Positions 1 to 64,000 of a stretch of 64,000 nucleotides of DNA are shown in pieces. Under the pieces are notes generated by a model. The model searched no databases, was not told where the DNA came from, and saw only the letters and a program-made list of their open reading frames with translations. Position 1 is the stretch's first letter. Every line of letters starts with the position of its first letter. Made by a program: the position numbers and the translations under genes. Source of the DNA: Spinacia oleracea (Eukaryota > Streptophyta > Magnoliopsida > Caryophyllales > Amaranthaceae); NCBI RefSeq assembly GCF_020520425.1, contig NC_079487.1, positions 127,308,385 through 127,372,384 on the forward strand, given 5' to 3'.

Positions 1-166
1 GGATCTGGATCTTTAATTCTTGGACCCGGACCCAGACCCGCCCCATTGAACAAAGACCCAGATCCGCCCCAGATCCACAGGGTCTAATTTTTTTGGACCC
101 AGACCCTTAAAAATGGACCGGGTCCAACCGGATCTGGGTCGGATCTTGGACCCATTGCCATCCCTA
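1..166. mobile_element. hAT-like element end (cut by window start)
   Basis: This stretch is built almost wholly from variants of GGATCTGG and GGACCC in both orientations. It ends with CCCATTGCCATCCCTA, whose reverse complement TAGGGATGGCAATGGG matches the usual terminal repeat of plant hAT elements (TAG-N-G-N-TGGCAA). The other end lies outside the window, so neither the target duplication nor the length can be checked. It interrupts the LINE remnant that follows. A chance simple-sequence tract is the alternative, but the terminus argues against it. Confidence 0.55.
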
Positions 167-875
167 AATGGGACACTAGATGACCAACGTTCGCAATCCA
201 ATATGTCGCTCTGTTGGCTTCTCTGTACACGTGCTGAATCTGAACATTTTGGAATTGCTGAAGAAGTATTCGAATGTCTTGAACAATGTTTTGTAGCTTC
301 CAAGGCGTTTTCCAGATCTTTTTCACCGTATTAATAACAAGTAGATTATCGCCTTCGACGTGAAGATTTTGAATACCAAGACGGATCGTTTCTTGAATGC
401 CTTTGTGAAGAGCCAAAACTTCTTCCATAAAAACTTGTGTGCTTCAGGTTGAAGGTAATAGCTGAAGAGACTTTGCCAGTGCTATCTCTGATGATGACAC
501 CTGCGACTGCTAAATGGGATTTGCAAGAATCGTCGAAATTGAGTTTGTAGGCTCCCGTAGGGGAGGAAACCATCTAACTAAGATGGGAGAAGGGGTATGA
601 ATAGTAGGAGAGGAGGAGTTGTTTGAAAGGGGTACCTCTAAGTTGTTGGGAGTTAATATGGAGCCGGAGCTCCTATTCCTTGTAGGCATTTACAGCCTTA
701 AAGTAGTAGCAACAAGCGGACATAATAGTGTTGGAGAAAACACAATCATTTCTTTCCTTCCATATTGACCATGCTAAATAAATACATTTATGCAAAACAA
801 TGCGATGATTTCTTAGGTGTTCTAAAGTGTCAAGAAAATCTTCTAAAGGGATAGTCTGTCCTAGCCACTTTCTTA
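167..875 (-). pseudogene. Dead LINE remnant: RNase H domain and linker
   Basis: Read on the minus strand, this resembles the C-terminal part of the ORF2 protein of plant non-LTR retrotransposons. Around 870-690 a frame gives a linker containing WSIWKERNDCVF, typical of the region between the reverse transcriptase zinc-binding domain and RNase H. From 573 a second frame opens with KLNFDDSCKSH and VAGVIIRDSTGK, and from 428 a third gives VEGDNLLVINTVKK and HVYREANRATYWIA; both are RVT_3-type RNase H blocks. The pieces lie in different frames with stops between them, so the copy is not functional. A hAT-like element cuts its 3' end. A better-preserved relative lies at 21733-23203. Confidence 0.75.
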
Positions 876-1390
876 GGTGTTCATAGTATATGAGATATAT
901 AAACTCTACTTTAAACTTGTAAACTAACCGTATACGGAGTATGAAAGTAATAAAGGTTGCATATTGTAATAATAATATTAGTAGTAGTGACTGGCTAGAT
1001 CTGGAAAACGGGTCGTTTGGATCGGTTTCGGATCAGGTCCATTCGGGTCGGGTCATTTCGTGTTATTTTCCTTTCAGGTCAGTTTCGGGTATAGATCAGG
1101 TCCATTCGGGTTTCGGGTAACTTCGGTTTTTTATAATTGGGTCGGGTCAGGTTCGGGTCAGGATTTCGGGTCAATGTCGGATCGGTTCATATCGGATCGG
1201 GTTTTTCGGGTTCGGGTTTTTCGGGTTAGATCGGGTTTTTCGAGTTGGATCAGATTTTTCGTGTTTCGAGTTTTGATTACGTTTTTTGTCTTTAGATTTG
1301 GTGGTCACTATCATAATATTGTCAAACATTTTTCCTATAAGATAAAAGAGTATAAATTAATATAAAGAAAATAATAACAATAATAATAAT

Positions 1391-1425
1391 ATCAAAATCA
1401 AAATCAAAATCAAAATCAAAATCAA
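1391..1425. repeat. (ATCAAA)n microsatellite
   Basis: About six tandem copies of ATCAAA, followed by ATAAT triplets, inside the AT-rich middle of the split TCGGGT element. Confidence 0.9.
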
Positions 1426-1858
1426 ATAATAATAATATGAAAAGCTAAAAAAACTTGTATTTAAAACTACGGATTTTTCATGAAATACCCCTCAATTTTC
1501 ACGAAATTCACCAAATGCCCCTCAACTTTCAGAAATTCACCAAATGCCCCTCACCTTTAATATAATACCCAAACTACCCTTACTAATGACGCGCCGTTAG
1601 TCCGCCGTTAGTCTGCCGTTAGCCTACTTTTCTAATTCACCAAATGCCCCTACAATGTAACTTATTTCACCAAATACCCCTATTTTAAAATATAATTCAC
1701 CAAATGCCCAAATGTAAAAATTACCTTTTTAAAGCCCAACGGCTAGTTTTTGGAATTGAAAAATAGCCGTAGCTTATTGTTTTAGTATAAATAACCCTGT
1801 TCTGAGTGTTTATTTAGTCACCAAATTGTTTTGTTGTAGTTTCATCTCATTTTGTGTC

Positions 1859-2032
1859 ATGAGTTATCATTCAAAATCATCATCCACACATAATGAGTCC
1901 ACATATGTTAGAGTCCCAAATAAAATCTGTTATCGTGGGAGAAAATTTGTCATTCGTAGCTCCGATACAACACTCATTCCACAAAGGGTATACTACAAGT
2001 GTGATCCAAGCAACAATGGCGAATATGCTTAA
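1859..2032 (+). pseudogene. Short GRF-zinc-finger-like reading frame inside the MULE
   Basis: An ATG at 1859 opens a 57-residue frame: a Ser-rich start, then KICYRGRKFVIRSSDTTL and IPQRVYYKC. The order C-x2-G, a basic/aromatic run, a Thr/Pro segment and RxxYxxC resembles the GRF zinc finger, which usually reads CxCG...NPGRxFxxC. Here the second Cys of CxCG is replaced by Arg, and the last Cys and aromatic block are lost because the frame stops at 2032. The frame stays open past the first left-TIR-proximal kilobase and has no introns that I can see. Small GRF proteins of this kind are common passengers of plant Mutator-like elements (family knowledge). It is probably a decayed copy and could be expressed only as a short peptide. 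Confidence 0.45.
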
Positions 2033-2312
2033 ATATGATGTTTTTGATCAATACTACATATTGTTTCAGTATATCTGTCACTATATGAAGTTATTTTTGA
2101 ATGGTGAATATGATCATTATGATGTTTTTGAATGGTGAATATGCTTAATCTAGTTTGATAAATGATGTTTTTTTGTGTGTTGAATATGCTTAATCTGTTG
2201 CTGATATTTTTAGTACACTTTATTTCTGACACATCTGAAAATATTAGTAGCAGAAATGCTAGATTGATTACAATTTCACGAGGAAGCAGTTTAGTTCCCA
2301 AATATGGAGTAT

Positions 2313-2930
2313 TTAACAAGAGAAATACGCAACAAGGCAACACAAGTAAGCATCACGAGTAGCAGCTTCAATTTGTTGTAAAGACAACATAGTAGCACCC
2401 CAACTTCCTAGAGGTGCTGCAGGACCTTTAAGCACGTACAAAAACAATTCTTTACCCGGTGTAAATAGATTCGTCAAATATTGCAATCCAAATATTTTGA
2501 ACTTTTCATTGGTCTGTTTTTTATCCTGTTTAACAGTTACAACCAATTCACGCAAATCAAAAGCATTCCTGCATTGAATCCCATAATCTCTGTTCAACGC
2601 TTTAAGAAAGTTGTTCATTTTAACAGCAACAAAGGTAAGCTCTTGTCTTTGGAAGAACTAAGCCAGTGAACAAATAGGTTTATTAATCCGCAACAACTGG
2701 ATAATCAAGCAATTGTCGAAGAAAAACAGCTTCACTATGGCAACTTTTTCAGCAAGTTGGTGTTTGGTGTCATCTTGACAGTAGTGTCTTTCGATGTCTA
2801 GTCCTATTATGGACATGTGGTTGTCGCTAGAGCTACGGATTTTTGACATCAACTTCCCCAAACTATGATTAAGCTCAGTTATGGTGTAAACTAATGTTGT
2901 ATTCACATCTAATAATAAAAAGACTCTCAC
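2313..2930 (-). pseudogene. Werner-type 3'-5' exonuclease domain remnant
   Basis: On the minus strand one frame runs from about 2930 to 2313, broken by a single TAG at 2658-2660. Before the stop it holds IIGLDIERHY, which keeps the DxE of exonuclease motif I of the DEDDy family, then KVAIVKLFFF and NCLIIQLLRI, the strand after it. Past the stop the frame continues with QELTFVAVKM, DYGIQCRNAFDLREL (motif II with its Asp), and LSLQQIEAATRDAY (motif III). The Tyr of the Y-x3-D signature appears as Ala. This order and spacing match plant WRN-exonuclease-like proteins. The stop and the lost Tyr make activity unlikely. It lies opposite the GRF-like frame and both are enclosed by the MULE inverted repeats, so it looks like a captured or long-carried gene fragment. 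Confidence 0.7.
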
Positions 2931-3958
2931 TTGTCTTTAAAAAAATGGAGAGAGAGAACCCAACCCCAACCAAACCCCAACCCCAACCAATGGACAATTG
3001 TTAGCCGGAGAAATCACAGAAACGCCACCAATAAATTAGCACGGAGAACCTGCTTCATCAATTTCCTCCCCCATAACACCAGCCGACAAGGACTGTTCCT
3101 TCTTTTCGGCCGACATACACATGCCCAAAAACTAGCCGTTGGGCTTTAAAAATGTAATTTTTACATTTGGGCATTTGGTGAATTATATTTTAAAATAGGG
3201 GTATTTGGTGAAATAAGTTACATTGTAGGGGCATTTGGTGAATTAGAAAAGTAGGCTAACGGCGGACTAACGGCGTGTCATTAGTAAGGATAGTTTGGGT
3301 ATTATATTAAAGGTGAGGGGCATTTGGTGAATTTCTGAAAGTTGAGGGGCATTTGGTGAATTTCGTGAAAATTGAGGGGTATTTCATGAAAAATCCGTTA
3401 AAACTAATTGGTAAATTCGAATTGCTCTCCGGTTCGGATTTTGTTCGAGTTGATTTAAATTTTACAGTTATTTTCGATTCGGGTTATTTCGGTTTCAGGT
3501 GAAGATCGGTTCGGGTCGTTCGGTTCAGGTCGTTCGGGTATCGGGTCATTTCAGGTCAAATCACTTCGGGTACGGGTCAGTTTCGCCAGGTCTAGTGGTG
3601 ACTGGGTTAATTAAAGGTATTCATAAAAATAGGACTTTTCAATGGCTACACAAAATTGGTAGCCATAGTAATTGATATAAACCCGGGCCCTTGAATTTTA
3701 TAGACCTAATCTTGTCCGTTAGATTTGTTGACCAAAATATTAAGGGAATTCAGTTATTTTAATTTCTACTAAACTGAAAAATCCCGCATTAGTTTTTTTT
3801 TTTTTAATGAAGGTTGCAAAGTGAAATTTGGTGACCGCATGATTCAATTGAAAGAAACTACCAGCTGTGAATTTCGTGGGAATCAACTGTCATTTTTAAA
3901 GGTCAAATTAATCACTCTTCTTTCTAAATCCATGAAGTATTCATGAGTCATGGCATAT

Positions 3959-4123
3959 TGTCAAATATTATTCGAAGGTGTAGTTCTTATCATTGATAAA
4001 CAATGTATTTATAATACATATGAGACCAATTCCTACGCAAATTATAATACTAGGCCTAAGTCTAACAGAATAACAATTCTATGTATTAGAATCCCTCTAG
4101 CATTCTAATTATATATCGTAACA
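3959..4123 (-). repeat. 3' LTR of the copia element
   Basis: 165 bp, starting TGTCAAATATTATTCG on the plus strand and ending ATATCGTAACA. I see no difference from the 5' LTR at 8770-8934. Confidence 0.95.
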
Positions 4124-4134
4124 TCCCCCCTCAA
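4124..4134 (-). other. Polypurine tract of the copia element
   Basis: On the minus strand TTGAGGGGGGA abuts the 3' LTR, the expected place and composition for the primer of plus-strand DNA synthesis. It also overlaps the last codon and stop region of the gag-pol frame. Confidence 0.8.
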
Positions 4135-7100
4135 GGTGGAGCATGAAGGTTTCGAATGCCCATCTTGCCAAGAAAAAATTCAAACTGTGCTTTCCCTAAC
4201 GCCTTTGTAAAAATATCTGCTAACTGCACCTTGGTAGATACGTACGACGGGCAAATAATTCCTTCCTTAATTGCATCTCGTACAAAATGACAGTCTGCCT
4301 CAATATGTTTTGTCCTCTCATGAAATACCGGATTTTCTGCAATGTGAAGTGCAGACTGACTATCACAAAACACATTCATGCCCTGCTTGTGTTCCACACC
4401 TAGATCTATGAGTAGTTGTCTCAACCACTTTAATTCACACGTGAGGGCGGCCATTGAACGGTACTCCGCCTCTGCGGACGAACGAGACACCGTATGTTGT
4501 TTTTTCGTCTTCCATGACACAGGAGAAAGACCAAGTAATACGAACCACCCTGTTACTGAACGACGCGTTATCGGACAACTAGCCCAATCTGAGTCACACC
4601 ATCCCTCTAGTTGTAAGGCACTATCGGAACGTAAAAGAATGCCTTGTCCCGGACATTTTTTCAAGTATCGTACTACTCTCAAAGCTGCTTCCCAATGCTC
4701 TTCCTTTGGTGCTTGCATAAACTGTGATAAAATATGCACTGAATAAGCCAAGTCTGGTCTGGTGACCGCCAAGTAAATCAGACGTCCTATGAGGCGCCTA
4801 TATTTTTCTCCATCAACGAGATCTTTGCCCTTGACAAGTGCTAGTTTGTGATTCTGCTCCATCGGAAAATCTGCAGGCTTTGCACCTAATAGTCCTGTTT
4901 CAGAAATAATGTCTAGAGTATATTTCCTCTGACAGACATAAAATCCACTCTTATTGCGTGCAACTTCCAGGCCTAGGAAATATTTAAGATGGCCTAGATC
5001 CTTCATCTTAAAGCATTGACTTAAGTAGGCTTTGAAACTATTCAGTGCAAACACGTTGTTTCCTGCAATAATCATATCATCCACATATACTAGCACACTT
5101 AACTGCAAGTCTTTCTTAGAGAGGGTGAATAATGAGTAATCTGAATACGATTGTTTGAATCCGTACTGCTTCAGGGCAGTTGATAATTTCTCAAACCAAC
5201 ATCGGGGAGCCTGTTTCAAGCCATACAATGATTTTTTCATCCTGCAAACCATGTCAGTATTATCTTTTTGAAAACCGGGGGGAATTTTCATATAAATTTC
5301 CTCTTGTAAGTCACCGTGGAGAAAAGCATTATGCACATCCATCTTATGTACCTCCCAATTTTTCACTGCTGCAACAGCTAAAAAAGTTCGAACTGTTGTC
5401 ATTTTAGCAACTGGAGCAAATGTTTCAGTATAATCGGTACCTTCTATTTGATGATTGCCTAAGCAGACCAATCGAGCCTTATTACGGATCAAGTTTCCAT
5501 CCTCGTCTCTTTTTTCCGTATACACCCACTTACTTCCGAGTGCTTTCTTTCCGGAGGGTAATTTTTGTAGTACCCATGTTCCTTGCCCTTCGAGTGCTTC
5601 GATTTCTGCGGCCATAGCCTCTCTCCAAGCCTCATGTTTCATGGCCTCTTTAAATGTTTTTGGGGCTTTATTGTCTGTAATTGCTGCAATATAATTTCTA
5701 TGTTTTGCAGAAAACCGCTCATATTTAACAGAATATGTTATAGGATAAGGAGCACCTGAAGAAGATGATGTCGAGGGTGAACTTGCCGGTGGACTATTAG
5801 TTTTCCGTATAGTGTGTAACACGTGGTCCCGTAATTTAAACGAGGGATACTTCTGTCTTTTTCCTCTACCGAACTCCTCTTCATTGTCCTTACCCACTCC
5901 CTCAACGAATCTGTCACTCTCCTGTTCCAGACCTGTGTTGTTGTTCTGTCTCGCAGAATGATCTGCTGCTGTCTGGCTCGCTGTTTCAGCAGGTGTGTGC
6001 AGCGCCTCGGAGCCTCGACACAGCGCCTCTGCAGCGCCTTGTTCCTGGGCGTCCTGCAGAGTATTATTACTGGGCTGCTGCGCCTCAAGCCTATGAGGCA
6101 GCGCCTCACCTGTACCCTCGTCTGTACTCACCAAGTCTGCACCCAAGTCCAGTAGTGATGCACTCGTCCTACTGCTATGCTGCCTGCTAGACCTGCTGCC
6201 AGTTCCCAGCACTTCATCATCACTGTCATAATTAATCGTAGGCAACTCCATCTCATTTTCTCTAACATTCTGCATTAAATTCTCAGAGTATGGGAAAATC
6301 TTTTCATGGAACCTAACATCACGGGAAGCGAAAAATTCCCGAGTTTCCAAGTCAAACAATTGCCAACCTTTTTTCCCAAATGGATAGCCAACAAGAATAC
6401 ACCGTCTACTTCTAGAGTCAAATTTGTCCCCTTTACTTCGTTGATTGTGAGCATAACAAAGACATCCGAAAACCCGAATTAACTCATACAATGGTACTTG
6501 TCCAAATAGCATTTCATACGGACTTTTATTTTCAAGCAACGGAGTAGGCGTCCTATTAATCAAATAACATGCCGACAAAATACACTCCCCCCAAAATTTC
6601 TTAGGTAGTTTTGCTTGAAATCGTAAGGCACGAGCTACATTTAAAAGATGTTGATGTTTCCGTTCTACCCTACCATTTTGTTGCGGAGTTCCAACACATG
6701 AAGATTCGAACAAAATACCATTCTTAAAAAAATAACGTTGCAGACTATTAAATTCCGTTCCATTGTCACTTCGTATTACTTTAATATGTTGATTAAATTG
6801 ACGCTTACTCATTTCAACGAAACTCATAAACATTTCTTCAACTTCAGTTTTATCACGAATTAAGTAAATCCAAACTGCTCTAGAAAAATCATCCACAACA
6901 GTCAAAAAATATTTAGCCCCACACGACGAACGTGTCTTATAGGGACCCCACAAATCTAAGTGAACTAATTCAAACATTCTACTAGCTTTATTATAACTAA
7001 CAGGAAAGCTACTACGAGTATGTTTTGCACGAGGACACACATCACATACTTTATTATTAGTTCTAGCCATACTTTGAACCGGAGGAAGAAGCTTCGTAAT

Positions 7101-8681
7101 CCTTTCCGACGGATGCCCCATTCGTTGATGCCACAGCTCGACTACACACTCTGCCCCAACTGCCCGTACCTCAACTAACGGAATTCCACGGAAAAGAAAT
7201 AGTCCATCTGCTCGTTCACCCAGGCCAATCACCTTCCTCGTCGACCGGTCCTGTATAACACATAATTTGTTAGTAAATTGAGCAGAACAATTTGATTCCT
7301 CATTTAACTGCATAACAGAAATTAAATTGCAATTTAATCTAGGCACAAATAACACATTATGAAGCATAAGTCCTCCTTCTAATTCAACCGAACCCGCTTG
7401 ATTAGTATTCGTATATTGTCCATCAGGAAGTCCAATAGGGAAATTCGGTATGGTCTGGACGTTCTTTAATAGCGAAAGATCATATGTAACATGATTTGAC
7501 GCTCCCGTATCTACTATCCATTCACAATTTTTCTTACCCTTTAATTTTGTTTTCGAGGTTAGAATATCCAGTATTTGCTGAACCTGTTGGTCTGTGACCC
7601 CTACTAAACCCTCTGTAATTCCAGCTTTTGTTGCTGCACCTGGGTTTCCAGAGTGACCTGGATTTGTCACTTTGTTTGCTCGAACAGCAGTTCCTGCGCC
7701 TGCGCTTATCTCCTTGTTGCTGCCGCCAGAACCTCTACCACCACGTCCAGCGCGGCCACCCCGACTGCCAGACCGCCCTGAGCTCCGACCACCGCGGCGG
7801 TTGTGATCCCACCATTCTGGAAAACCATGTAATTGATAGCACGAATCGTCATCATGACCCGCACGATTACAATGATTACAAAATCTGTTGTCCACATTAT
7901 CATCAAACCGCGTTTTACCACGCGAATCAACCTTAAAGGCCATGACAGCACCTGTACCTTCCTCTTTGCGGAGACGCTCCGTATTTGTGACGCTGTTGTA
8001 AGCCTCGTCGATGTTTGGTAAAGGGGTCTGGGCAAGTAATTGAGCACGGATAGCCTCATACGGTTTGTCAAGACCAATAAGAAAGTGATGTAAGTAATCC
8101 TCTTCTCTTATATCTGCTATCTGTCCGGCAATATTGCATCTGCACGCACCACAGGAGCACTTCGGCACCCTTGCAAACGAGACTAACTCGTTCCATAACA
8201 TTGATAGTCTGCCATAGTATTCGGAGATGCTCTCGTCGTGTGTTTGTTTACAATCTGCAAGTTTCATCTTTAATTGACAGACTCTCGTACCACTGACGAC
8301 ACAAAATCGCTTCTTTAGATGCATCCACAAAACCCCTGCATCATCGTAGTCTCCCACAGTTGTTCGCAATGACTCTTCCAAGGTGTGTTTTATCCAAGAA
8401 ACCAACATAGAATGTACCGCGATCCAATCCGCAAGTCGTTCTGGATCATCTGTTGGCTCTAAGATCGTTCCGTCAACAAATCCAAACTTTCGTTTTGAAA
8501 TCAATGCCCGACGCACGGACGTCGACCACTCTTCGTAATTCTTTGCACCTCTCAGTTTAATGGGGGTGATGATATTGCCCGGGCTTTCACTCGAACCTAG
8601 ATAATATGCCTTGGCAAGGATTTCCTCCTTCGAAGATTTCACCTCCTTCGAAGGCTTAATAGGTTCCTCGTCGTCGCTCAT
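4131..8681 (-). CDS. Copia gag-pol polyprotein
   Basis: A single 1516-residue frame with no stop or frameshift, starting at an ATG 88 bp inside the 5' LTR edge. Domains in order: a UBN2-type gag region (about 35-240) with NYEEWSTSVRRAL; a CCHC zinc knuckle CNHCNRAGHDDDSC (268-281); a Gly/Arg-rich linker; an aspartic protease with DTGA (391-394); a pre-integrase HHCC zinc finger (about 517-553); an integrase core with its Asp at about 576 and SDN at about 638-640, then VERKH; reverse transcriptase with MDVHNAFLHGDL and YVDD (1199-1202); and RNase H from about 1360 with CDSDWA and a late KHIEADCHFVRD block. All catalytic motifs are present. It should package and copy the element's RNA in cytoplasmic particles and integrate the cDNA in the nucleus. 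The order protease-integrase-RT-RNase H defines copia. Confidence 0.95.
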   Translation of the reverse strand: MSDDEEPIKPSKEVKSSKEEILAKAYYLGSSESPGNIITPIKLRGAKNYEEWSTSVRRALISKRKFGFVDGTILEPTDDPERLADWIAVHSMLVSWIKHTLEESLRTTVGDYDDAGVLWMHLKKRFCVVSGTRVCQLKMKLADCKQTHDESISEYYGRLSMLWNELVSFARVPKCSCGACRCNIAGQIADIREEDYLHHFLIGLDKPYEAIRAQLLAQTPLPNIDEAYNSVTNTERLRKEEGTGAVMAFKVDSRGKTRFDDNVDNRFCNHCNRAGHDDDSCYQLHGFPEWWDHNRRGGRSSGRSGSRGGRAGRGGRGSGGSNKEISAGAGTAVRANKVTNPGHSGNPGAATKAGITEGLVGVTDQQVQQILDILTSKTKLKGKKNCEWIVDTGASNHVTYDLSLLKNVQTIPNFPIGLPDGQYTNTNQAGSVELEGGLMLHNVLFVPRLNCNLISVMQLNEESNCSAQFTNKLCVIQDRSTRKVIGLGERADGLFLFRGIPLVEVRAVGAECVVELWHQRMGHPSERITKLLPPVQSMARTNNKVCDVCPRAKHTRSSFPVSYNKASRMFELVHLDLWGPYKTRSSCGAKYFLTVVDDFSRAVWIYLIRDKTEVEEMFMSFVEMSKRQFNQHIKVIRSDNGTEFNSLQRYFFKNGILFESSCVGTPQQNGRVERKHQHLLNVARALRFQAKLPKKFWGECILSACYLINRTPTPLLENKSPYEMLFGQVPLYELIRVFGCLCYAHNQRSKGDKFDSRSRRCILVGYPFGKKGWQLFDLETREFFASRDVRFHEKIFPYSENLMQNVRENEMELPTINYDSDDEVLGTGSRSSRQHSSRTSASLLDLGADLVSTDEGTGEALPHRLEAQQPSNNTLQDAQEQGAAEALCRGSEALHTPAETASQTAADHSARQNNNTGLEQESDRFVEGVGKDNEEEFGRGKRQKYPSFKLRDHVLHTIRKTNSPPASSPSTSSSSGAPYPITYSVKYERFSAKHRNYIAAITDNKAPKTFKEAMKHEAWREAMAAEIEALEGQGTWVLQKLPSGKKALGSKWVYTEKRDEDGNLIRNKARLVCLGNHQIEGTDYTETFAPVAKMTTVRTFLAVAAVKNWEVHKMDVHNAFLHGDLQEEIYMKIPPGFQKDNTDMVCRMKKSLYGLKQAPRCWFEKLSTALKQYGFKQSYSDYSLFTLSKKDLQLSVLVYVDDMIIAGNNVFALNSFKAYLSQCFKMKDLGHLKYFLGLEVARNKSGFYVCQRKYTLDIISETGLLGAKPADFPMEQNHKLALVKGKDLVDGEKYRRLIGRLIYLAVTRPDLAYSVHILSQFMQAPKEEHWEAALRVVRYLKKCPGQGILLRSDSALQLEGWCDSDWASCPITRRSVTGWFVLLGLSPVSWKTKKQHTVSRSSAEAEYRSMAALTCELKWLRQLLIDLGVEHKQGMNVFCDSQSALHIAENPVFHERTKHIEADCHFVRDAIKEGIICPSYVSTKVQLADIFTKALGKAQFEFFLGKMGIRNLHAPP

Positions 8682-8751
8682 GATGGCTGGCTATCTCACG
8701 TTTAGTATGTTTTGTATTAATGCGGAAGAAAAAAAAACTTGGTTATCGTAA

Positions 8752-8769
8752 CCTAAGCTCTTGATACCA
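8752..8769 (-). other. Primer binding site (initiator Met-tRNA)
   Basis: Immediately inside the 5' LTR the minus strand reads TGGTATCAAGAGCTTAGG. The start matches the complement of the 3' end of plant initiator Met-tRNA (TGGTATCAGAGC) with one extra A, a variant seen in many plant copia families. Confidence 0.85.
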
Positions 8770-8934
8770 TGTCAAATATTATTCGAAGGTGTAGTTCTTA
8801 TCATTGATAAACAATGTATTTATAATACATATGAGACCAATTCCTACGCAAATTATAATACTAGGCCTAAGTCTAACAGAATAACAATTCTATGTATTAG
8901 AATCCCTCTAGCATTCTAATTATATATCGTAACA
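8770..8934 (-). repeat. 5' LTR of the copia element
   Basis: 165 bp, the same sequence as 3959-4123, followed by the target copy CATAT at 8935-8939. It should hold the element's promoter, but I cannot point to a certain TATA box. Confidence 0.95.
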
Positions 8935-9414
8935 CATATAGAAGTATAGAACTAAGAGATTCAATGTAATTGAAGACATGAAGTTACATAAATGAAAAAC
9001 ATCTTTAATAGATTTTCTCCTGCGCTAATTAATCAATTGGCCACGATCATTGTTCTACTTAAAACCTGACATATATAGGCCTCCTTTTCCACAAAAATTA
9101 AATAGAGATTGAGCAGGCATTCAATGGACGATCTTGCGCATGCAGAAGTTCCTGCATCAGAGAATTAGATAAAGGAAAGGCTAAGGAAAATTATGTATTT
9201 TCTTTGAAAATAAATTCTAAGTCAATAAAATGGTTGGTGTAGTTTAATACTAAGAAGACGGTTTAGATTTAAATATTATAATAGCTACAAAATTAGTGTA
9301 GCCATTGTAAAATCATCCTAAAATATATCATCCGGTGATCAAATTAAATATGCGTGAATAATTAATGAATTTGGAGATACTCCACCATTTTACATGCAAG
9401 TAGAATTTAACGGT

Positions 9415-10172
9415 AATAAAATGGTAGCCACTATAATCTTACTGAATCTCAACCGTTCGATTTTAAAGACTAAATCTTATCCGTTTATTTGTTTAATCAC
9501 AATCTTTCAAGAAAAAAAAGTAAAGAAAAATAAAAATAAATAAAAAATTTAAACAAAAAAATCAGTTTGCATCACGAGGAAATAAAACTGCTTCAAAAAA
9601 TTCATTTACATACTCTGTAAAAACAAAGCGCATTTATGTTATCTGGATTTTTAACCATCCAAACCCACAAAATAATAATCAAATACATTAGTTTTATGAT
9701 ATAAATTAAAACATACCCGGTTCTAATTAAAATTACTTTTCCTAACTAAATGTTGAAATTAATTTTGGTGATTTATATAGCTGTGGTTGTTTTAGTTCTA
9801 ATGGTGTTTTTTTTTAAGCAAACTCAGTTTCAGTAGAGTAAGATTTTGTTAAACAATACCTGGTATACATCATTCAGAAAAATGCCCACGCATAGGTTAA
9901 TACTTGTAAAATAAAAAATGCATAGGTTGAAGATAAGTTGATAACCATGGAGTTTTAGAGAAGAGGAGAAAACGAAAGAATATATTTTTTTATAATCAAT
10001 TTTTTTTTATCACTTTCTTCACTTTTTTCTTAAAACGCATTTTAAAAAATAAATAAATTAAAAGTCAAGTCAATAAAAAATAAGCGGTATAGATTTAATA
10101 CATCTAAATATAAGGTCGAGATTAAAAGTTTATATTGGCTACCAAATTAATGTAGCCATTGTAAAATCATCC
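9415..10172. mobile_element. Second member of the GGCTAC inverted-repeat family
   Basis: The left part (TGGTAGCCACTATAATC, then a segment ending CTAAATCTTATCCGTT) parallels 3650-3720 of the preceding element. The right end (about 10130-10172, TGTAGCCATTGTAAAATCAT) matches 9297-9316 closely. So two related non-coding elements stand in tandem. The interior is AT-rich with poly-A and poly-T runs and no reading frame of note. Confidence 0.4.
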
Positions 10173-10238
10173 TCTCATTAGACTATAACAAGGTCTTATC
10201 AGCCTCCAAAGACTGGCAGTTGGACTTAGAAACCATAA

Positions 10239-10527
10239 GAGCAACTCCAATGGTGGGCTACAAGGTGATGTAGCTAAATTAGCCACATCATATTTCTAGC
10301 TGCAATTAATTTAAGCTATAAACTTTCACATTGGTGGGCTACAATCTCTTGTAGCTCCTATAATATTTAATTCATATATTTCCCCTTTTATTTTTTGAGC
10401 TACCTGCCCAAAATAGCTACAATGTTTTAATAGCTGCTGATGTCATTATTGCAACAACGGTGGGCTACCTGCTCATATATTCTTTTTATTCGTGAGCAGG
10501 TCTATTTTCCAACCATTGGAGTTGCTC
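10239..10527. mobile_element. Tourist-like (PIF/Harbinger) MITE
   Basis: A 289-bp element with inverted ends GAGCAACTCCAATGGT and ACCATTGGAGTTGCTC, flanked on both sides by the 3-bp duplication TAA (10236-10238 and 10528-10530). TAA duplications and this terminal sequence are typical of plant Tourist MITEs. The interior repeats GTGGGCTAC and has no coding capacity. Confidence 0.85.
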
Positions 10528-10550
10528 TAAATTTGTACGGGATACTCCCT

Positions 10551-10890
10551 GGCCCTACTTAATTCTATAAACATATTCTTAAAGAGATGAGCTCAACCTA
10601 CAAAAGGCCCAAGGCCAAATCCATGAGATCCATTCATGGACCCATGATCTAATATTCTACATACCCCTTTAAGGGTTAAGGTAAAGCGGTCAATCGGTCA
10701 GGGATATTCCTCCACTCTCACACTTTACTCTCTACTTTCTCTCTATATTATATCAGGCACTAATATTGGGCGTTTGACGCTCCGATTCGGAGAACCTCAC
10801 GCGTTTCGGGGTTCACTTTACAGGAACTCACCTTCGCTTTCAAGATTTGATCGAAGATCCGACCACATCACAAGATTCTGATACCGAAAC
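10551..10890. mobile_element. Possible LTR fragment
   Basis: The segment around 10690-10830 reads like the 3' part of a plant Ty3-type LTR: a pyrimidine-rich CTCACACTTTACTCTCTAC stretch, TATCAGGCACTAATATT, then GGAGAACCTCACGCGTTTC and a CACTTTACAGG-like block. I find no second LTR, no internal region and no clear ends, so this is tentative. Confidence 0.3.
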
Positions 10891-12820
10891 AAAATTTGTG
10901 TTATATTTATATACTTTTGTTTCCTCCTTGACTCCCCCATCCACAAACCTAATTAAGTAACACAAACGGTATGAACAAAATATATAAAACAAAAGTAGAA
11001 TCCGAAATACTATGTATCAATGAAGGAATTATCAACTTCATCATTAATATTTACATTCAGATAGGGTCAACAGCTCCCTATGACACAAAACACACTTGTG
11101 TTTTCTTCTTTATGAGATCAAACACACTTGTATCAAGAAGGGACACTCGTCTGAACCCCAATATAAAATAAATGAAAAATATTACCAATTTTTTGTCGAT
11201 AAGACATCGTGATTATTGCCCTATACATTCAAATAAACGCATATTAATAGTTCTTTCGCTTCACAATATTCTAGTCACTTTTATTTTTAGACTATAACAT
11301 ATACAACGTATTTTGTACTATTAATATATCAAATTATATAACGGTGAAAATTATAAAACAAATTGATATTTTAAAAATACACATTAGGGCCAAAATTATG
11401 TAACGCTAGTGTCACTGCTAGCTAAAAAGAATCTTTTTTCCTAAACCTCGTTTAATTACTCGTATATCGTTCACACATCTCGTGATAATATGTATGAACA
11501 ACTCAACCCCAAATATTTGTTGAATAAAGTGAAGTTAGACCATTAGTAATTATAAACGCTAAGCACAACCGAAGCTTGATCAAGAGAGTTCGAACCTTTG
11601 GACCTTTGGTTACTCTAAACTACATCATACGGGGTATTAGTTTATTAGTATTTATTGAGCGTATAAATAATCCAAAATGTGGTTTATGCAGCCGGGTATT
11701 ACCATGTTTTTAAATGAACATCTACGGAGTAGTTCAAATATAAAAAAAACATATTATTCATACCAAAAAAACATATTGTAAATGAACATATAGCTCAATT
11801 TCAAATAACATATAATTCAAATATCCACTTACATGTTCATTAATTGTTCAATAATTATTTATCGATTAGGGTGTACAACGAGCACTATACACCCAGGTGT
11901 ATAATCCAAATTATGATACCGGGAAAAACATTGTTAAAGAATTCAGCATTAACTGTTCTAGGATAAGATCTTTACGGCCACGTAGCAAACGTCCCACGAT
12001 TTGTACGTTCTTAATAATCACTAATTAATCATATCAAGACGGATCAATGGCTTAGGGAAGAGGAACGCACATGTATTCCTTCTTACGAGTAGCATATTCA
12101 ATTCCTTTGAATGATCTATGTCATTGACGATGTATTCACGTTCAGTGTTGTAAGTAAGATCAATCAAAAATGTTTGAAGGCAAACATAGACTTTTGCCAT
12201 TTTCATTTCATTGGAATTAATCTACATCGACAAATAATGTAAAATAGACATTGATAAATGTAAAAATTAGAAACTAAATTATAATTTATTTTTATCTTTT
12301 TTTTATAAGAAAAAACCAAGTTACAATTATGGAATGAATGACTCTATCAGTATTTATTGGTGTGAATGATCTATAGGTCTAATATAAATTACAAACAGAT
12401 CGAGAAGAATGGAGATCGAACGTGATATTTAACATGTCGGTGGTATTTTCAATTCTTGTAGTGATTAATACTCCGTACTATGTATATTGTAATTGATTTA
12501 AATTATCTCGTGTTTCTTGCATACTGTGAACAAGTTTAATTTATTAAAAGCCAATTTGCAATAAAATACTTGATATGTTGAGATCTTGACTGATATGGAG
12601 TACAAGCAAAGGCCACGTCTCAACGACCATGTTCTTATCTAATACATGTGCTGGACTCAGATCAAATTAGCCATCGCTAGTAATTCAAATTTTCCTTTCA
12701 AAATGATCAATTTTAACATGATCCTTGCTCTAATGAGACGGAGGAGTGGGAGAATCAAGTTTACTAAATAATAAAAACTAAGTACGCAATCGGTTACCTA
12801 AAAAAAAGTTGTTAAAAATA
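10891..12820. other. Gene-free AT-rich spacer
   Basis: Only short chance frames occur here. I see scattered ACGGAGTA-type MITE scraps (for example near 11727, 12475 and 12598) and an imperfect GTGTACAACGAGCACTATACAC palindrome at about 11872-11893, but no gene, RNA or complete element. Confidence 0.6.
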
Positions 12821-13097
12821 TTACCTCTATTACATAATGTTCTTTACATTTAATATTAATTTGTATAAACATTAACACACAAAAAAGTGAGTAAATATAT
12901 TTCCGAAGTGTAGAAAGGTTGATATGAAAAAATAAGAATAAATAAGAGAAAATGAGTAGAAAGTGATAGATATGGAGAACTGTGGATAATAAGAGTAATA
13001 TAACAAATTTCAATTTGAAATATAGATTAAAATACAAGAACAATATGAAATGGACTAAAATGGAAAGTATAAATATTATTTTGAAACGGAGATAGTG
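12821..13097. mobile_element. Degenerate Stowaway-like MITE
   Basis: The left end TACCTCTATTACATAATG and the right end, read inversely, TATCTCCGTTTCAAAATA are diverged forms of the Stowaway terminus (TACTCCCTCCGTTCC). The inside is AT-rich and non-coding. Confidence 0.4.
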
Positions 13098-13106
13098 CTT
13101 TACGCT

Positions 13107-13352
13107 TTTCGTTTTAGTCCGTTTCATAATTTTCTTCTTATTTTATTTTTGGACATAAACCTTTATTATCTTACTCCTCTTACCCCATAACACTTATCAT
13201 TTTTAACTCACTTTCTCTTATTTAATTTTCATTTTTTCTTACATTCACACTCCCTCACTTACCTTATCCATATTTAATTACATTCACCGAATAATTTACC
13301 ATTTTTCCATTTTTATATTAATAACCTTCATTATAAAACGAAATCAGTAGTA
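13107..13352. mobile_element. Degenerate Stowaway-like MITE at the Kunitz promoter
   Basis: TTAGTCCGTTTCATAATTTT on the left faces TTATAAAACGAAATCAGTA on the right, again worn inverted Stowaway-type ends. It lies directly upstream of the TATA box of the Kunitz gene, so it may contribute promoter sequence. It is too diverged to be certain. Confidence 0.35.
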
Positions 13353-13375
13353 GTTTTGACAAATTATAAAGTTTC

Positions 13376-13382
13376 TATAAAA
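13376..13382 (+). promoter_or_regulatory. Likely TATA box of the first Kunitz gene
   Basis: TATAAAA lies 61 bp before the ATG at 13437, leaving a leader of about 30 bases, normal for a short plant 5' UTR. A second TATAAA-like site (ATTATAAAG, about 13363) is an alternative. Confidence 0.45.
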
Positions 13383-13436
13383 CCATCTCTCCTCTCTCAA
13401 CTCTTTCACCAATCTCCAAGTCAAACAACACCAAAA

Positions 13437-14042
13437 ATGAATCCCATCTTCCCCATAGCAATCACTTTCCTTGTGTTTCTTTCTGCTCTTCCTTCACTCA
13501 ACGCCGCTGTTCTCGACAGCGACGGTGAGATAGTACGCAACAGCGGTGGATCATATTACATAATCCCAAAAGGAAGTAGTAATGGCCTCAGTCTTAAACA
13601 AAGATCCGGGAGCCCATCATGCCCACTCTATATAACCCGGAAATCCAACTCTCCAGGTACACCTGTAACCATCTTTTCCCCTTTTAGATCACTTTTTATT
13701 CCAGTTTCTGCCAAGGTTAAAATCATATTCCAAGCTAATGTTACGAGCTGCACGGACTCGCTTGAGTGGCGCGTGACCTCTGACTTGTCTACCGGGAAGC
13801 CGTATGTGGTTGCCGGTGGTGGTGGTCCGTCGGTTTTCAGTTATTTCTTCAGCATTGAGCAGGCTGGCAATGGTGAAATGGACAATGTTTATAAGATAAA
13901 CTATTGTCCACTAAACGGGGAAGATGATAAAAACTGTGGTGATGTAGGTTTTCTTCGGAGGAGTGGATTATTGGGTATTAATAATGAGAAGCCACTTTTG
14001 CTCCAGTTTAAGAACGCTAATACTGGAATGTCTGAGATGTAA
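13437..14042 (+). CDS. Kunitz-type (STI family) proteinase inhibitor
   Basis: An intronless gene for 201 residues. The open frame reaches back to a TTG at 13356, but the first ATG (13437) begins a proper signal peptide (MNPIFPIAITFLVFLSALPS, cleavage probably after NAA), so I take that start. The mature protein opens with AVLDSDGEIVRNSGGSYYII, the STI family signature. Four Cys (in SPSCPLYI, TSCTD, NYCPL and KNCGDVG) can form the two standard disulfides. The reactive loop aligns as SPFRSLF, placing Arg at P1, as in trypsin-inhibiting members. Length fits the family. Expected role: secreted or vacuolar inhibitor of serine proteases, in storage or insect defence. It converges with a second family member 1.1 kb downstream. 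The exact target protease cannot be read from the sequence. Confidence 0.93.
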   Translation: MNPIFPIAITFLVFLSALPSLNAAVLDSDGEIVRNSGGSYYIIPKGSSNGLSLKQRSGSPSCPLYITRKSNSPGTPVTIFSPFRSLFIPVSAKVKIIFQANVTSCTDSLEWRVTSDLSTGKPYVVAGGGGPSVFSYFFSIEQAGNGEMDNVYKINYCPLNGEDDKNCGDVGFLRRSGLLGINNEKPLLLQFKNANTGMSEM

Positions 14043-15163
14043 TTCTTGTTAACTTCCACTGCTAGTTTTCTGAAATTATGTCGGTAAATCGGTAATAATG
14101 GGTATGAACAATGAATGTATGATGGCTGTAATTTCAATAGTTTATTTCAATAAGGAAAACTATTATTATGTCATCTGTCTCATATTAAATGTAACATTAT
14201 CTCATTTTCTTTACAAAATGAACTTAGACATTAATGATCCGATAGACTTGTCTACGTGACGAAAACAAACAATTAAGTAATAATATTTTTTTTGTCATAT
14301 TGTTTTGCCTCATACAGTCATACGAGTAATAAAGAAACAATTAAAGAGGAGAAAACGTGGAAGCCACGATGAGGGCTTTTGTGGGTTTCAATTGCAAAAA
14401 AATCATTATGTAAGGCGGAGATGAGATAATTGACCATATATGTGAGGCAACTAATAATGCAGGTAATACATTATGATTTATGAGCAGAGTTCGTAAACTC
14501 AATCTAAACGAAAGATAGTGGATGTCAATTAGCCAGCTCGGTTAATTTTTTAGATAGTGGATGTCAATTAGCCAGCCCGGTTAACTAAAAATTATAGAGG
14601 ATCGGATCGGATCGGATCGAATTTCACCTTCATCATTTATACTTTCCCGATAACTCAATGACCTTTACAATATTTAAACATGTGACAGTATGAATAGGGA
14701 AATCGATGATGATTTTTTCTTACCTACGGAGTAATTGTATTGTTTAAGTTACAAATTTACATGCTCGTAATACAAAATCTTCAGACCACTAAGCAAAAAT
14801 ATTAAATTAAGAAGTAAATTTTGATGTTTTTCCTGAATGTCCAGTAAACAAAATTATTAAGATATGGCAATATATCAAAGAAAATATGTTCAAGACATTA
14901 TAAAATATGTTTAAATCAAATATTTTGATGTCTAAAGATACCTTATAATATCTCAAACATATATTTTGATATACGGACGTATCGTAGCTATATTCAGGGT
15001 AGTTTCCTAGCGACATTCGGAGTAGTTGCCATTAGCGAAGCCACTTAATTTCATCCTATTCCGCTTTAGCTAAAGGATCTACGGAGTATGACGAATCCGC
15101 CAGGACGAACCAACAATCTTGCTTTTATTTTTCTAAAAAAACTGAAAACAAAAAAGAATCAAC
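14043..15163. other. Spacer between convergent Kunitz genes
   Basis: It holds AATAAG about 110 bp after the stop (a possible poly-A signal), a direct repeat of GATAGTGGATGTCAATTAGC (about 14513 and 14554), and a short GGATC run (14599-14617). I see no coding signal. Confidence 0.6.
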
Positions 15164-15826
15164 TCACGACGATAATGAACGACCCTTTGCTTTCTTGAAC
15201 ATGACATGAAGAGGACGATCAGTAAGAGCCAGCAACCTAGTTCCATCTTCTTGAACAAAAACACCCACATCTCCACACATCACCATACAAAACTCACAAA
15301 CATTTGGACAAAACACGATCTTATAATGATTACCAGATTCATTACCCCTTCTCCCAATAGTCCTAACCTTCTCTATGTTAAACCAACTACTCACTGTTTC
15401 TTCCCCAGGATTTCCAATGGCTCCCCCAGTTGCAACGTACTTCCTCCCTGTGGTGTGATCAACGGTTAACTGCCACCCGACGGATTGCAAGCAGTTGCTG
15501 ATGGCATTGAAGAGGATGTTGAGGTCAGAGGAGAGAGTAACCAGGCGTTGTCTGGGGTTGTTGGGAAGAAACCATACAGGAAGGCCAGGGTACATTTCCT
15601 GGACAACATACAGAGGACAAAACGAGGTTGTGTTTTTGGATAACATTGTTAGACCACCACCTTGGCCGTGAGCCACTGGAACGATATAATACCTTGATCT
15701 GGCTCGGAGTGGGCGGCCATTGGTGTCAAGGACAGCATTGCCTGCAGCACCAGCATTGCCACAGGGAAGTAGAAAAAAGAGAAGAAAGAAGGTGGTTGCT
15801 GAGATGATTGAAAAACCAGATATCAT
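15164..15826 (-). CDS. Kunitz-type (STI family) proteinase inhibitor, divergent paralogue
   Basis: An intronless frame of 220 residues on the minus strand. It begins with a signal peptide (MISGFSIISATTFFLLFFLL) and then NAVLDTNGRPLRARSRYYIV, the STI signature. The family Cys are present in SFCPLYV, NCLQS, VFCPNV and MCGDVG. The loop between the last pair holds two extra Cys (VCEFCMVMC), so disulfide pairing there may differ from the standard. The reactive loop aligns as NNPRQRL, keeping Arg at or near P1. It shares only the family framework with the convergent gene at 13437, so the pair is probably an old tandem duplication with later divergence or inversion. Likely secreted or vacuolar and defensive. 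I found no firm TATA box for it. Confidence 0.92.
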   Translation of the reverse strand: MISGFSIISATTFFLLFFLLPCGNAGAAGNAVLDTNGRPLRARSRYYIVPVAHGQGGGLTMLSKNTTSFCPLYVVQEMYPGLPVWFLPNNPRQRLVTLSSDLNILFNAISNCLQSVGWQLTVDHTTGRKYVATGGAIGNPGEETVSSWFNIEKVRTIGRRGNESGNHYKIVFCPNVCEFCMVMCGDVGVFVQEDGTRLLALTDRPLHVMFKKAKGRSLSS

Positions 15827-16421
15827 ATTTGTTAGTTTTATGAAAAAGTCGACTAATCAAGGGAGGTGGTGGAAGATAAGATAAGTTGCATTTAATCAAG
15901 ATTGGACAGCTAATAGTTGAAGCATTAAAGATATGAAAAGTAGTGTATGAGTTGTACAGAAAGACATTAACAAATCCAGAGAGTAATACGGCACTATCCA
16001 GGACAATGGTCTTGGTACTCTATATAAACTGCGAATTATAAAGGTTTTGCCAATAGTCACTTTTTCCATTTTCACTCGTAGCAGATTAGCACTCAGCTGG
16101 AAGCATAGCACCGCTGTATAAGTCAACAGTCTGTAATGGAACCAAAATATATCACCATGAAAACATCTTGCCTGCTTAAAGAAGATGAATAAAAGGGAAA
16201 CAATAATCTAATATTGCACAAACCATTCATCTTAGATGTATTTGACATAAAATCAAGAGAACAAACATAGAAAACTAGAGTTGTCGACAAAGTTCTATTA
16301 GAAACTACGCTCAAATTATCCAACTGTAAGATACAAATCCAATTCTCAAGACACCTCACATTCCCAAGATTTGCTTCACTGAAGCACCAAAATTTACCAT
16401 TCAAATAAATGGCGTCTATTT
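15827..16421. other. Spacer, Kunitz promoter side and RPL34 3' side
   Basis: Contains the upstream region of the minus-strand Kunitz gene and the 3' UTR and terminator region of RPL34. No gene seen. Confidence 0.6.
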
Positions 16422-18674
<2,253 letters not shown>

Positions 18675-18946
18675 CTAGTTTTGGGGGTGAAGCGAAAGAA
18701 GGGGTTTGTGAAGGTTTGGAGGTCGTGATATAAAGGATTGGGGGAAGTGTTCTTATTTTACCCTAGATCTGACGGCTGTTATGTCTCTACCCGGCCCGAT
18801 CTTGTGATTTTGGGTTTTGTTGCTGGGTTTGGTTTGGTACCACATACAGTAGTCTTTGAAGTCATGGGCTGCTTGGATTGTGGATTGTGGATTGCGGTTT
18901 ATGGCTTTTGCATTTCTTTTTCTCAAGGATAAGTGAGAAAAAAAAT

Positions 18947-20263
18947 CGGATTTTTCATGAAATGCCCCTGAGATTTGCCTTAATGCACCAAATACCCTTA
19001 AACTTTCCAGAATGCATCAAATACCCTTGAGGTTTTAAAAAATAACACAAAATGCCCTTAATGAGCATTTTCCGTCAATTCCGTTAAGTCCCCGTTAGTA
19101 TGAATTTACTTGTTTGCCCTTACTCACCATTTTCTCTACTAATCCTAATATTAATACTTAATTAAAATAATTAAACCCCTAAAAAACTAATTAACTATTA
19201 TCTAAAAAAATTAAGCCCCTAAAATAATCTAATTAGCTATTAAAAAAACAAAAAAAATTGACCCCAAAATGTGAATCTGCTATTCTGCTTGCTTGCTTCT
19301 TCATTTGTCTTCATCTTCACCTTTGTAATTTTGATACAACATCTTCATCATCATCATCTTCTTTCTCATCTCAAACCACCATGGAAGCAATGACCATCAC
19401 CATCCTATCCCTAATTAACCGTCTCTCCTCCAATTCGCAAAACCCGCCCCTTTTTCTTTCTCACTCTCGCCCAATTTCTCTCTCATGTTCTTCACCATCG
19501 CCATCATCATCACAAAACCCAACCATCAAAACCAAACAAAATCAGCCATTATATATAAGCACCCGGAAAAATTATTCACGAAATCTTCAACAAAACATAC
19601 CCCATCTCCAACCTACACGGGCGACGACGGTGGTGGAGCCTGCAATGTGATTGGGGGAGACTACCATGGCTGCTCACAATGAACTCTTCCTCTTATTTTC
19701 TTCCAAACCCAAAAAATCAACCCAAAATATCGACCCAAAAAATCACCCAAAATTGAGAAATATTATCTACAAAAATCGAAGAGAAACACCCCTTAATTTG
19801 CAGATGATTCACAACAAAAAAAACACTCATAATTAGCAGAAAATTCGCAACCAAAAAACCCTTAATTCGCAACCATGGAGGAGGAGAGAGAAAACCCATT
19901 TTTTTTTAATTTTTTGTTCGAATTTAAGGATCCATGGAAAGAAGGGGAAGGAAGCAGAATAAAGGAAAAGAAAAAAAAAAAAGAAAAAAAAAATAAGGAA
20001 AAAAAATTTGATTTGCAGACTCCCTGAGATTTTGGGAAAGAGAAGGAGAAAGAACAAAGGAACATGAAAGAGAAAAGAGAAAGAAAAACAGAAAAATTTT
20101 AAAAATTAATGTTAACGGAGACTTAAATGAATTGACGGAAAATGCTCATTAAGGGTACTTTGTGTTATTTTTTAAAACCTCAAGGGTATTTGGTGCATTC
20201 TGGAAAGTTTAGGGGTATTTGGTGCATTAACGCAAACCTCAGGGGCATTTCATGAAAAATCCG
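18947..20263. mobile_element. Second Mutator-like element, 1.3 kb
   Basis: The element starts CGGATTTTTCATGAAATG and ends with the reverse complement. The inverted repeats are about 155 bp and clearly alignable despite several mismatches. The 9-bp sequence A8T flanks both ends (18938-18946 and 20264-20272). It shares its outermost 16 bp and the recurring CACCAAATACCC motif with the element at 1470-3397 but differs further in. The interior contains a C-rich, Ser-biased open stretch (19291-19650) followed by A-rich sequence; I recognise no protein. It may carry a captured host fragment. Because it sits 300 bp upstream of RPL34, it may lie in that gene's promoter. Confidence 0.85.
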
Positions 20264-21605
20264 AAAAAAAATGGCACTGGGTTACGCAGTTTTTCCATCG
20301 ATCATTAGAACATATTTTTTTTTTCTTACATATATACATATATATGTGATGAGAAAATATGAGAGGGATCACCCATAGGTATAAAAATATTTTTGGGTGC
20401 ACCTAATAATTTTCAATCGATTCATGCGTATAACTGTATTACGGTACTAATTTTATACATGGTAAAACGCGAAAATAACCATTTAACCCTAACTGATTGA
20501 CCAAATTCATAATTTTGACCCGAAATTCAAAAATGATTAATGATCCTAACCGAAATAGAAAACTACAAGAAAGTGAGTTGATCCGGTATGATCCGATATA
20601 GAAATTGACTCGAACTTACATAAAAGAACTGGATTGACCTTAATTGTTCAGTCCCAAATACGAAGTATCAATCAATACCTAGTATTTAAAAAACATAACC
20701 ATCTTCATTTCAAGGACACCAAGCAACATCATTTTGAAGACATGTGGCGGGCACGTAAGCAACAACATTTTGAAGACACATGGCCTTCAATTCTCCCTTT
20801 CAGCTTCTATAACCTATGAATTTCATTCAATGAAGTAATGAATTGATTTCTTCAATTCCTAATCTTCTCCTCTTCTCCCTCCACCTCCCCCTTCCACTGT
20901 AACTGAATTGAGTTTGTCAATTAACTCATAACATCCCTTACAAATTCAACATCCCTTATAAGTACCTCATTTGCAGATACTCACTTGGATTGCATTTCTC
21001 ATCTCAAACTATCAAGGCACAATTGAACGTTGTCGGCTGCCTCAAGATTTCTGGTGACTTTCTATCTCTTTCGCTCTATTTTAAGTTGAATTTCATTTAT
21101 ATGTATATATGAGCAGTTGATAGTTGATATTTTTACTGTTGGTTCATAATTATTATTGAAATCAATGTGCAGAATTCAGCAATAAGATATTCTATCAAAT
21201 GATTGAATTATAAGGTGAAAAGGGACCATGTTAAACAAGGGGGTGATGAGAGATTGTTTTAAATTTTTGGAAAATGGTTTCAGTTATGAGAGACTATTTT
21301 CTACAATTTTAGACAGCAAATTATTGATCCATCTTAGATGAAACCATTCTTTTGCTGGTTTAAATTGGCATTCTTTTTGTAAATATATGCATTCGTAGGT
21401 AGATTGCCGTTATTTTTTTTTTATTTTAAGCATTATAATAACAGCTTGTGCAATTGTGCTTCATGTAACTTATCATTTGTTTGAAAAATCGTAGTTTCTT
21501 CCTCAAAAAATAGTTTCAAGTTCCAAATGAGTAAAAACTCGTGCGAAGAACGGGCCTAAAAGCTAGTTTGTTATAATTACTCAGTACATCATAATAATTT
21601 AACCA
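20264..21605. other. Spacer with a Helitron-like 3' end
   Basis: No gene. A tandem pair of CAACATCATTTTGAAGACAT-type units lies at about 20725-20785. Near 21540-21566 the sequence CTCGTGCGAAGAACGGGCC followed by TAAAAGCTAG resembles a worn Helitron 3' end (short GC hairpin, then CTAG before T); its 5' end was not found. Confidence 0.4.
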
Positions 21606-21732
21606 TCTATAGTAATAATATAATATTTTGTCCGCCACTTGTCCTCTCCATGCTTTTCTATGTTTTTTTTATTTTTTTTATTTGAAGTTTTTTCCTGAAA
21701 ATACATACTTAGTAGCAATTGATTCTCTTACT

Positions 21733-23203
21733 ATCCATGCCAAATATTTGTAGCATAATACGTTTTTTGAATGTAAACCTCGGGCAAAGGACTCATGGAT
21801 ATGGAAAAAAAATCCTCCAAATTAGACCCCTTCTTCTCAAGGGTCTCAGATGGAAAATAGACTCGGGATCTAATGTCCTTTTCTGGCTCGATAATTGGTG
21901 TTTTTCTACCAATTAGTCACCATTTGAACTTAGATATTTCTGTAATCCAAAATCTAGATCTTACAGTTGATCATTTTATCACAAATGATCGAACTTGGGA
22001 TATTCCTGCACTCTCTTTGATTCTTCCACCTTCTGTTGTGCAAACTATCAAAGGAATTCCTATACCAGTAAGTGATTTACCAGATGAACTCTAGTAATGG
22101 TGCTTTTACAGTTAAATCTGCTACATGGCTAGCACATAATTTGCATTCCCCTACCAAGTGGGAATTTTCTTGGATATGGAAGCTAGATATTGCTCCAAAG
22201 TTAAAAATTTTTGTTTGGCAATTATTGCATAACGGCCTCCCTACCCGAGATAATTTATCATATCGACATATAAACATTGATAATAGTTGCCCTTTATGTG
22301 CTACTCAAAGAGAAACGCAAGACCATTTATTTTTTCATTGTCCGTTTGTTAGAGAATATTGGGATGCAAACGCCTCAATTCGATGGCTTGGCACTAATCT
22401 TCGATCTTCTTCTGTTCTTACTCTTTTCCGTGAACTCCGTAACAATGTTACCTTACCGGCTAAAAAGATCATAACTTCTATTTGGAGTATTTGGAAAACA
22501 CGTAATGCTCACATTTTCAGACAATCTCCTGTCTCATCAGTGCAAATATACAGTAGAGCTTTCAAGATGTTTACAGAATGGAATATGCGTACACATCTTG
22601 ATTCATTGGATGTTAACGTTAATAATAATGCTCTTTCAAAGTATCCACGTACCATGCAAGTTGCTTGGACACCTCCGACCCCTGGTATTGTGAAAATTAA
22701 CTTTGATGGGTCAGTTCGTAACAACTCTGGAACAACTGGTGTAGTAATCAGAGACCACCTAGGAGATAATATTGTTAGTCGAACCTACAATCTTGGAAAC
22801 TCCTCTCCACTTCTTGCTGAAGCAACAACTCTTCGTAATAGTCCTCTTTTAGCCATCGAAAAAAATATACATGTTTTCATTGAGGGTGATAATTTATTAA
22901 TCATAAACATTTTGCAGGGAAAAACTCAATGCCCGTGGAAGATACAGGTATTAATGAATGATATCAAGCACCTTCTGAATAATTTTGATAGTATTTCTTC
23001 TCGCCACATTTATAGGGAAGCCAATCGCGCAGCAGATTATGTTGCTGCTTTAGGTCATCGCATACAAACGCACCAAGAAATTGACCCATACATAGATAGT
23101 AAATTTTCTTGTTATATATCTTTAGATAAGTTAGGATATAGTTTTGAGAGATTACTATCCTAACTTTCGTTTATCTTTCCTTTAAAAAAAATAAAATAAA
23201 AAA
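21733..23203 (+). mobile_element. 5'-truncated LINE with target duplication
   Basis: The 15-bp sequence ATTGATTCTCTTACT flanks it on both sides (21718-21732 and 23204-23218). The 3' end is an A-rich tail (TTTAAAAAAAATAAAATAAA). The body contains only the end of ORF2, so this is a typical incomplete reverse-transcription product. The LINE fragment at 167-875 belongs to the same broad class. Confidence 0.88.
21750..23163 (+). pseudogene. LINE ORF2 C-terminus (zinc-binding and RNase H domains)
   Basis: The coding trace starts in one frame with KGLRWKIDSGSNVLFWLDNW (to 21916), a block typical just after the reverse transcriptase of plant LINEs. It shifts frame near 21890 and again near 22090, then stays open from about 22072 to the TAA at 23161. 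The last part (about 360 residues) contains the zf-RVT region, with KWEFSWIWKLDIAPKLKIFV and CPLCATQRETQDHLFFHCPF, then an RVT_3 RNase H with VKINFDGSVRNNSGTTGVVI, IEGDNLLIIN and HIYREANRAADYVAALGH. The upstream endonuclease and polymerase are missing. Two frameshifts and truncation make it a dead copy, though the RNase H part is well preserved. Confidence 0.88.
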
Positions 23204-23398
23204 ATTGATTCTCTTACTTCCATCAAAGTCTACGTCTTTCTCTCCTAATCAACTCCAATTTTATTTTATTTTACTTTTTTGATAATCAAGTCTTTTGGAG
23301 CGGGTTAATTTTTAATTATTTCGGGGCCTCCTATGGTGAGTTGTTGTTCAGGATTATATCTAGATAGAGTTCTTTTGCAAAAGATCTTGCGCGCACAA

Positions 23399-23684
23399 GG
23401 TGTACAATAAATTTATTGTACACCAAGATAACTTTTATGCAGTTTTTCGTAACTTTAACCTATTTTTCTGTAACTTTTATATTATAAAATTAAAAAGTTG
23501 ATAGATAAACATTTTAAAGGGTTAAATGATTAATTTATACATTATTAGTGATTTTGAAGAAATAATTTTTTATTCAAATGAAAAATTTATCATTAAAAAA
23601 TAGATAACTTTTACATATATAAATGTAACTTTAAAGCATTTTAAGTCAACTTTTACTTCGGTGTACAATATTTATTGTACACCC
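23399..23684. mobile_element. Palindrome-ended MITE
   Basis: Both ends carry GGTGTACAATAAATTTATTG-like palindromes ending in TACACC (23399-23424 and 23660-23684), so each end is itself self-complementary. The inside is AT-rich (AAAGGGTTAAATGATTAATT and similar). A worn relative sits at 31190-31440. Family not assigned. Confidence 0.6.
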
Positions 23685-24031
23685 ATTGTAAATAAGAATC
23701 TGTGGTTCTTTTGGGGTTAGATCCGAGTATTCAACTACTTCGTATTATCAAGTCGTTGTTATATAAATATTCAATAATAATAATAGGAAAAAATAATAAT
23801 ATTTGTCTATTCACAACTCGTTTTTTAACTTGTGCGATGCACATATTATATTTTAATTATGTAATGATGTATGTCCCCGTAGTACTCCGTAGTAGTTAGA
23901 GAAATATTGTTCCAACATTGAAGAATTAGATGTTACAAAAATTTAAAAGAATAATTTTAAAAAATGAGTCTATATTTTTTAGATGTTATTAATAACTGTT
24001 TATTTTGATATTGACATTATATGTTACATTA

Positions 24032-24206
24032 TCACAATCATTGATTGTTCTCTCTAAATGTTGTTAGATTAACTTAGTCATATAAACTTAACACATATAT
24101 ATATTGTGGTTCTATTTATCTCAATCATTGATTGTTCTCTCTAAACGTTGTTAGATTAACTTAGTCATATAAACTTAACACATATATATTGTGGTTCTAT
24201 TTATCT
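24032..24206. repeat. Tandem duplication, about 85 bp x 2
   Basis: The block beginning TCACAATCATTGATTGTTCT and ending TTGTGGTTCTATTTATCT is repeated directly. Copies differ by a C/T change (AAATGTTG against AAACGTTG) and by AT-dinucleotide number. Confidence 0.85.
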
Positions 24207-24647
24207 GTATATTTATATCTTACACTAAGCAAAAATTTACAAATGTGTATAAATAATTTAAAATATTATAATACCTAATTGTGTTGAGCAATGTAAGTAC
24301 TTATAAATAATTTACAAAATGCTACTGTGCAATGCACGGGTCAAAATGCTAGTTTCGTTCGGTATCGCTTTTAGTTTTCAATTTTCTGTTTTTTACAAAA
24401 CTAAAAACCAAAATATGGAAACCAGAAAAAGTAGTTTTTTGTTGTCGGTTTTCAAAATCAATATGATTACTATAAGTATGACTATTTTTAGTTCACGATT
24501 CAATCTAAATCACACGAGTTTTATAACAAAAAAAACCCAAAAACTAAAAATGATACCGAACGAGCATGATTATTGTACAAATTGACAAATGGCATCAAAA
24601 AATCCTATTATTCCGTATAAAATACTACGCATCCGCATTAGTAAATG

Positions 24648-24774
24648 TTTTTTTTTACGCATAGCACACCCGGAGTCTCCCAACAAGAGTTTCTGCATAC
24701 GGCGAGGCTCGAACCCGAGACCTCCCTTAAGCGGCATCAAGTTGCTTACCACTTGAGCCAACTCAATGTTGGTT
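24648..24774 (-). mobile_element. tRNA-derived SINE
   Basis: On the minus strand a 127-bp unit begins AACCAACATTGAG, has an A box TGGCTCAAGTGGTAAGC and, about 25 bp on, a B box GGTCTCGGGTTCGAGCC. It ends in an A run. These are the internal RNA polymerase III promoter parts of tRNA-derived SINEs. The 14-bp duplication CGCATTAGTAAATG flanks it (24634-24647 and 24775-24788) without mismatch, so insertion looks recent. It cannot be a tRNA gene, as no cloverleaf can form after the B box. Confidence 0.9.
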
Positions 24775-24788
24775 CGCATTAGTAAATG

Positions 24789-25093
24789 ACATAATGCAAA
24801 TGATATAATTATGCACAAGATATGGCTGCAGTCTGCAGACCTCTGCTACTACGGGGCAAGTACAGCAAGGTCATCTTTGGTTACTTAGTTTCCCTATAAT
24901 TATTATACATGATACAAAATTCATTCCCCTAATTATCTAAGCAGTAAAATTAAACCCAAGGAACACATAATACATCCTTGGTCCATGATATTATTTTTTG
25001 TACACTGCTGTAATCCCTATTCTTTGCATCAGGTAAAGCTGTTATATTAGTATTACTCCTACTGTTTACAGATCATCCAAAACGACAATTAAT
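24789..25093. other. Spacer downstream of the DUF1666 gene
   Basis: About 300 bp of AT-rich sequence, probably holding the 3' UTR of the minus-strand gene. Nothing else seen. Confidence 0.55.
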
Positions 25094-28000
25094 TTAGCAA
25101 GGGAAGAGTAAAAATGAGTGTTCTAGGTAAATCTTCCTACCAATGATATCAATCTTGTTCAATTTCTTATGGCACCATAACAGTTGATCACTACTCAATT
25201 TCGGCATACTCAACACCCTTGACACCAGCCGGAGTTCTACCTGTGCTACGAGTGTTTCATGGCTTAGTCTCTGATCTTGATGCTTCTTGAACTTCTTCAC
25301 TAAGCAATTACCACTTCTTACTAGGTCTTTCAGCCTCTTCTCTTTCTGCAAGTAACCAAAAACCCCCAACAAATCTCAGAATAATTAATTATAACATTCA
25401 TATTGTACTAGAAATCAGAAGATAGCTAGCTAAGGCTAATTGTTATAAATTTACCTTTTGGAGACTAGACCGGATTTCTGTTAGCAAGTCTGCGTCTGAA
25501 GGATCTTGCAGAATGACCTGAACTCCGTGAATTCCCATCAGAGTTATAGCACTAGCACAGACTTCATCTTTATCAGCATGTAGAAAATCCCAAAACACGT
25601 TCATTGATGTCCCAATTGTATCCTTCAACATTTTCACTGAAATTCCACACTCCCCATTTCTTCTCCATTCGCTCTTTGGATCATCTGCAGGATAATCAAA
25701 TAAGTTCAGATAATATAAGTTTAGCCAAATAAGTTTATTTCAGACAAAATAAGTTCAGAATAGTTCAGATAATATAAGTTCAGTCAAAATAAGTCCAATA
25801 GAACGCAGTATTGGAACTGTGCTTTTAGAACTTGTATAAAGATCTGACATGCTATCACAATATCAAGTTATTACTTAATAGGAGTACCTTTTATAAGGGG
25901 AACTTGAAGAAGAGAAGGAAGACTACAACGGCTCTTGACAAAATGCTGAACTCGGGGACCTTGATGAAAGGGCTCATCCTCGGTGAACCTCTGCAAGAGC
26001 ACTTGAAACTTCTGATATTCACCGGCAACTTGGTTATGCTGACGGAAACCATCAGGATCATGAGCCTGCAACTCTTCGGCTTTATGATGTTGCCATTTCA
26101 ACATCTCCCATGATAAGCAAAGCTGACCAACATACACCAATTCCAAGTCCCTTTGCAAATCTCTAATTAACTTCTGAACTGGATCATGCTTTCTTAGCTT
26201 GTTTGACCAAAAGTTTTGAGCTAGAAGGGACTTTACTACTGGAACTGATACCTTTTTGTTTAAGGCCAAATCTTGGTTTTTCAACTGAAGAAGACCTACA
26301 AAACAACAAAGATATGTCTTTTAATGAACTAATTAATAATGCTTTAGTATTTGACGATAGTATTAGCAACATCAACGTTATCTCAATACCTCTAAAGCTG
26401 TTGTTTTAGTTTAAACTTAATCCAATACACAACCATTGTACAATTGTGCTACTTGACAGTAAATAAGAAGCACAAACACTTTGAATATACATCATTTTAA
26501 GTTATTAATTAACACATAAAATTAAAGACATAATGCATTCATAAGTCAACTTAAGAGTGCAAGGTATTCACTTAATGACAGAGACAGAGGAACTGAACTT
26601 CATTAACATGTCAGTTTGATTCCATCCTATTTAATTAACATGTCTCTTAGGTTAAAGCAAGGGGCTTGCTTGTAATTCCATACTTTAATGACTGAAAGCA
26701 CCCATTAGCCACTGCCTGTTGAGATTCCTAAAAAGCTAAACAGAAATATTAAGCTGATGCTAAATACAACAACTTCTATAGGTAGGTGGTAATAAAAGGC
26801 GATAATTACAATAAATTTATACGAAGTCAACTTAAGTATCATCACTGATCATAATGTCCATTATAAGTTACCGCCTACCAAACGGCCTATTGAAATCATT
26901 TGGTATGAAAAACAAAATGTTGACAGTTAAACTGATTAATCAAAGGTGAGGTAAGATCACACTATTCAGCATACAAGGTAAAAGGAAAAGAAAGGGAAAA
27001 AAGTGCCTGCATATTCACATTATGTTCATGAAATTGAAATAGTAACAACATCGACATAGTTGAAAGAGAGAGTAGACAGACAGGTGGAAGTGGAAAGTCA
27101 TACAAAAACACACTTTGATCAGCAAAGGTTGGTGGAGAAGAAAAAGAAAGATGTGGACCTACAAATATATGTGACACACTTCTCTTAAAGTAGGTCATAT
27201 ATCTGCATGATTGTAACCAATTTCAGTTCAATCGTCATTAAAGAGATTTATTAATGCATAGGGATTAGATAAAGGACATTTAATGGTCAGCCACCCCCAC
27301 CCCTAAGATGGGGTGACACATGATTGATCATTTTTGGATCGTTCATTTACAAATAATATCTTTGTCCACAGAAATGGTAGGGTGGAATTGGTTCCAAATG
27401 CCCTTTAAGTTATGCAACAATAGGTTAGGACTTAAGAGTAATTGTAAATTAGACTATTCTATGAACGTGAGGTAATCGAATCTCGTCTACTCTATTGAGC
27501 TTTCTGGCTAGAAATACATCCCCTAAAAGTTATACGTTGGTCAAATTGTAATTAAATGCAAAAGGTTTGAGTTAGGGTCAATCAATTGAAATTTTCGGGT
27601 ATGAAGTGCTTTTTTTATATTTACACCTTAGTGGAGTTTGAGATATTTACCTAACTTTTGTATGGTTTTCGAATATTTGATTAGTATGTTCTTGATCAAG
27701 TCATACAATTTCAATTTCTCAGTTTGGAATGCAACTCAAATAACTTTCATGAGTATTTCAACTTGATAATGACCAGTTTTCTAGCGGGGCGGGTTTAGGT
27801 CTTTTTTTGGCAGTTTTGGATTTTCCTAATGATTACAAGAAAAAACATAATAAAAAAATAGGGTAGAATGCTTGGATTCTGCCCTTATTTACATTGTTTA
27901 TTTGTATGACATCTTTTTATTAAGGATACGAAACGATTGAAAATCTACTCCATATTGTTAATTTGTTATGACATGATCCCAATATTTTAATAGATTTGAA

Positions 28001-29980
28001 TAGAAATATATAGACTTCTAATTAATTCAATAATCTTGAAAAGACATTAAAGGTCAAACTTTACCCTCCAAAACTTAAATTTTGAATTAGAGGGAGGGTT
28101 AGTTTTTTTTAAAAGCTACCCACCAAATTTCTTTATCTTGCAATCCAACAAGTCTATAGTATTTTCTAAAGCAACACAGCTAGCCTAAAGAAGGGAAATC
28201 ACATAAACCTTATACACCTTTCCCATCCTAGTCTTAATTATGCTAGATTCTTTACAATCAGCAATCAATTTGATAACCATGGAATAATTTTGACTATCTA
28301 ATAGAATCATATTCATATTCTGAAATAGTAACATATGAATTTTTACTTAGAACGGAAGATTTAAGAGAATAAGAATCATCTAAGATAAAAATGAGTGAAG
28401 AAGAAAAGGCATAAGATGGTGTAGTAGTAGCTTACCAATTGAATACATTGTTTGTTGACTCAAAATGTCCAATTTCCTCATCTTGTCCAAGTACCTCCTA
28501 TAGAAGGTTTGGATTTCGTCCATTCGATCTTTATGCCCGATTCTTTCATCAATCCTCAATGGCCTCAAATCTTCTTCCACTCTAGGAGACTCAGATTCTT
28601 CTAATATAGTGGGAAGTCCACTGATCTTCAATTGTCTCATTTCCTTTTTCATTTGCCGGATCAATTCCTTTTGTTCCAATAGAACATCTGTTCCCATTTG
28701 TTCATCTACCTCACAATTCTTTGTACCATCCAACTCTTTCAAGTCATTTAAGTTCAACCTTTCTTCATCAAACTCGTCATCCTCAGAATCCGAATACTCA
28801 TCATCCTTTGCCACTTGCTCTTTAACATTGTTACTTGAACAATATGATTGAAGGTCGAGTTCAATGTAAGAAGATTCGACACCTTCATGCTCAATTCCGA
28901 TATCAACATCATCTAATAATTCAGAATTGGCATGATCAATTTTAAAATCATCTGTTGAACTTGGACTATCTTGATCATAATCCACCCTTATATCACCAAT
29001 ACCAATTGGAGTTGCAGGGTCTAATGCCTCGATAGAACTTTTATCAAACAATAAATCATCAAATTCAGAATCAAACTTCTCATTGCTACTACCTAAAAAC
29101 CCATCATAAGTGTAAATGCTAGCCCAAAAATCATCACTATCTGATACTGATGGACGAATTTCATCGAAAATTTCATTCTTTTCCACAATTTTGTCCATTT
29201 TCTCCACATCAATCTCTTCTTTTTCAATGATTTCGTCATGATCAAAACTTAATAATTTTTGCTCTTCATAACTAAGATCACAAACAGAGCCCTCTGTTTT
29301 CCCCTGTATTAAAACAGAACACTCTGTTTCCCCCTTTTCCACAACCTCCTCCTCCTCTTCTTCACTCAACTCACCACAATCATCATGTTCAAATGAACAA
29401 AAATTAACAACTCCTAAATCATGGCTAATAATGTTATCATCAAAATCGACTGAAAATCCACGAAAATCGACATCGAAAGAACTATCATCTTTATCAAGAG
29501 ATTCTTGCCTAAGGGGAGAAGAGTGTGACTCATCATGGGAAATCACAAACATTTGTTGGACAGTAAAGTTCATAATTTGAGGCTCTTCTATATATGCACA
29601 AACACTATTCCCAGTAATAAACTGATACTTACTTGTGCTAGAATTGCAAACGTTTCCCACCTCAGACTCCAATTTGGGAACCTCAATCTCCTCACTAATT
29701 TGCTCAAATCCCATTTTCTCGCAATTTTCGACAATACCCATATCAGATTTTGCACCAAAATCATCCAAAATTAAAACATTTCCCACAGATTTCACATCAA
29801 AAAACCTGCAATGAAAAACCCCATTGAAAATCAGTAATAAATTAAAATTAACTCTTCTACAAATTGAACAAAGCTAATCGAAAATTAACAAACTTACCGC
29901 AAAAAGTACCGGAAAATGAACCCAAAAGCATGAACAATTAAACTCCAGAGAAAACCCCAGTTGGAATTTCTAACAAACAT
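25094..29980 (-). CDS. DUF1666 family protein (five exons)
   Basis: Exons: 29980-29898, 29805-28436, 26295-25888, 25684-25455 and 25345-25094. All junctions are GT-AG and in phase, giving 780 residues. Exon 1 is short and encodes a hydrophobic N-terminus (FLWSLIVHAFGFIFRYFLRF), a probable membrane anchor. Exon 2 is highly acidic and low in complexity (about residues 30-395), probably disordered. From about 395 the conserved DUF1666 region begins: LIRQMKKEMRQLKISGLPTI, EESESPRVEEDLRPL, RMDEIQTFYRRYLDKMRKLD, then in later exons DLQRDLELVYVGQLCLSWE, QVAGEYQKFQVLLQRF and LLQVPLIK. Function is unknown in the family; plant databases often carry the misleading name ribosomal protein L34Ae. Intron 2 (2140 bp) and intron 3, which holds AATAAGTTCAGA-type repeats, are repeat-rich. 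The start codon in exon 1 is inferred from splicing and conserved length. Confidence 0.93.
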
Positions 29981-30544
29981 GTTTTATCAAGCACAATTCA
30001 GCAAGAGAAAGGCCGGATTTTCGGGATTAAACCCATGAAAAAACAGTTGAATTTTCCCATAATTTCAAAAAAAGAGTGGAAATTTCTCCATTATAAGCAA
30101 AGAGAAAGGTAAAAGGTAGTGACTTAAGGACACGGAAATTTGTGGATTCAGTATCTGATTAGTAAACAACCAAAGTTTGAGCAGAAAATGTTGGGAAATT
30201 TGGACATGAGAAATTGTGCATTTGTGCCGAGATTGTTGGAGGAGGAAATTAGTAAAATTGTTGTGAGAAAATTTTGAAAATGAAGGTGAAAATGAAAGGT
30301 TTTTGCAAAAAAGTTGTGAGAAATAAATAGGGACATGTTGTGATTTTGTAACCCAATGAAGACGGAATAGATTTTATTTTTTATTTTTTTTGGGCCCATT
30401 ATAGTAGAAGAGGTTTCTTTTGGGCATGGACATTTCCCGCTATACACACGTTGAAAGTTTTGTATTTTTCTGTTTTTTAATGTTTCTCCTATATTTTCTT
30501 TTTTTAAGGTAAGATGTATCCTACAGTATTGGAATTTCGTATAG
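29981..30544. other. Upstream region of the DUF1666 gene
   Basis: Presumed 5' UTR and promoter for the minus-strand gene. I found no unambiguous TATA box. A diverged tandem pair starting AAGGTAAGATG lies at about 30507 and 30551. Confidence 0.5.
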
Positions 30545-32370
30545 GTTTTTTAAGGTAAGATGAAGTATCTTATCGGATTGGAATCTCGTATGGGTCAATT
30601 CGTCTGATTAGTAGGCTCGATACGTTGAAAGTGGATATTAAGGGAAACCCTCCCTCAAAGTGCCTATAGTGAAAATTGAACCCCCATACTTTTTGTTTGC
30701 AAATGAAACTATTTTCACTAGATTTAGACATTGTGTTACGAGTATGTTTTTCCTATATGTCTAGTCTAAACTTGGCAAAATTTATCTAGACTTGTAATCA
30801 AATACTTAAATCATACGGGGTACCTTTTGTTTGCCCTCTGGGAGTAAGTTCATGTATAAAGTTTTGGTTAGGTTAGCTTAGGTTGATGGAAGAGAAATTT
30901 GTGTTACCAAAGATAGTGTATGTCACTATATTAGAGTAAAATAGTGGACCCCTATGATCATTTTATGGTATTGAGTAAACTCACTAAAAGGTCTTAAATG
31001 CATAAGATATACAATATACAGTAAATTTATTATACGCATGTCTCGGGTTTAAGGCTTGAGTATGGAAAAAACAGCAGTTGGACCTGGGAGAGATGTTGCC
31101 CATTGAGATACCCATGCAAACTCCCGCAAGAAATTAGTCCACTAATCGAATGCGATGGGGAACTCCTCGTAACAGAACCAAAAAAAAACTTATTGCACAC
31201 CACAATAATTTTTGTCCAATTTTTTGTAACTTTAACGTATTTTGATTAAATTTTATATTTTGGAAAAAAAATTGATAGCTAAATATTTTAAAGGGTTAAA
31301 TTTACACATTTTTAATAATTTTGAACATAACTTGTTTACTAAAATTTAAATATTTATTAAAAAAAATTAGAATAAATGCATCCATTTTTTAATTTTAAAA
31401 AAACACTTTATTTAAAGTGAACAGAATAAACTTCGAGTCACCCTTAAGGGCCTTAACAAATTGCATTTAACATGACGTTTTGTATTTAACAATTTTGTAC
31501 GATTTTATATTGCCTTTTTCAAGACGTTAAAAGGTTTATATGCAAAAGTGAATGACGGAAGTGTTTGGGTGATGGAAATTGGCTTCTTAAGATTTGGAAA
31601 AGAGGAGTTGAATTGGGTCGGTGGAGTTTAGAATGGGCTAAAATACACCGTTTGATAGTTTAGATGTTATTCGAAGGAAACCTCACTTTTTTGACTTATT
31701 ATTAGACTAATTTAATCACACAATGTTGGCTCAACAGTTGATTAAGACTTTAATTGGTCGACTCTCACTAATTAGTAGTCAACTTGTCCTTTTTGGTATT
31801 TTAGCATTGTTGTGAAAGAGGACTTAACAGTCAGTCTGATCACATGTCATTTCATGATATTATCACTTTTTATCTAACTGCATATATTTTACACTCTATT
31901 TATTTAAATATGTTATGACAATTAAGTAAAGATTATACTGTCTGATAATAAATTAACTGAATTAATCGCAGCACTAAATATAGAAACATAAACGAAAATG
32001 AATGAGGTTAAGAAGCTAAATTTATTATTTAAAACATGCAAACGGCGTATATATACGGGTTTTTTTATAATATATATTCCAAGCAAATTAACATCAAATT
32101 TACAAAAAAAAAAGAAGAAAAGTACACAAGCATAAAGGCTCTGTAGTGTACGTACTACGGTCATATTGAAAGAACATATACACCAATTAGGTAGAAGTGG
32201 AAAGGATTCCGCCTTCCTACTAAAAGGCTGGAAGCTCAATACCCACCAGGGGCACTTTGAGGGAGGGTTTCCCTTATCATTCCCCCATTCTTAAAGTGTT
32301 TAGCATGTTGGACGGAGTGACTCGTGCGGGATTCTGACCCGATAAGGTACTTAATCTTACATTCAAAACA
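30545..32370. mobile_element. 1.8-kb inverted-repeat structure of unknown type
   Basis: Arms of roughly 125 bp (about 30545-30664 and 32251-32370) are inverted copies. A 25-bp core is perfect (30640-30664 against 32251-32275, GGGAAACCCTCCCTCAAAGT on the left). Outward from it the arms align at perhaps three quarters identity (AAGTATCTTATCGG against AAGTACCTTATCGG). The inside is non-coding and includes a degraded MITE and a B-box-like TCTCGGGTTTAAGGCTTGAG (31041-31060). I see no clear target duplication. It is either an inverted-repeat transposon or two inverted copies of one short repeat. Confidence 0.5.
31190..31440. mobile_element. Worn copy of the 23399-type MITE
   Basis: ACTTATTGCACACCACAATA, GTAACTTTAACGTATTTTGA and AAATATTTTAAAGGGTTAAA follow the order of the element at 23399-23684, but the right end is not recognisable. 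Confidence 0.45.
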
Positions 32371-33185
32371 AAAAAAGTACTTTGTACTAGTATACGTACC
32401 TTGGTCAGATCATTCAGTGTACTATATAGGATTCCTAATTATTATTATTTCAAATAAAGTACCCCCACCGTTCTTAAATATCAGTTTCCTTTTGACTTTA
32501 TCACCCGTTTCAATTCAATATTTAAACATCAATATCTCTAAATACGTACTCCTATATTAAAGAAATATAAAATATTAATATTGTTAAACTACACACTGAG
32601 ACGAACAAAACAAAATCTCACATGAATATATTTTGAGATACGTATTGGAAATAAATTAGAAGATTATCTTCAATTGCCGATAGTGACAAGATTTCAAAAG
32701 AGACTAATATTCAAGAGCGGATTGAGTACTTAATATTAAAATGTAACCATCAAAAAATATATTAAACTGTAGTCCGGTTGCATAAATCATTTTCCTTCAC
32801 CTAAACCAGATTGCCATTGTAATTGAAGTAATTATCCTTTCGATTTAGTTTGTGTTCCGAATTCGGAACAAGATGTTGGTAAGGAAGGCGAGTAAAGGGA
32901 CAATCAATATCAACGAACTTACATGGAAATTGACGATGATATTACATTATTAACTTACTAATTAATTAAGTTAATAACAACATTGGTTCGTATCATAGAA
33001 CAAATAATAACAAAGAAACATAATCCATCAAGTAAATATTTTATTTTAAAGTTGTCCGGTCTAAGTGTGGATATTACAAGCATCATGTGATTTTGTGAAT
33101 ATTTTTGTATCTTTTTGCTTCGTGTAGGTGATCACATGAGACCTTCTTGGCTCTTGCCTGTTATGGCAGTGATTTTAAGTGAACT
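32371..33185. other. Gene-free spacer
   Basis: AT-rich sequence with short chance frames. No gene or complete element seen. Confidence 0.55.
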
Positions 33186-33449
33186 ACTTCCTCCGTTCCG
33201 CAAAGGATGCATCATTTATATTTGCACGTATGCTAACACGCTTTTTTGAACATTAATATCTTTAAATGCGTATAAGTAAAAATTATAAAAAGTTGATATT
33301 TGAAATCCTTACACTAATACGAATTTAACAAGATATCACTTGACTATGTTTTTTCTTACACAACAGTAAAAAAATAATTGTCAAAATTGATTGATGAATA
33401 GTGCGCAAATGAGAAACGATACATCTATTGTGGAAAGGAGGAAATATAT
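33186..33449. mobile_element. Stowaway-like MITE
   Basis: The left end TACTTCCTCCGTTCCGCAAA and the right end ATTGTGGAAAGGAGGAAATA are inverted, diverged Stowaway termini. AT-rich inside. Confidence 0.5.
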
Positions 33450-33687
33450 TCTAATAAGTATTATATTTATTTTGTTGTAACAAAAAAAAAAATCATATTT
33501 ATTCTATTTTTAGCAAATTTTTATAATAACTAAGAAAAGAATATCAAGGTAAATTTCAAGCTATCCTTGAAAAAAAAAGGGGTGAAGTTCAAACGATTGA
33601 TACTTTGTGAACTACGGAGTATCGGTTTAAACTAACAATGAAAGTGTGGGGACTGGAATTTTTTCCCCCTTCCGACTATGTATTAAG

Positions 33688-33990
33688 GTGTGTTCTCTTC
33701 ACCTTTAAAAAAATTAAGTATAATAAGTTAAGATAAGTTGCAATCAAGTCCTATCAAGTCAATAAGTTTCAAATCATGTCTTATAAGTTAAATCTCTAAT
33801 TTACTCTCTTACAATCAGGTTTAATCAGGTCCAATAATTTCCAATCAGGTTTAATCAGGTCCAATAATTTCCAATCAGGTTTGAACATATCTTATCAGAT
33901 CGATCATATGTATTTAATCAGTTGCAATAAATTCAGATAAGGTCATTTAGATACGTTTAAGTTTTTTCATGCGAATAAAACACATGAAAA
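33688..33990. mobile_element. GTGTGTTCT-type MITE with internal tandem repeats
   Basis: The left end GGTGTGTTCTCTTCACCTTT and the right end, read inversely, CATGTGTTTTATTCGCATG are imperfect inverted repeats. Inside, a 30-bp unit beginning CCAATCAGGTTTAATCAGGT is repeated about 2.5 times (33809-33880), within a wider field of AATAAGTT/AATCAGGT variants. A relative lies at 49379-49577, and similar motifs fill intron 3 of the DUF1666 gene. Confidence 0.5.
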
Positions 33991-34558
33991 AATAGGAAAC
34001 TCCAATATAAGATTATTCCATGCATATAGAAATCGACTCGACAAGAATGTTGAATTTTGGTCTGGGGTCAATTGTTGTCCTTACCCAAAATCACGCCGTT
34101 TAAAGTTTAAACCAATATCGTATCAAATCCGACAACCCCCTCCCAAAACCGTGTACCTGCTTATCTTTTTCCTCTCATATGGGAGGGAATATCATGTATC
34201 TGCCTTCTCTTAGAAGTTAAAAGGCTTAAAGGCTCTTAAAGGAGGAAGCCAAAATCCAAAACAAACATAGCACCAAAACCCCTTCACCCCACATGTCACT
34301 AGAGGGAAAACCCCAGTACAACTTCCTCGTTGAGTTGGACATAAAAAAATATAACTCAACAATCGCTTAGTCAATGCGGTTCTGTCGTTTTAATGGGTTG
34401 TTGGGGCGAACATTTATCTTGTTCACTTCAATAACTTTTCTTGAGGCGGATAGTTTTTTGTTCACTACAAGAATAACTTATCTGTTGAGGCTATTTTTTA
34501 AAATTTTTTGTCCTAATAGGTTCAGACGAGGCAAGACGCATAAGGATGAAACTACAAA
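33991..34558. other. Gene-free spacer with a CACTA-like terminus
   Basis: CACTACAAGAATAAC at 34460-34474 matches the terminal CACTACAAGAA of plant CACTA transposons. No partner end was found, so it may be chance or a fragment. Confidence 0.35.
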
Positions 34559-34676
34559 CCATTATTAGAGAAATAAAGGATAGAGAGAGAAACTCTCAAG
34601 TAAGGTCCTTAGTTATCCCGATCTTTATTGGTCATGGTTTCTTGTTTTCCTCTAGACTTTATTTCTCTAATAATGG
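34559..34676. repeat. Perfect 20-bp inverted repeat (hairpin)
   Basis: CCATTATTAGAGAAATAAAG (34559-34578) and its exact reverse complement (34657-34676) are separated by 78 bp. A transcript would fold into a 20-bp stem. No coding signal. Confidence 0.8.
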
Positions 34677-34719
34677 AGGACAACGGTTAACTGTCAAATT
34701 AGCGGGTAACTAATACGAG

Positions 34720-34919
34720 TGTTCGTTAAAAATAACGATGATATTGTAAAACAAAATAAAAGCTATACTATTATTTAAAACTTTATTACTCGTATAAGTT
34801 TGTTTAACGCTACCGCTAACTTCAGACGATACTAATTTTAACGTTAGATAAAACTATTCTACTGCTAAATTTACCGCTAACCGCCACCTAAATGACTAAA
34901 TCCTACCTTGCCAAACACT
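34720..34919. mobile_element. Possible small hAT-like MITE
   Basis: GTGTTCGTTAAAAATAACG at the left faces CCTTGCCAAACAC at the right, whose inverse is GTGTTTGGCAAGG. GCTACCGCTAAC-type motifs repeat inside. The duplication is unclear. Confidence 0.35.
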
Positions 34920-35440
34920 TACGGATTACAAATTTTACAAGTAGCTTTTTAACTGCGTCAAACAGCTAACCACTGCCCTACAGTTACCGCCTGCCTGGCT
35001 GAGTGGCTGCCTCGCCCATATTCGACTTCCTCAGTTCCTTGAACAAATAAGAACACAGTGCGTACTCCATTGTCCTCTTCGCGACTTCGCACTACCACAT
35101 TCCTCAGCTCGTTGACGGGCACCGCCATCATAGCAGCCCCTTCTCGCTCCTTCCACCTGCGTAGCCACCCGCCTCCTCCTTCCTTCTCGCCGCGTCGCCG
35201 GTCATCTTCTCTCTCTCCTCTTTTGTCAAGGTTTGGTTTTAATGGTTTAATTGGTTTTCGGTTCTCGTACTTAGTTTGGTGTTTAGATTTGATTTTCCTT
35301 TGAATAGTTGAGCCTATCATGAGTTGATTAAGCAGAAAGTTTAGGCTAATTTTCCTAGTATTGGATGAAAATCACGAATTAGGGTTTTTCCCCAATCCTC
35401 CCATTTCGTTAATTATTCAATTCTTTTTGCCGAAGAAAAT

Positions 35441-35514
35441 CTATTTGGATAGATTAAACAATTTGAGGACTATTTGGATAGATTAAACAATTTGAGGACT
35501 ATTTGGATAGATTA
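35441..35514. repeat. 29-bp tandem repeat, about 2.6 copies
   Basis: The unit CTATTTGGATAGATTAAACA followed by ATTTGAGGA occurs twice perfectly and then in part (to GATTA). It lies 55 bp upstream of the ATG of the Pol I factor gene, so it is probably in its 5' UTR or core promoter. Confidence 0.9.
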
Positions 35515-35569
35515 GCTTCTCCAGTGCTTTGAGATTGGTGATTTCCACTATTGACATAAGTACATAACA

Positions 35570-38500
35570 ATGGCGGAAACCGACCCAAGCAAGATTATGT
35601 GCAGCAATTGTGATTACCTAGGTCTCTATGTGGACGACGACGGTCGCTACTATTGCACCAACTGCAACTCCCAAGCCGTAGACATCATCGACCAAGCCAA
35701 CGCTGACGAAGACTTCCTCGACAAAGGCAATGGTGCCTCCATCTACAACGCCGCCAACAAACGCTCTGCTCCTCTCTACTCCGCCGACCCCGATCGTGAT
35801 TATCTGGGACCCACTGAACCTGCTGATTTCGGGAAGACCCCAAAAGGAGTTTACTACAAGGACGAAGACTACTACAATACAATTCGTATGAGGCATATTT
35901 TGGGTGTTCAGTTGATGATTCAATTTCAGTGTGAAGCTCTTGTGGAAAAATGTGGGGTTACTCCTTTGATTTGTGGAATTGCTGCTTCGATTTGGCTGCG
36001 CTTTGTTGCTACTACTAGGGTGTTTGATGATGATTGGGCTGATAAAACTGTCTTGGACTCCGAAACAGGTGATTTTTGTTGCTGATTGCGGATTTCCATT
36101 TTTTTTCCCCTTCTTGTTTTGCCAATTTGAGTGTGGTCGCATTGGGTATCTTGTGGATTACAGTATATGCTGTTGATTTGTGCCAGTTCAGTTTCGCCCT
36201 CAGTTTTCAATTTCCGGTTTATGATTTTTCAAGGTATGGTTGCATTTGTTATCTTGTGGATGTATGTGTTATCAATTTGTCCGGTTCATTATGACTGTCA
36301 GTTTTTGGTTTTATGATGATATTTAAAGCAACGAAGTATTCTTGTATGATATAACTATATAAGTCACTAAATGGTACACCAAACTTAATTTGTTCTTACA
36401 GTAATTGATTGATGCTTTCAGTGAAGATGAATGTCTACAACTACCCAATTTGTGAATATATACGTAAACTGAATTGTAGAATTCAAGTTGGGACCAATGT
36501 GTTAGCGTCTTGAGTTGTTTACACACATTTTTGATTTTTGAATTTTGTCCGTATGCTTTAAGTGTTTGTATATGAAGGCCTGTATGCTCACATATAAGAG
36601 GCCTTGTTATTGTTTTCAGGGGAAAAGAGATACCAAGTAGGAAAACACTGCATAAACGAGCCTCGAAATATGCATAACGAGCGTATGGTGATGATATGGT
36701 CTAGATCTTTGAAAAAGACGATACCATTGTCGTGTTCTTTAGCTGTTTCGTATTTGGCCTGTCATATTGCTAAAGAACCGGTTCTTCCGACTGACATTAT
36801 TAAGTGGTCTATCGAAGGAAAGCTTCCTTATTTTGGTGCTTTCCCTAAGATTGCAGAATCCATCATAGAGATTGAGAAATACGATCACCATGTTTCAGTT
36901 ATTTGTCCATTGAAAACAAGTACTATGTTCAGGCCTATACAACTTCCTTTACATAAGTTGGAGTCAATGGCAGCATCTATAGCTCAGTCTGTAGGCCTGA
37001 ATTTGCCTCCAGTCAACTTTTACCGAATAGCTCACCGTTATCTAAAGCAGTTATCTCTTCCGGTGGAAAAAATTCTTCCATATGCTTGCCGCATACAAGA
37101 GTGGTTGATGCCTCCTGATTTATGGTTGTCTGCAAGCGAAGAAAAACTACCTTCTCGTGTTTGTGTAATGTCGATACTAGTTGTCGCAATTAGAATTCTA
37201 TATAATCTCAATGGTTTTGGCAAATGGGAATCAACTCTATCTGCTCCAACTGTCTTCTCTTCAAGGGATGACCAGACAGCAAGTTCTGGCAAGTCCAACG
37301 CAAATAAAGGGGCTGAAAAAGCTTCTAAAAATCTGGGTGGAGAATCTGGAGCAAATTTGTCGTCCGTTCATAAATTTGAGTTTGATAGCACAGAGCTTTT
37401 GCGCAATCTTGAAAGGAGATATGATGATTTGAGTGATAAATTTGGTAATTGTGGAGCACTTCTTTCAAAATGAAAAATTATTCACTGCAAAAAATACCCT
37501 AGCTTTCTACTTTCAAATATTAATGTTCATTTGGTTGTGGTCGCTGCTTTATTTCTTTCTAATTATCCTTTTCTTCTCTCCCAATTTGGCAGAATATTCC
37601 AAGGATTTACCAACCTATCTTCAATATTGCAAGGATGTCGTATTTGCTGGTGTAGAGCCATTGTACAAGGATCCTACTTTTATTGAAGAACTTTGGGATT
37701 TTTATGAGAAGAATCGAGAGGTAATGTACATTGATTTCAGATCATTAGCTGCATAACCTGGCAGCATAAAAGATATTTATCTGCACTGGCTACTCTTCAC
37801 AGATTTAGTTGTGTAAAAATTGCCAACCTGATTTTTGCCACCATGAAGTGATTGATGCTAGGACTTGAAACCTGTTACTCCGACACTTCAATATCTTCCC
37901 CAATTTCCATACCCTTCTCTTCCCCGGACCCAAGTACTCAACATCTCAAACAGATTAGATACTTGGGTGTGATCCTTAAAAGACAATAGGAAAACATGCA
38001 AAAGATAAGATATCTGCATTTGTGTCAGATACTTCTAAGAGTCTGATTTTTTTGAAGAGTCTGAGCAACCACTTCATCACTTCACACACTTGTAGCTTAG
38101 TTTTTGCAAAGAGACACTTTACAAGAAAGGCGCTGACCTATACAGATTATGTGACGAAGTGTGAGAGACAGTGGACCAAAACAAGCTGCCTAATCTGAAC
38201 CCATACCTTCAGTTCTTTTTCTTATTCCTTACTTGATTAGAAAAAAAGCTCAGTGTTTTAGGTAGAATGAATGCTAATTTGTCAATATTTTACTCCACCA
38301 CACCTTTTTTCTTATCACAATAGGGTGTGACCCAGATATTTAAGCTATAGTATAATTGAGGTACCCTATCAAGTAAGAAGGCGAGGCATAGCTGCATAGC
38401 ATGTAATAGTTGAAATATTTTAAAGTAGATGGTGGGCGTAGAGAGAGGGGAAGTTTTTGAGGTATGTGCCCAAAAGGGTATTTTTGGGGAATGAAATAGA

Positions 38501-40099
38501 TGTTTAATTCCCAAAAAAGTAGTGGGGAACAATATGGGATGTGTGTGGCTAAATTAAGGGATCGAGAGAGTAGCAACCAAGTGTATCTTTTCGAGAAGAA
38601 CATGCTTACAATGATTATAAACATTCTTGCAGTAGATTAAGGACTCTATGCTCTTTTTAGAAACAACATCTGAAGTCTGAAGAGTTGCCTAGAATGTTGG
38701 TTCCATGTTTCTATCAGGTCAAGGGAGTGCCCAAGTTTTTGAAAGTCATTGATTTCCCAGCCCATTCCGACTTACATTAACAAGAGAAAGGGGAGGCTTG
38801 GGCTTCACGCTTTCGAGGTTTATTGGCAAATTGCAAGGTCAAAAGTGTGTAATGTTCAACTCTTTTCCCTTGTGATTTGTGAACACACCCAATGAAAATT
38901 GCTGTTGTGGACTGTAAATTGCAAAAGCTGTAGGAGATGTCACCTGCTGAATATACTTGCTTCAATTTGTTACCAGTTATAAGTGTGCTGTTAGCCTGTT
39001 CTAATATTCGAGGGATAGATACATTTGGTGTCTTACTTTTTTCTCTTTCCATGAAGCTCTTCTCGGACAATCTCCTAACTTTGTTCTGTTTGATATTTGT
39101 AGTTAGTTTAGCATCATGAACATATTGTTCCATTATGAGCTGGCTCCCAATTTGTAAATTGGAGGACCACTTCTATAACATTGTTCGGTGAATTTTCTTT
39201 GGGAAAATGGGAAGTGGGACTTACCTATATGACTTGGGGGCGATGGAAATTTAAAAATATAGAGTAAGAGCTGTTAAGTGGCACGATTGTACATTTTACT
39301 AAGCCTGGACATATTGGTAAAGATTCTCCAGCAGCAGAAAGTTTGCAGTAATTTTGGTCTCTGTCAACTTGTAACTGGTAGACAGTAGAATTTTAGTTTC
39401 TTTATTTAGTTGATCGTGCCTTTTCTTTTCATTGTACCTAAGGGTTTCTCCCCTCTTTATTAACAAGAATGTTATCTTCAGGATATTAAAACATCTGAGG
39501 CATTTGAAACTGAATCAAATCAGAAAAGATCAAGGGACAATGATAAGATTTTCAGTACTCCATCAAAGGACAACAAGAAGCATAGAGATGAAGGAATCAC
39601 CAGCTCTTCATCAGCTGACAGTGGATTCCAGTGTATCTATAACAGCCCCAAATGGGACCAAGGTGCTGATAATACTCAGCAGAGTTCACAAGCAGACCAA
39701 GCTCCAGCAACTGTAGAAAAAGGTGAGGCATCATTAGAAGACATAGCACTTAAGTATCTGAAAATAGACATGGAAGAACACCGCTTCTGTTACATTCCAC
39801 CAAGGGTGGAAATCAAGAGACGTGACCACCTACACTATTCGCGGAAAAAGGCCGATGGTTCTTTAGCTTTCGTTGCCCATGCTGATTACTATATACTACT
39901 TAGAGCTTGTGCAAAAGTAGCCCAAGTTGATATTCGTATTATGCATGTCAGTGTACTCAGTTTGGAGAGAAGATTGTCTTGGATTGAGAAATGGATCGAC
40001 AATAGTTTTCTGGAAAAATGTTCCACGGGCTCTGTTGAATCTGAGGATGAGGATGGTTTAGAAGACGAATATGTTAATTTGTCGAACTTAAATATATGA
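35570..40099 (+). CDS. TAF1B: TAF1B/Rrn7-like RNA polymerase I initiation factor (four exons)
   Basis: Exons: 35570-36068, 36620-37444, 37593-37720 and 39482-40099, all with GT-AG introns in phase, giving 689 residues. The N-terminus holds a zinc ribbon, CSNC at 11-14 and CTNC at 29-32 (C-x2-C-x14-C-x2-C), as in TFIIB-related factors. A conserved region follows with RMRHILGVQLMIQFQCEAL and VTPLICGIAASIWLRFVATT, then in exon 2 RSLKKTIPLSCSLAVSYLAC, LPTDIIKWSIEGKLPYFGAF and NFYRIAHRYLKQLSLPVEKI, consistent with the cyclin folds of TAF1B/Rrn7. Exon 4 is hydrophilic, then has KADGSLAFVAHADYYILLRA. Plant orthologues include Arabidopsis MEE12, named for embryo arrest (family knowledge). The protein should act in the nucleolus at rDNA promoters. 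Intron 3 is long (1761 bp). An acidic tail ends the protein. Confidence 0.93.
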
Positions 40100-43000
40100 C
40101 ATTCTGTGTGTGTATATTGGAGGTACCTTTCTTCTTCTTTGGTGGGCAAAGTTTCCGGAGTTTGGGGCTCATCTGCTAAATGAAAAAATCAGCAGTGATT
40201 TATGAGAGAGAGATTATCCTAGATGGTGGACAATTATATCTTTGCTGATTCTCTGCTTTTCGCCTTTTCTAAAATGAAACTGTCAGCGATAGTCCAAAGA
40301 TTAACAGACGGCCCAGGTAGTCATGTCTACATAGCCAAGTTTTGATGTGCTTATATTTGGCCCATTTTTTCCTTTCCATTAATTGGTTGATGCATAAAAC
40401 GAGAGCCCCAACATATATCACTTTGAAAAGTGAGCTGTTCAGAAATGCTCTGTCATCTAGTAGAACTTCTCTTTGAGTTTTATTGGGAAGACTGATTTTA
40501 TTTCGAAAATAAAAATCTTCTGGAGACAAGTTCTGATGCTTTGTCCCCAAGAATAAATATTCACAAGAGATTTCCCAATGCCTATGAGCTGTTTCAGGTG
40601 TGCCACTGTGTGAGCAGGTGTCAACTGGTCAAGCAAGAAATCCATGCTGTCTTTTACTATCTTATTGCTCAAACGGTGTAATTTGAGGGTGGGTTTGAAT
40701 GGGCCAATATTAGAGAGAGGCAGCTTGTGGCTGCAGATTTCTTTGGATGCGGACGTGTACAGAGATGCTTCAGTTGCATAGGTGTTTGGGATGAAAGAAA
40801 TAGTGAACTGTAGGACTGTAAAACATCCTTTTGTTACAGTGCAAGAGGCTGTAAGTTATCTTGCTTAATATCTAGAGGTAGTAGGGAAGAATGGTTGACT
40901 CTTGGCAATCCCCTTCAGCAAGTCAAGTGAAGATAAAACTTGATGTTTCTGTGTTAGGTTCATTGGGTTTGGGGATGAGGGATGTGTTCATGATCCCACA
41001 GTTTGCAAGCAAGTGAGAGCAGAGGGAAGTCATTGATCGTGGAGATGAGAGCAGCAGAGTTGGGACTCTTAATGGCAAACTGCAAGACTTGTAAGCAGAT
41101 TTTCTGGATTTCGATTTTATTCAAGTCATTACTGTGCTCTAGGGGGTGGACTGACTAATCAGAGGTATTGTACGTTCCTTTTATGTTTTTGTTTTGAGAG
41201 GTAACAACATTGTTTGTTTAGTTGCTTGCTTTCTTCGATTTCTTCTTGTCATATTCGTAGGGGGGTAGCCATAGTTATCTTGTTCTAGGTGGATGACGGT
41301 CTGACATTTATTACAGATGTAATTGCTTCTGATTTTGTTTCTTCATTTATATTTGTAATTTTCATAAAAAGCGGAGGGGTAGCTATAGTTTATCTCTAGG
41401 TAGTGTTGTTGATGGTGCATTGTTGATTTATTCTGTTAATGTAGCTGGGATGAGGTTCACTTTCGAATTTTCTTTCCCCTTCCATATTCATTTCTTGTTT
41501 TTGTTGAAGTTAGTATGTTCTGTACTGCTTGATTTCATGTAGTTTTGTAAATTAATTTTGGAATTACCTATATCCAAAACAAAGATACAACAGCCTAAAT
41601 AGTTCTGTTTCTTTTTCAGTTAATCTTCCTCACCGATTTGCCAACATGCATCTTGTAAAACTACTTTCTCTTATCTCCGTATCATTTTTTATGCTTCTCT
41701 TTTGACGAACTAATGTAGCATACAGAAATTTTGTTTTTTTGGATATTGAAATTTTGTTAAAAAGATTAAAAAATTCTTTTATAATTTGTTGGTAGGTAGT
41801 TAGGGAAAGTTATTAGCATCAAGCTATCCTCAATCAGTCAGTTGTTCAATAGATTAGCTTATTTACTTTTTCTAAATCTTTTAAATGACCCTTTTGGGTG
41901 GTTGAAGGTAATTTACACAGCTTAGCTTTAGATTATTTAATCAATCTATTTTTGGTAGGCTTATCTTAGCTTTAGGTTATGTAATCAATACAATTCAGGT
42001 TTTATTTCTCTTCTTTATTAAAGGAGTTGGTGACTCAAATGTTTATCTGGAATTGTATTCTTCTTTCTAGATTTTAGGAGATACCAGATTGTTTGGGTTT
42101 GGTTCATGAAAGTTTTTCAAAATGTTAGTTCTGTCAGATTTTTGTTTGTCATTGACATTTTGTTGAATATGCGAAACAAGATCCTGTGATTTCTTTTTGG
42201 AGCTCATTGTTTCTTGTAGAAAAATTTAAATGACACTTTTCTTTGTCGCTACGAACAGACTGTTGAGCCTTCGGTTTTAAACTTGGAACAAAATTAATAA
42301 TTTAACAACATGAAAAAAATGAGGAAAACTGTCTATTTCAGGTTGATTAATCCCAACCCAAAAATAAGAAAAAAGAAAATCGTTTACTTTGCAAGTTACC
42401 CTTTTTTATAAAAAAAGCTCTTCATAGCCCTTTCTTCTGTAATGACTCTTATCACTTATGTTATGGCTGTTCGTTTTAGAAATGATGTAAAAGTGATGTT
42501 CTATTTGTTCTGCGGGTGATAGAAAAACAGCCATATGCCAATATGTGAATGTTGTGGTGAATGTCGTAACACAGGCGGCTGTAAGAGCACTAAAAATATG
42601 TTGATGATTATGCAGGTGGTGAGGACGCCACAAAAGAGAGGCTTCTTAATAGGTGAATGAAACATAATCTGAATGGAAAGGCTTTGGGATACTCCTTTGT
42701 GAAAGTTCCCAGAGAGAGTTAAAATACTGGCAACAGTCATTGAAGGCGCGGGACAAGGTGATAATCGATATTATCCTTATTTGGTGCGACAAGCGTGTCT
42801 CGAATCAAAATATTGAAATTCCCCATAATAAGGTGACCTTTTGTAGCTTAGCATCGTTTTGCATCGCTCTCTTTCTTATTTACTGTTTTTCTGCTAGCTG
42901 TTTTGATCGTAGAGCATATAATATTATGTTAGTATTGTTGGAACTTGGCTGCTTCCCTAAAAGTTTGTTTTTCCTCTTCAAAACAGAGTATATTGTTTGT

Positions 43001-44182
43001 GAATCTATGATGTTTTTATCCTCATAGGATTGGAAGAATATGATCTTATAGTAGATGTTGCATTAGCTATTGTGATACTTCAAGTCTTGTTTAGATTAGT
43101 TCGTGTTGCTCATAAACATCAACAGTATCCTATTTCTCCCACCAGGCCACCAAGTAACTATTCTGGGAAATAAAATAACTTTGATGAAAGATATGCTTAT
43201 TTACAAACTCTTATTTATATTTCACAATAGATCGAGGATATTTTAATGCTAGTTTGCTTTTTTTTGGGATGTTTATGCTAGATGGTGTAATATATTAGAT
43301 CAGGGAAACTGTAAATTGGTGAAAAGATGTTAGAATCAGGCTAAATAACTGGTAATAGTTATATAGAAGATTCTATCAACTCCTCCACTGTGGCGTATAA
43401 CCCAGGCCTTCTATTAGTGGCTGGAAGACCTGGAACTCTTGAAAGAAGAAATAAGAAGAAGGAGAAGATAACTGTAGTTTTCTGCTTACAATTTATTTCC
43501 CACCACCCTCTATTTATGATCCCAAGAATAACTAACATTCCCCTTTGCCCTGAACTCCACCATCTTGTGCCCCAAGGCAAAATTCCTCCTGACAGCTCAT
43601 GCTGCCTTCCCTTTTTGTCTTTTTGTCCACATTTGCACAAGTCAGTCTAAAGGGTATTGTGGGCTGGGTGGTCTGGTGCATTACAGATGTTCGGATATTC
43701 TTTCTGCTTTGGAAGATGTAAATAGAAACCATGGTCTATTTCTTGATATCTCCGTTCCTTAGATTTTGCAAGTATGATGCGTTGGTCATAGAATGTGTTT
43801 AATGGGTAAGGCACTGCTTTAGTTGGGGAAGGCATGCTTTTATAAAGTAGAGGCAGTTTGCTTCAACTTATCTATTTGGATATTAAGCTAGAACAATTTT
43901 CCATTGTACAAGGTTAGCTTACTTGTTATGCGTAAATTATATTGAACTTTGATGAAGCAAGAGTGATTTTGGTTTGATAGTGTGTTGAAAAATGAAAATA
44001 TTTGTAAAAGGGTAAGAAGTTTGTTCGTCTAAACTTCTTTATGTTTTACTCTACGGATTTTATTTTAAAAGGTTGAAAATGCCAAAGATAGAAGTGTAAT
44101 GGAGGATTGAAAGCGTTAGGCCTTTCGCCCTTTCTTCCACAAGAAAATCTACACCTTTCTCCTCTTTCTTTGTTGACATCTA
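40100..44182. other. Gene-free region after the Pol I factor gene
   Basis: T-rich, intron-like sequence with many weak splice-like sites but no coherent coding frame. The first few hundred bases probably contain the gene's 3' UTR. Around 43327 TGTTAGAATCAGGC followed by a TATTTATGATCC-type block recalls a copia solo LTR, but I could not find its end or a duplication. Confidence 0.5.
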
Positions 44183-44507
44183 CTCCCTCCGTCCCATAAT
44201 ATAGTGCCCGTTTGACCAAAATCACGGTTATTAAGGTAAAGGATAACATTGATAATAAAAACAATAATGATTTGTACTTTCAAGATAAAGTACATGTTAG
44301 TTGGCAAAAATGGAGAGATAAATTATAGATTAAAGGTGTGTACATAATAAATAGGTATAAAAAGGACAAAAATCAAGCACATGGGTTGAATAAAAGTCAA
44401 AAAGTACAATTTTCAAAGTAAAAATTAATGGTTTAAAATAGAAATAGGCACATCATTTAGGGACACTATTTTAGGAAAACAGGCACTATATTATGGGACG
44501 GAGGGAG
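44183..44507. mobile_element. Stowaway MITE
   Basis: A 325-bp element with ends CTCCCTCCGTCCCATAATAT and the inverse ATATTATGGGACGGAGGGAG, flanked by TA on both sides. These are canonical Stowaway (Tc1/mariner) termini; the perfect outer ends suggest a young copy. Confidence 0.92.
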
Positions 44508-46593
44508 TAATTTGCTATTCTTGCAACAAGAAAATAAAAAAAGGGGAATCTTCTATGTTGACATCTAATTTGCTATTCTTGCAACTGCTGCCTTTTAGCA
44601 ATACCTGAACACATGATCATTCCCAGAAGAATGCATAAGATGCCGATTTATTCTTAGTCCCCAATCTCTTTCTTAGTTGTGTTAACCTGTTGTTGATAGT
44701 TCAACCTGTAGCCCTAGAGGTTGATGGTAAATGTATGTTATCCGCTTAAGATGTTCTCGGATACTTGATCATGAACCTTCTCATGCTATGGATTGGATAG
44801 AGTCATAGAGAGTTCTTAGACGACTTACTCGTATCTCAAAGATGCAATTATCCGCTTAAAATGGCTCTTACCAATAAAATTTATTTCATAACCAACCGGT
44901 AGACTAAAGTAGATAACTCTAGTTCGAAAATAGTAATTCAATCTTTGTTTCTCTCCGGACTCGAATTCTTCAACTTTTTCTGTGGGATCTTCCTCCTTGC
45001 TCCATGGGTTTACTACCTTTGGAAGATCCATTGGGTCATACACTTCTTATGCCCCCCTCCCCCCTTTTCTTTCAAAGGCTGATCCACTTCTATGACAGTC
45101 TTTGGTGCATCCCAGCCAATAACCTCACTTATGGCTTAGTTTTTGACCGTATTCTCACTTCCTATAGGTTTCAGACGATCATTCCCCGTGGACCTTAGGG
45201 CGAGATACCATTACTCGTCTCGATACCTATACTTAGTTGAGTGCACCTCTCCTTCTAAGGTGAGAGTATTATATTTTTTAAGGGGAATCCTAGGTTTAAT
45301 ACTCCCTCCATCCCCTTTTATTTGCCCCCATTATCCTTTTTTAGATGTCCCTTTTAGTTTTCATCTTTTCCTGTAGCAAATTTCATTTAGAAGGCGAAGG
45401 CCCCTTTTAAGGTGAGGGCTTTTGTGTTGACATTGGCATTAGGGTACTAATCACATGCTTCAAAAGCGTAGGCCATGATTTGTTATTTCACCGGATATGT
45501 ACTTGCTTTGTCGTGCTAATGGTGTCACATGTTTCTTAAATTGTGAAATTCCGAGTTACCTTTGGAGGAGGTTGTTTATTCATGAGGAATCTGAGTTTTC
45601 TTTTTATTGGCTGCAAATTTGATTTGGGGGGGTTTGGTAAGGGCGAGGAAAGGAGATTGTTGTGGCACAATGCATTCATGGCAATTATGCGATGAGTGTG
45701 GTTTGAGAGAAACTCTTGGGTCTTTTCACGAGTTTCGTACTAGGTCACATATTTGCAATTTTATGGGCCAAGGCGGGTGGGGCATTCAGATTTCGGTTAC
45801 TCGGTCAAGGAGGTACAAAGAAATTGGGCAACACATAATTTTGTTTTCTAGATTAGATTAGATTACAACTTGTGGGTCTTGTCCTCATTGTTTGTTCTCC
45901 TTTTTTTCCTATTATTAATATTATCTTTTTTCTTATCATAAAAATCAAAATTAATGGTCAATTAGGACCACCACTTTACTCTCGCATTCACTACATTTGC
46001 CCCCCTAATTTTTTTTTCTCACCAACTCGTGTCACCAAAAAAAAGGTCACAAACAAAAAGGACAGATAGAGTTTTTGGTATGGTTTTTAGCTAGACATCC
46101 TCTCTTCTAGGGGCAATATCATAGTTGTTTAAGCCTCCTATCTTATCTCTGTTCCCCTCAAAAAAAAAAAGTTGCGTATGGTGTTCATTGGGTGGTTCTC
46201 CATCTATCAAAAAGAACTGATAACACACCCGATTTATCCGTACATTAATTAAGTAAAGTTGCACAAATCAAGTCATATTATTCAATATTCAATGACCATC
46301 ATAGGGAAATTTCCATAACCTTGGAACAAAAGTTGGGGCATATGAACACTCCCATCACAGTATTTTGTATCAAATTACGGCTTCCATTTTAGGAAATAGA
46401 TACGAAGTAGGGAATGCTTGTTTGCGACTTGCGTACCTTCTCTTCTAATTTGTGTTTATTTACATTTTCCCTAAGGTATTAGTACTTTTTTGGTCTCTTT
46501 GCTTTTATTCGCCTACAGTCGCTCTGCAGTTTATTTTAAGATGTGGAGACTTCGTCCAATACTCAAATATTTCCTCTTGGTCTTCCCATGCAG
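44508..46593. other. Gene-free region with a half Stowaway
   Basis: CTCCCTCCATCCCCTTTTAT at 45303-45322 is a Stowaway left end with no clear right partner. An open minus-strand frame (44825-45043) matches nothing I know. No gene is supported. Confidence 0.5.
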
Positions 46594-46706
46594 GTTTTTA
46601 TACTCCAGATATTGAATTCTCTTTCACATCTAGAGCAATTGTAAAAGTTGTTGATGCATCGGATTCTGGTTCTGTACTCTCACAGCTCTGTATGGGAAAC
46701 TACAGG
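46594..46706 (+). pseudogene. Exon-like fragment of unknown gene
   Basis: The 113-bp segment is preceded by a pyrimidine stretch and CCCATGCAG and followed by GTAAGT, so it has good splice sites at both ends. One frame stays open through it and on both sides: GFYTPDIEFSFTSRAIVKVV, then DASDSGSVLSQLCMGNYR. Composition and frame look coding, but I do not recognise the protein and see no further matching exon within several kilobases. It may be a stranded exon, a captured gene fragment or chance. Confidence 0.3.
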
Positions 46707-48197
46707 GTAAGTCACTTGGTTAAGATGTTAAAGTTTGGTGCTTTGTCAATCCTTTGCTTTAGTATTATTATTTATCATTTTTTTTTGTTTGGCGGGACAT
46801 AGCAACCCTATATCCGGTAGTGTTTAGCCAAACTATAAATGGAATTGAAATTTTTGATAGATGCAGTTTCATACTTGTTCCCAACCTTCATTTCTTGTCC
46901 AGAATCTTGGAGAATACTTGTGCATTGTGGAATGGATTCTGAATGGGCTAAAGGCTTAAAGCTTAACAAACATGCACTCCGTTGTCACTATCAGGCGTCA
47001 TCCAGTCATTTTACAATTATTTGTTTAGTGTGTCATATTAATCACAATCATTTATGCAATAATTATCAGGTCTCATGCGGCTCATGCCTGATTATGTTAA
47101 ATTGATATTTCTATTGCTTGATTACTACTTGATTGGCTGTTCCTTTAAAAAAATCAGAAAACGTTGAAGAGGAAGGGGTGAGAAATTGTTATCCTTCAAA
47201 ATCAGAGTAATAGGTCCCCCAAGATTCTGATTGAAGGTAGTATTCCATTCCCCCATCCCTCCAATCCAATCTTAGGTTACAATTTCTTTTTGTATTTTTT
47301 TGTGAAACTGTGTAAATATATTCGGCTTGAAACTGTGTAGATGTATTCCATTGTTAGGCATGTATTTTGAACATTTTTTCACCCATCTTTGCTCACAGGT
47401 ACCTGTATACACGTGTTCCTACTTCCTTAGTTCACAATAACAGGAGTATAAAACCAACATTTTACTTGCTATGGAGTTGAATAGTGTGGTTCAAAAGCTC
47501 TGTATCATATTAGCTGCAGTAGATGGTTGGCAGTCCCTATTAACAAAGAGTAATCGTTTCGTGTATTCCGTAAATCATCAGTAAGTTAATGTGAAATGCA
47601 CTGTTATATTGGTTTATTCATGTTAATCCTTACTTGTAGATCTTATTGCTTTGACTGCATTCTGTCTTATATGGTTCTCCCTTCTGATCTGTGGTTGATA
47701 TCATACTCTGTTAAGAGATTTTGATTTTTGGTATCGGATTTGTTGTTATCTTGAACTCTTGAAGAATAACTAGAATTAAACAGTAACAAGTCTGCACTGA
47801 ATTCTCCTTCTTCCTTCATGAACATATTTTAAAAACGAGCTCATCCCTCTTAATGCTCTATTACACCTTAGTATTAGTGATGGATCCGATGGGCTAGACG
47901 AGCAAAGTAGAAACTATACGTCTTATGATACCGAATACGGGCGGAGTGAGAATATAAATATATTATACGACCCAAATAACTTGGTAATTTTGGCCATGTT
48001 AGTTTGTTTCATACCCCATACTTTCACCATACTGCATTCATAAATTCAGATATGTTGGAAAAGATTCAGACAGAATTTGAAATAATTTAAATTCTGTTAT
48101 ATATTATTCAGATATTCGCTTTTGGTTTTTTTTTTTTTTTTATAAATTCAGCAAGCATATTATCGATTATGATTTGAACGTTAATTAAGTGTAAGAA
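46707..48197. other. Gene-free spacer
   Basis: T-rich non-coding sequence. No repeat or gene identified. Confidence 0.5.
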
Positions 48198-48770
48198 TAG
48201 GGTTGTAATGAGCCGATATGTTCGCTAATAACTCGCGAACAAATTCGGCAAAAGCTTGTTTATTAATTAATGAGCGAGTTTGAACGAAAATTATAGGCTC
48301 GATAAGTAAACGAGCAAGCTCAAACAACATCACGTTTGGCTCGTTAATGTTCACGAGTACTCGTTTATATTCCATTAACTACTCGTTTATAACTCGCTCA
48401 AGCTCGGAAAAATAATTTAATAGAATAAAATACAAATTTTAAAAAAATTATATGACCCTTAGATGTCAAGAAATGTATTAAATAAAAGCGAATCTATCAT
48501 GCAATATAATATCTCATAGAATATTTCAGTCACACATATATTTTGTGAAGTTTCTCCTTGATAAAATAAATTTAATGATTTCTCAAAACTCTTTTATTAA
48601 GCTTGAATAATGCTCGTTTAGCTCAAGCTAGAATTTGGGTTTAATGCTTAGCGAACAAAGCTCAAACAATAAATTGCAAAGTACGAGACAAACTCGAACT
48701 GTGAAAATTCTTTTCAAACTTAACTTGAACAACGTAAAATTCGAATCGGCTCAGCTCGTTTGTTGCCCTA
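48198..48770. mobile_element. hAT-type MITE, GCTCG-rich
   Basis: A 573-bp element with ends TAGGGTTGTAATGAGCCGA and, read inversely, TAGGGCAACAAACGAGCTGA. The perfect 8-bp duplication TGTAAGAA flanks it (48190-48197 and 48771-48778), the hAT length. Near both ends GCTCG/CGAGC and AACTCG motifs are iterated in both directions. The middle (48420-48590) is AT-rich. No transposase. Confidence 0.92.
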
Positions 48771-48778
48771 TGTAAGAA

Positions 48779-50541
48779 GGTCTACTATAAGACTTGTGGT
48801 TTTGTTGTAGAATATAAAGAGTACTCGCAAATCGCAACACAGTTGTTTATTTTGAAAGATGGGTCGAAGTCAGAAATCTGACCATACACACTTTGATGAG
48901 ATGAATGCCCCACTTAATAAATACAGAAACGTCGCTTGCAACTAAACCTAACTCAATTCCAGCCTTAACTCCACTCTATTTTTCTGCTCATAAAGTGAAA
49001 TCCATCTAATTCCTCTATTATTACATTAATTTGCATCTAAGCAACTTACCAATATGTCAAATCTTCAATGCATGCCACTTAAAAGCACAGCAAACTCATT
49101 TATTCATCAAGACTAATAAAAAAAACTTCATTTATTCTATCAAACTTGTTACCATTATTCATTTACCCGTACTGCGTGATTAGCAAATCCATCTCCAAAC
49201 TCAGTGTTTTTGCATGTGAATTTTCATTACCACTCATTATCACTATTCGTATGTTAATGGATAGCAAGACAACAAAAGAACAATTTAATAGAGCCGACTA
49301 GCATTATAGAGTTTTGTTTGTTATTTTGTTACAATTTAACATACAAAATTGTTTTGGATAGAGTAATGTGGCTGTTAATGGTGTGTTTCTTTAACCTAAA
49401 TTAAATAGATTTCGGATCAAATAAATTCAGAGAAAGCTAGTTATTATAAGTTTAATAATATATAATAAATTCCAATAAGATTTTATACGGTCCAATAAAT
49501 TATGCTTAATGAGTTTCAATGAGGATAAATTAATGTGTTACACTACATTGAAACTCATTAACGTGAAAATAATACAGCCTATATTTAAAATATGGTTTAA
49601 AAAAACAAAAAGGGATTAAAATAGTATAATTAAGAAAGACAAGGATTTGTGTGAAGATGACACGATTGACACCATTTGACACGACTAGCTACCATAATAA
49701 TATTCAATTTTATTGGGTTTCAAGTTGTCAACTAAATATTCAATTAACCAATGATCATCAACATAGAAATTAGATTATATTTTAATCAATTTCAATATTG
49801 AAATTATCATGAATACTAGTCTTCTAGATGGGCAATCAGATAAAGGTTACCGCCATAATAACCAACTAAAACAGGACATGTGTCAAGCTACCCTAAATAA
49901 TCTAATTAAAGAAACACTACTACTTGTCTTCCAAGATGAGATTACCTCTTTTGGATAACTTAATTTAAAATGTTAAATATTTAATGATTGCACTTTTTTC
50001 TAATTAAATTAAGAATGATAATCTTCTTATTTTAATCTACTGGTGAAATGTTCCCGTCTTAGGAGGCACAAAGGATGAAATAGTTAAGCTTATTTTATGT
50101 TTCCATTTTTATTACTTTATGTAAGAATGTAAGTTATGGTATGGTCCATAACAAATCTTTTCATAATTTATAAGAGCTGTAAAATGCATCATACCAAATA
50201 CTCTGGCTAGTGGCCACTTTGCCTTATACTACAAGGAAAGCCTTTGTCAGTAGTTTGCTTCTCATTTTTCATTTACAGACTAGTAAATTTTGCGTGAAAT
50301 CATTGTACGGTAAGACATGGGTGACTTGTATCGATAATAGATTGATAGTTCAATTCTTGAGTAACACCTCTAACACCATGTTTGAATTTATCAACTAATT
50401 TAATTGTCCTCTATTCAAGGCTTTAAGCTTGTACTTTTACGGTTTTAACAAAATGTTTTGATAAGATCATACGGAGTAGTGTAGTGGCGGATCAAGAATA
50501 ATATATTAGATGATGCAGAATGTTATTTCTTTGTTTAAGTG
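48779..50541. other. Gene-free spacer with a GTGTGTTTC-type MITE
   Basis: A copy of the 33688-type MITE lies at about 49379-49577 (left GGTGTGTTTCTTTAACC, right inverse GGCTGTATTATTTTCACG). Inside it GAGTTTCAATG (49511-49521) and CATTGAAACTC (49546-49556) form a hairpin. No gene. Confidence 0.5.
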
Positions 50542-50740
50542 TAGGGTTGCCAGTGGGGCGAATTTTGTGGGAGACCTGCCCCGCATCCGCCTGAAATACG
50601 CGGGGATGGGGGTAGGTTTGGCGGGTGATGGGCTGGAATGGGTATAAAAATTGTATCCGCCATGGGTGATGGGGCAGGTGTGGATTTTGTGTTGAACCCG
50701 CCTCATCCCCGCCCGCCCCGCCCCATCCCCACTGATCTTA
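50542..50740. mobile_element. Degenerate hAT-like element, GGGGCGGG-rich
   Basis: It starts TAGGGTTGCCAGTGGGGCG. The other side ends CGCCCCATCCCCACTGATC, giving a partial inverted match. CCCGC/GCGGG motifs fill both sides. No 8-bp duplication is visible, so the right end may be lost. Confidence 0.5.
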
Positions 50741-51621
50741 ATTGGGGTCAAATGATCCCATACCTAAATAGCTAGTTTTGCCCCTGTGGTAGTGTACGTA
50801 ATTTAGTGTTACTCTAAAAAATACATAATAGGAAATTCAAATAGTAATGTACTTTATTGAAGATCTTAAAATTAAAAGATGATGAATCAAATAATTCAAA
50901 TTCAAAACTGCAAAAATGTCACATGAAAGAGGTGAATTGAACAGAAGCAAACATGACATACAATGTGATTAATAAAGAACCCAGTACTATAAATTGATTT
51001 AGTAATGACATAAAGAATGGACCATCATGTATATTTGCAGCTAACAGCCAAATCAAACTTCCCACGTAGTTAATGAAATTCAGCATTACTACTCCCTCTT
51101 ATAATATGGTATTCCGTGTTAGCTGTGACCATGTATTGTGTACATCAAACTTTATATTTCACTCATCCTTAAAAAAATTGTCCTATTTTTCATTTTATCC
51201 GGGTTTTTTTTCCAGGAAAATATAGTGCGACATTTTTATAAGTCAAATACACTTCCTCCAAAATAAGATACTTTGATTGAACGAAACAATACAAATGCAT
51301 TTACAGTTTCACGAGTATCCCAATTTGTCACTAAGAGCACACACAACCTTGACATGTAGCTTGGCTCAAGTGATAATTAACAGGACAGAATGACTAGCTT
51401 GGGTCAAAATTTTATTAACTTGACCCGAGTCGTATATGTGACCCAAGGTCAAGTTCATTAAAATGGACGACTGAAGCGCAAATTGCATTTGTTAACTGTT
51501 TCCATACGGAGTATTAGGCTAATATTTGCTAAAATAATTTTGTATTGCATGCTGCGTGCATGCATATTTATGTTTTTTTGACTCTCCGGGTGCTGCCAGC
51601 CGGCCACACATGCAATTCATC

Positions 51622-51663
<42 letters not shown>

Positions 51664-51809
51664 TTTGCATGATAAGTTTATATATGTATGTTTAAGGTTA
51701 TACCTAAATTTTTTATTTAATGTAATATTAATTTAAATTCATATTTATTTGTTTGTTAAAATTAATAATTGTGTTTGAAGGTGAATTTAAAGTGGAGTAT
51801 ACGTAAAAT
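50741..51809. other. Gene-free spacer
   Basis: AT-rich, with scraps such as ACTACTCCCTCTTATAATAT near 51090 (Stowaway-like end). No gene. Confidence 0.5.
51624..51662. repeat. (ATT)n microsatellite
   Basis: About 12 tandem ATT units. Confidence 0.95.
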
Positions 51810-52354
51810 TAGAGCTGGTAAAAATTGACCCAACCCGAACGCAACCCAATAATAAAGGGTTGGGTCAAGATTTTCAACCCGTTTAATTAAATAGGTCAAC
51901 CCAACCCAACCCGTTTAATTAAATGGGTTGGGTCAGGTTGAAATTTTCAACCCGAAAACAACCCGCCTAACCCTTTTAAATTCAACCAAGTATGTAATAT
52001 AGATATGTAGAATGTTATTTGAAAGATTTTACTTCTCATTTTTCCTTCAACATTGAATAATTATTTGACGTTTTGATTCATGTCAATACATATTGAAGTA
52101 TTACTTTTTGCTATGAGATATGCCACACAAAAAATCACCTCGCAATTTTATAGTCAAGTCAATTTACACTTAAAAGTGGAAAAAAAGAAAATTAAACGGG
52201 TCAACTTCAGGTCAACCCGTTTATAGTTGGGTTGAGTTGGGTTGAAAATCTCAACCCGTTTAATTAAACAGGTCGGGTTGGGTTGGGAAAATCTCAACCC
52301 GTTTATAAATGGGTCGACCTGATTTCGACCCAACCCAACCCATTGCCAGCTCTA
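51810..52354. mobile_element. hAT-type MITE, GGGTTG-rich
   Basis: 545 bp; ends TAGAGCTGGTAAAAATTG and, inversely, TAGAGCTGGCAATGGGTTG. Flanks CGTAAAAT (51802-51809) and TGTAAAAT (52355-52362) form an 8-bp duplication with one change. AACCCGTTTAATTAAA and GGGTTGGGTT motifs recur in both orientations at both ends. No coding sequence. Confidence 0.9.
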
Positions 52355-52362
52355 TGTAAAAT

Positions 52363-52659
52363 AAAACATGTAGGTAAGAGAAGTTAATGAATTTGAGTCA
52401 AGATTGTAGAATAAAAAGGAGAGATTTAAGTAATTAAGTGTGTGTCAAGTTAGTGGAAGATGGGGTCGAAGAAGGAGAAGGATGAGAGAGAAATTAGTTT
52501 TCACTTGACCAAAGGTCAAAAATGCACAAGATCTAACATATTACATGTCCTTTTAACATAAGAAAAATTGGAAAAAAGTAAAAATTTATTATCATCGTAA
52601 TTCAAATGGGTAGGACTAATTAAAACCATTCCTCCGGCAACGCAATACAAAAAATTGTA
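52363..52659. other. Gene-free spacer
   Basis: No feature seen. Confidence 0.5.
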
Positions 52660-52912
52660 TCATTAACAACAGAAAATTTCATCGTTAAAGGCCAATAATT
52701 GTTGATTAACGACGGGATTTCCTGTTGCGAATCCGTCGTAAAAGGGGCCGTCATTTATGGAAAATCTCGTTGTTAACCCATCATAAAATACATTTGCGAT
52801 GGTTGTTCCCGTCTTTGTTTGGTTGTTAGACCCGTCGCAAAATCCTTTTACGACGAAATTTTTAACCGTCGTTATTAATTGTCATTAAAGATACAAATTC
52901 TTGTAGTAACGC
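52660..52912. mobile_element. CACTA-type subterminal remnant
   Basis: Repeated CGACGGG/CCCGTCG/GTCGCAAAA-like units in both directions, a known feature of plant CACTA subterminal regions. The right edge ATTCTTGTAGTA is the inverse of a slightly changed CACTACAAGAAT terminus. The left end is not found. Confidence 0.55.
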
Positions 52913-53652
52913 CAACACTAAGACACACCAAGACCAAAATCTTCTCTTCACTCTTTTTTACTGTTTTTTTTTTTCTTTTTTATGTAGTCTTACAATATCA
53001 TAATACTGAATAACATTTTCTGTATCCACTCAACATAACTCCTAACAAAGAAAGATCGATATCAATGGAACAATCATTAAGGGACTGAGAAATTACTCCG
53101 TATTGTACCCAATAATCAAATTATGGAGCATGTATGTAAATTAAAATAAAATAACATAAAATTGAAAATAATTAAATAGTAATTTATTATGATAATATGG
53201 TTTCAACTACCCCTCTGGCAGAGTCATAATTGTCGAGCTTAAAATGACACAAGAAGATAAAAATGAGTGGAGAGATTTTTGTGCAGGATTTGCACCCAAA
53301 GGTTTAATGCAAAAGGACAAGTTTTGCAAACGACGTGCCTTAACAAAAAATCTATTTATTAATAAATTAATAATAATTGCGTACTCAGCATAAATTTTAT
53401 TTAATTTAAATAATCTTGGGACCAAATAAAAACCTTGGGATAAGTTTTATGATAAGATAAGGTCATAAGAAGGTGGATGTTATTTTTCTCTCTCTTACTG
53501 AATATAGGAATAAAGCGATCTTAGGACAATTTGGTGTTAGTGGGTTAAATAAATTAAAATTAAATTTTATTTCATTTAACATTTAAAAAAAAAAATATCT
53601 AGTTTCTAGTCATTCAGTATAACACTTATTTAATTGTTACTCCTATTTGATA
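52913..53652. other. Gene-free spacer
   Basis: AT-rich, no convincing gene or element. Confidence 0.5.
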
Positions 53653-54235
53653 CTCCCTCCGTATTTTTTTAAGAGATACACTTGGTCGGGCACAGGTATT
53701 AAAAAGAATAATTAAATGAAATAAAATAATAAAGCAAGTGGGGTTGGATAGATATTTTAATAATTAAATATGTGGAGACCATGTCATTTTGGGAGTGCGT
53801 CGAGGCGGATATCGGGCATGCAACAACAAACACATATCAACTAAAAGACAAATAGCTAAAAGACAAAAAATGAAGTACCATTCATGTAAAAAAAGTACCA
53901 TTCTAATACCATTTTGTAAAAAAAAGTACCATTTGTGTTTAGAAAAGTACCATTTAGTTTTTTTTTTTTCCTTTTTCCTATTTTGTCTTATGTTCTGATA
54001 TGTATTTGGACACACATATCAGATATGTGTTTTTACTTCCTCTCATTTTGGTGGGTGGAGGGTGGGGTGGGTTTATGAAAATATTTGTTTAATAGGATGG
54101 TGGGTGATAGGGTATATTAGATGTATTATTTAATTAGATGGTGGGGTTGATAAGTTACTAAAAATAGCAAGTGTATCTCTTAAATAAATACGACCGGAAA
54201 AGGCAAGTGTATCTCTTAAAAAAATACGGAGGGAG
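53653..54235. mobile_element. Long Stowaway-like MITE
   Basis: 583 bp, ends CTCCCTCCGTATTTTTTTAA and inverse TTAAAAAAATACGGAGGGAG, flanked by TA. The inner edges repeat GATACACTTG / CAAGTGTATCTC, and the right arm holds that inner repeat twice. Inside, AAAAGTACCATT is iterated four times (53872-53952). A nested insertion may explain the unusual length. Confidence 0.85.
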
Positions 54236-57104
54236 TAGTACGAACTAGGAAATGAATGATATAGATTGTGATTAAACAATTTTATGTGGAGTAACTGTAG
54301 ATGATTTTTTTATAAGTATTTGTATTTGTAAAAGAATGCGTCTATAAATATAATAATAAAATAAAATAAAATTGATTGGGGTTCGAAAATAGAGGCAATT
54401 AAGATTATGTACTTTGCTTCTTTTTAAGCTTAAATATCATCTAATCATTGAGGATACTTTGTCCTAATTATCTTATCCTAAGCTCAACATCATAAAAATA
54501 AAGTGTATATTTTTTTATTCTTTTTTTGTAGTCAATGATTTTATGTAGCTTTAGGGTTCCGCACACTATAATTACATCATTAATTTAGTATCACAAGTAT
54601 TTTCAAAGGAACTTTGCTTGAATTTGCTTTAATATTAAGCATTTATGCGTTAATGTTGTTGTTGTAATGGTCCATAGCACTACGTTAGCATATACGAGTA
54701 CGAACATAAATTCAAGAGTTTTGACCATAATAATAGGAAAGCACAATAGTCAATAATCAATAGTGGTATGGTGTAACATTATAAACCTAAAGTTTTACTA
54801 CGTACTTCTTTTTTTATTGTCCTAAAACGATAAGCCAATTTTCAAATTATTATATTTGTTTTAACATATTGTTAAGAGTCCATGATCAAATGAACATAAT
54901 GACGGACTTATCAACTCTCTTAAGGTTTCTCCGCTAATTACCCTATCAAAAGATAAATTAAATGACGGGCTTAGCTTATGGCTCAATATGAAGCTCTTGT
55001 ATTACTATGTCAGTATTGTTTTGATCCTTTCTTCTCCTTTTATCATCCTAGAGAATTTGTGGGTTGGACCTTCTAAAGAAGCTAATAAGGTTTTCGTCCT
55101 AATAAAATAATTAAAATGGACATAAAATGACAGTGTGCCATTTACTATATACTCTATTTGTTCCATAATGATGTTTCAACTTGTATTTTTCACGTTTGCC
55201 AATGTTTATGTTATATCATTTATATCTCTAATTATACATTAGCAAAAATTATAGAATTTTGACATTTATTAAAGTACCCATTGAGATAAATCAAACAACA
55301 ATCTACGTGAAAATGTTTTTTCTGATGCATTGAAAATAATTTATAAGATTTTATTCAATTGTGAATACTGTCAAAATTCTAAATTAGAAAAACATTATGA
55401 AACGGAATGAGTAAACGTACATAGATTTTTTTTCATACACAATACGAGTATTAATAAAGTAAGACTTTGTCCAATTTACCTCACACTTATTTCAGGGTTC
55501 AAATAGGGAGTAATAAGTTTGGTTAAATTAATTCAAATAAATGAAAATTAGGTACATGACTTCATAACGCGCACTAAATTAATGCAAAGGTCCCACTTTT
55601 GAAATACTTACGTAATGCCATCGATCTAAAAAGAAGTTACATGAGGGTAATTAAAAAGCATCCACTATTTACCTTTTATACTCTGCCAAAACAAAGGTAT
55701 AACTTCATAAGTTGAGCATGGTGTGCTTAATTAATAATACCGATACAATTAAAATCTGTAGTTATTATGAGTGGTTGGTAAATTTAAGTACTAACATAAT
55801 GTACTCAATTATTCAAAGGGTATTTATAAAACACATTAGTATCATGCTTCTATCATTTGGAATTTAAGTACTTCGTACATGTTAATTTATTGAAGAGAGG
55901 AATATCATGTGATTAATTATGTGATTTTTTAAACTCACCGTTATAGTCGGCGGAGTACATTTATACGTTACTCTTATTATCTTAACTAATGTGAATAAAA
56001 CGCATAATTAATTAGTGTTTACAGTTTACAACAAGCTTATAAAAATGTTAATTATAATTAGTTTTCAATTTTTTTGATAGGAAATTAAATTACGGAGTAT
56101 ACTACTACTCCATGACTTAGTCCGGAATTATTTGTCACATTAAATTTTTAGAGTAGTTCTATCTTTCTTCCCTCTCGGATCCCCCACTTCATTAAGTAAG
56201 GAACATGTTTGAAATTTTAGGTACAAGTGTACAATGTATTTCTACTAAGTTGTGTGACTATTTTTCAAACATTTTCAAAATAACACACATTTATTAATTC
56301 GTATTTTCAGATGGATTATAAAATCTAAAGGAATTAATTTTATTTATTTTAAAAAGCAAATCTTTTTAAAAGAGAAAAGTTTCCCTCTTTTTAGTATTTC
56401 GGGAAACAAACAGGTTCTTATCTGTTGAAACTAATATGTGTAATTCTGTAGTGTTTAGAAGGAGAAATGCAAACGTGCAATTGTACATTTTTTTTTAAAA
56501 AAAAACAGTTGTTTAATTAACTTGATATTTTCCCTTGACATTCAAAAATTATGATGCAGAAATGTGGATACAGTTGGATTTAACCAAATTACAGTTCACA
56601 CTAAGCTACAAAGATAGACAAATCTACATAATTTAGCTGAGACATGATTCCTTAAGATGACATGATGGTCCAAAAATGACAAAACCAAAATAAAAAACGG
56701 ATGTAATGGCGTAGACGAGATTCGATCCCAAGATACGTACCATTATTATTCGTATATCGAAGATAAACAGACCCATCATGTTTCATCATCATGTAACCAC
56801 GTCGAATCAATAATGACTAATCCATGAACAAATTTTCAAATCCCATTAGTCAAATGATTCACAAATTAAAAACATTACCAAAAAAAAAAAAAAAAAAGGA
56901 TCCTTTTTACATTCATCTTTCTTTTTGTCTCCCTCTCTTTGTTCTAAACATGGAACCAAAAAGTTTGGTTAGTAGGGAAATTATGTAAATGAGAGTACTA
57001 ATAATAAGTAAAAAAAAGCGCATTATGATTAAAACCAACATTAGTCAAAAAATAATAATGAGCTAAATTATAATTAGCTGATCGATCGATAATAATCAAA
57101 TTAA
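54236..57104. other. Gene-free spacer downstream of the ZHD gene
   Basis: Contains a worn Stowaway (55152-55411) and a poly-A run of about 18 (56880-56897). No gene. Confidence 0.55.
55152..55411. mobile_element. Degenerate Stowaway-like MITE
   Basis: ACTCTATTTGTTCCATAATG on the left faces CATTATGAAACGGAATGAGT on the right, flanked by TA. About 260 bp and non-coding. Confidence 0.6.
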
Positions 57105-58202
57105 TCATTGCGCTTTCGCTTCCTGGCCACCACCATTAGCAAAATTAAACTCCAGCGCTGAACCAAGAACTCCACCACAATTCATACCCACATTACTATT
57201 ATTAGTATTATTATTGTTGTTGTTACTGCTATTATTAGTATTTCCATGTTTTCCGTTACTACTGGTAGTGATACTAGTAGTTGCAGTACTGATACCAGTG
57301 TTGTCATTCCGTTGCGACGAAGCTAATGCCAAAGCCGCACCCGAAACGGTTGCGGAACCAGTAGCGGTTGCGGTTGCGGTAGGGATAACGGTTGCGGAAG
57401 CGGTGGCGATTGCGATTGCAGAAGGGGAAGCGGAGTGTTTGTTGTTGTGCATCCAGACTTTGAACACACATCTATCAACACCCACTTCTTTGCAAAAATC
57501 TTGTACTAATTTTTCTTCTCCTTTTTTCAGCCTCCATCCGATTTTCTCGGAAAATTCGTACATTTTCTCCTTTTGGTCTTGGCTGAATTTGGTCCTGAAT
57601 CTCTTCTTGCTTTGGAAACTCCCATTTTGCCCTCCGCTTCCGACTCCGTTGTTGCTGGTGTAGTACCCCATCACAATTCCTCCTCCGCCACTTCCGACGG
57701 TGGTTGGAGTCTGCATCATCTCGTGATCTGATGGTCCTGAGGGGCTTTGAGCATGGCCGCTTAAGGAGAGGAGGAGCTGTGAGGCTGATGGAGGAGAGTG
57801 AGCCCTACGCGCCGCCGAAGGTGGAATTAGGTGGTGGAGAGGAGCAGGGTCGTCAGGGTCACGGCGGTGAAAGTTACGGTGGCAGCCACAAGCGGCGCAC
57901 GTGAGTGAAGTGGGGTCCAACAGGTTAGCAGTGGGACCCGGCATGAACTCACAGCATCCGTCTAGCGCGTGTCCACCAATGCTCGCCGCGTGGTTCTTCA
58001 TGCACTCCTTGTACGACACGTGCTGCTCCAGCTGACTGTTGTTGCTGCTGCTGTTGTTGTTGTGGTGGTGGTGGTGGAGGTGGATCCTTTTAGCCGGCGG
58101 AAGATGCGGTGGAGTGTCGGTATCAGAATCAGGGGTTCTAGGAAATGCGGTGTTTGTTGCGGCGGAGGTGGCGGTGGGGCCACTAATAAAGTCCATGGCC
58201 AT
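57105..58202 (-). CDS. Zinc-finger homeodomain (ZHD) transcription factor
   Basis: An intronless gene of 365 residues, as is usual for plant ZF-HD genes. After a His/Asn/Ser-rich start, the ZF-HD dimerisation zinc finger spans about 62-117: VSYKECMKNHAASIGGHALD, CCEFMPG, then CAACGCHRNFHRRD. The homeodomain lies at about 199-257 (KKRFRTKFSQDQKEKMYEF, ending KVWMHNNKH, the Met being characteristic of this family). The C-terminal third is low-complexity: Ala/Thr alternation encoded by GCNACN-type tandem codons, then Ser/Thr- and Asn-runs. Family members bind ATTA-containing sites as homo- or heterodimers in the nucleus and act in floral development, leaf shape and stress responses. The start at 58202 is the first of two close ATGs (MAMDF). 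Which ZHD subclass it belongs to needs a tree. Confidence 0.96.
   Translation of the reverse strand: MAMDFISGPTATSAATNTAFPRTPDSDTDTPPHLPPAKRIHLHHHHHNNNSSSNNSQLEQHVSYKECMKNHAASIGGHALDGCCEFMPGPTANLLDPTSLTCAACGCHRNFHRRDPDDPAPLHHLIPPSAARRAHSPPSASQLLLSLSGHAQSPSGPSDHEMMQTPTTVGSGGGGIVMGYYTSNNGVGSGGQNGSFQSKKRFRTKFSQDQKEKMYEFSEKIGWRLKKGEEKLVQDFCKEVGVDRCVFKVWMHNNKHSASPSAIAIATASATVIPTATATATGSATVSGAALALASSQRNDNTGISTATTSITTSSNGKHGNTNNSSNNNNNNTNNSNVGMNCGGVLGSALEFNFANGGGQEAKAQ
57240..57430. repeat. Codon-level repeats in the ZHD 3' part
   Basis: GTTGCGGAAGCGGTTGCGGT-type units (encoding Ala-Thr alternation) and, nearer the stop, ATT-rich Asn/Ser codon runs. Such tracts often vary in length between alleles. 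Confidence 0.8.
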
Positions 58203-58487
58203 GGTGGTGGAAGGTGGTTGGTTTAAGGAGGCAAAAGAACAAACGGTGGGAGAAAAGGGGGGGAGAGAGAGAGGTTTTGTGGGTAATGTTGGGAGATTTT
58301 GTTAGAAAAGAAAGGTTTATGAAATAATAATAAGGGGTTGTTTGTTTGGTGGGGTTAGTTGTTGTTGAGAAGGGTAATAAATACTTATGTCTCAGACTCT
58401 ACTTAAAATAGGAGGGTATGTTTAAGTTTTTTTAGATTTATTTTTAAATTTTTAGGGCATGAAATTTTAAAGGGAGAGGTAATATGG

Positions 58488-58496
58488 ACACGTGGC
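58488..58496 (-). promoter_or_regulatory. G-box/ABRE in the ZHD promoter
   Basis: ACACGTGGC, a classical abscisic-acid-response G-box core, lies 286 bp upstream of the ZHD ATG. The site is exact; its use is inferred. Confidence 0.5.
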
Positions 58497-58631
58497 AGAT
58501 TGGGAGTATGGCAGGCCACATGAACCCCACTACGAGGCATAATTTGATTCGTAAGATATGGTTAATCTCCCCCCTTCTTCTTTAAGATTAGGCTAACTTT
58601 GATCATTTGATTTCTAACTTGACTACTACTA

Positions 58632-59460
58632 TAACATCTTTCCCACTAATGCTTAGTTTAGGGTTGTCATTTAATAAAAAGTAATGTTGTGATCCTCTTG
58701 GATTTTTTAGATGTTAATTTTCTTCTTCTTCCTTTACTTCCGGTATCGTATTCAGGTAAAGTTCAACAGCAACAACCTCTTATAATTCAAAATATTTAAT
58801 TCAAAGAGTTACAATTACTTTTCCGTCTTTTACGGGTCAAGCTTTAACCCAAGATACGCATAACCTAAAATGTGGATAGTCATTATTACATTAGCAATTT
58901 ATTGCAAATTACAACCAAACAAAAGTTGTTATTTAGATACAAAATCAAACCAAATTAGCCTAATTTGGTCAAAAATAAAAGTTAACTCTCATCAGTCTCA
59001 CTGATGCTTATCAGTTTATGGAGATCACTTAATTAACGTAAAATATTGTGATCCTCGTGGATTGTTCATACATTTTCTTCCTTTTCAACTTTAATTTCTT
59101 GTGTTTTGTATAACAATTCAAAAAATCAACAAACGACCTCTTACAATTCAATTTTTTAAATTCTAAGTATCTTAATTAGTTAAATCCCCCTTTTACAGAT
59201 TAAAATCGATTCAGCCCATGACACAAGCTAAAACGTGGATGATCAGTGATACTGATTTATTACAATTTACAACAAAACAAAAGTTGTTACTAGGATACTA
59301 AATCGAACCCAAATTAGCTTAGTTTGGTCAAAAAGAAAAGTTAACATTCTTCCCACTAATGCTTGGTTTAGGGTATTCATTAAATGATACAAAATGTTGT
59401 GATCTTCTTGGATTAAATTCAAACGTCTTCTTCTTCTACTCTAATGACATTGGAGTACTT
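58632..59460. repeat. Degenerate tandem array, about 355-bp unit, about 2.3 copies
   Basis: Units start near 58632, 58984 and 59343. Shared marks in order: CCCACTAATGCTTAGTTTAG or variants, ATGTTGTGATCCTCTTGGAT, a TTCTTCTTC block, CAACCTCTTATAATTCAA, AAAATGTGGATAGTC, and CCAAATTAGCCTAATTTGGT followed by CAAAAA. The copies have diverged visibly; the middle one most at its start. No coding frame. It lies 430 bp upstream of the ZHD ATG. Confidence 0.8.
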
Positions 59461-60759
59461 CGTATGTCATATTCAAATAAAGTTTAGCAAGTCAACAATG
59501 ACTTGATGTACAGATATAAAAAATAAAAATAAAAATCCTTATATTTTTATTTTATTTTTTTTAAAAAAAAAAGGAAATGTACACAAAAGTTAGGATAGTT
59601 TTCTCTCAATACTGTACTCTAACTTATCTAAGGAAATCAAATAAGAAAATATATTGTCTGCGAAAGGATCAATATTTAGTTGACTATTAATGTGATGACC
59701 AATGAATGCTAAGTAATCAACAGTTCGGTTAGCTTCTCGATATACATGTCTCGAATTATGGCTATCGAAATTAAATTGACCTTGTGCACTCTCCCAATTG
59801 CAAGGATTTCAAGGTTGATTAAATAAGATCGACAAAGATTGGCACTTAATTATATAAAAATCCTTATACGAAGTATTAATTATTAATTAAGTTGCATTCA
59901 TTAAAATTTTCGTCATTTCTTCACTCAATAATACGAAGTATAGCTTCTTGTCAAAAATAAAAATAAAATACAAAGTATAGATAATGTGATACAAGATTAA
60001 AAAATTAAAAAATTTACCATATTCGATATGCATGTAATTTAAAATTATGTTAATTTAATACTTTGAAATAAAGGATAAACATTCAAAAGCATAAAATTTC
60101 ATTAGGAGCAAACCTACACAAGCAACTCGTGCATGTAAGACTAGTGGATATATAATCGAACTAAATTAGTTATAGTTGGTAAAAATGAATTATAGTTTAT
60201 ACACAAATTAAAGGCATTATATAAATTTTGTAAACAGTAAGATAAACACCACTCTTTCCTACTACTACGGAGTAATACAATGCATCAAAAAAACTACGGA
60301 ATAATACAAAAGTGATTTGATAGATTATTATTTATTTTATTGATGATATTTAACTATTTATATTTCATTTTGTGCGATGATTAAATTGGGACGGAAGTTG
60401 AACATGGATCACGCTGAGTAAGAAGAAGCATTGAGTTGCAAAATAATGGAGAATTTCTTTATTAGCAAACATGTAAATCCTTGCTTTGTTAAAAACTCGA
60501 CCTGAAAACTCGAGTGATAGAGTATCCCGACACACCCCGGTCTGATTATGACCTAGAATCTAAAATGACCTGATCCAAACCCGATTTGAGTAAACATTTT
60601 GACAACTCTATCCTATTATTTACTTAAATACGCGGTAGAAGCGTTCTAAAATCACTATTTGGAGACACTCCAAAGAATAGTTAGCGGGTATATCGGGGTT
60701 GGTATTATTTTTTTTTTTGAATATCGGGGTTGGAAATTGGGGTTTCAGTTCGTGTCATA
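59461..60759. other. Gene-free spacer
   Basis: AT-rich sequence, scraps of ACGGAGTA-type repeats near 60265. No gene. Confidence 0.5.
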
Positions 60760-62725
60760 TCAATCAATAGTAATACTATATACTAAAAGACACACCAAGA
60801 ATGACACATATCATCTCCTGGTGTGTCTTTAGATTTTTATTTTTATTTTTGAATAAAATTTTAATAAAAGAATCTTTTTAAATTTCCTGATTTTTGTCTT
60901 ATTTTTTTTCTAAAATTTAATTTCATATGTATTATGGCAAAAATTTAACATAATATATTAACACTAATTTGAAAAATATATGTTATGAATGAAAAAATCA
61001 CATTTTTTTTATGATATTATTGTTTTTATAATATACGTACATAGTAAGTTGCTACTCCGTAATAGCAAGATAGTATTTTAATTTTCATAAACCTTTTTCA
61101 AAAAATTATTTATACTCTTAGCCTAGTTACATGCAATAGTTTTACAAAAACAACGTGTAATTATATGTCAATACCCATACAAGCATTTTTTTATTATTAT
61201 TTTCTTCTATTTTATGTAGCGGGTATGCCGTATGGGTATGGTTATAGTTATGGATATCATTTAATTTTAAAAGAAACGGTTACATGATAAAGGTATGATA
61301 AGTTTATTTTATTTTGCCTAACATAAGTATTTTTGTCGAAACCCTAAACACCTAAGATTGCACTAATCACTTTATAATTTGAATAAATAATCATTTGCTC
61401 TAATTTTTTTAACAACCCATGATAAAGTTTGATATGATTTTGTTTATTAAAAATGTATTCTAAATAAATTAGTCAGAATAGAGAAAAAAATTATTTAGTC
61501 TCATCCATGCGTTATACGGGACCTAGCCTAGTGTCCTTCTAAGTTATAGCCTTCGTGTGTCACTTATTTAATTAATTAAAAATCAATCATTTAATATTAT
61601 TGGTAAATGTGGATGATGTGATAAGGGGAAAGCTAGATGAATAGACCTTACAATGACGAGACATAATATTCGATCGATCTATAGAAAGCAAATTAAACAA
61701 AAATCTATCCATCTCTAAAATATCGCCTAGCTAAATTTGATTTTTCAAGTTGGTCAAAACACGACTTAAAATATAAATATTTCTAATTCTACGCTAAAAA
61801 TTAATATTCCAAAAATATATATTGAAACAAATCTACTCCACATTACTATATTATTTATTAATTAGAATTTATGGACAAAGTTTTCAAATTTTCCAAAGTT
61901 TAACCGAAAATATTGTAATGGGGCAATATTTTAGGCCGGAGGGAGTATGATTTTTTTTTTTTTTTAATGTGGTCAATTTTGCATTTGTACTCTAATTATG
62001 CTGTCATTTCTCTTTGTATAATTTGATTTAATACCTATCTAAACTTGAGCACTACTTGGAGTTGGATCCTATTAACTTACATATTATAATGTTTTGTTTA
62101 TATACTCAAGAACTCTAATCAAACAAACGAATTTGCAGATGCTATATAAAAGAGTTTTAAAATTCAAAACTGTTATTTGAGTCTAGGGGTGAGTGTGGAT
62201 ACACGGGAAGGGAGGTGATGAAGAGGGGATGAATTTTATTTTGTACCTCTCGAGATAGGGGTTGGGAGGAGTGAGTATCATTCCTATCGTGGATTGAGGG
62301 GATGGAGATGAGAATTATAGGCGGGTGCAGGTGTGCAGGCCCTGCTCCATCTCAAGGTCATCTCTAACTCAATAAAGGAAATGGTCTAGATAAGCGTTAA
62401 GTGACCGGGTAATGAGGTTGACGGGACGACTGTGTGAGTATTAAGTGGGTAATTAATACGACAGAAGTGAAGGGTGGGTGAGATAAATTTATGTTTGACA
62501 CAAGTGGTGAATTAGAATGAATTTTTTTTTTTATCTATGTACCCTTATTTGTTTTAATTATTTTAATAAGTAAGCACCGAATGAGCAATAACAAATTTAT
62601 CCATCATTAATTATTTTATATTTGGGGAATATCGGTAAACTCTATTTTGATGATAATTATATACCATATTTCATATAAATTTATATTTAGATTGTAAATT
62701 GTACATCGCACGGGTATTATACTAG
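60760..62725. mobile_element. Helitron-like element
   Basis: Near the left end, ACTATATACTAAAAGACACA begins a segment typical of plant Helitron 5' ends, with the inverted pair AGACACACCA / TGGTGTGTCT (60788-60832). The proposed 5' TC follows an A at 60759. The right end ACATCGCACGGGTATTATACTAG stands before a T, as expected for a Helitron 3' end, although the hairpin is weak. The inside holds a half Stowaway (right end GGCCGGAGGGAGTA at about 61934) and a GGGATG-rich stretch (62174-62350). No Rep/helicase. Confidence 0.5.
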
Positions 62726-62764
62726 TACCTATCTAAACTTGAGCACTACTTGGAGTTGGATCCT
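62032..62764. repeat. Perfect 39-bp direct repeat flanking 655 bp
   Basis: The 39 bp starting TACCTATCTAAACTTGAGCA and ending GAGTTGGATCCT occur at 62032-62070 and again at 62726-62764 without mismatch. The second copy starts at the T directly after the Helitron-like CTAG. Confidence 0.9.
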
Positions 62765-63535
62765 CTGCGGTTCTTTTGTAACTAGATAGTCTAATTAGTT
62801 TTATAGTTGGAAATTCGAAAATGTGTTATCTATGTAAAATTTAAAAAATCATGACACCTGTTTTTAGTTTAGTATAGAAAGATTCTTTAATTGAATGACT
62901 TAGACGAGATTAGTTCTCAAGTCTTAGATACAATAATTCCGATATTTTAAGTCTTTAACCAACTAAATTTGTTGATGCAAAAGTCGATTTAAAAACTACT
63001 CAATGGAAATAGGAGGAGTGAGGAGAAACAATGCTGAGATGAATCTAGGGTTGTAAGAGTTAAGGCGACCACATTGTAAAGTAGGAGTAATTTTTCTCTT
63101 TGTAAATGCGTATAATTGGTGATATCTTAGACCGTAATTTGACTTTAATAATGATAATTATAAAACTTGAATAATATAATAGTTCCAATAAATTCCCATA
63201 TAGTACAAATAAGTCTTTAAATTTATCTTTAATCGTCTTTAAATAAAAATAGTGGTCCAATATTCCAATAAATCGAATAATAAACTTTAATAGAATAGTA
63301 ATCTTTAGAAGTTGTTATCTACTACGTATTCTAGTTAGTACTCCAAATAAAGGATGATTTTTTACAAAGCAATCTTGAAGCTAAGTAAGTTGATCCCCAC
63401 TCTCATTTTGTTTTTGTGGACAAGAGAGATTTTTGAGAACGTACCACCGCAATCTCTTGGTTGGATATTATTGCCTACGGCTCATAAGAATCTAATCAGA
63501 ATAAAGTTGTTGATTAGGATTCTCAAGTTGAAATG
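62765..63535. other. Gene-free spacer
   Basis: AT-rich; no gene or complete element. Confidence 0.5.
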
Positions 63536-63650
63536 TTATTTTATTTTTTGTTTTTTTGTTTTTTTGGTTGGTATGGAAGGAGATTATTAGCAAAGTGCCA
63601 TTGATCCCGCGACTCGAGGGATCAAACCCGGAGTCGGGTTGTGTTTTAAC
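63536..63650 (-). mobile_element. Possible SINE fragment
   Basis: On the minus strand a B-box-like CCGGGTTTGATCCCTCGAG is followed about 50 bp later by an A-rich tail (CCAAAAAAACAAAAAAACAA). No A box or flanking duplication was found. Confidence 0.35.
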
Positions 63651-64000
63651 ATAAAAACTAAGGTCTAAACTTATGTAATTGGACGAGCTTTTCGGGCTAG
63701 ACTCAGGTTTGGGTTTCTTTAGGCCTAGTCATTGAGGACCAATTTTACCGGCCCACAAACTTATACTATGTGCGTAGTAATTGTTAAAAATAATCTTTTC
63801 CTCCTAAATAATTGTCATTTCAGTGTCTCCACGGTAATTTGGGAAATAAAAACTAGATACTTCGTATATTCTTTGTGTTATTAAAAAAATATTTATTAAG
63901 ACAATCAATTCCAATACGAGTACAAATCAATCGTTGAAGCTCCTGAAAATAATATTACTCTTAAATTCCACTTAAAACGACTCTAATTTCCACCATACTC

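Follow-up and report, generated by a model that had tools for sequence, protein, structure and literature searches.

We found that the element at positions 1470 to 3397 of the window, the 64,000-nucleotide stretch of Spinacia oleracea DNA analysed here, is a Pack-MULE, a well-described kind of element. Very probably, it is a non-autonomous one in which the stub of a resident GRF-type gene lies beside a filler from a host exonuclease-like gene, and an already broken copy was mobilised in trans to give a young multi-copy family. The tempting story of a paired cargo thereby gives way, most simply, to one capture, already broken, followed by a burst. A young multi-copy Pack-MULE can now be presented together with a host relative, a parent family and two fillers in one shell, and a tractable question is raised: what the GRF gene facing the transposase does for these elements.

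Structure of the element

The element is intact and 1928 bp long, and its features are collected in Table 1. A Mutator-like element with inverted repeats of about 280 bp and an exact 9-bp duplication had been predicted from the sequence, and each of these points was borne out: the terminal inverted repeats (TIRs) measured 284 and 273 bp and, apart from one 11-bp indel, differed at 3 of 273 aligned bases, the flanking copies of TTAAAACTA were exact, and TIRs and duplication length agree with a Mutator-like origin. No transposase was detected inside the element when its frames were listed and eleven stretches covering the larger ones were scanned against Pfam; Rfam gave no match at gathering scores and NCBIfam no relevant match. 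Long TIRs, a duplication of about 9 bp, ends related to those of a transposase-bearing MULE, host gene sequence and the absence of an internal transposase were thus all found, as in a Pack-MULE.

Table 1. Features of the element and its flanks, in window coordinates; shell limits are from blastn against L039, L043 and L047, three of the ten 1.37-kb variants
Feature	Position	Strand	Remark
Target-site duplication TTAAAACTA, left	1461..1469		exact 9-bp match with 3398-3406
Left TIR	1470..1753	+	TTCACCAAATGCCCCT-like units repeated ~30 bp apart
Left shell (TIR, TATA-like box, first 14 codons of GRF gene)	1470..1899	+	common to 1.37-kb variants
TATAAATA, likely TATA box of resident GRF gene	1786..1793	+	suggested by sequence reading
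Truncated resident GRF-type gene, 57 codons	1859..2032	+	DNA homology to longer relatives stops near 2017
Filler (host segment plus stretches 2018-2241 and 2909-3120)	2018..3120		blastn limits
Host-derived exonuclease-like segment	2242..2908	-	from codon ~11 through the stop and ~70 bp downstream
DNA_pol_A_exo1-type reading frame	2313..2936	-	PF01612, E 1.7e-5 read through
Codon at motif-II catalytic Asp position	2607..2609	-	Phe in window, Cys in other 27/28
In-frame TAG	2658..2660	-	common to 28/28 aligned full-length elements
Candidate GT-AG intron	2909-3049	-	sites kept in 28/28 aligned elements
Possible chimeric first exon	3050..3122	-	ATG just inside right TIR; in-frame join
Right shell	3121..3397	-	common to 1.37-kb variants
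Right TIR	3125..3397	-	arm 273 bp
Target-site duplication TTAAAACTA, right	3398..3406		exact copy of left

The exonuclease-like frame and its host relative

The minus-strand frame spans 207 codons, interrupted by a single in-frame TAG. Dinucleotide shuffles of the interior seldom gave a one-stop frame of that length (2 of 1000), while the longest stop-free stretch in it, 114 codons, was reached in 69 of 1000 and is not rare. When read through, the frame matched PF01612 (DNA_pol_A_exo1) at 25.2 bits (gathering score 23.6; E 1.7e-5), and by sequence both it and its host relative belong to this family. Searched separately against Pfam, the two pieces of the frame gave no exonuclease match, and a PDB search with the second piece alone returned nothing relevant. 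The claim that the element carries an exonuclease-family remnant therefore holds, and the remnant is host derived. The frame had further been described as about 200 residues with a single stop that keep exonuclease motifs I and II. Its length, its stop and motif I (D-x-E) agreed with this description, but motif II did not: the position of its Asp (D114 of RICE1) is occupied by Phe in the window and by Cys in all 27 remaining elements of the 28 aligned. Cys is also present there in the host relative L048 and its paralogs L049, L050 and L051, and the canonical-looking paralog L056 keeps Asp. In motif III, the alignment of the frame has Ala, not Tyr, and the frame does not hold the full set of four acidic residues and motif-III Tyr of a DEDDy/WRN-type 3'-5' exonuclease. 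Since the motif-II Asp is already missing in the host relative, the name DEDDy exonuclease had to be given up, and, because Cys stands at the D114 position in that relative and its paralogs, the loss of the canonical site in the host branch of the captured gene seems, by sequence, to predate the capture.

The best stop-free counterpart of the frame lies at C5:956964-957548, inside gene L048 (C5:956100-958500), whose 207-aa protein matches PF01612 at E 7.3e-7. Element positions 2242-2908 and L048 are identical in 591 of 674 DNA alignment columns (88%). The homology runs from codon ~11 to ~70 bp beyond the stop; elsewhere in the fetched stretch of 2401 bases, the element matches just an adjoining paralog, and the host source is thus not itself enclosed by the TIRs within that stretch. 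The exact start of the host homology at the assumed splice acceptor makes it less likely that the exonuclease was taken over whole, together with a promoter and intron of its own. Related exonuclease places occur nearby on C5 (764909-771674 and 953058-956584). The host genes L048 to L051 (C5:764909-957548) have open exonuclease-like frames in which Cys replaces the motif-II Asp, and the motif-III Asp is also missing in L049-L051; they possibly represent an expansion of pseudo-enzymes.

Comparison of the element majority sequence with L048 gave a dS of 0.24-0.25, a dN of 0.05 and a dN/dS of 0.21-0.22. At this dS, L048 must be a close paralog of the donor and not the exact source, so the donor search yielded a close relative but not the donor itself. 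The true donor may have been lost or may have escaped detection; alternatively, the frame could have spent a period inside an element. The low ratio between element and host shows that at least the host branches were under constraint, and early constraint inside an element may have added to it.

Copies in the genome and the burst

The source assembly comprises 894 Mb in 242 contigs. The left TIR gave 2413 candidates in it, of which 40 matches, all 98-100% identical, were scored; the 39 besides the window were fetched, and two (L036 and L044, with one arm in a 2.2-kb stretch) were left out. The inverted-repeat search called for by the original prediction thus yielded 38 two-armed elements among the scored matches. 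An exact 9-bp duplication flanks 34 of these 38, and the duplicated targets mostly differ from copy to copy. Twenty-eight, the window element included, are of a 1.93-kb kind and 10 of a 1.37-kb kind. Mean pairwise identity in the 1.93-kb family is 0.992 (n = 28) and the mean distance to the majority sequence is 0.43%, which we take, by usual plant rates, to mark a young family. A search of genome_contigs outside the source genome with the TIR-end pattern revealed no relatives; in viral_contigs, the TIR pattern had no match and a protein search gave 2 pattern matches, none of them confirmed. The target duplications in the window and in copies L009-L047 are A/T-only or nearly so, often with T first and A last. 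TTAAAACTA is duplicated in the window and in L047, TATATACTA in L015 and L038, and TATTTTTAA in L018 and L045.

All 28 aligned full-length elements carry both the GRF and the exonuclease segment, and they have in common the TAG, the ATG of the GRF frame, both terminal stops and the candidate splice sites. Frame shifts were seen in the GRF frame of L016 and L022 and in the exonuclease frame of L015. With the TAG present in 28 of 28, an open exonuclease reading frame was absent from the aligned copies, and for these the suggestion that other copies might keep the exonuclease intact failed. The unique changes in the exonuclease frame comprised 14 synonymous, 32 nonsynonymous and 2 stop-changing ones, compared with 11.6, 33.1 and 3.3 under a null drawn from the same mutation spectrum (P for at least 14 synonymous changes, 0.24). 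As the observed changes match the null, selection after the burst is not apparent. The proposed dN/dS test thus had a divided outcome, a low ratio against L048 and differences within the family that fit neutrality.

Genome-wide, the exonuclease frame was found at 89 places (96 of 96 candidates scored). In each of the best 45 of these 89, the match extends over 202 or more of the 207 residues and contains a TAG, whose position was confirmed in the aligned copies among them. In the 1.37-kb variants, the outer parts (about 430 bp at the left end and 277 bp at the right end) are common with the window element and the interior is unrelated, as established by blastn for three of the ten and, for the other seven, by length and shared words. 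The comparison of cargo among copies accordingly gave a mixed picture, with both segments in 28 elements but an unrelated filler in ten others. One shell with two unrelated fillers is what repeated filling of a single shell would give.

It is unlikely that the exonuclease was once a working gene of an older element, of which the burst family would be a dead derivative. The dN/dS values of the host relative against L052, L054, L055 or the majority (0.18-0.27) point toward such a past, as does L052, an older, rearranged copy with a sense codon at the TAG site. Among the element sequences themselves (majority, L052, L054 and L055), however, the ratio is higher, at 0.33-0.80 on few changes, constraint on the host branch alone accounts for the low values, and L052 carries a TAA of its own elsewhere. 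Slightly less likely again is a role for a predicted chimeric transcript, starting from the right TIR, as antisense or small RNA against the chromosome-5 exonuclease-like genes. An ATG just inside the TIR, a GT-AG intron and an in-frame join, with sites in 28 of 28 elements, would allow such a transcript, and the copies are many and about 88% identical to the host gene; yet conservation of the sites says little because the copies are so young, and the intron may be a chance feature, as host homology breaks off right at the presumed acceptor site.

The GRF frame is the start of a resident gene

The plus-strand frame encodes 57 aa, consisting of the first 53 codons of a resident gene followed by foreign codons and a stop, and alone it had no match in Pfam or the PDB. 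Compared with a 15-position GRF pattern drawn up after the frame had been seen, it fitted at 10; the highest score in 1500 shuffles was 8, and every other place in the window stayed below 7. This copy has Arg for the second Cys and is without the last zinc ligand, its sequence being foreign after codon 53.

When the frame (query P0001) was searched against the genome, 150 of 1387 candidate places were scored, 60 of them at 93% identity or more and 90 at 75-84%. Many of the latter 90 have longer open frames, such as L058 (137 aa), L057 (130 aa) and L061 (121 aa), whose proteins consist of a GRF-like start, a stretch that by eye resembles a charged coiled coil, and a hydrophobic tail. PF23549 (Zn_ribbon_GRF_2) matched the relatives at E values of 8.9e-4, 0.011 and 0.027, all below threshold, and for L057 and L061 it is outranked by other, equally weak Pfam families. 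The order CxC...CxxC is present in L057 and L061, and in L058 the second Cys is replaced by Tyr. The prediction of a GRF-type frame is in keeping with the pattern fit and with the sub-threshold PF23549 matches of the longer relatives. Between L057 and L058, the dN/dS of the GRF gene was 0.25 (130 codons, one pair); for the window stub it was 0.68 against L058 (11 changes) and 0.14 against L057.

On the strand facing the GRF gene, L061 encodes transposase domains, namely DBD_Tnp_Mut (PF03108, E 7.9e-12), MULE (PF10551, 1.1e-10) and SWIM (PF04434, 2.9e-8). A SWIM frame faces the GRF gene in L058 as well (E 2.7e-8), and the corresponding strand of L057+L059 has a sub-threshold zinc knuckle and nothing more. 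Furthermore, the left end of L061 is 85% identical to the right TIR of the window element over 273 bp. In a genome search for the SWIM frame, 150 of 861 candidate places were scored and the best 50 were used to count neighbours. Among these best 50, a SWIM frame lies within 4 kb of 40 of the 90 distant GRF places (chance, 0.04), in convergent orientation in 40 of 40, and of none of the 60 GRF places of the window family; the other 50 of the 90 distant places are without such a neighbour among the best 50. Since a longer GRF gene faces a Mutator transposase in the relatives, it is a resident of these elements and not cargo.

No complete autonomous parent was seen among L061, L058+L060 and L057+L059. 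The 4 kb covered at L061 contain no right TIR, and the transposase is split over three frames; in L058+L060 the frames are broken, 5.4 kb contain no right TIR, and two pieces are without a relevant Pfam match. At L061:2233-2380, TIR-like repeat units, perhaps intronic, separate one part of the transposase frame from another. The odds appear even that a large MULE family has a conserved GRF-type accessory gene facing its transposase, in the place of mudrB or VANC, with putative roles in aiding transposition or countering silencing, and that the window element is a parasite of this family, retaining its ends and just a stub of the gene.

A probable single capture amplified in a burst

Among the 150 GRF candidates scored of 1387 and all 96 exonuclease candidates, 59 of the 60 GRF places that are near-identical have an exonuclease place within 8 kb, and none of the 90 more distant ones does. 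Conversely, 15 of the 89 exonuclease places are without a scored GRF place nearby: nine resemble host genes (seven on C5, plus C4:6253860 and C1:25427537), and the rest are L016 and L022 with their shifted GRF frame, the rearranged L052 and three others. The original prediction had proposed that the element carries exonuclease and GRF finger as a pair and that this pair is a recurrent cargo. The first proposal gave way to a GRF frame that is a truncated resident gene, as seen in L057, L058 and L061, with a host counterpart for the exonuclease alone, and the second to the distribution just given. With the GRF gene resident and the exonuclease absent near the scored distant GRF places, the pairing is most simply explained as a single Pack-MULE capture amplified in a burst. 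That MULEs repeatedly carry both as functional cargo, to the benefit of transposition or of the host, is extremely improbable: the presence of both segments in all 28 elements and the low element-host dN/dS are outweighed by the empty neighbourhoods of the 90 scored distant GRF places, the stop common to all 28 copies with changes that fit neutrality, and the absent motif-II Asp. Literature searches of titles and abstract starts turned up no description of an exonuclease-GRF pairing, and narrow word searches no paper on a GRF gene in MULEs, an association that the original prediction had given as known.

Under the single-capture reading, the shell (TIRs, promoter region and the first third of the GRF-type gene) would stem from a MULE with a GRF gene and a MuDR/MULE transposase in facing orientation. 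A filler would have replaced the transposase and the remainder of the GRF gene, probably by gap filling, a model quoted in the accessible text of PMC8277862, and would have brought in most of a host exonuclease-like gene from or near the chromosome-5 cluster. The exonuclease frame would have gained its TAG before the spread, and the broken copy was presumably mobilised by a transposase acting in trans on its ends, giving the young multi-copy family.

Comparison with known systems

Pack-MULEs of plants are said to have been described by Jiang et al. in 2004. They are well described (PMC3418495, PMC6446971, PMC8277862), and, as far as the accessible text of these sources goes, the window element resembles them in its Mutator-type TIRs, 9-bp duplications, host gene segment and lack of any transposase found inside, and also in its many copies with mostly different duplications. 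It differs from them in that its shell retains the start of a resident GRF gene and in that the same shell was found with two unrelated fillers.

In maize, MuDR has a transposase gene and a second gene, and the two are convergent. According to the accessible parts of the sources, additional genes in full-size MULEs are exemplified by Arabidopsis VANDAL21 (PMC5735166), and VANDAL21/Hiun has VANA, VANB and VANC (PMC5735166, PMC6446971). The relatives described here are, to the extent of that text, like MuDR and VANDAL21/Hiun in having a transposase plus extra gene(s), whereas their second gene encodes a GRF-type protein with a coiled-coil-like stretch and a hydrophobic tail. This protein resembles the GRF families PF06839 and PF23549 in the CxC...CxxC order and GRF-like spacing of L057 and L061; unlike members of those families, L057 and L061 have neither as their best Pfam match, all matches being weak.

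The exoribonucleases RICE1 and RICE2 (At3g11770 and At5g06450) were compared with the host relative, which matches the structures 1vk0 (E 1.5e-4) and 5v5f (E 0.0031). In the accessible text of PMC5451212, RICE1 has D52, Y54, D114 and E187 as active residues and carries Ala where WRN has Tyr212; our alignment reads Ala at this position in the host relative too. Unlike RICE and WRN-type enzymes, motif I is D-x-E, not D-x-Y, and the motif-II Asp is replaced by Cys or Phe.

Other features of the window

A second Mutator-like element occupies positions 18947-20263, with an exact duplication of AAAAAAAAT and arms of about 162 bp at 93% identity. Its terminal 17 bases are identical to those of the 1470-3397 element, the TIRs of the two are about 75% alike, and it contains a 137-codon open frame (19237-19650) with a transit-peptide-like start and no Pfam match; it is probably another Pack-MULE. 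At 3959-8934 lies what appears by eye to be a Copia-type retrotransposon on the minus strand, with a 1519-aa open frame (4131-8690) and two 165-bp terminal repeats that are identical, which indicates a very recent insertion. LINE-type remnants with RVT_3 were located at 84-443 and 22072-23163, with zf-RVT at 22072. Likely host genes are found at 13278-14042 (a Kunitz inhibitor by Pfam, to which 15164-15856 looks similar), at 35555-36085 (a weak zinc-ribbon match, below threshold) and at 57105-58301 (a ZF-HD protein).
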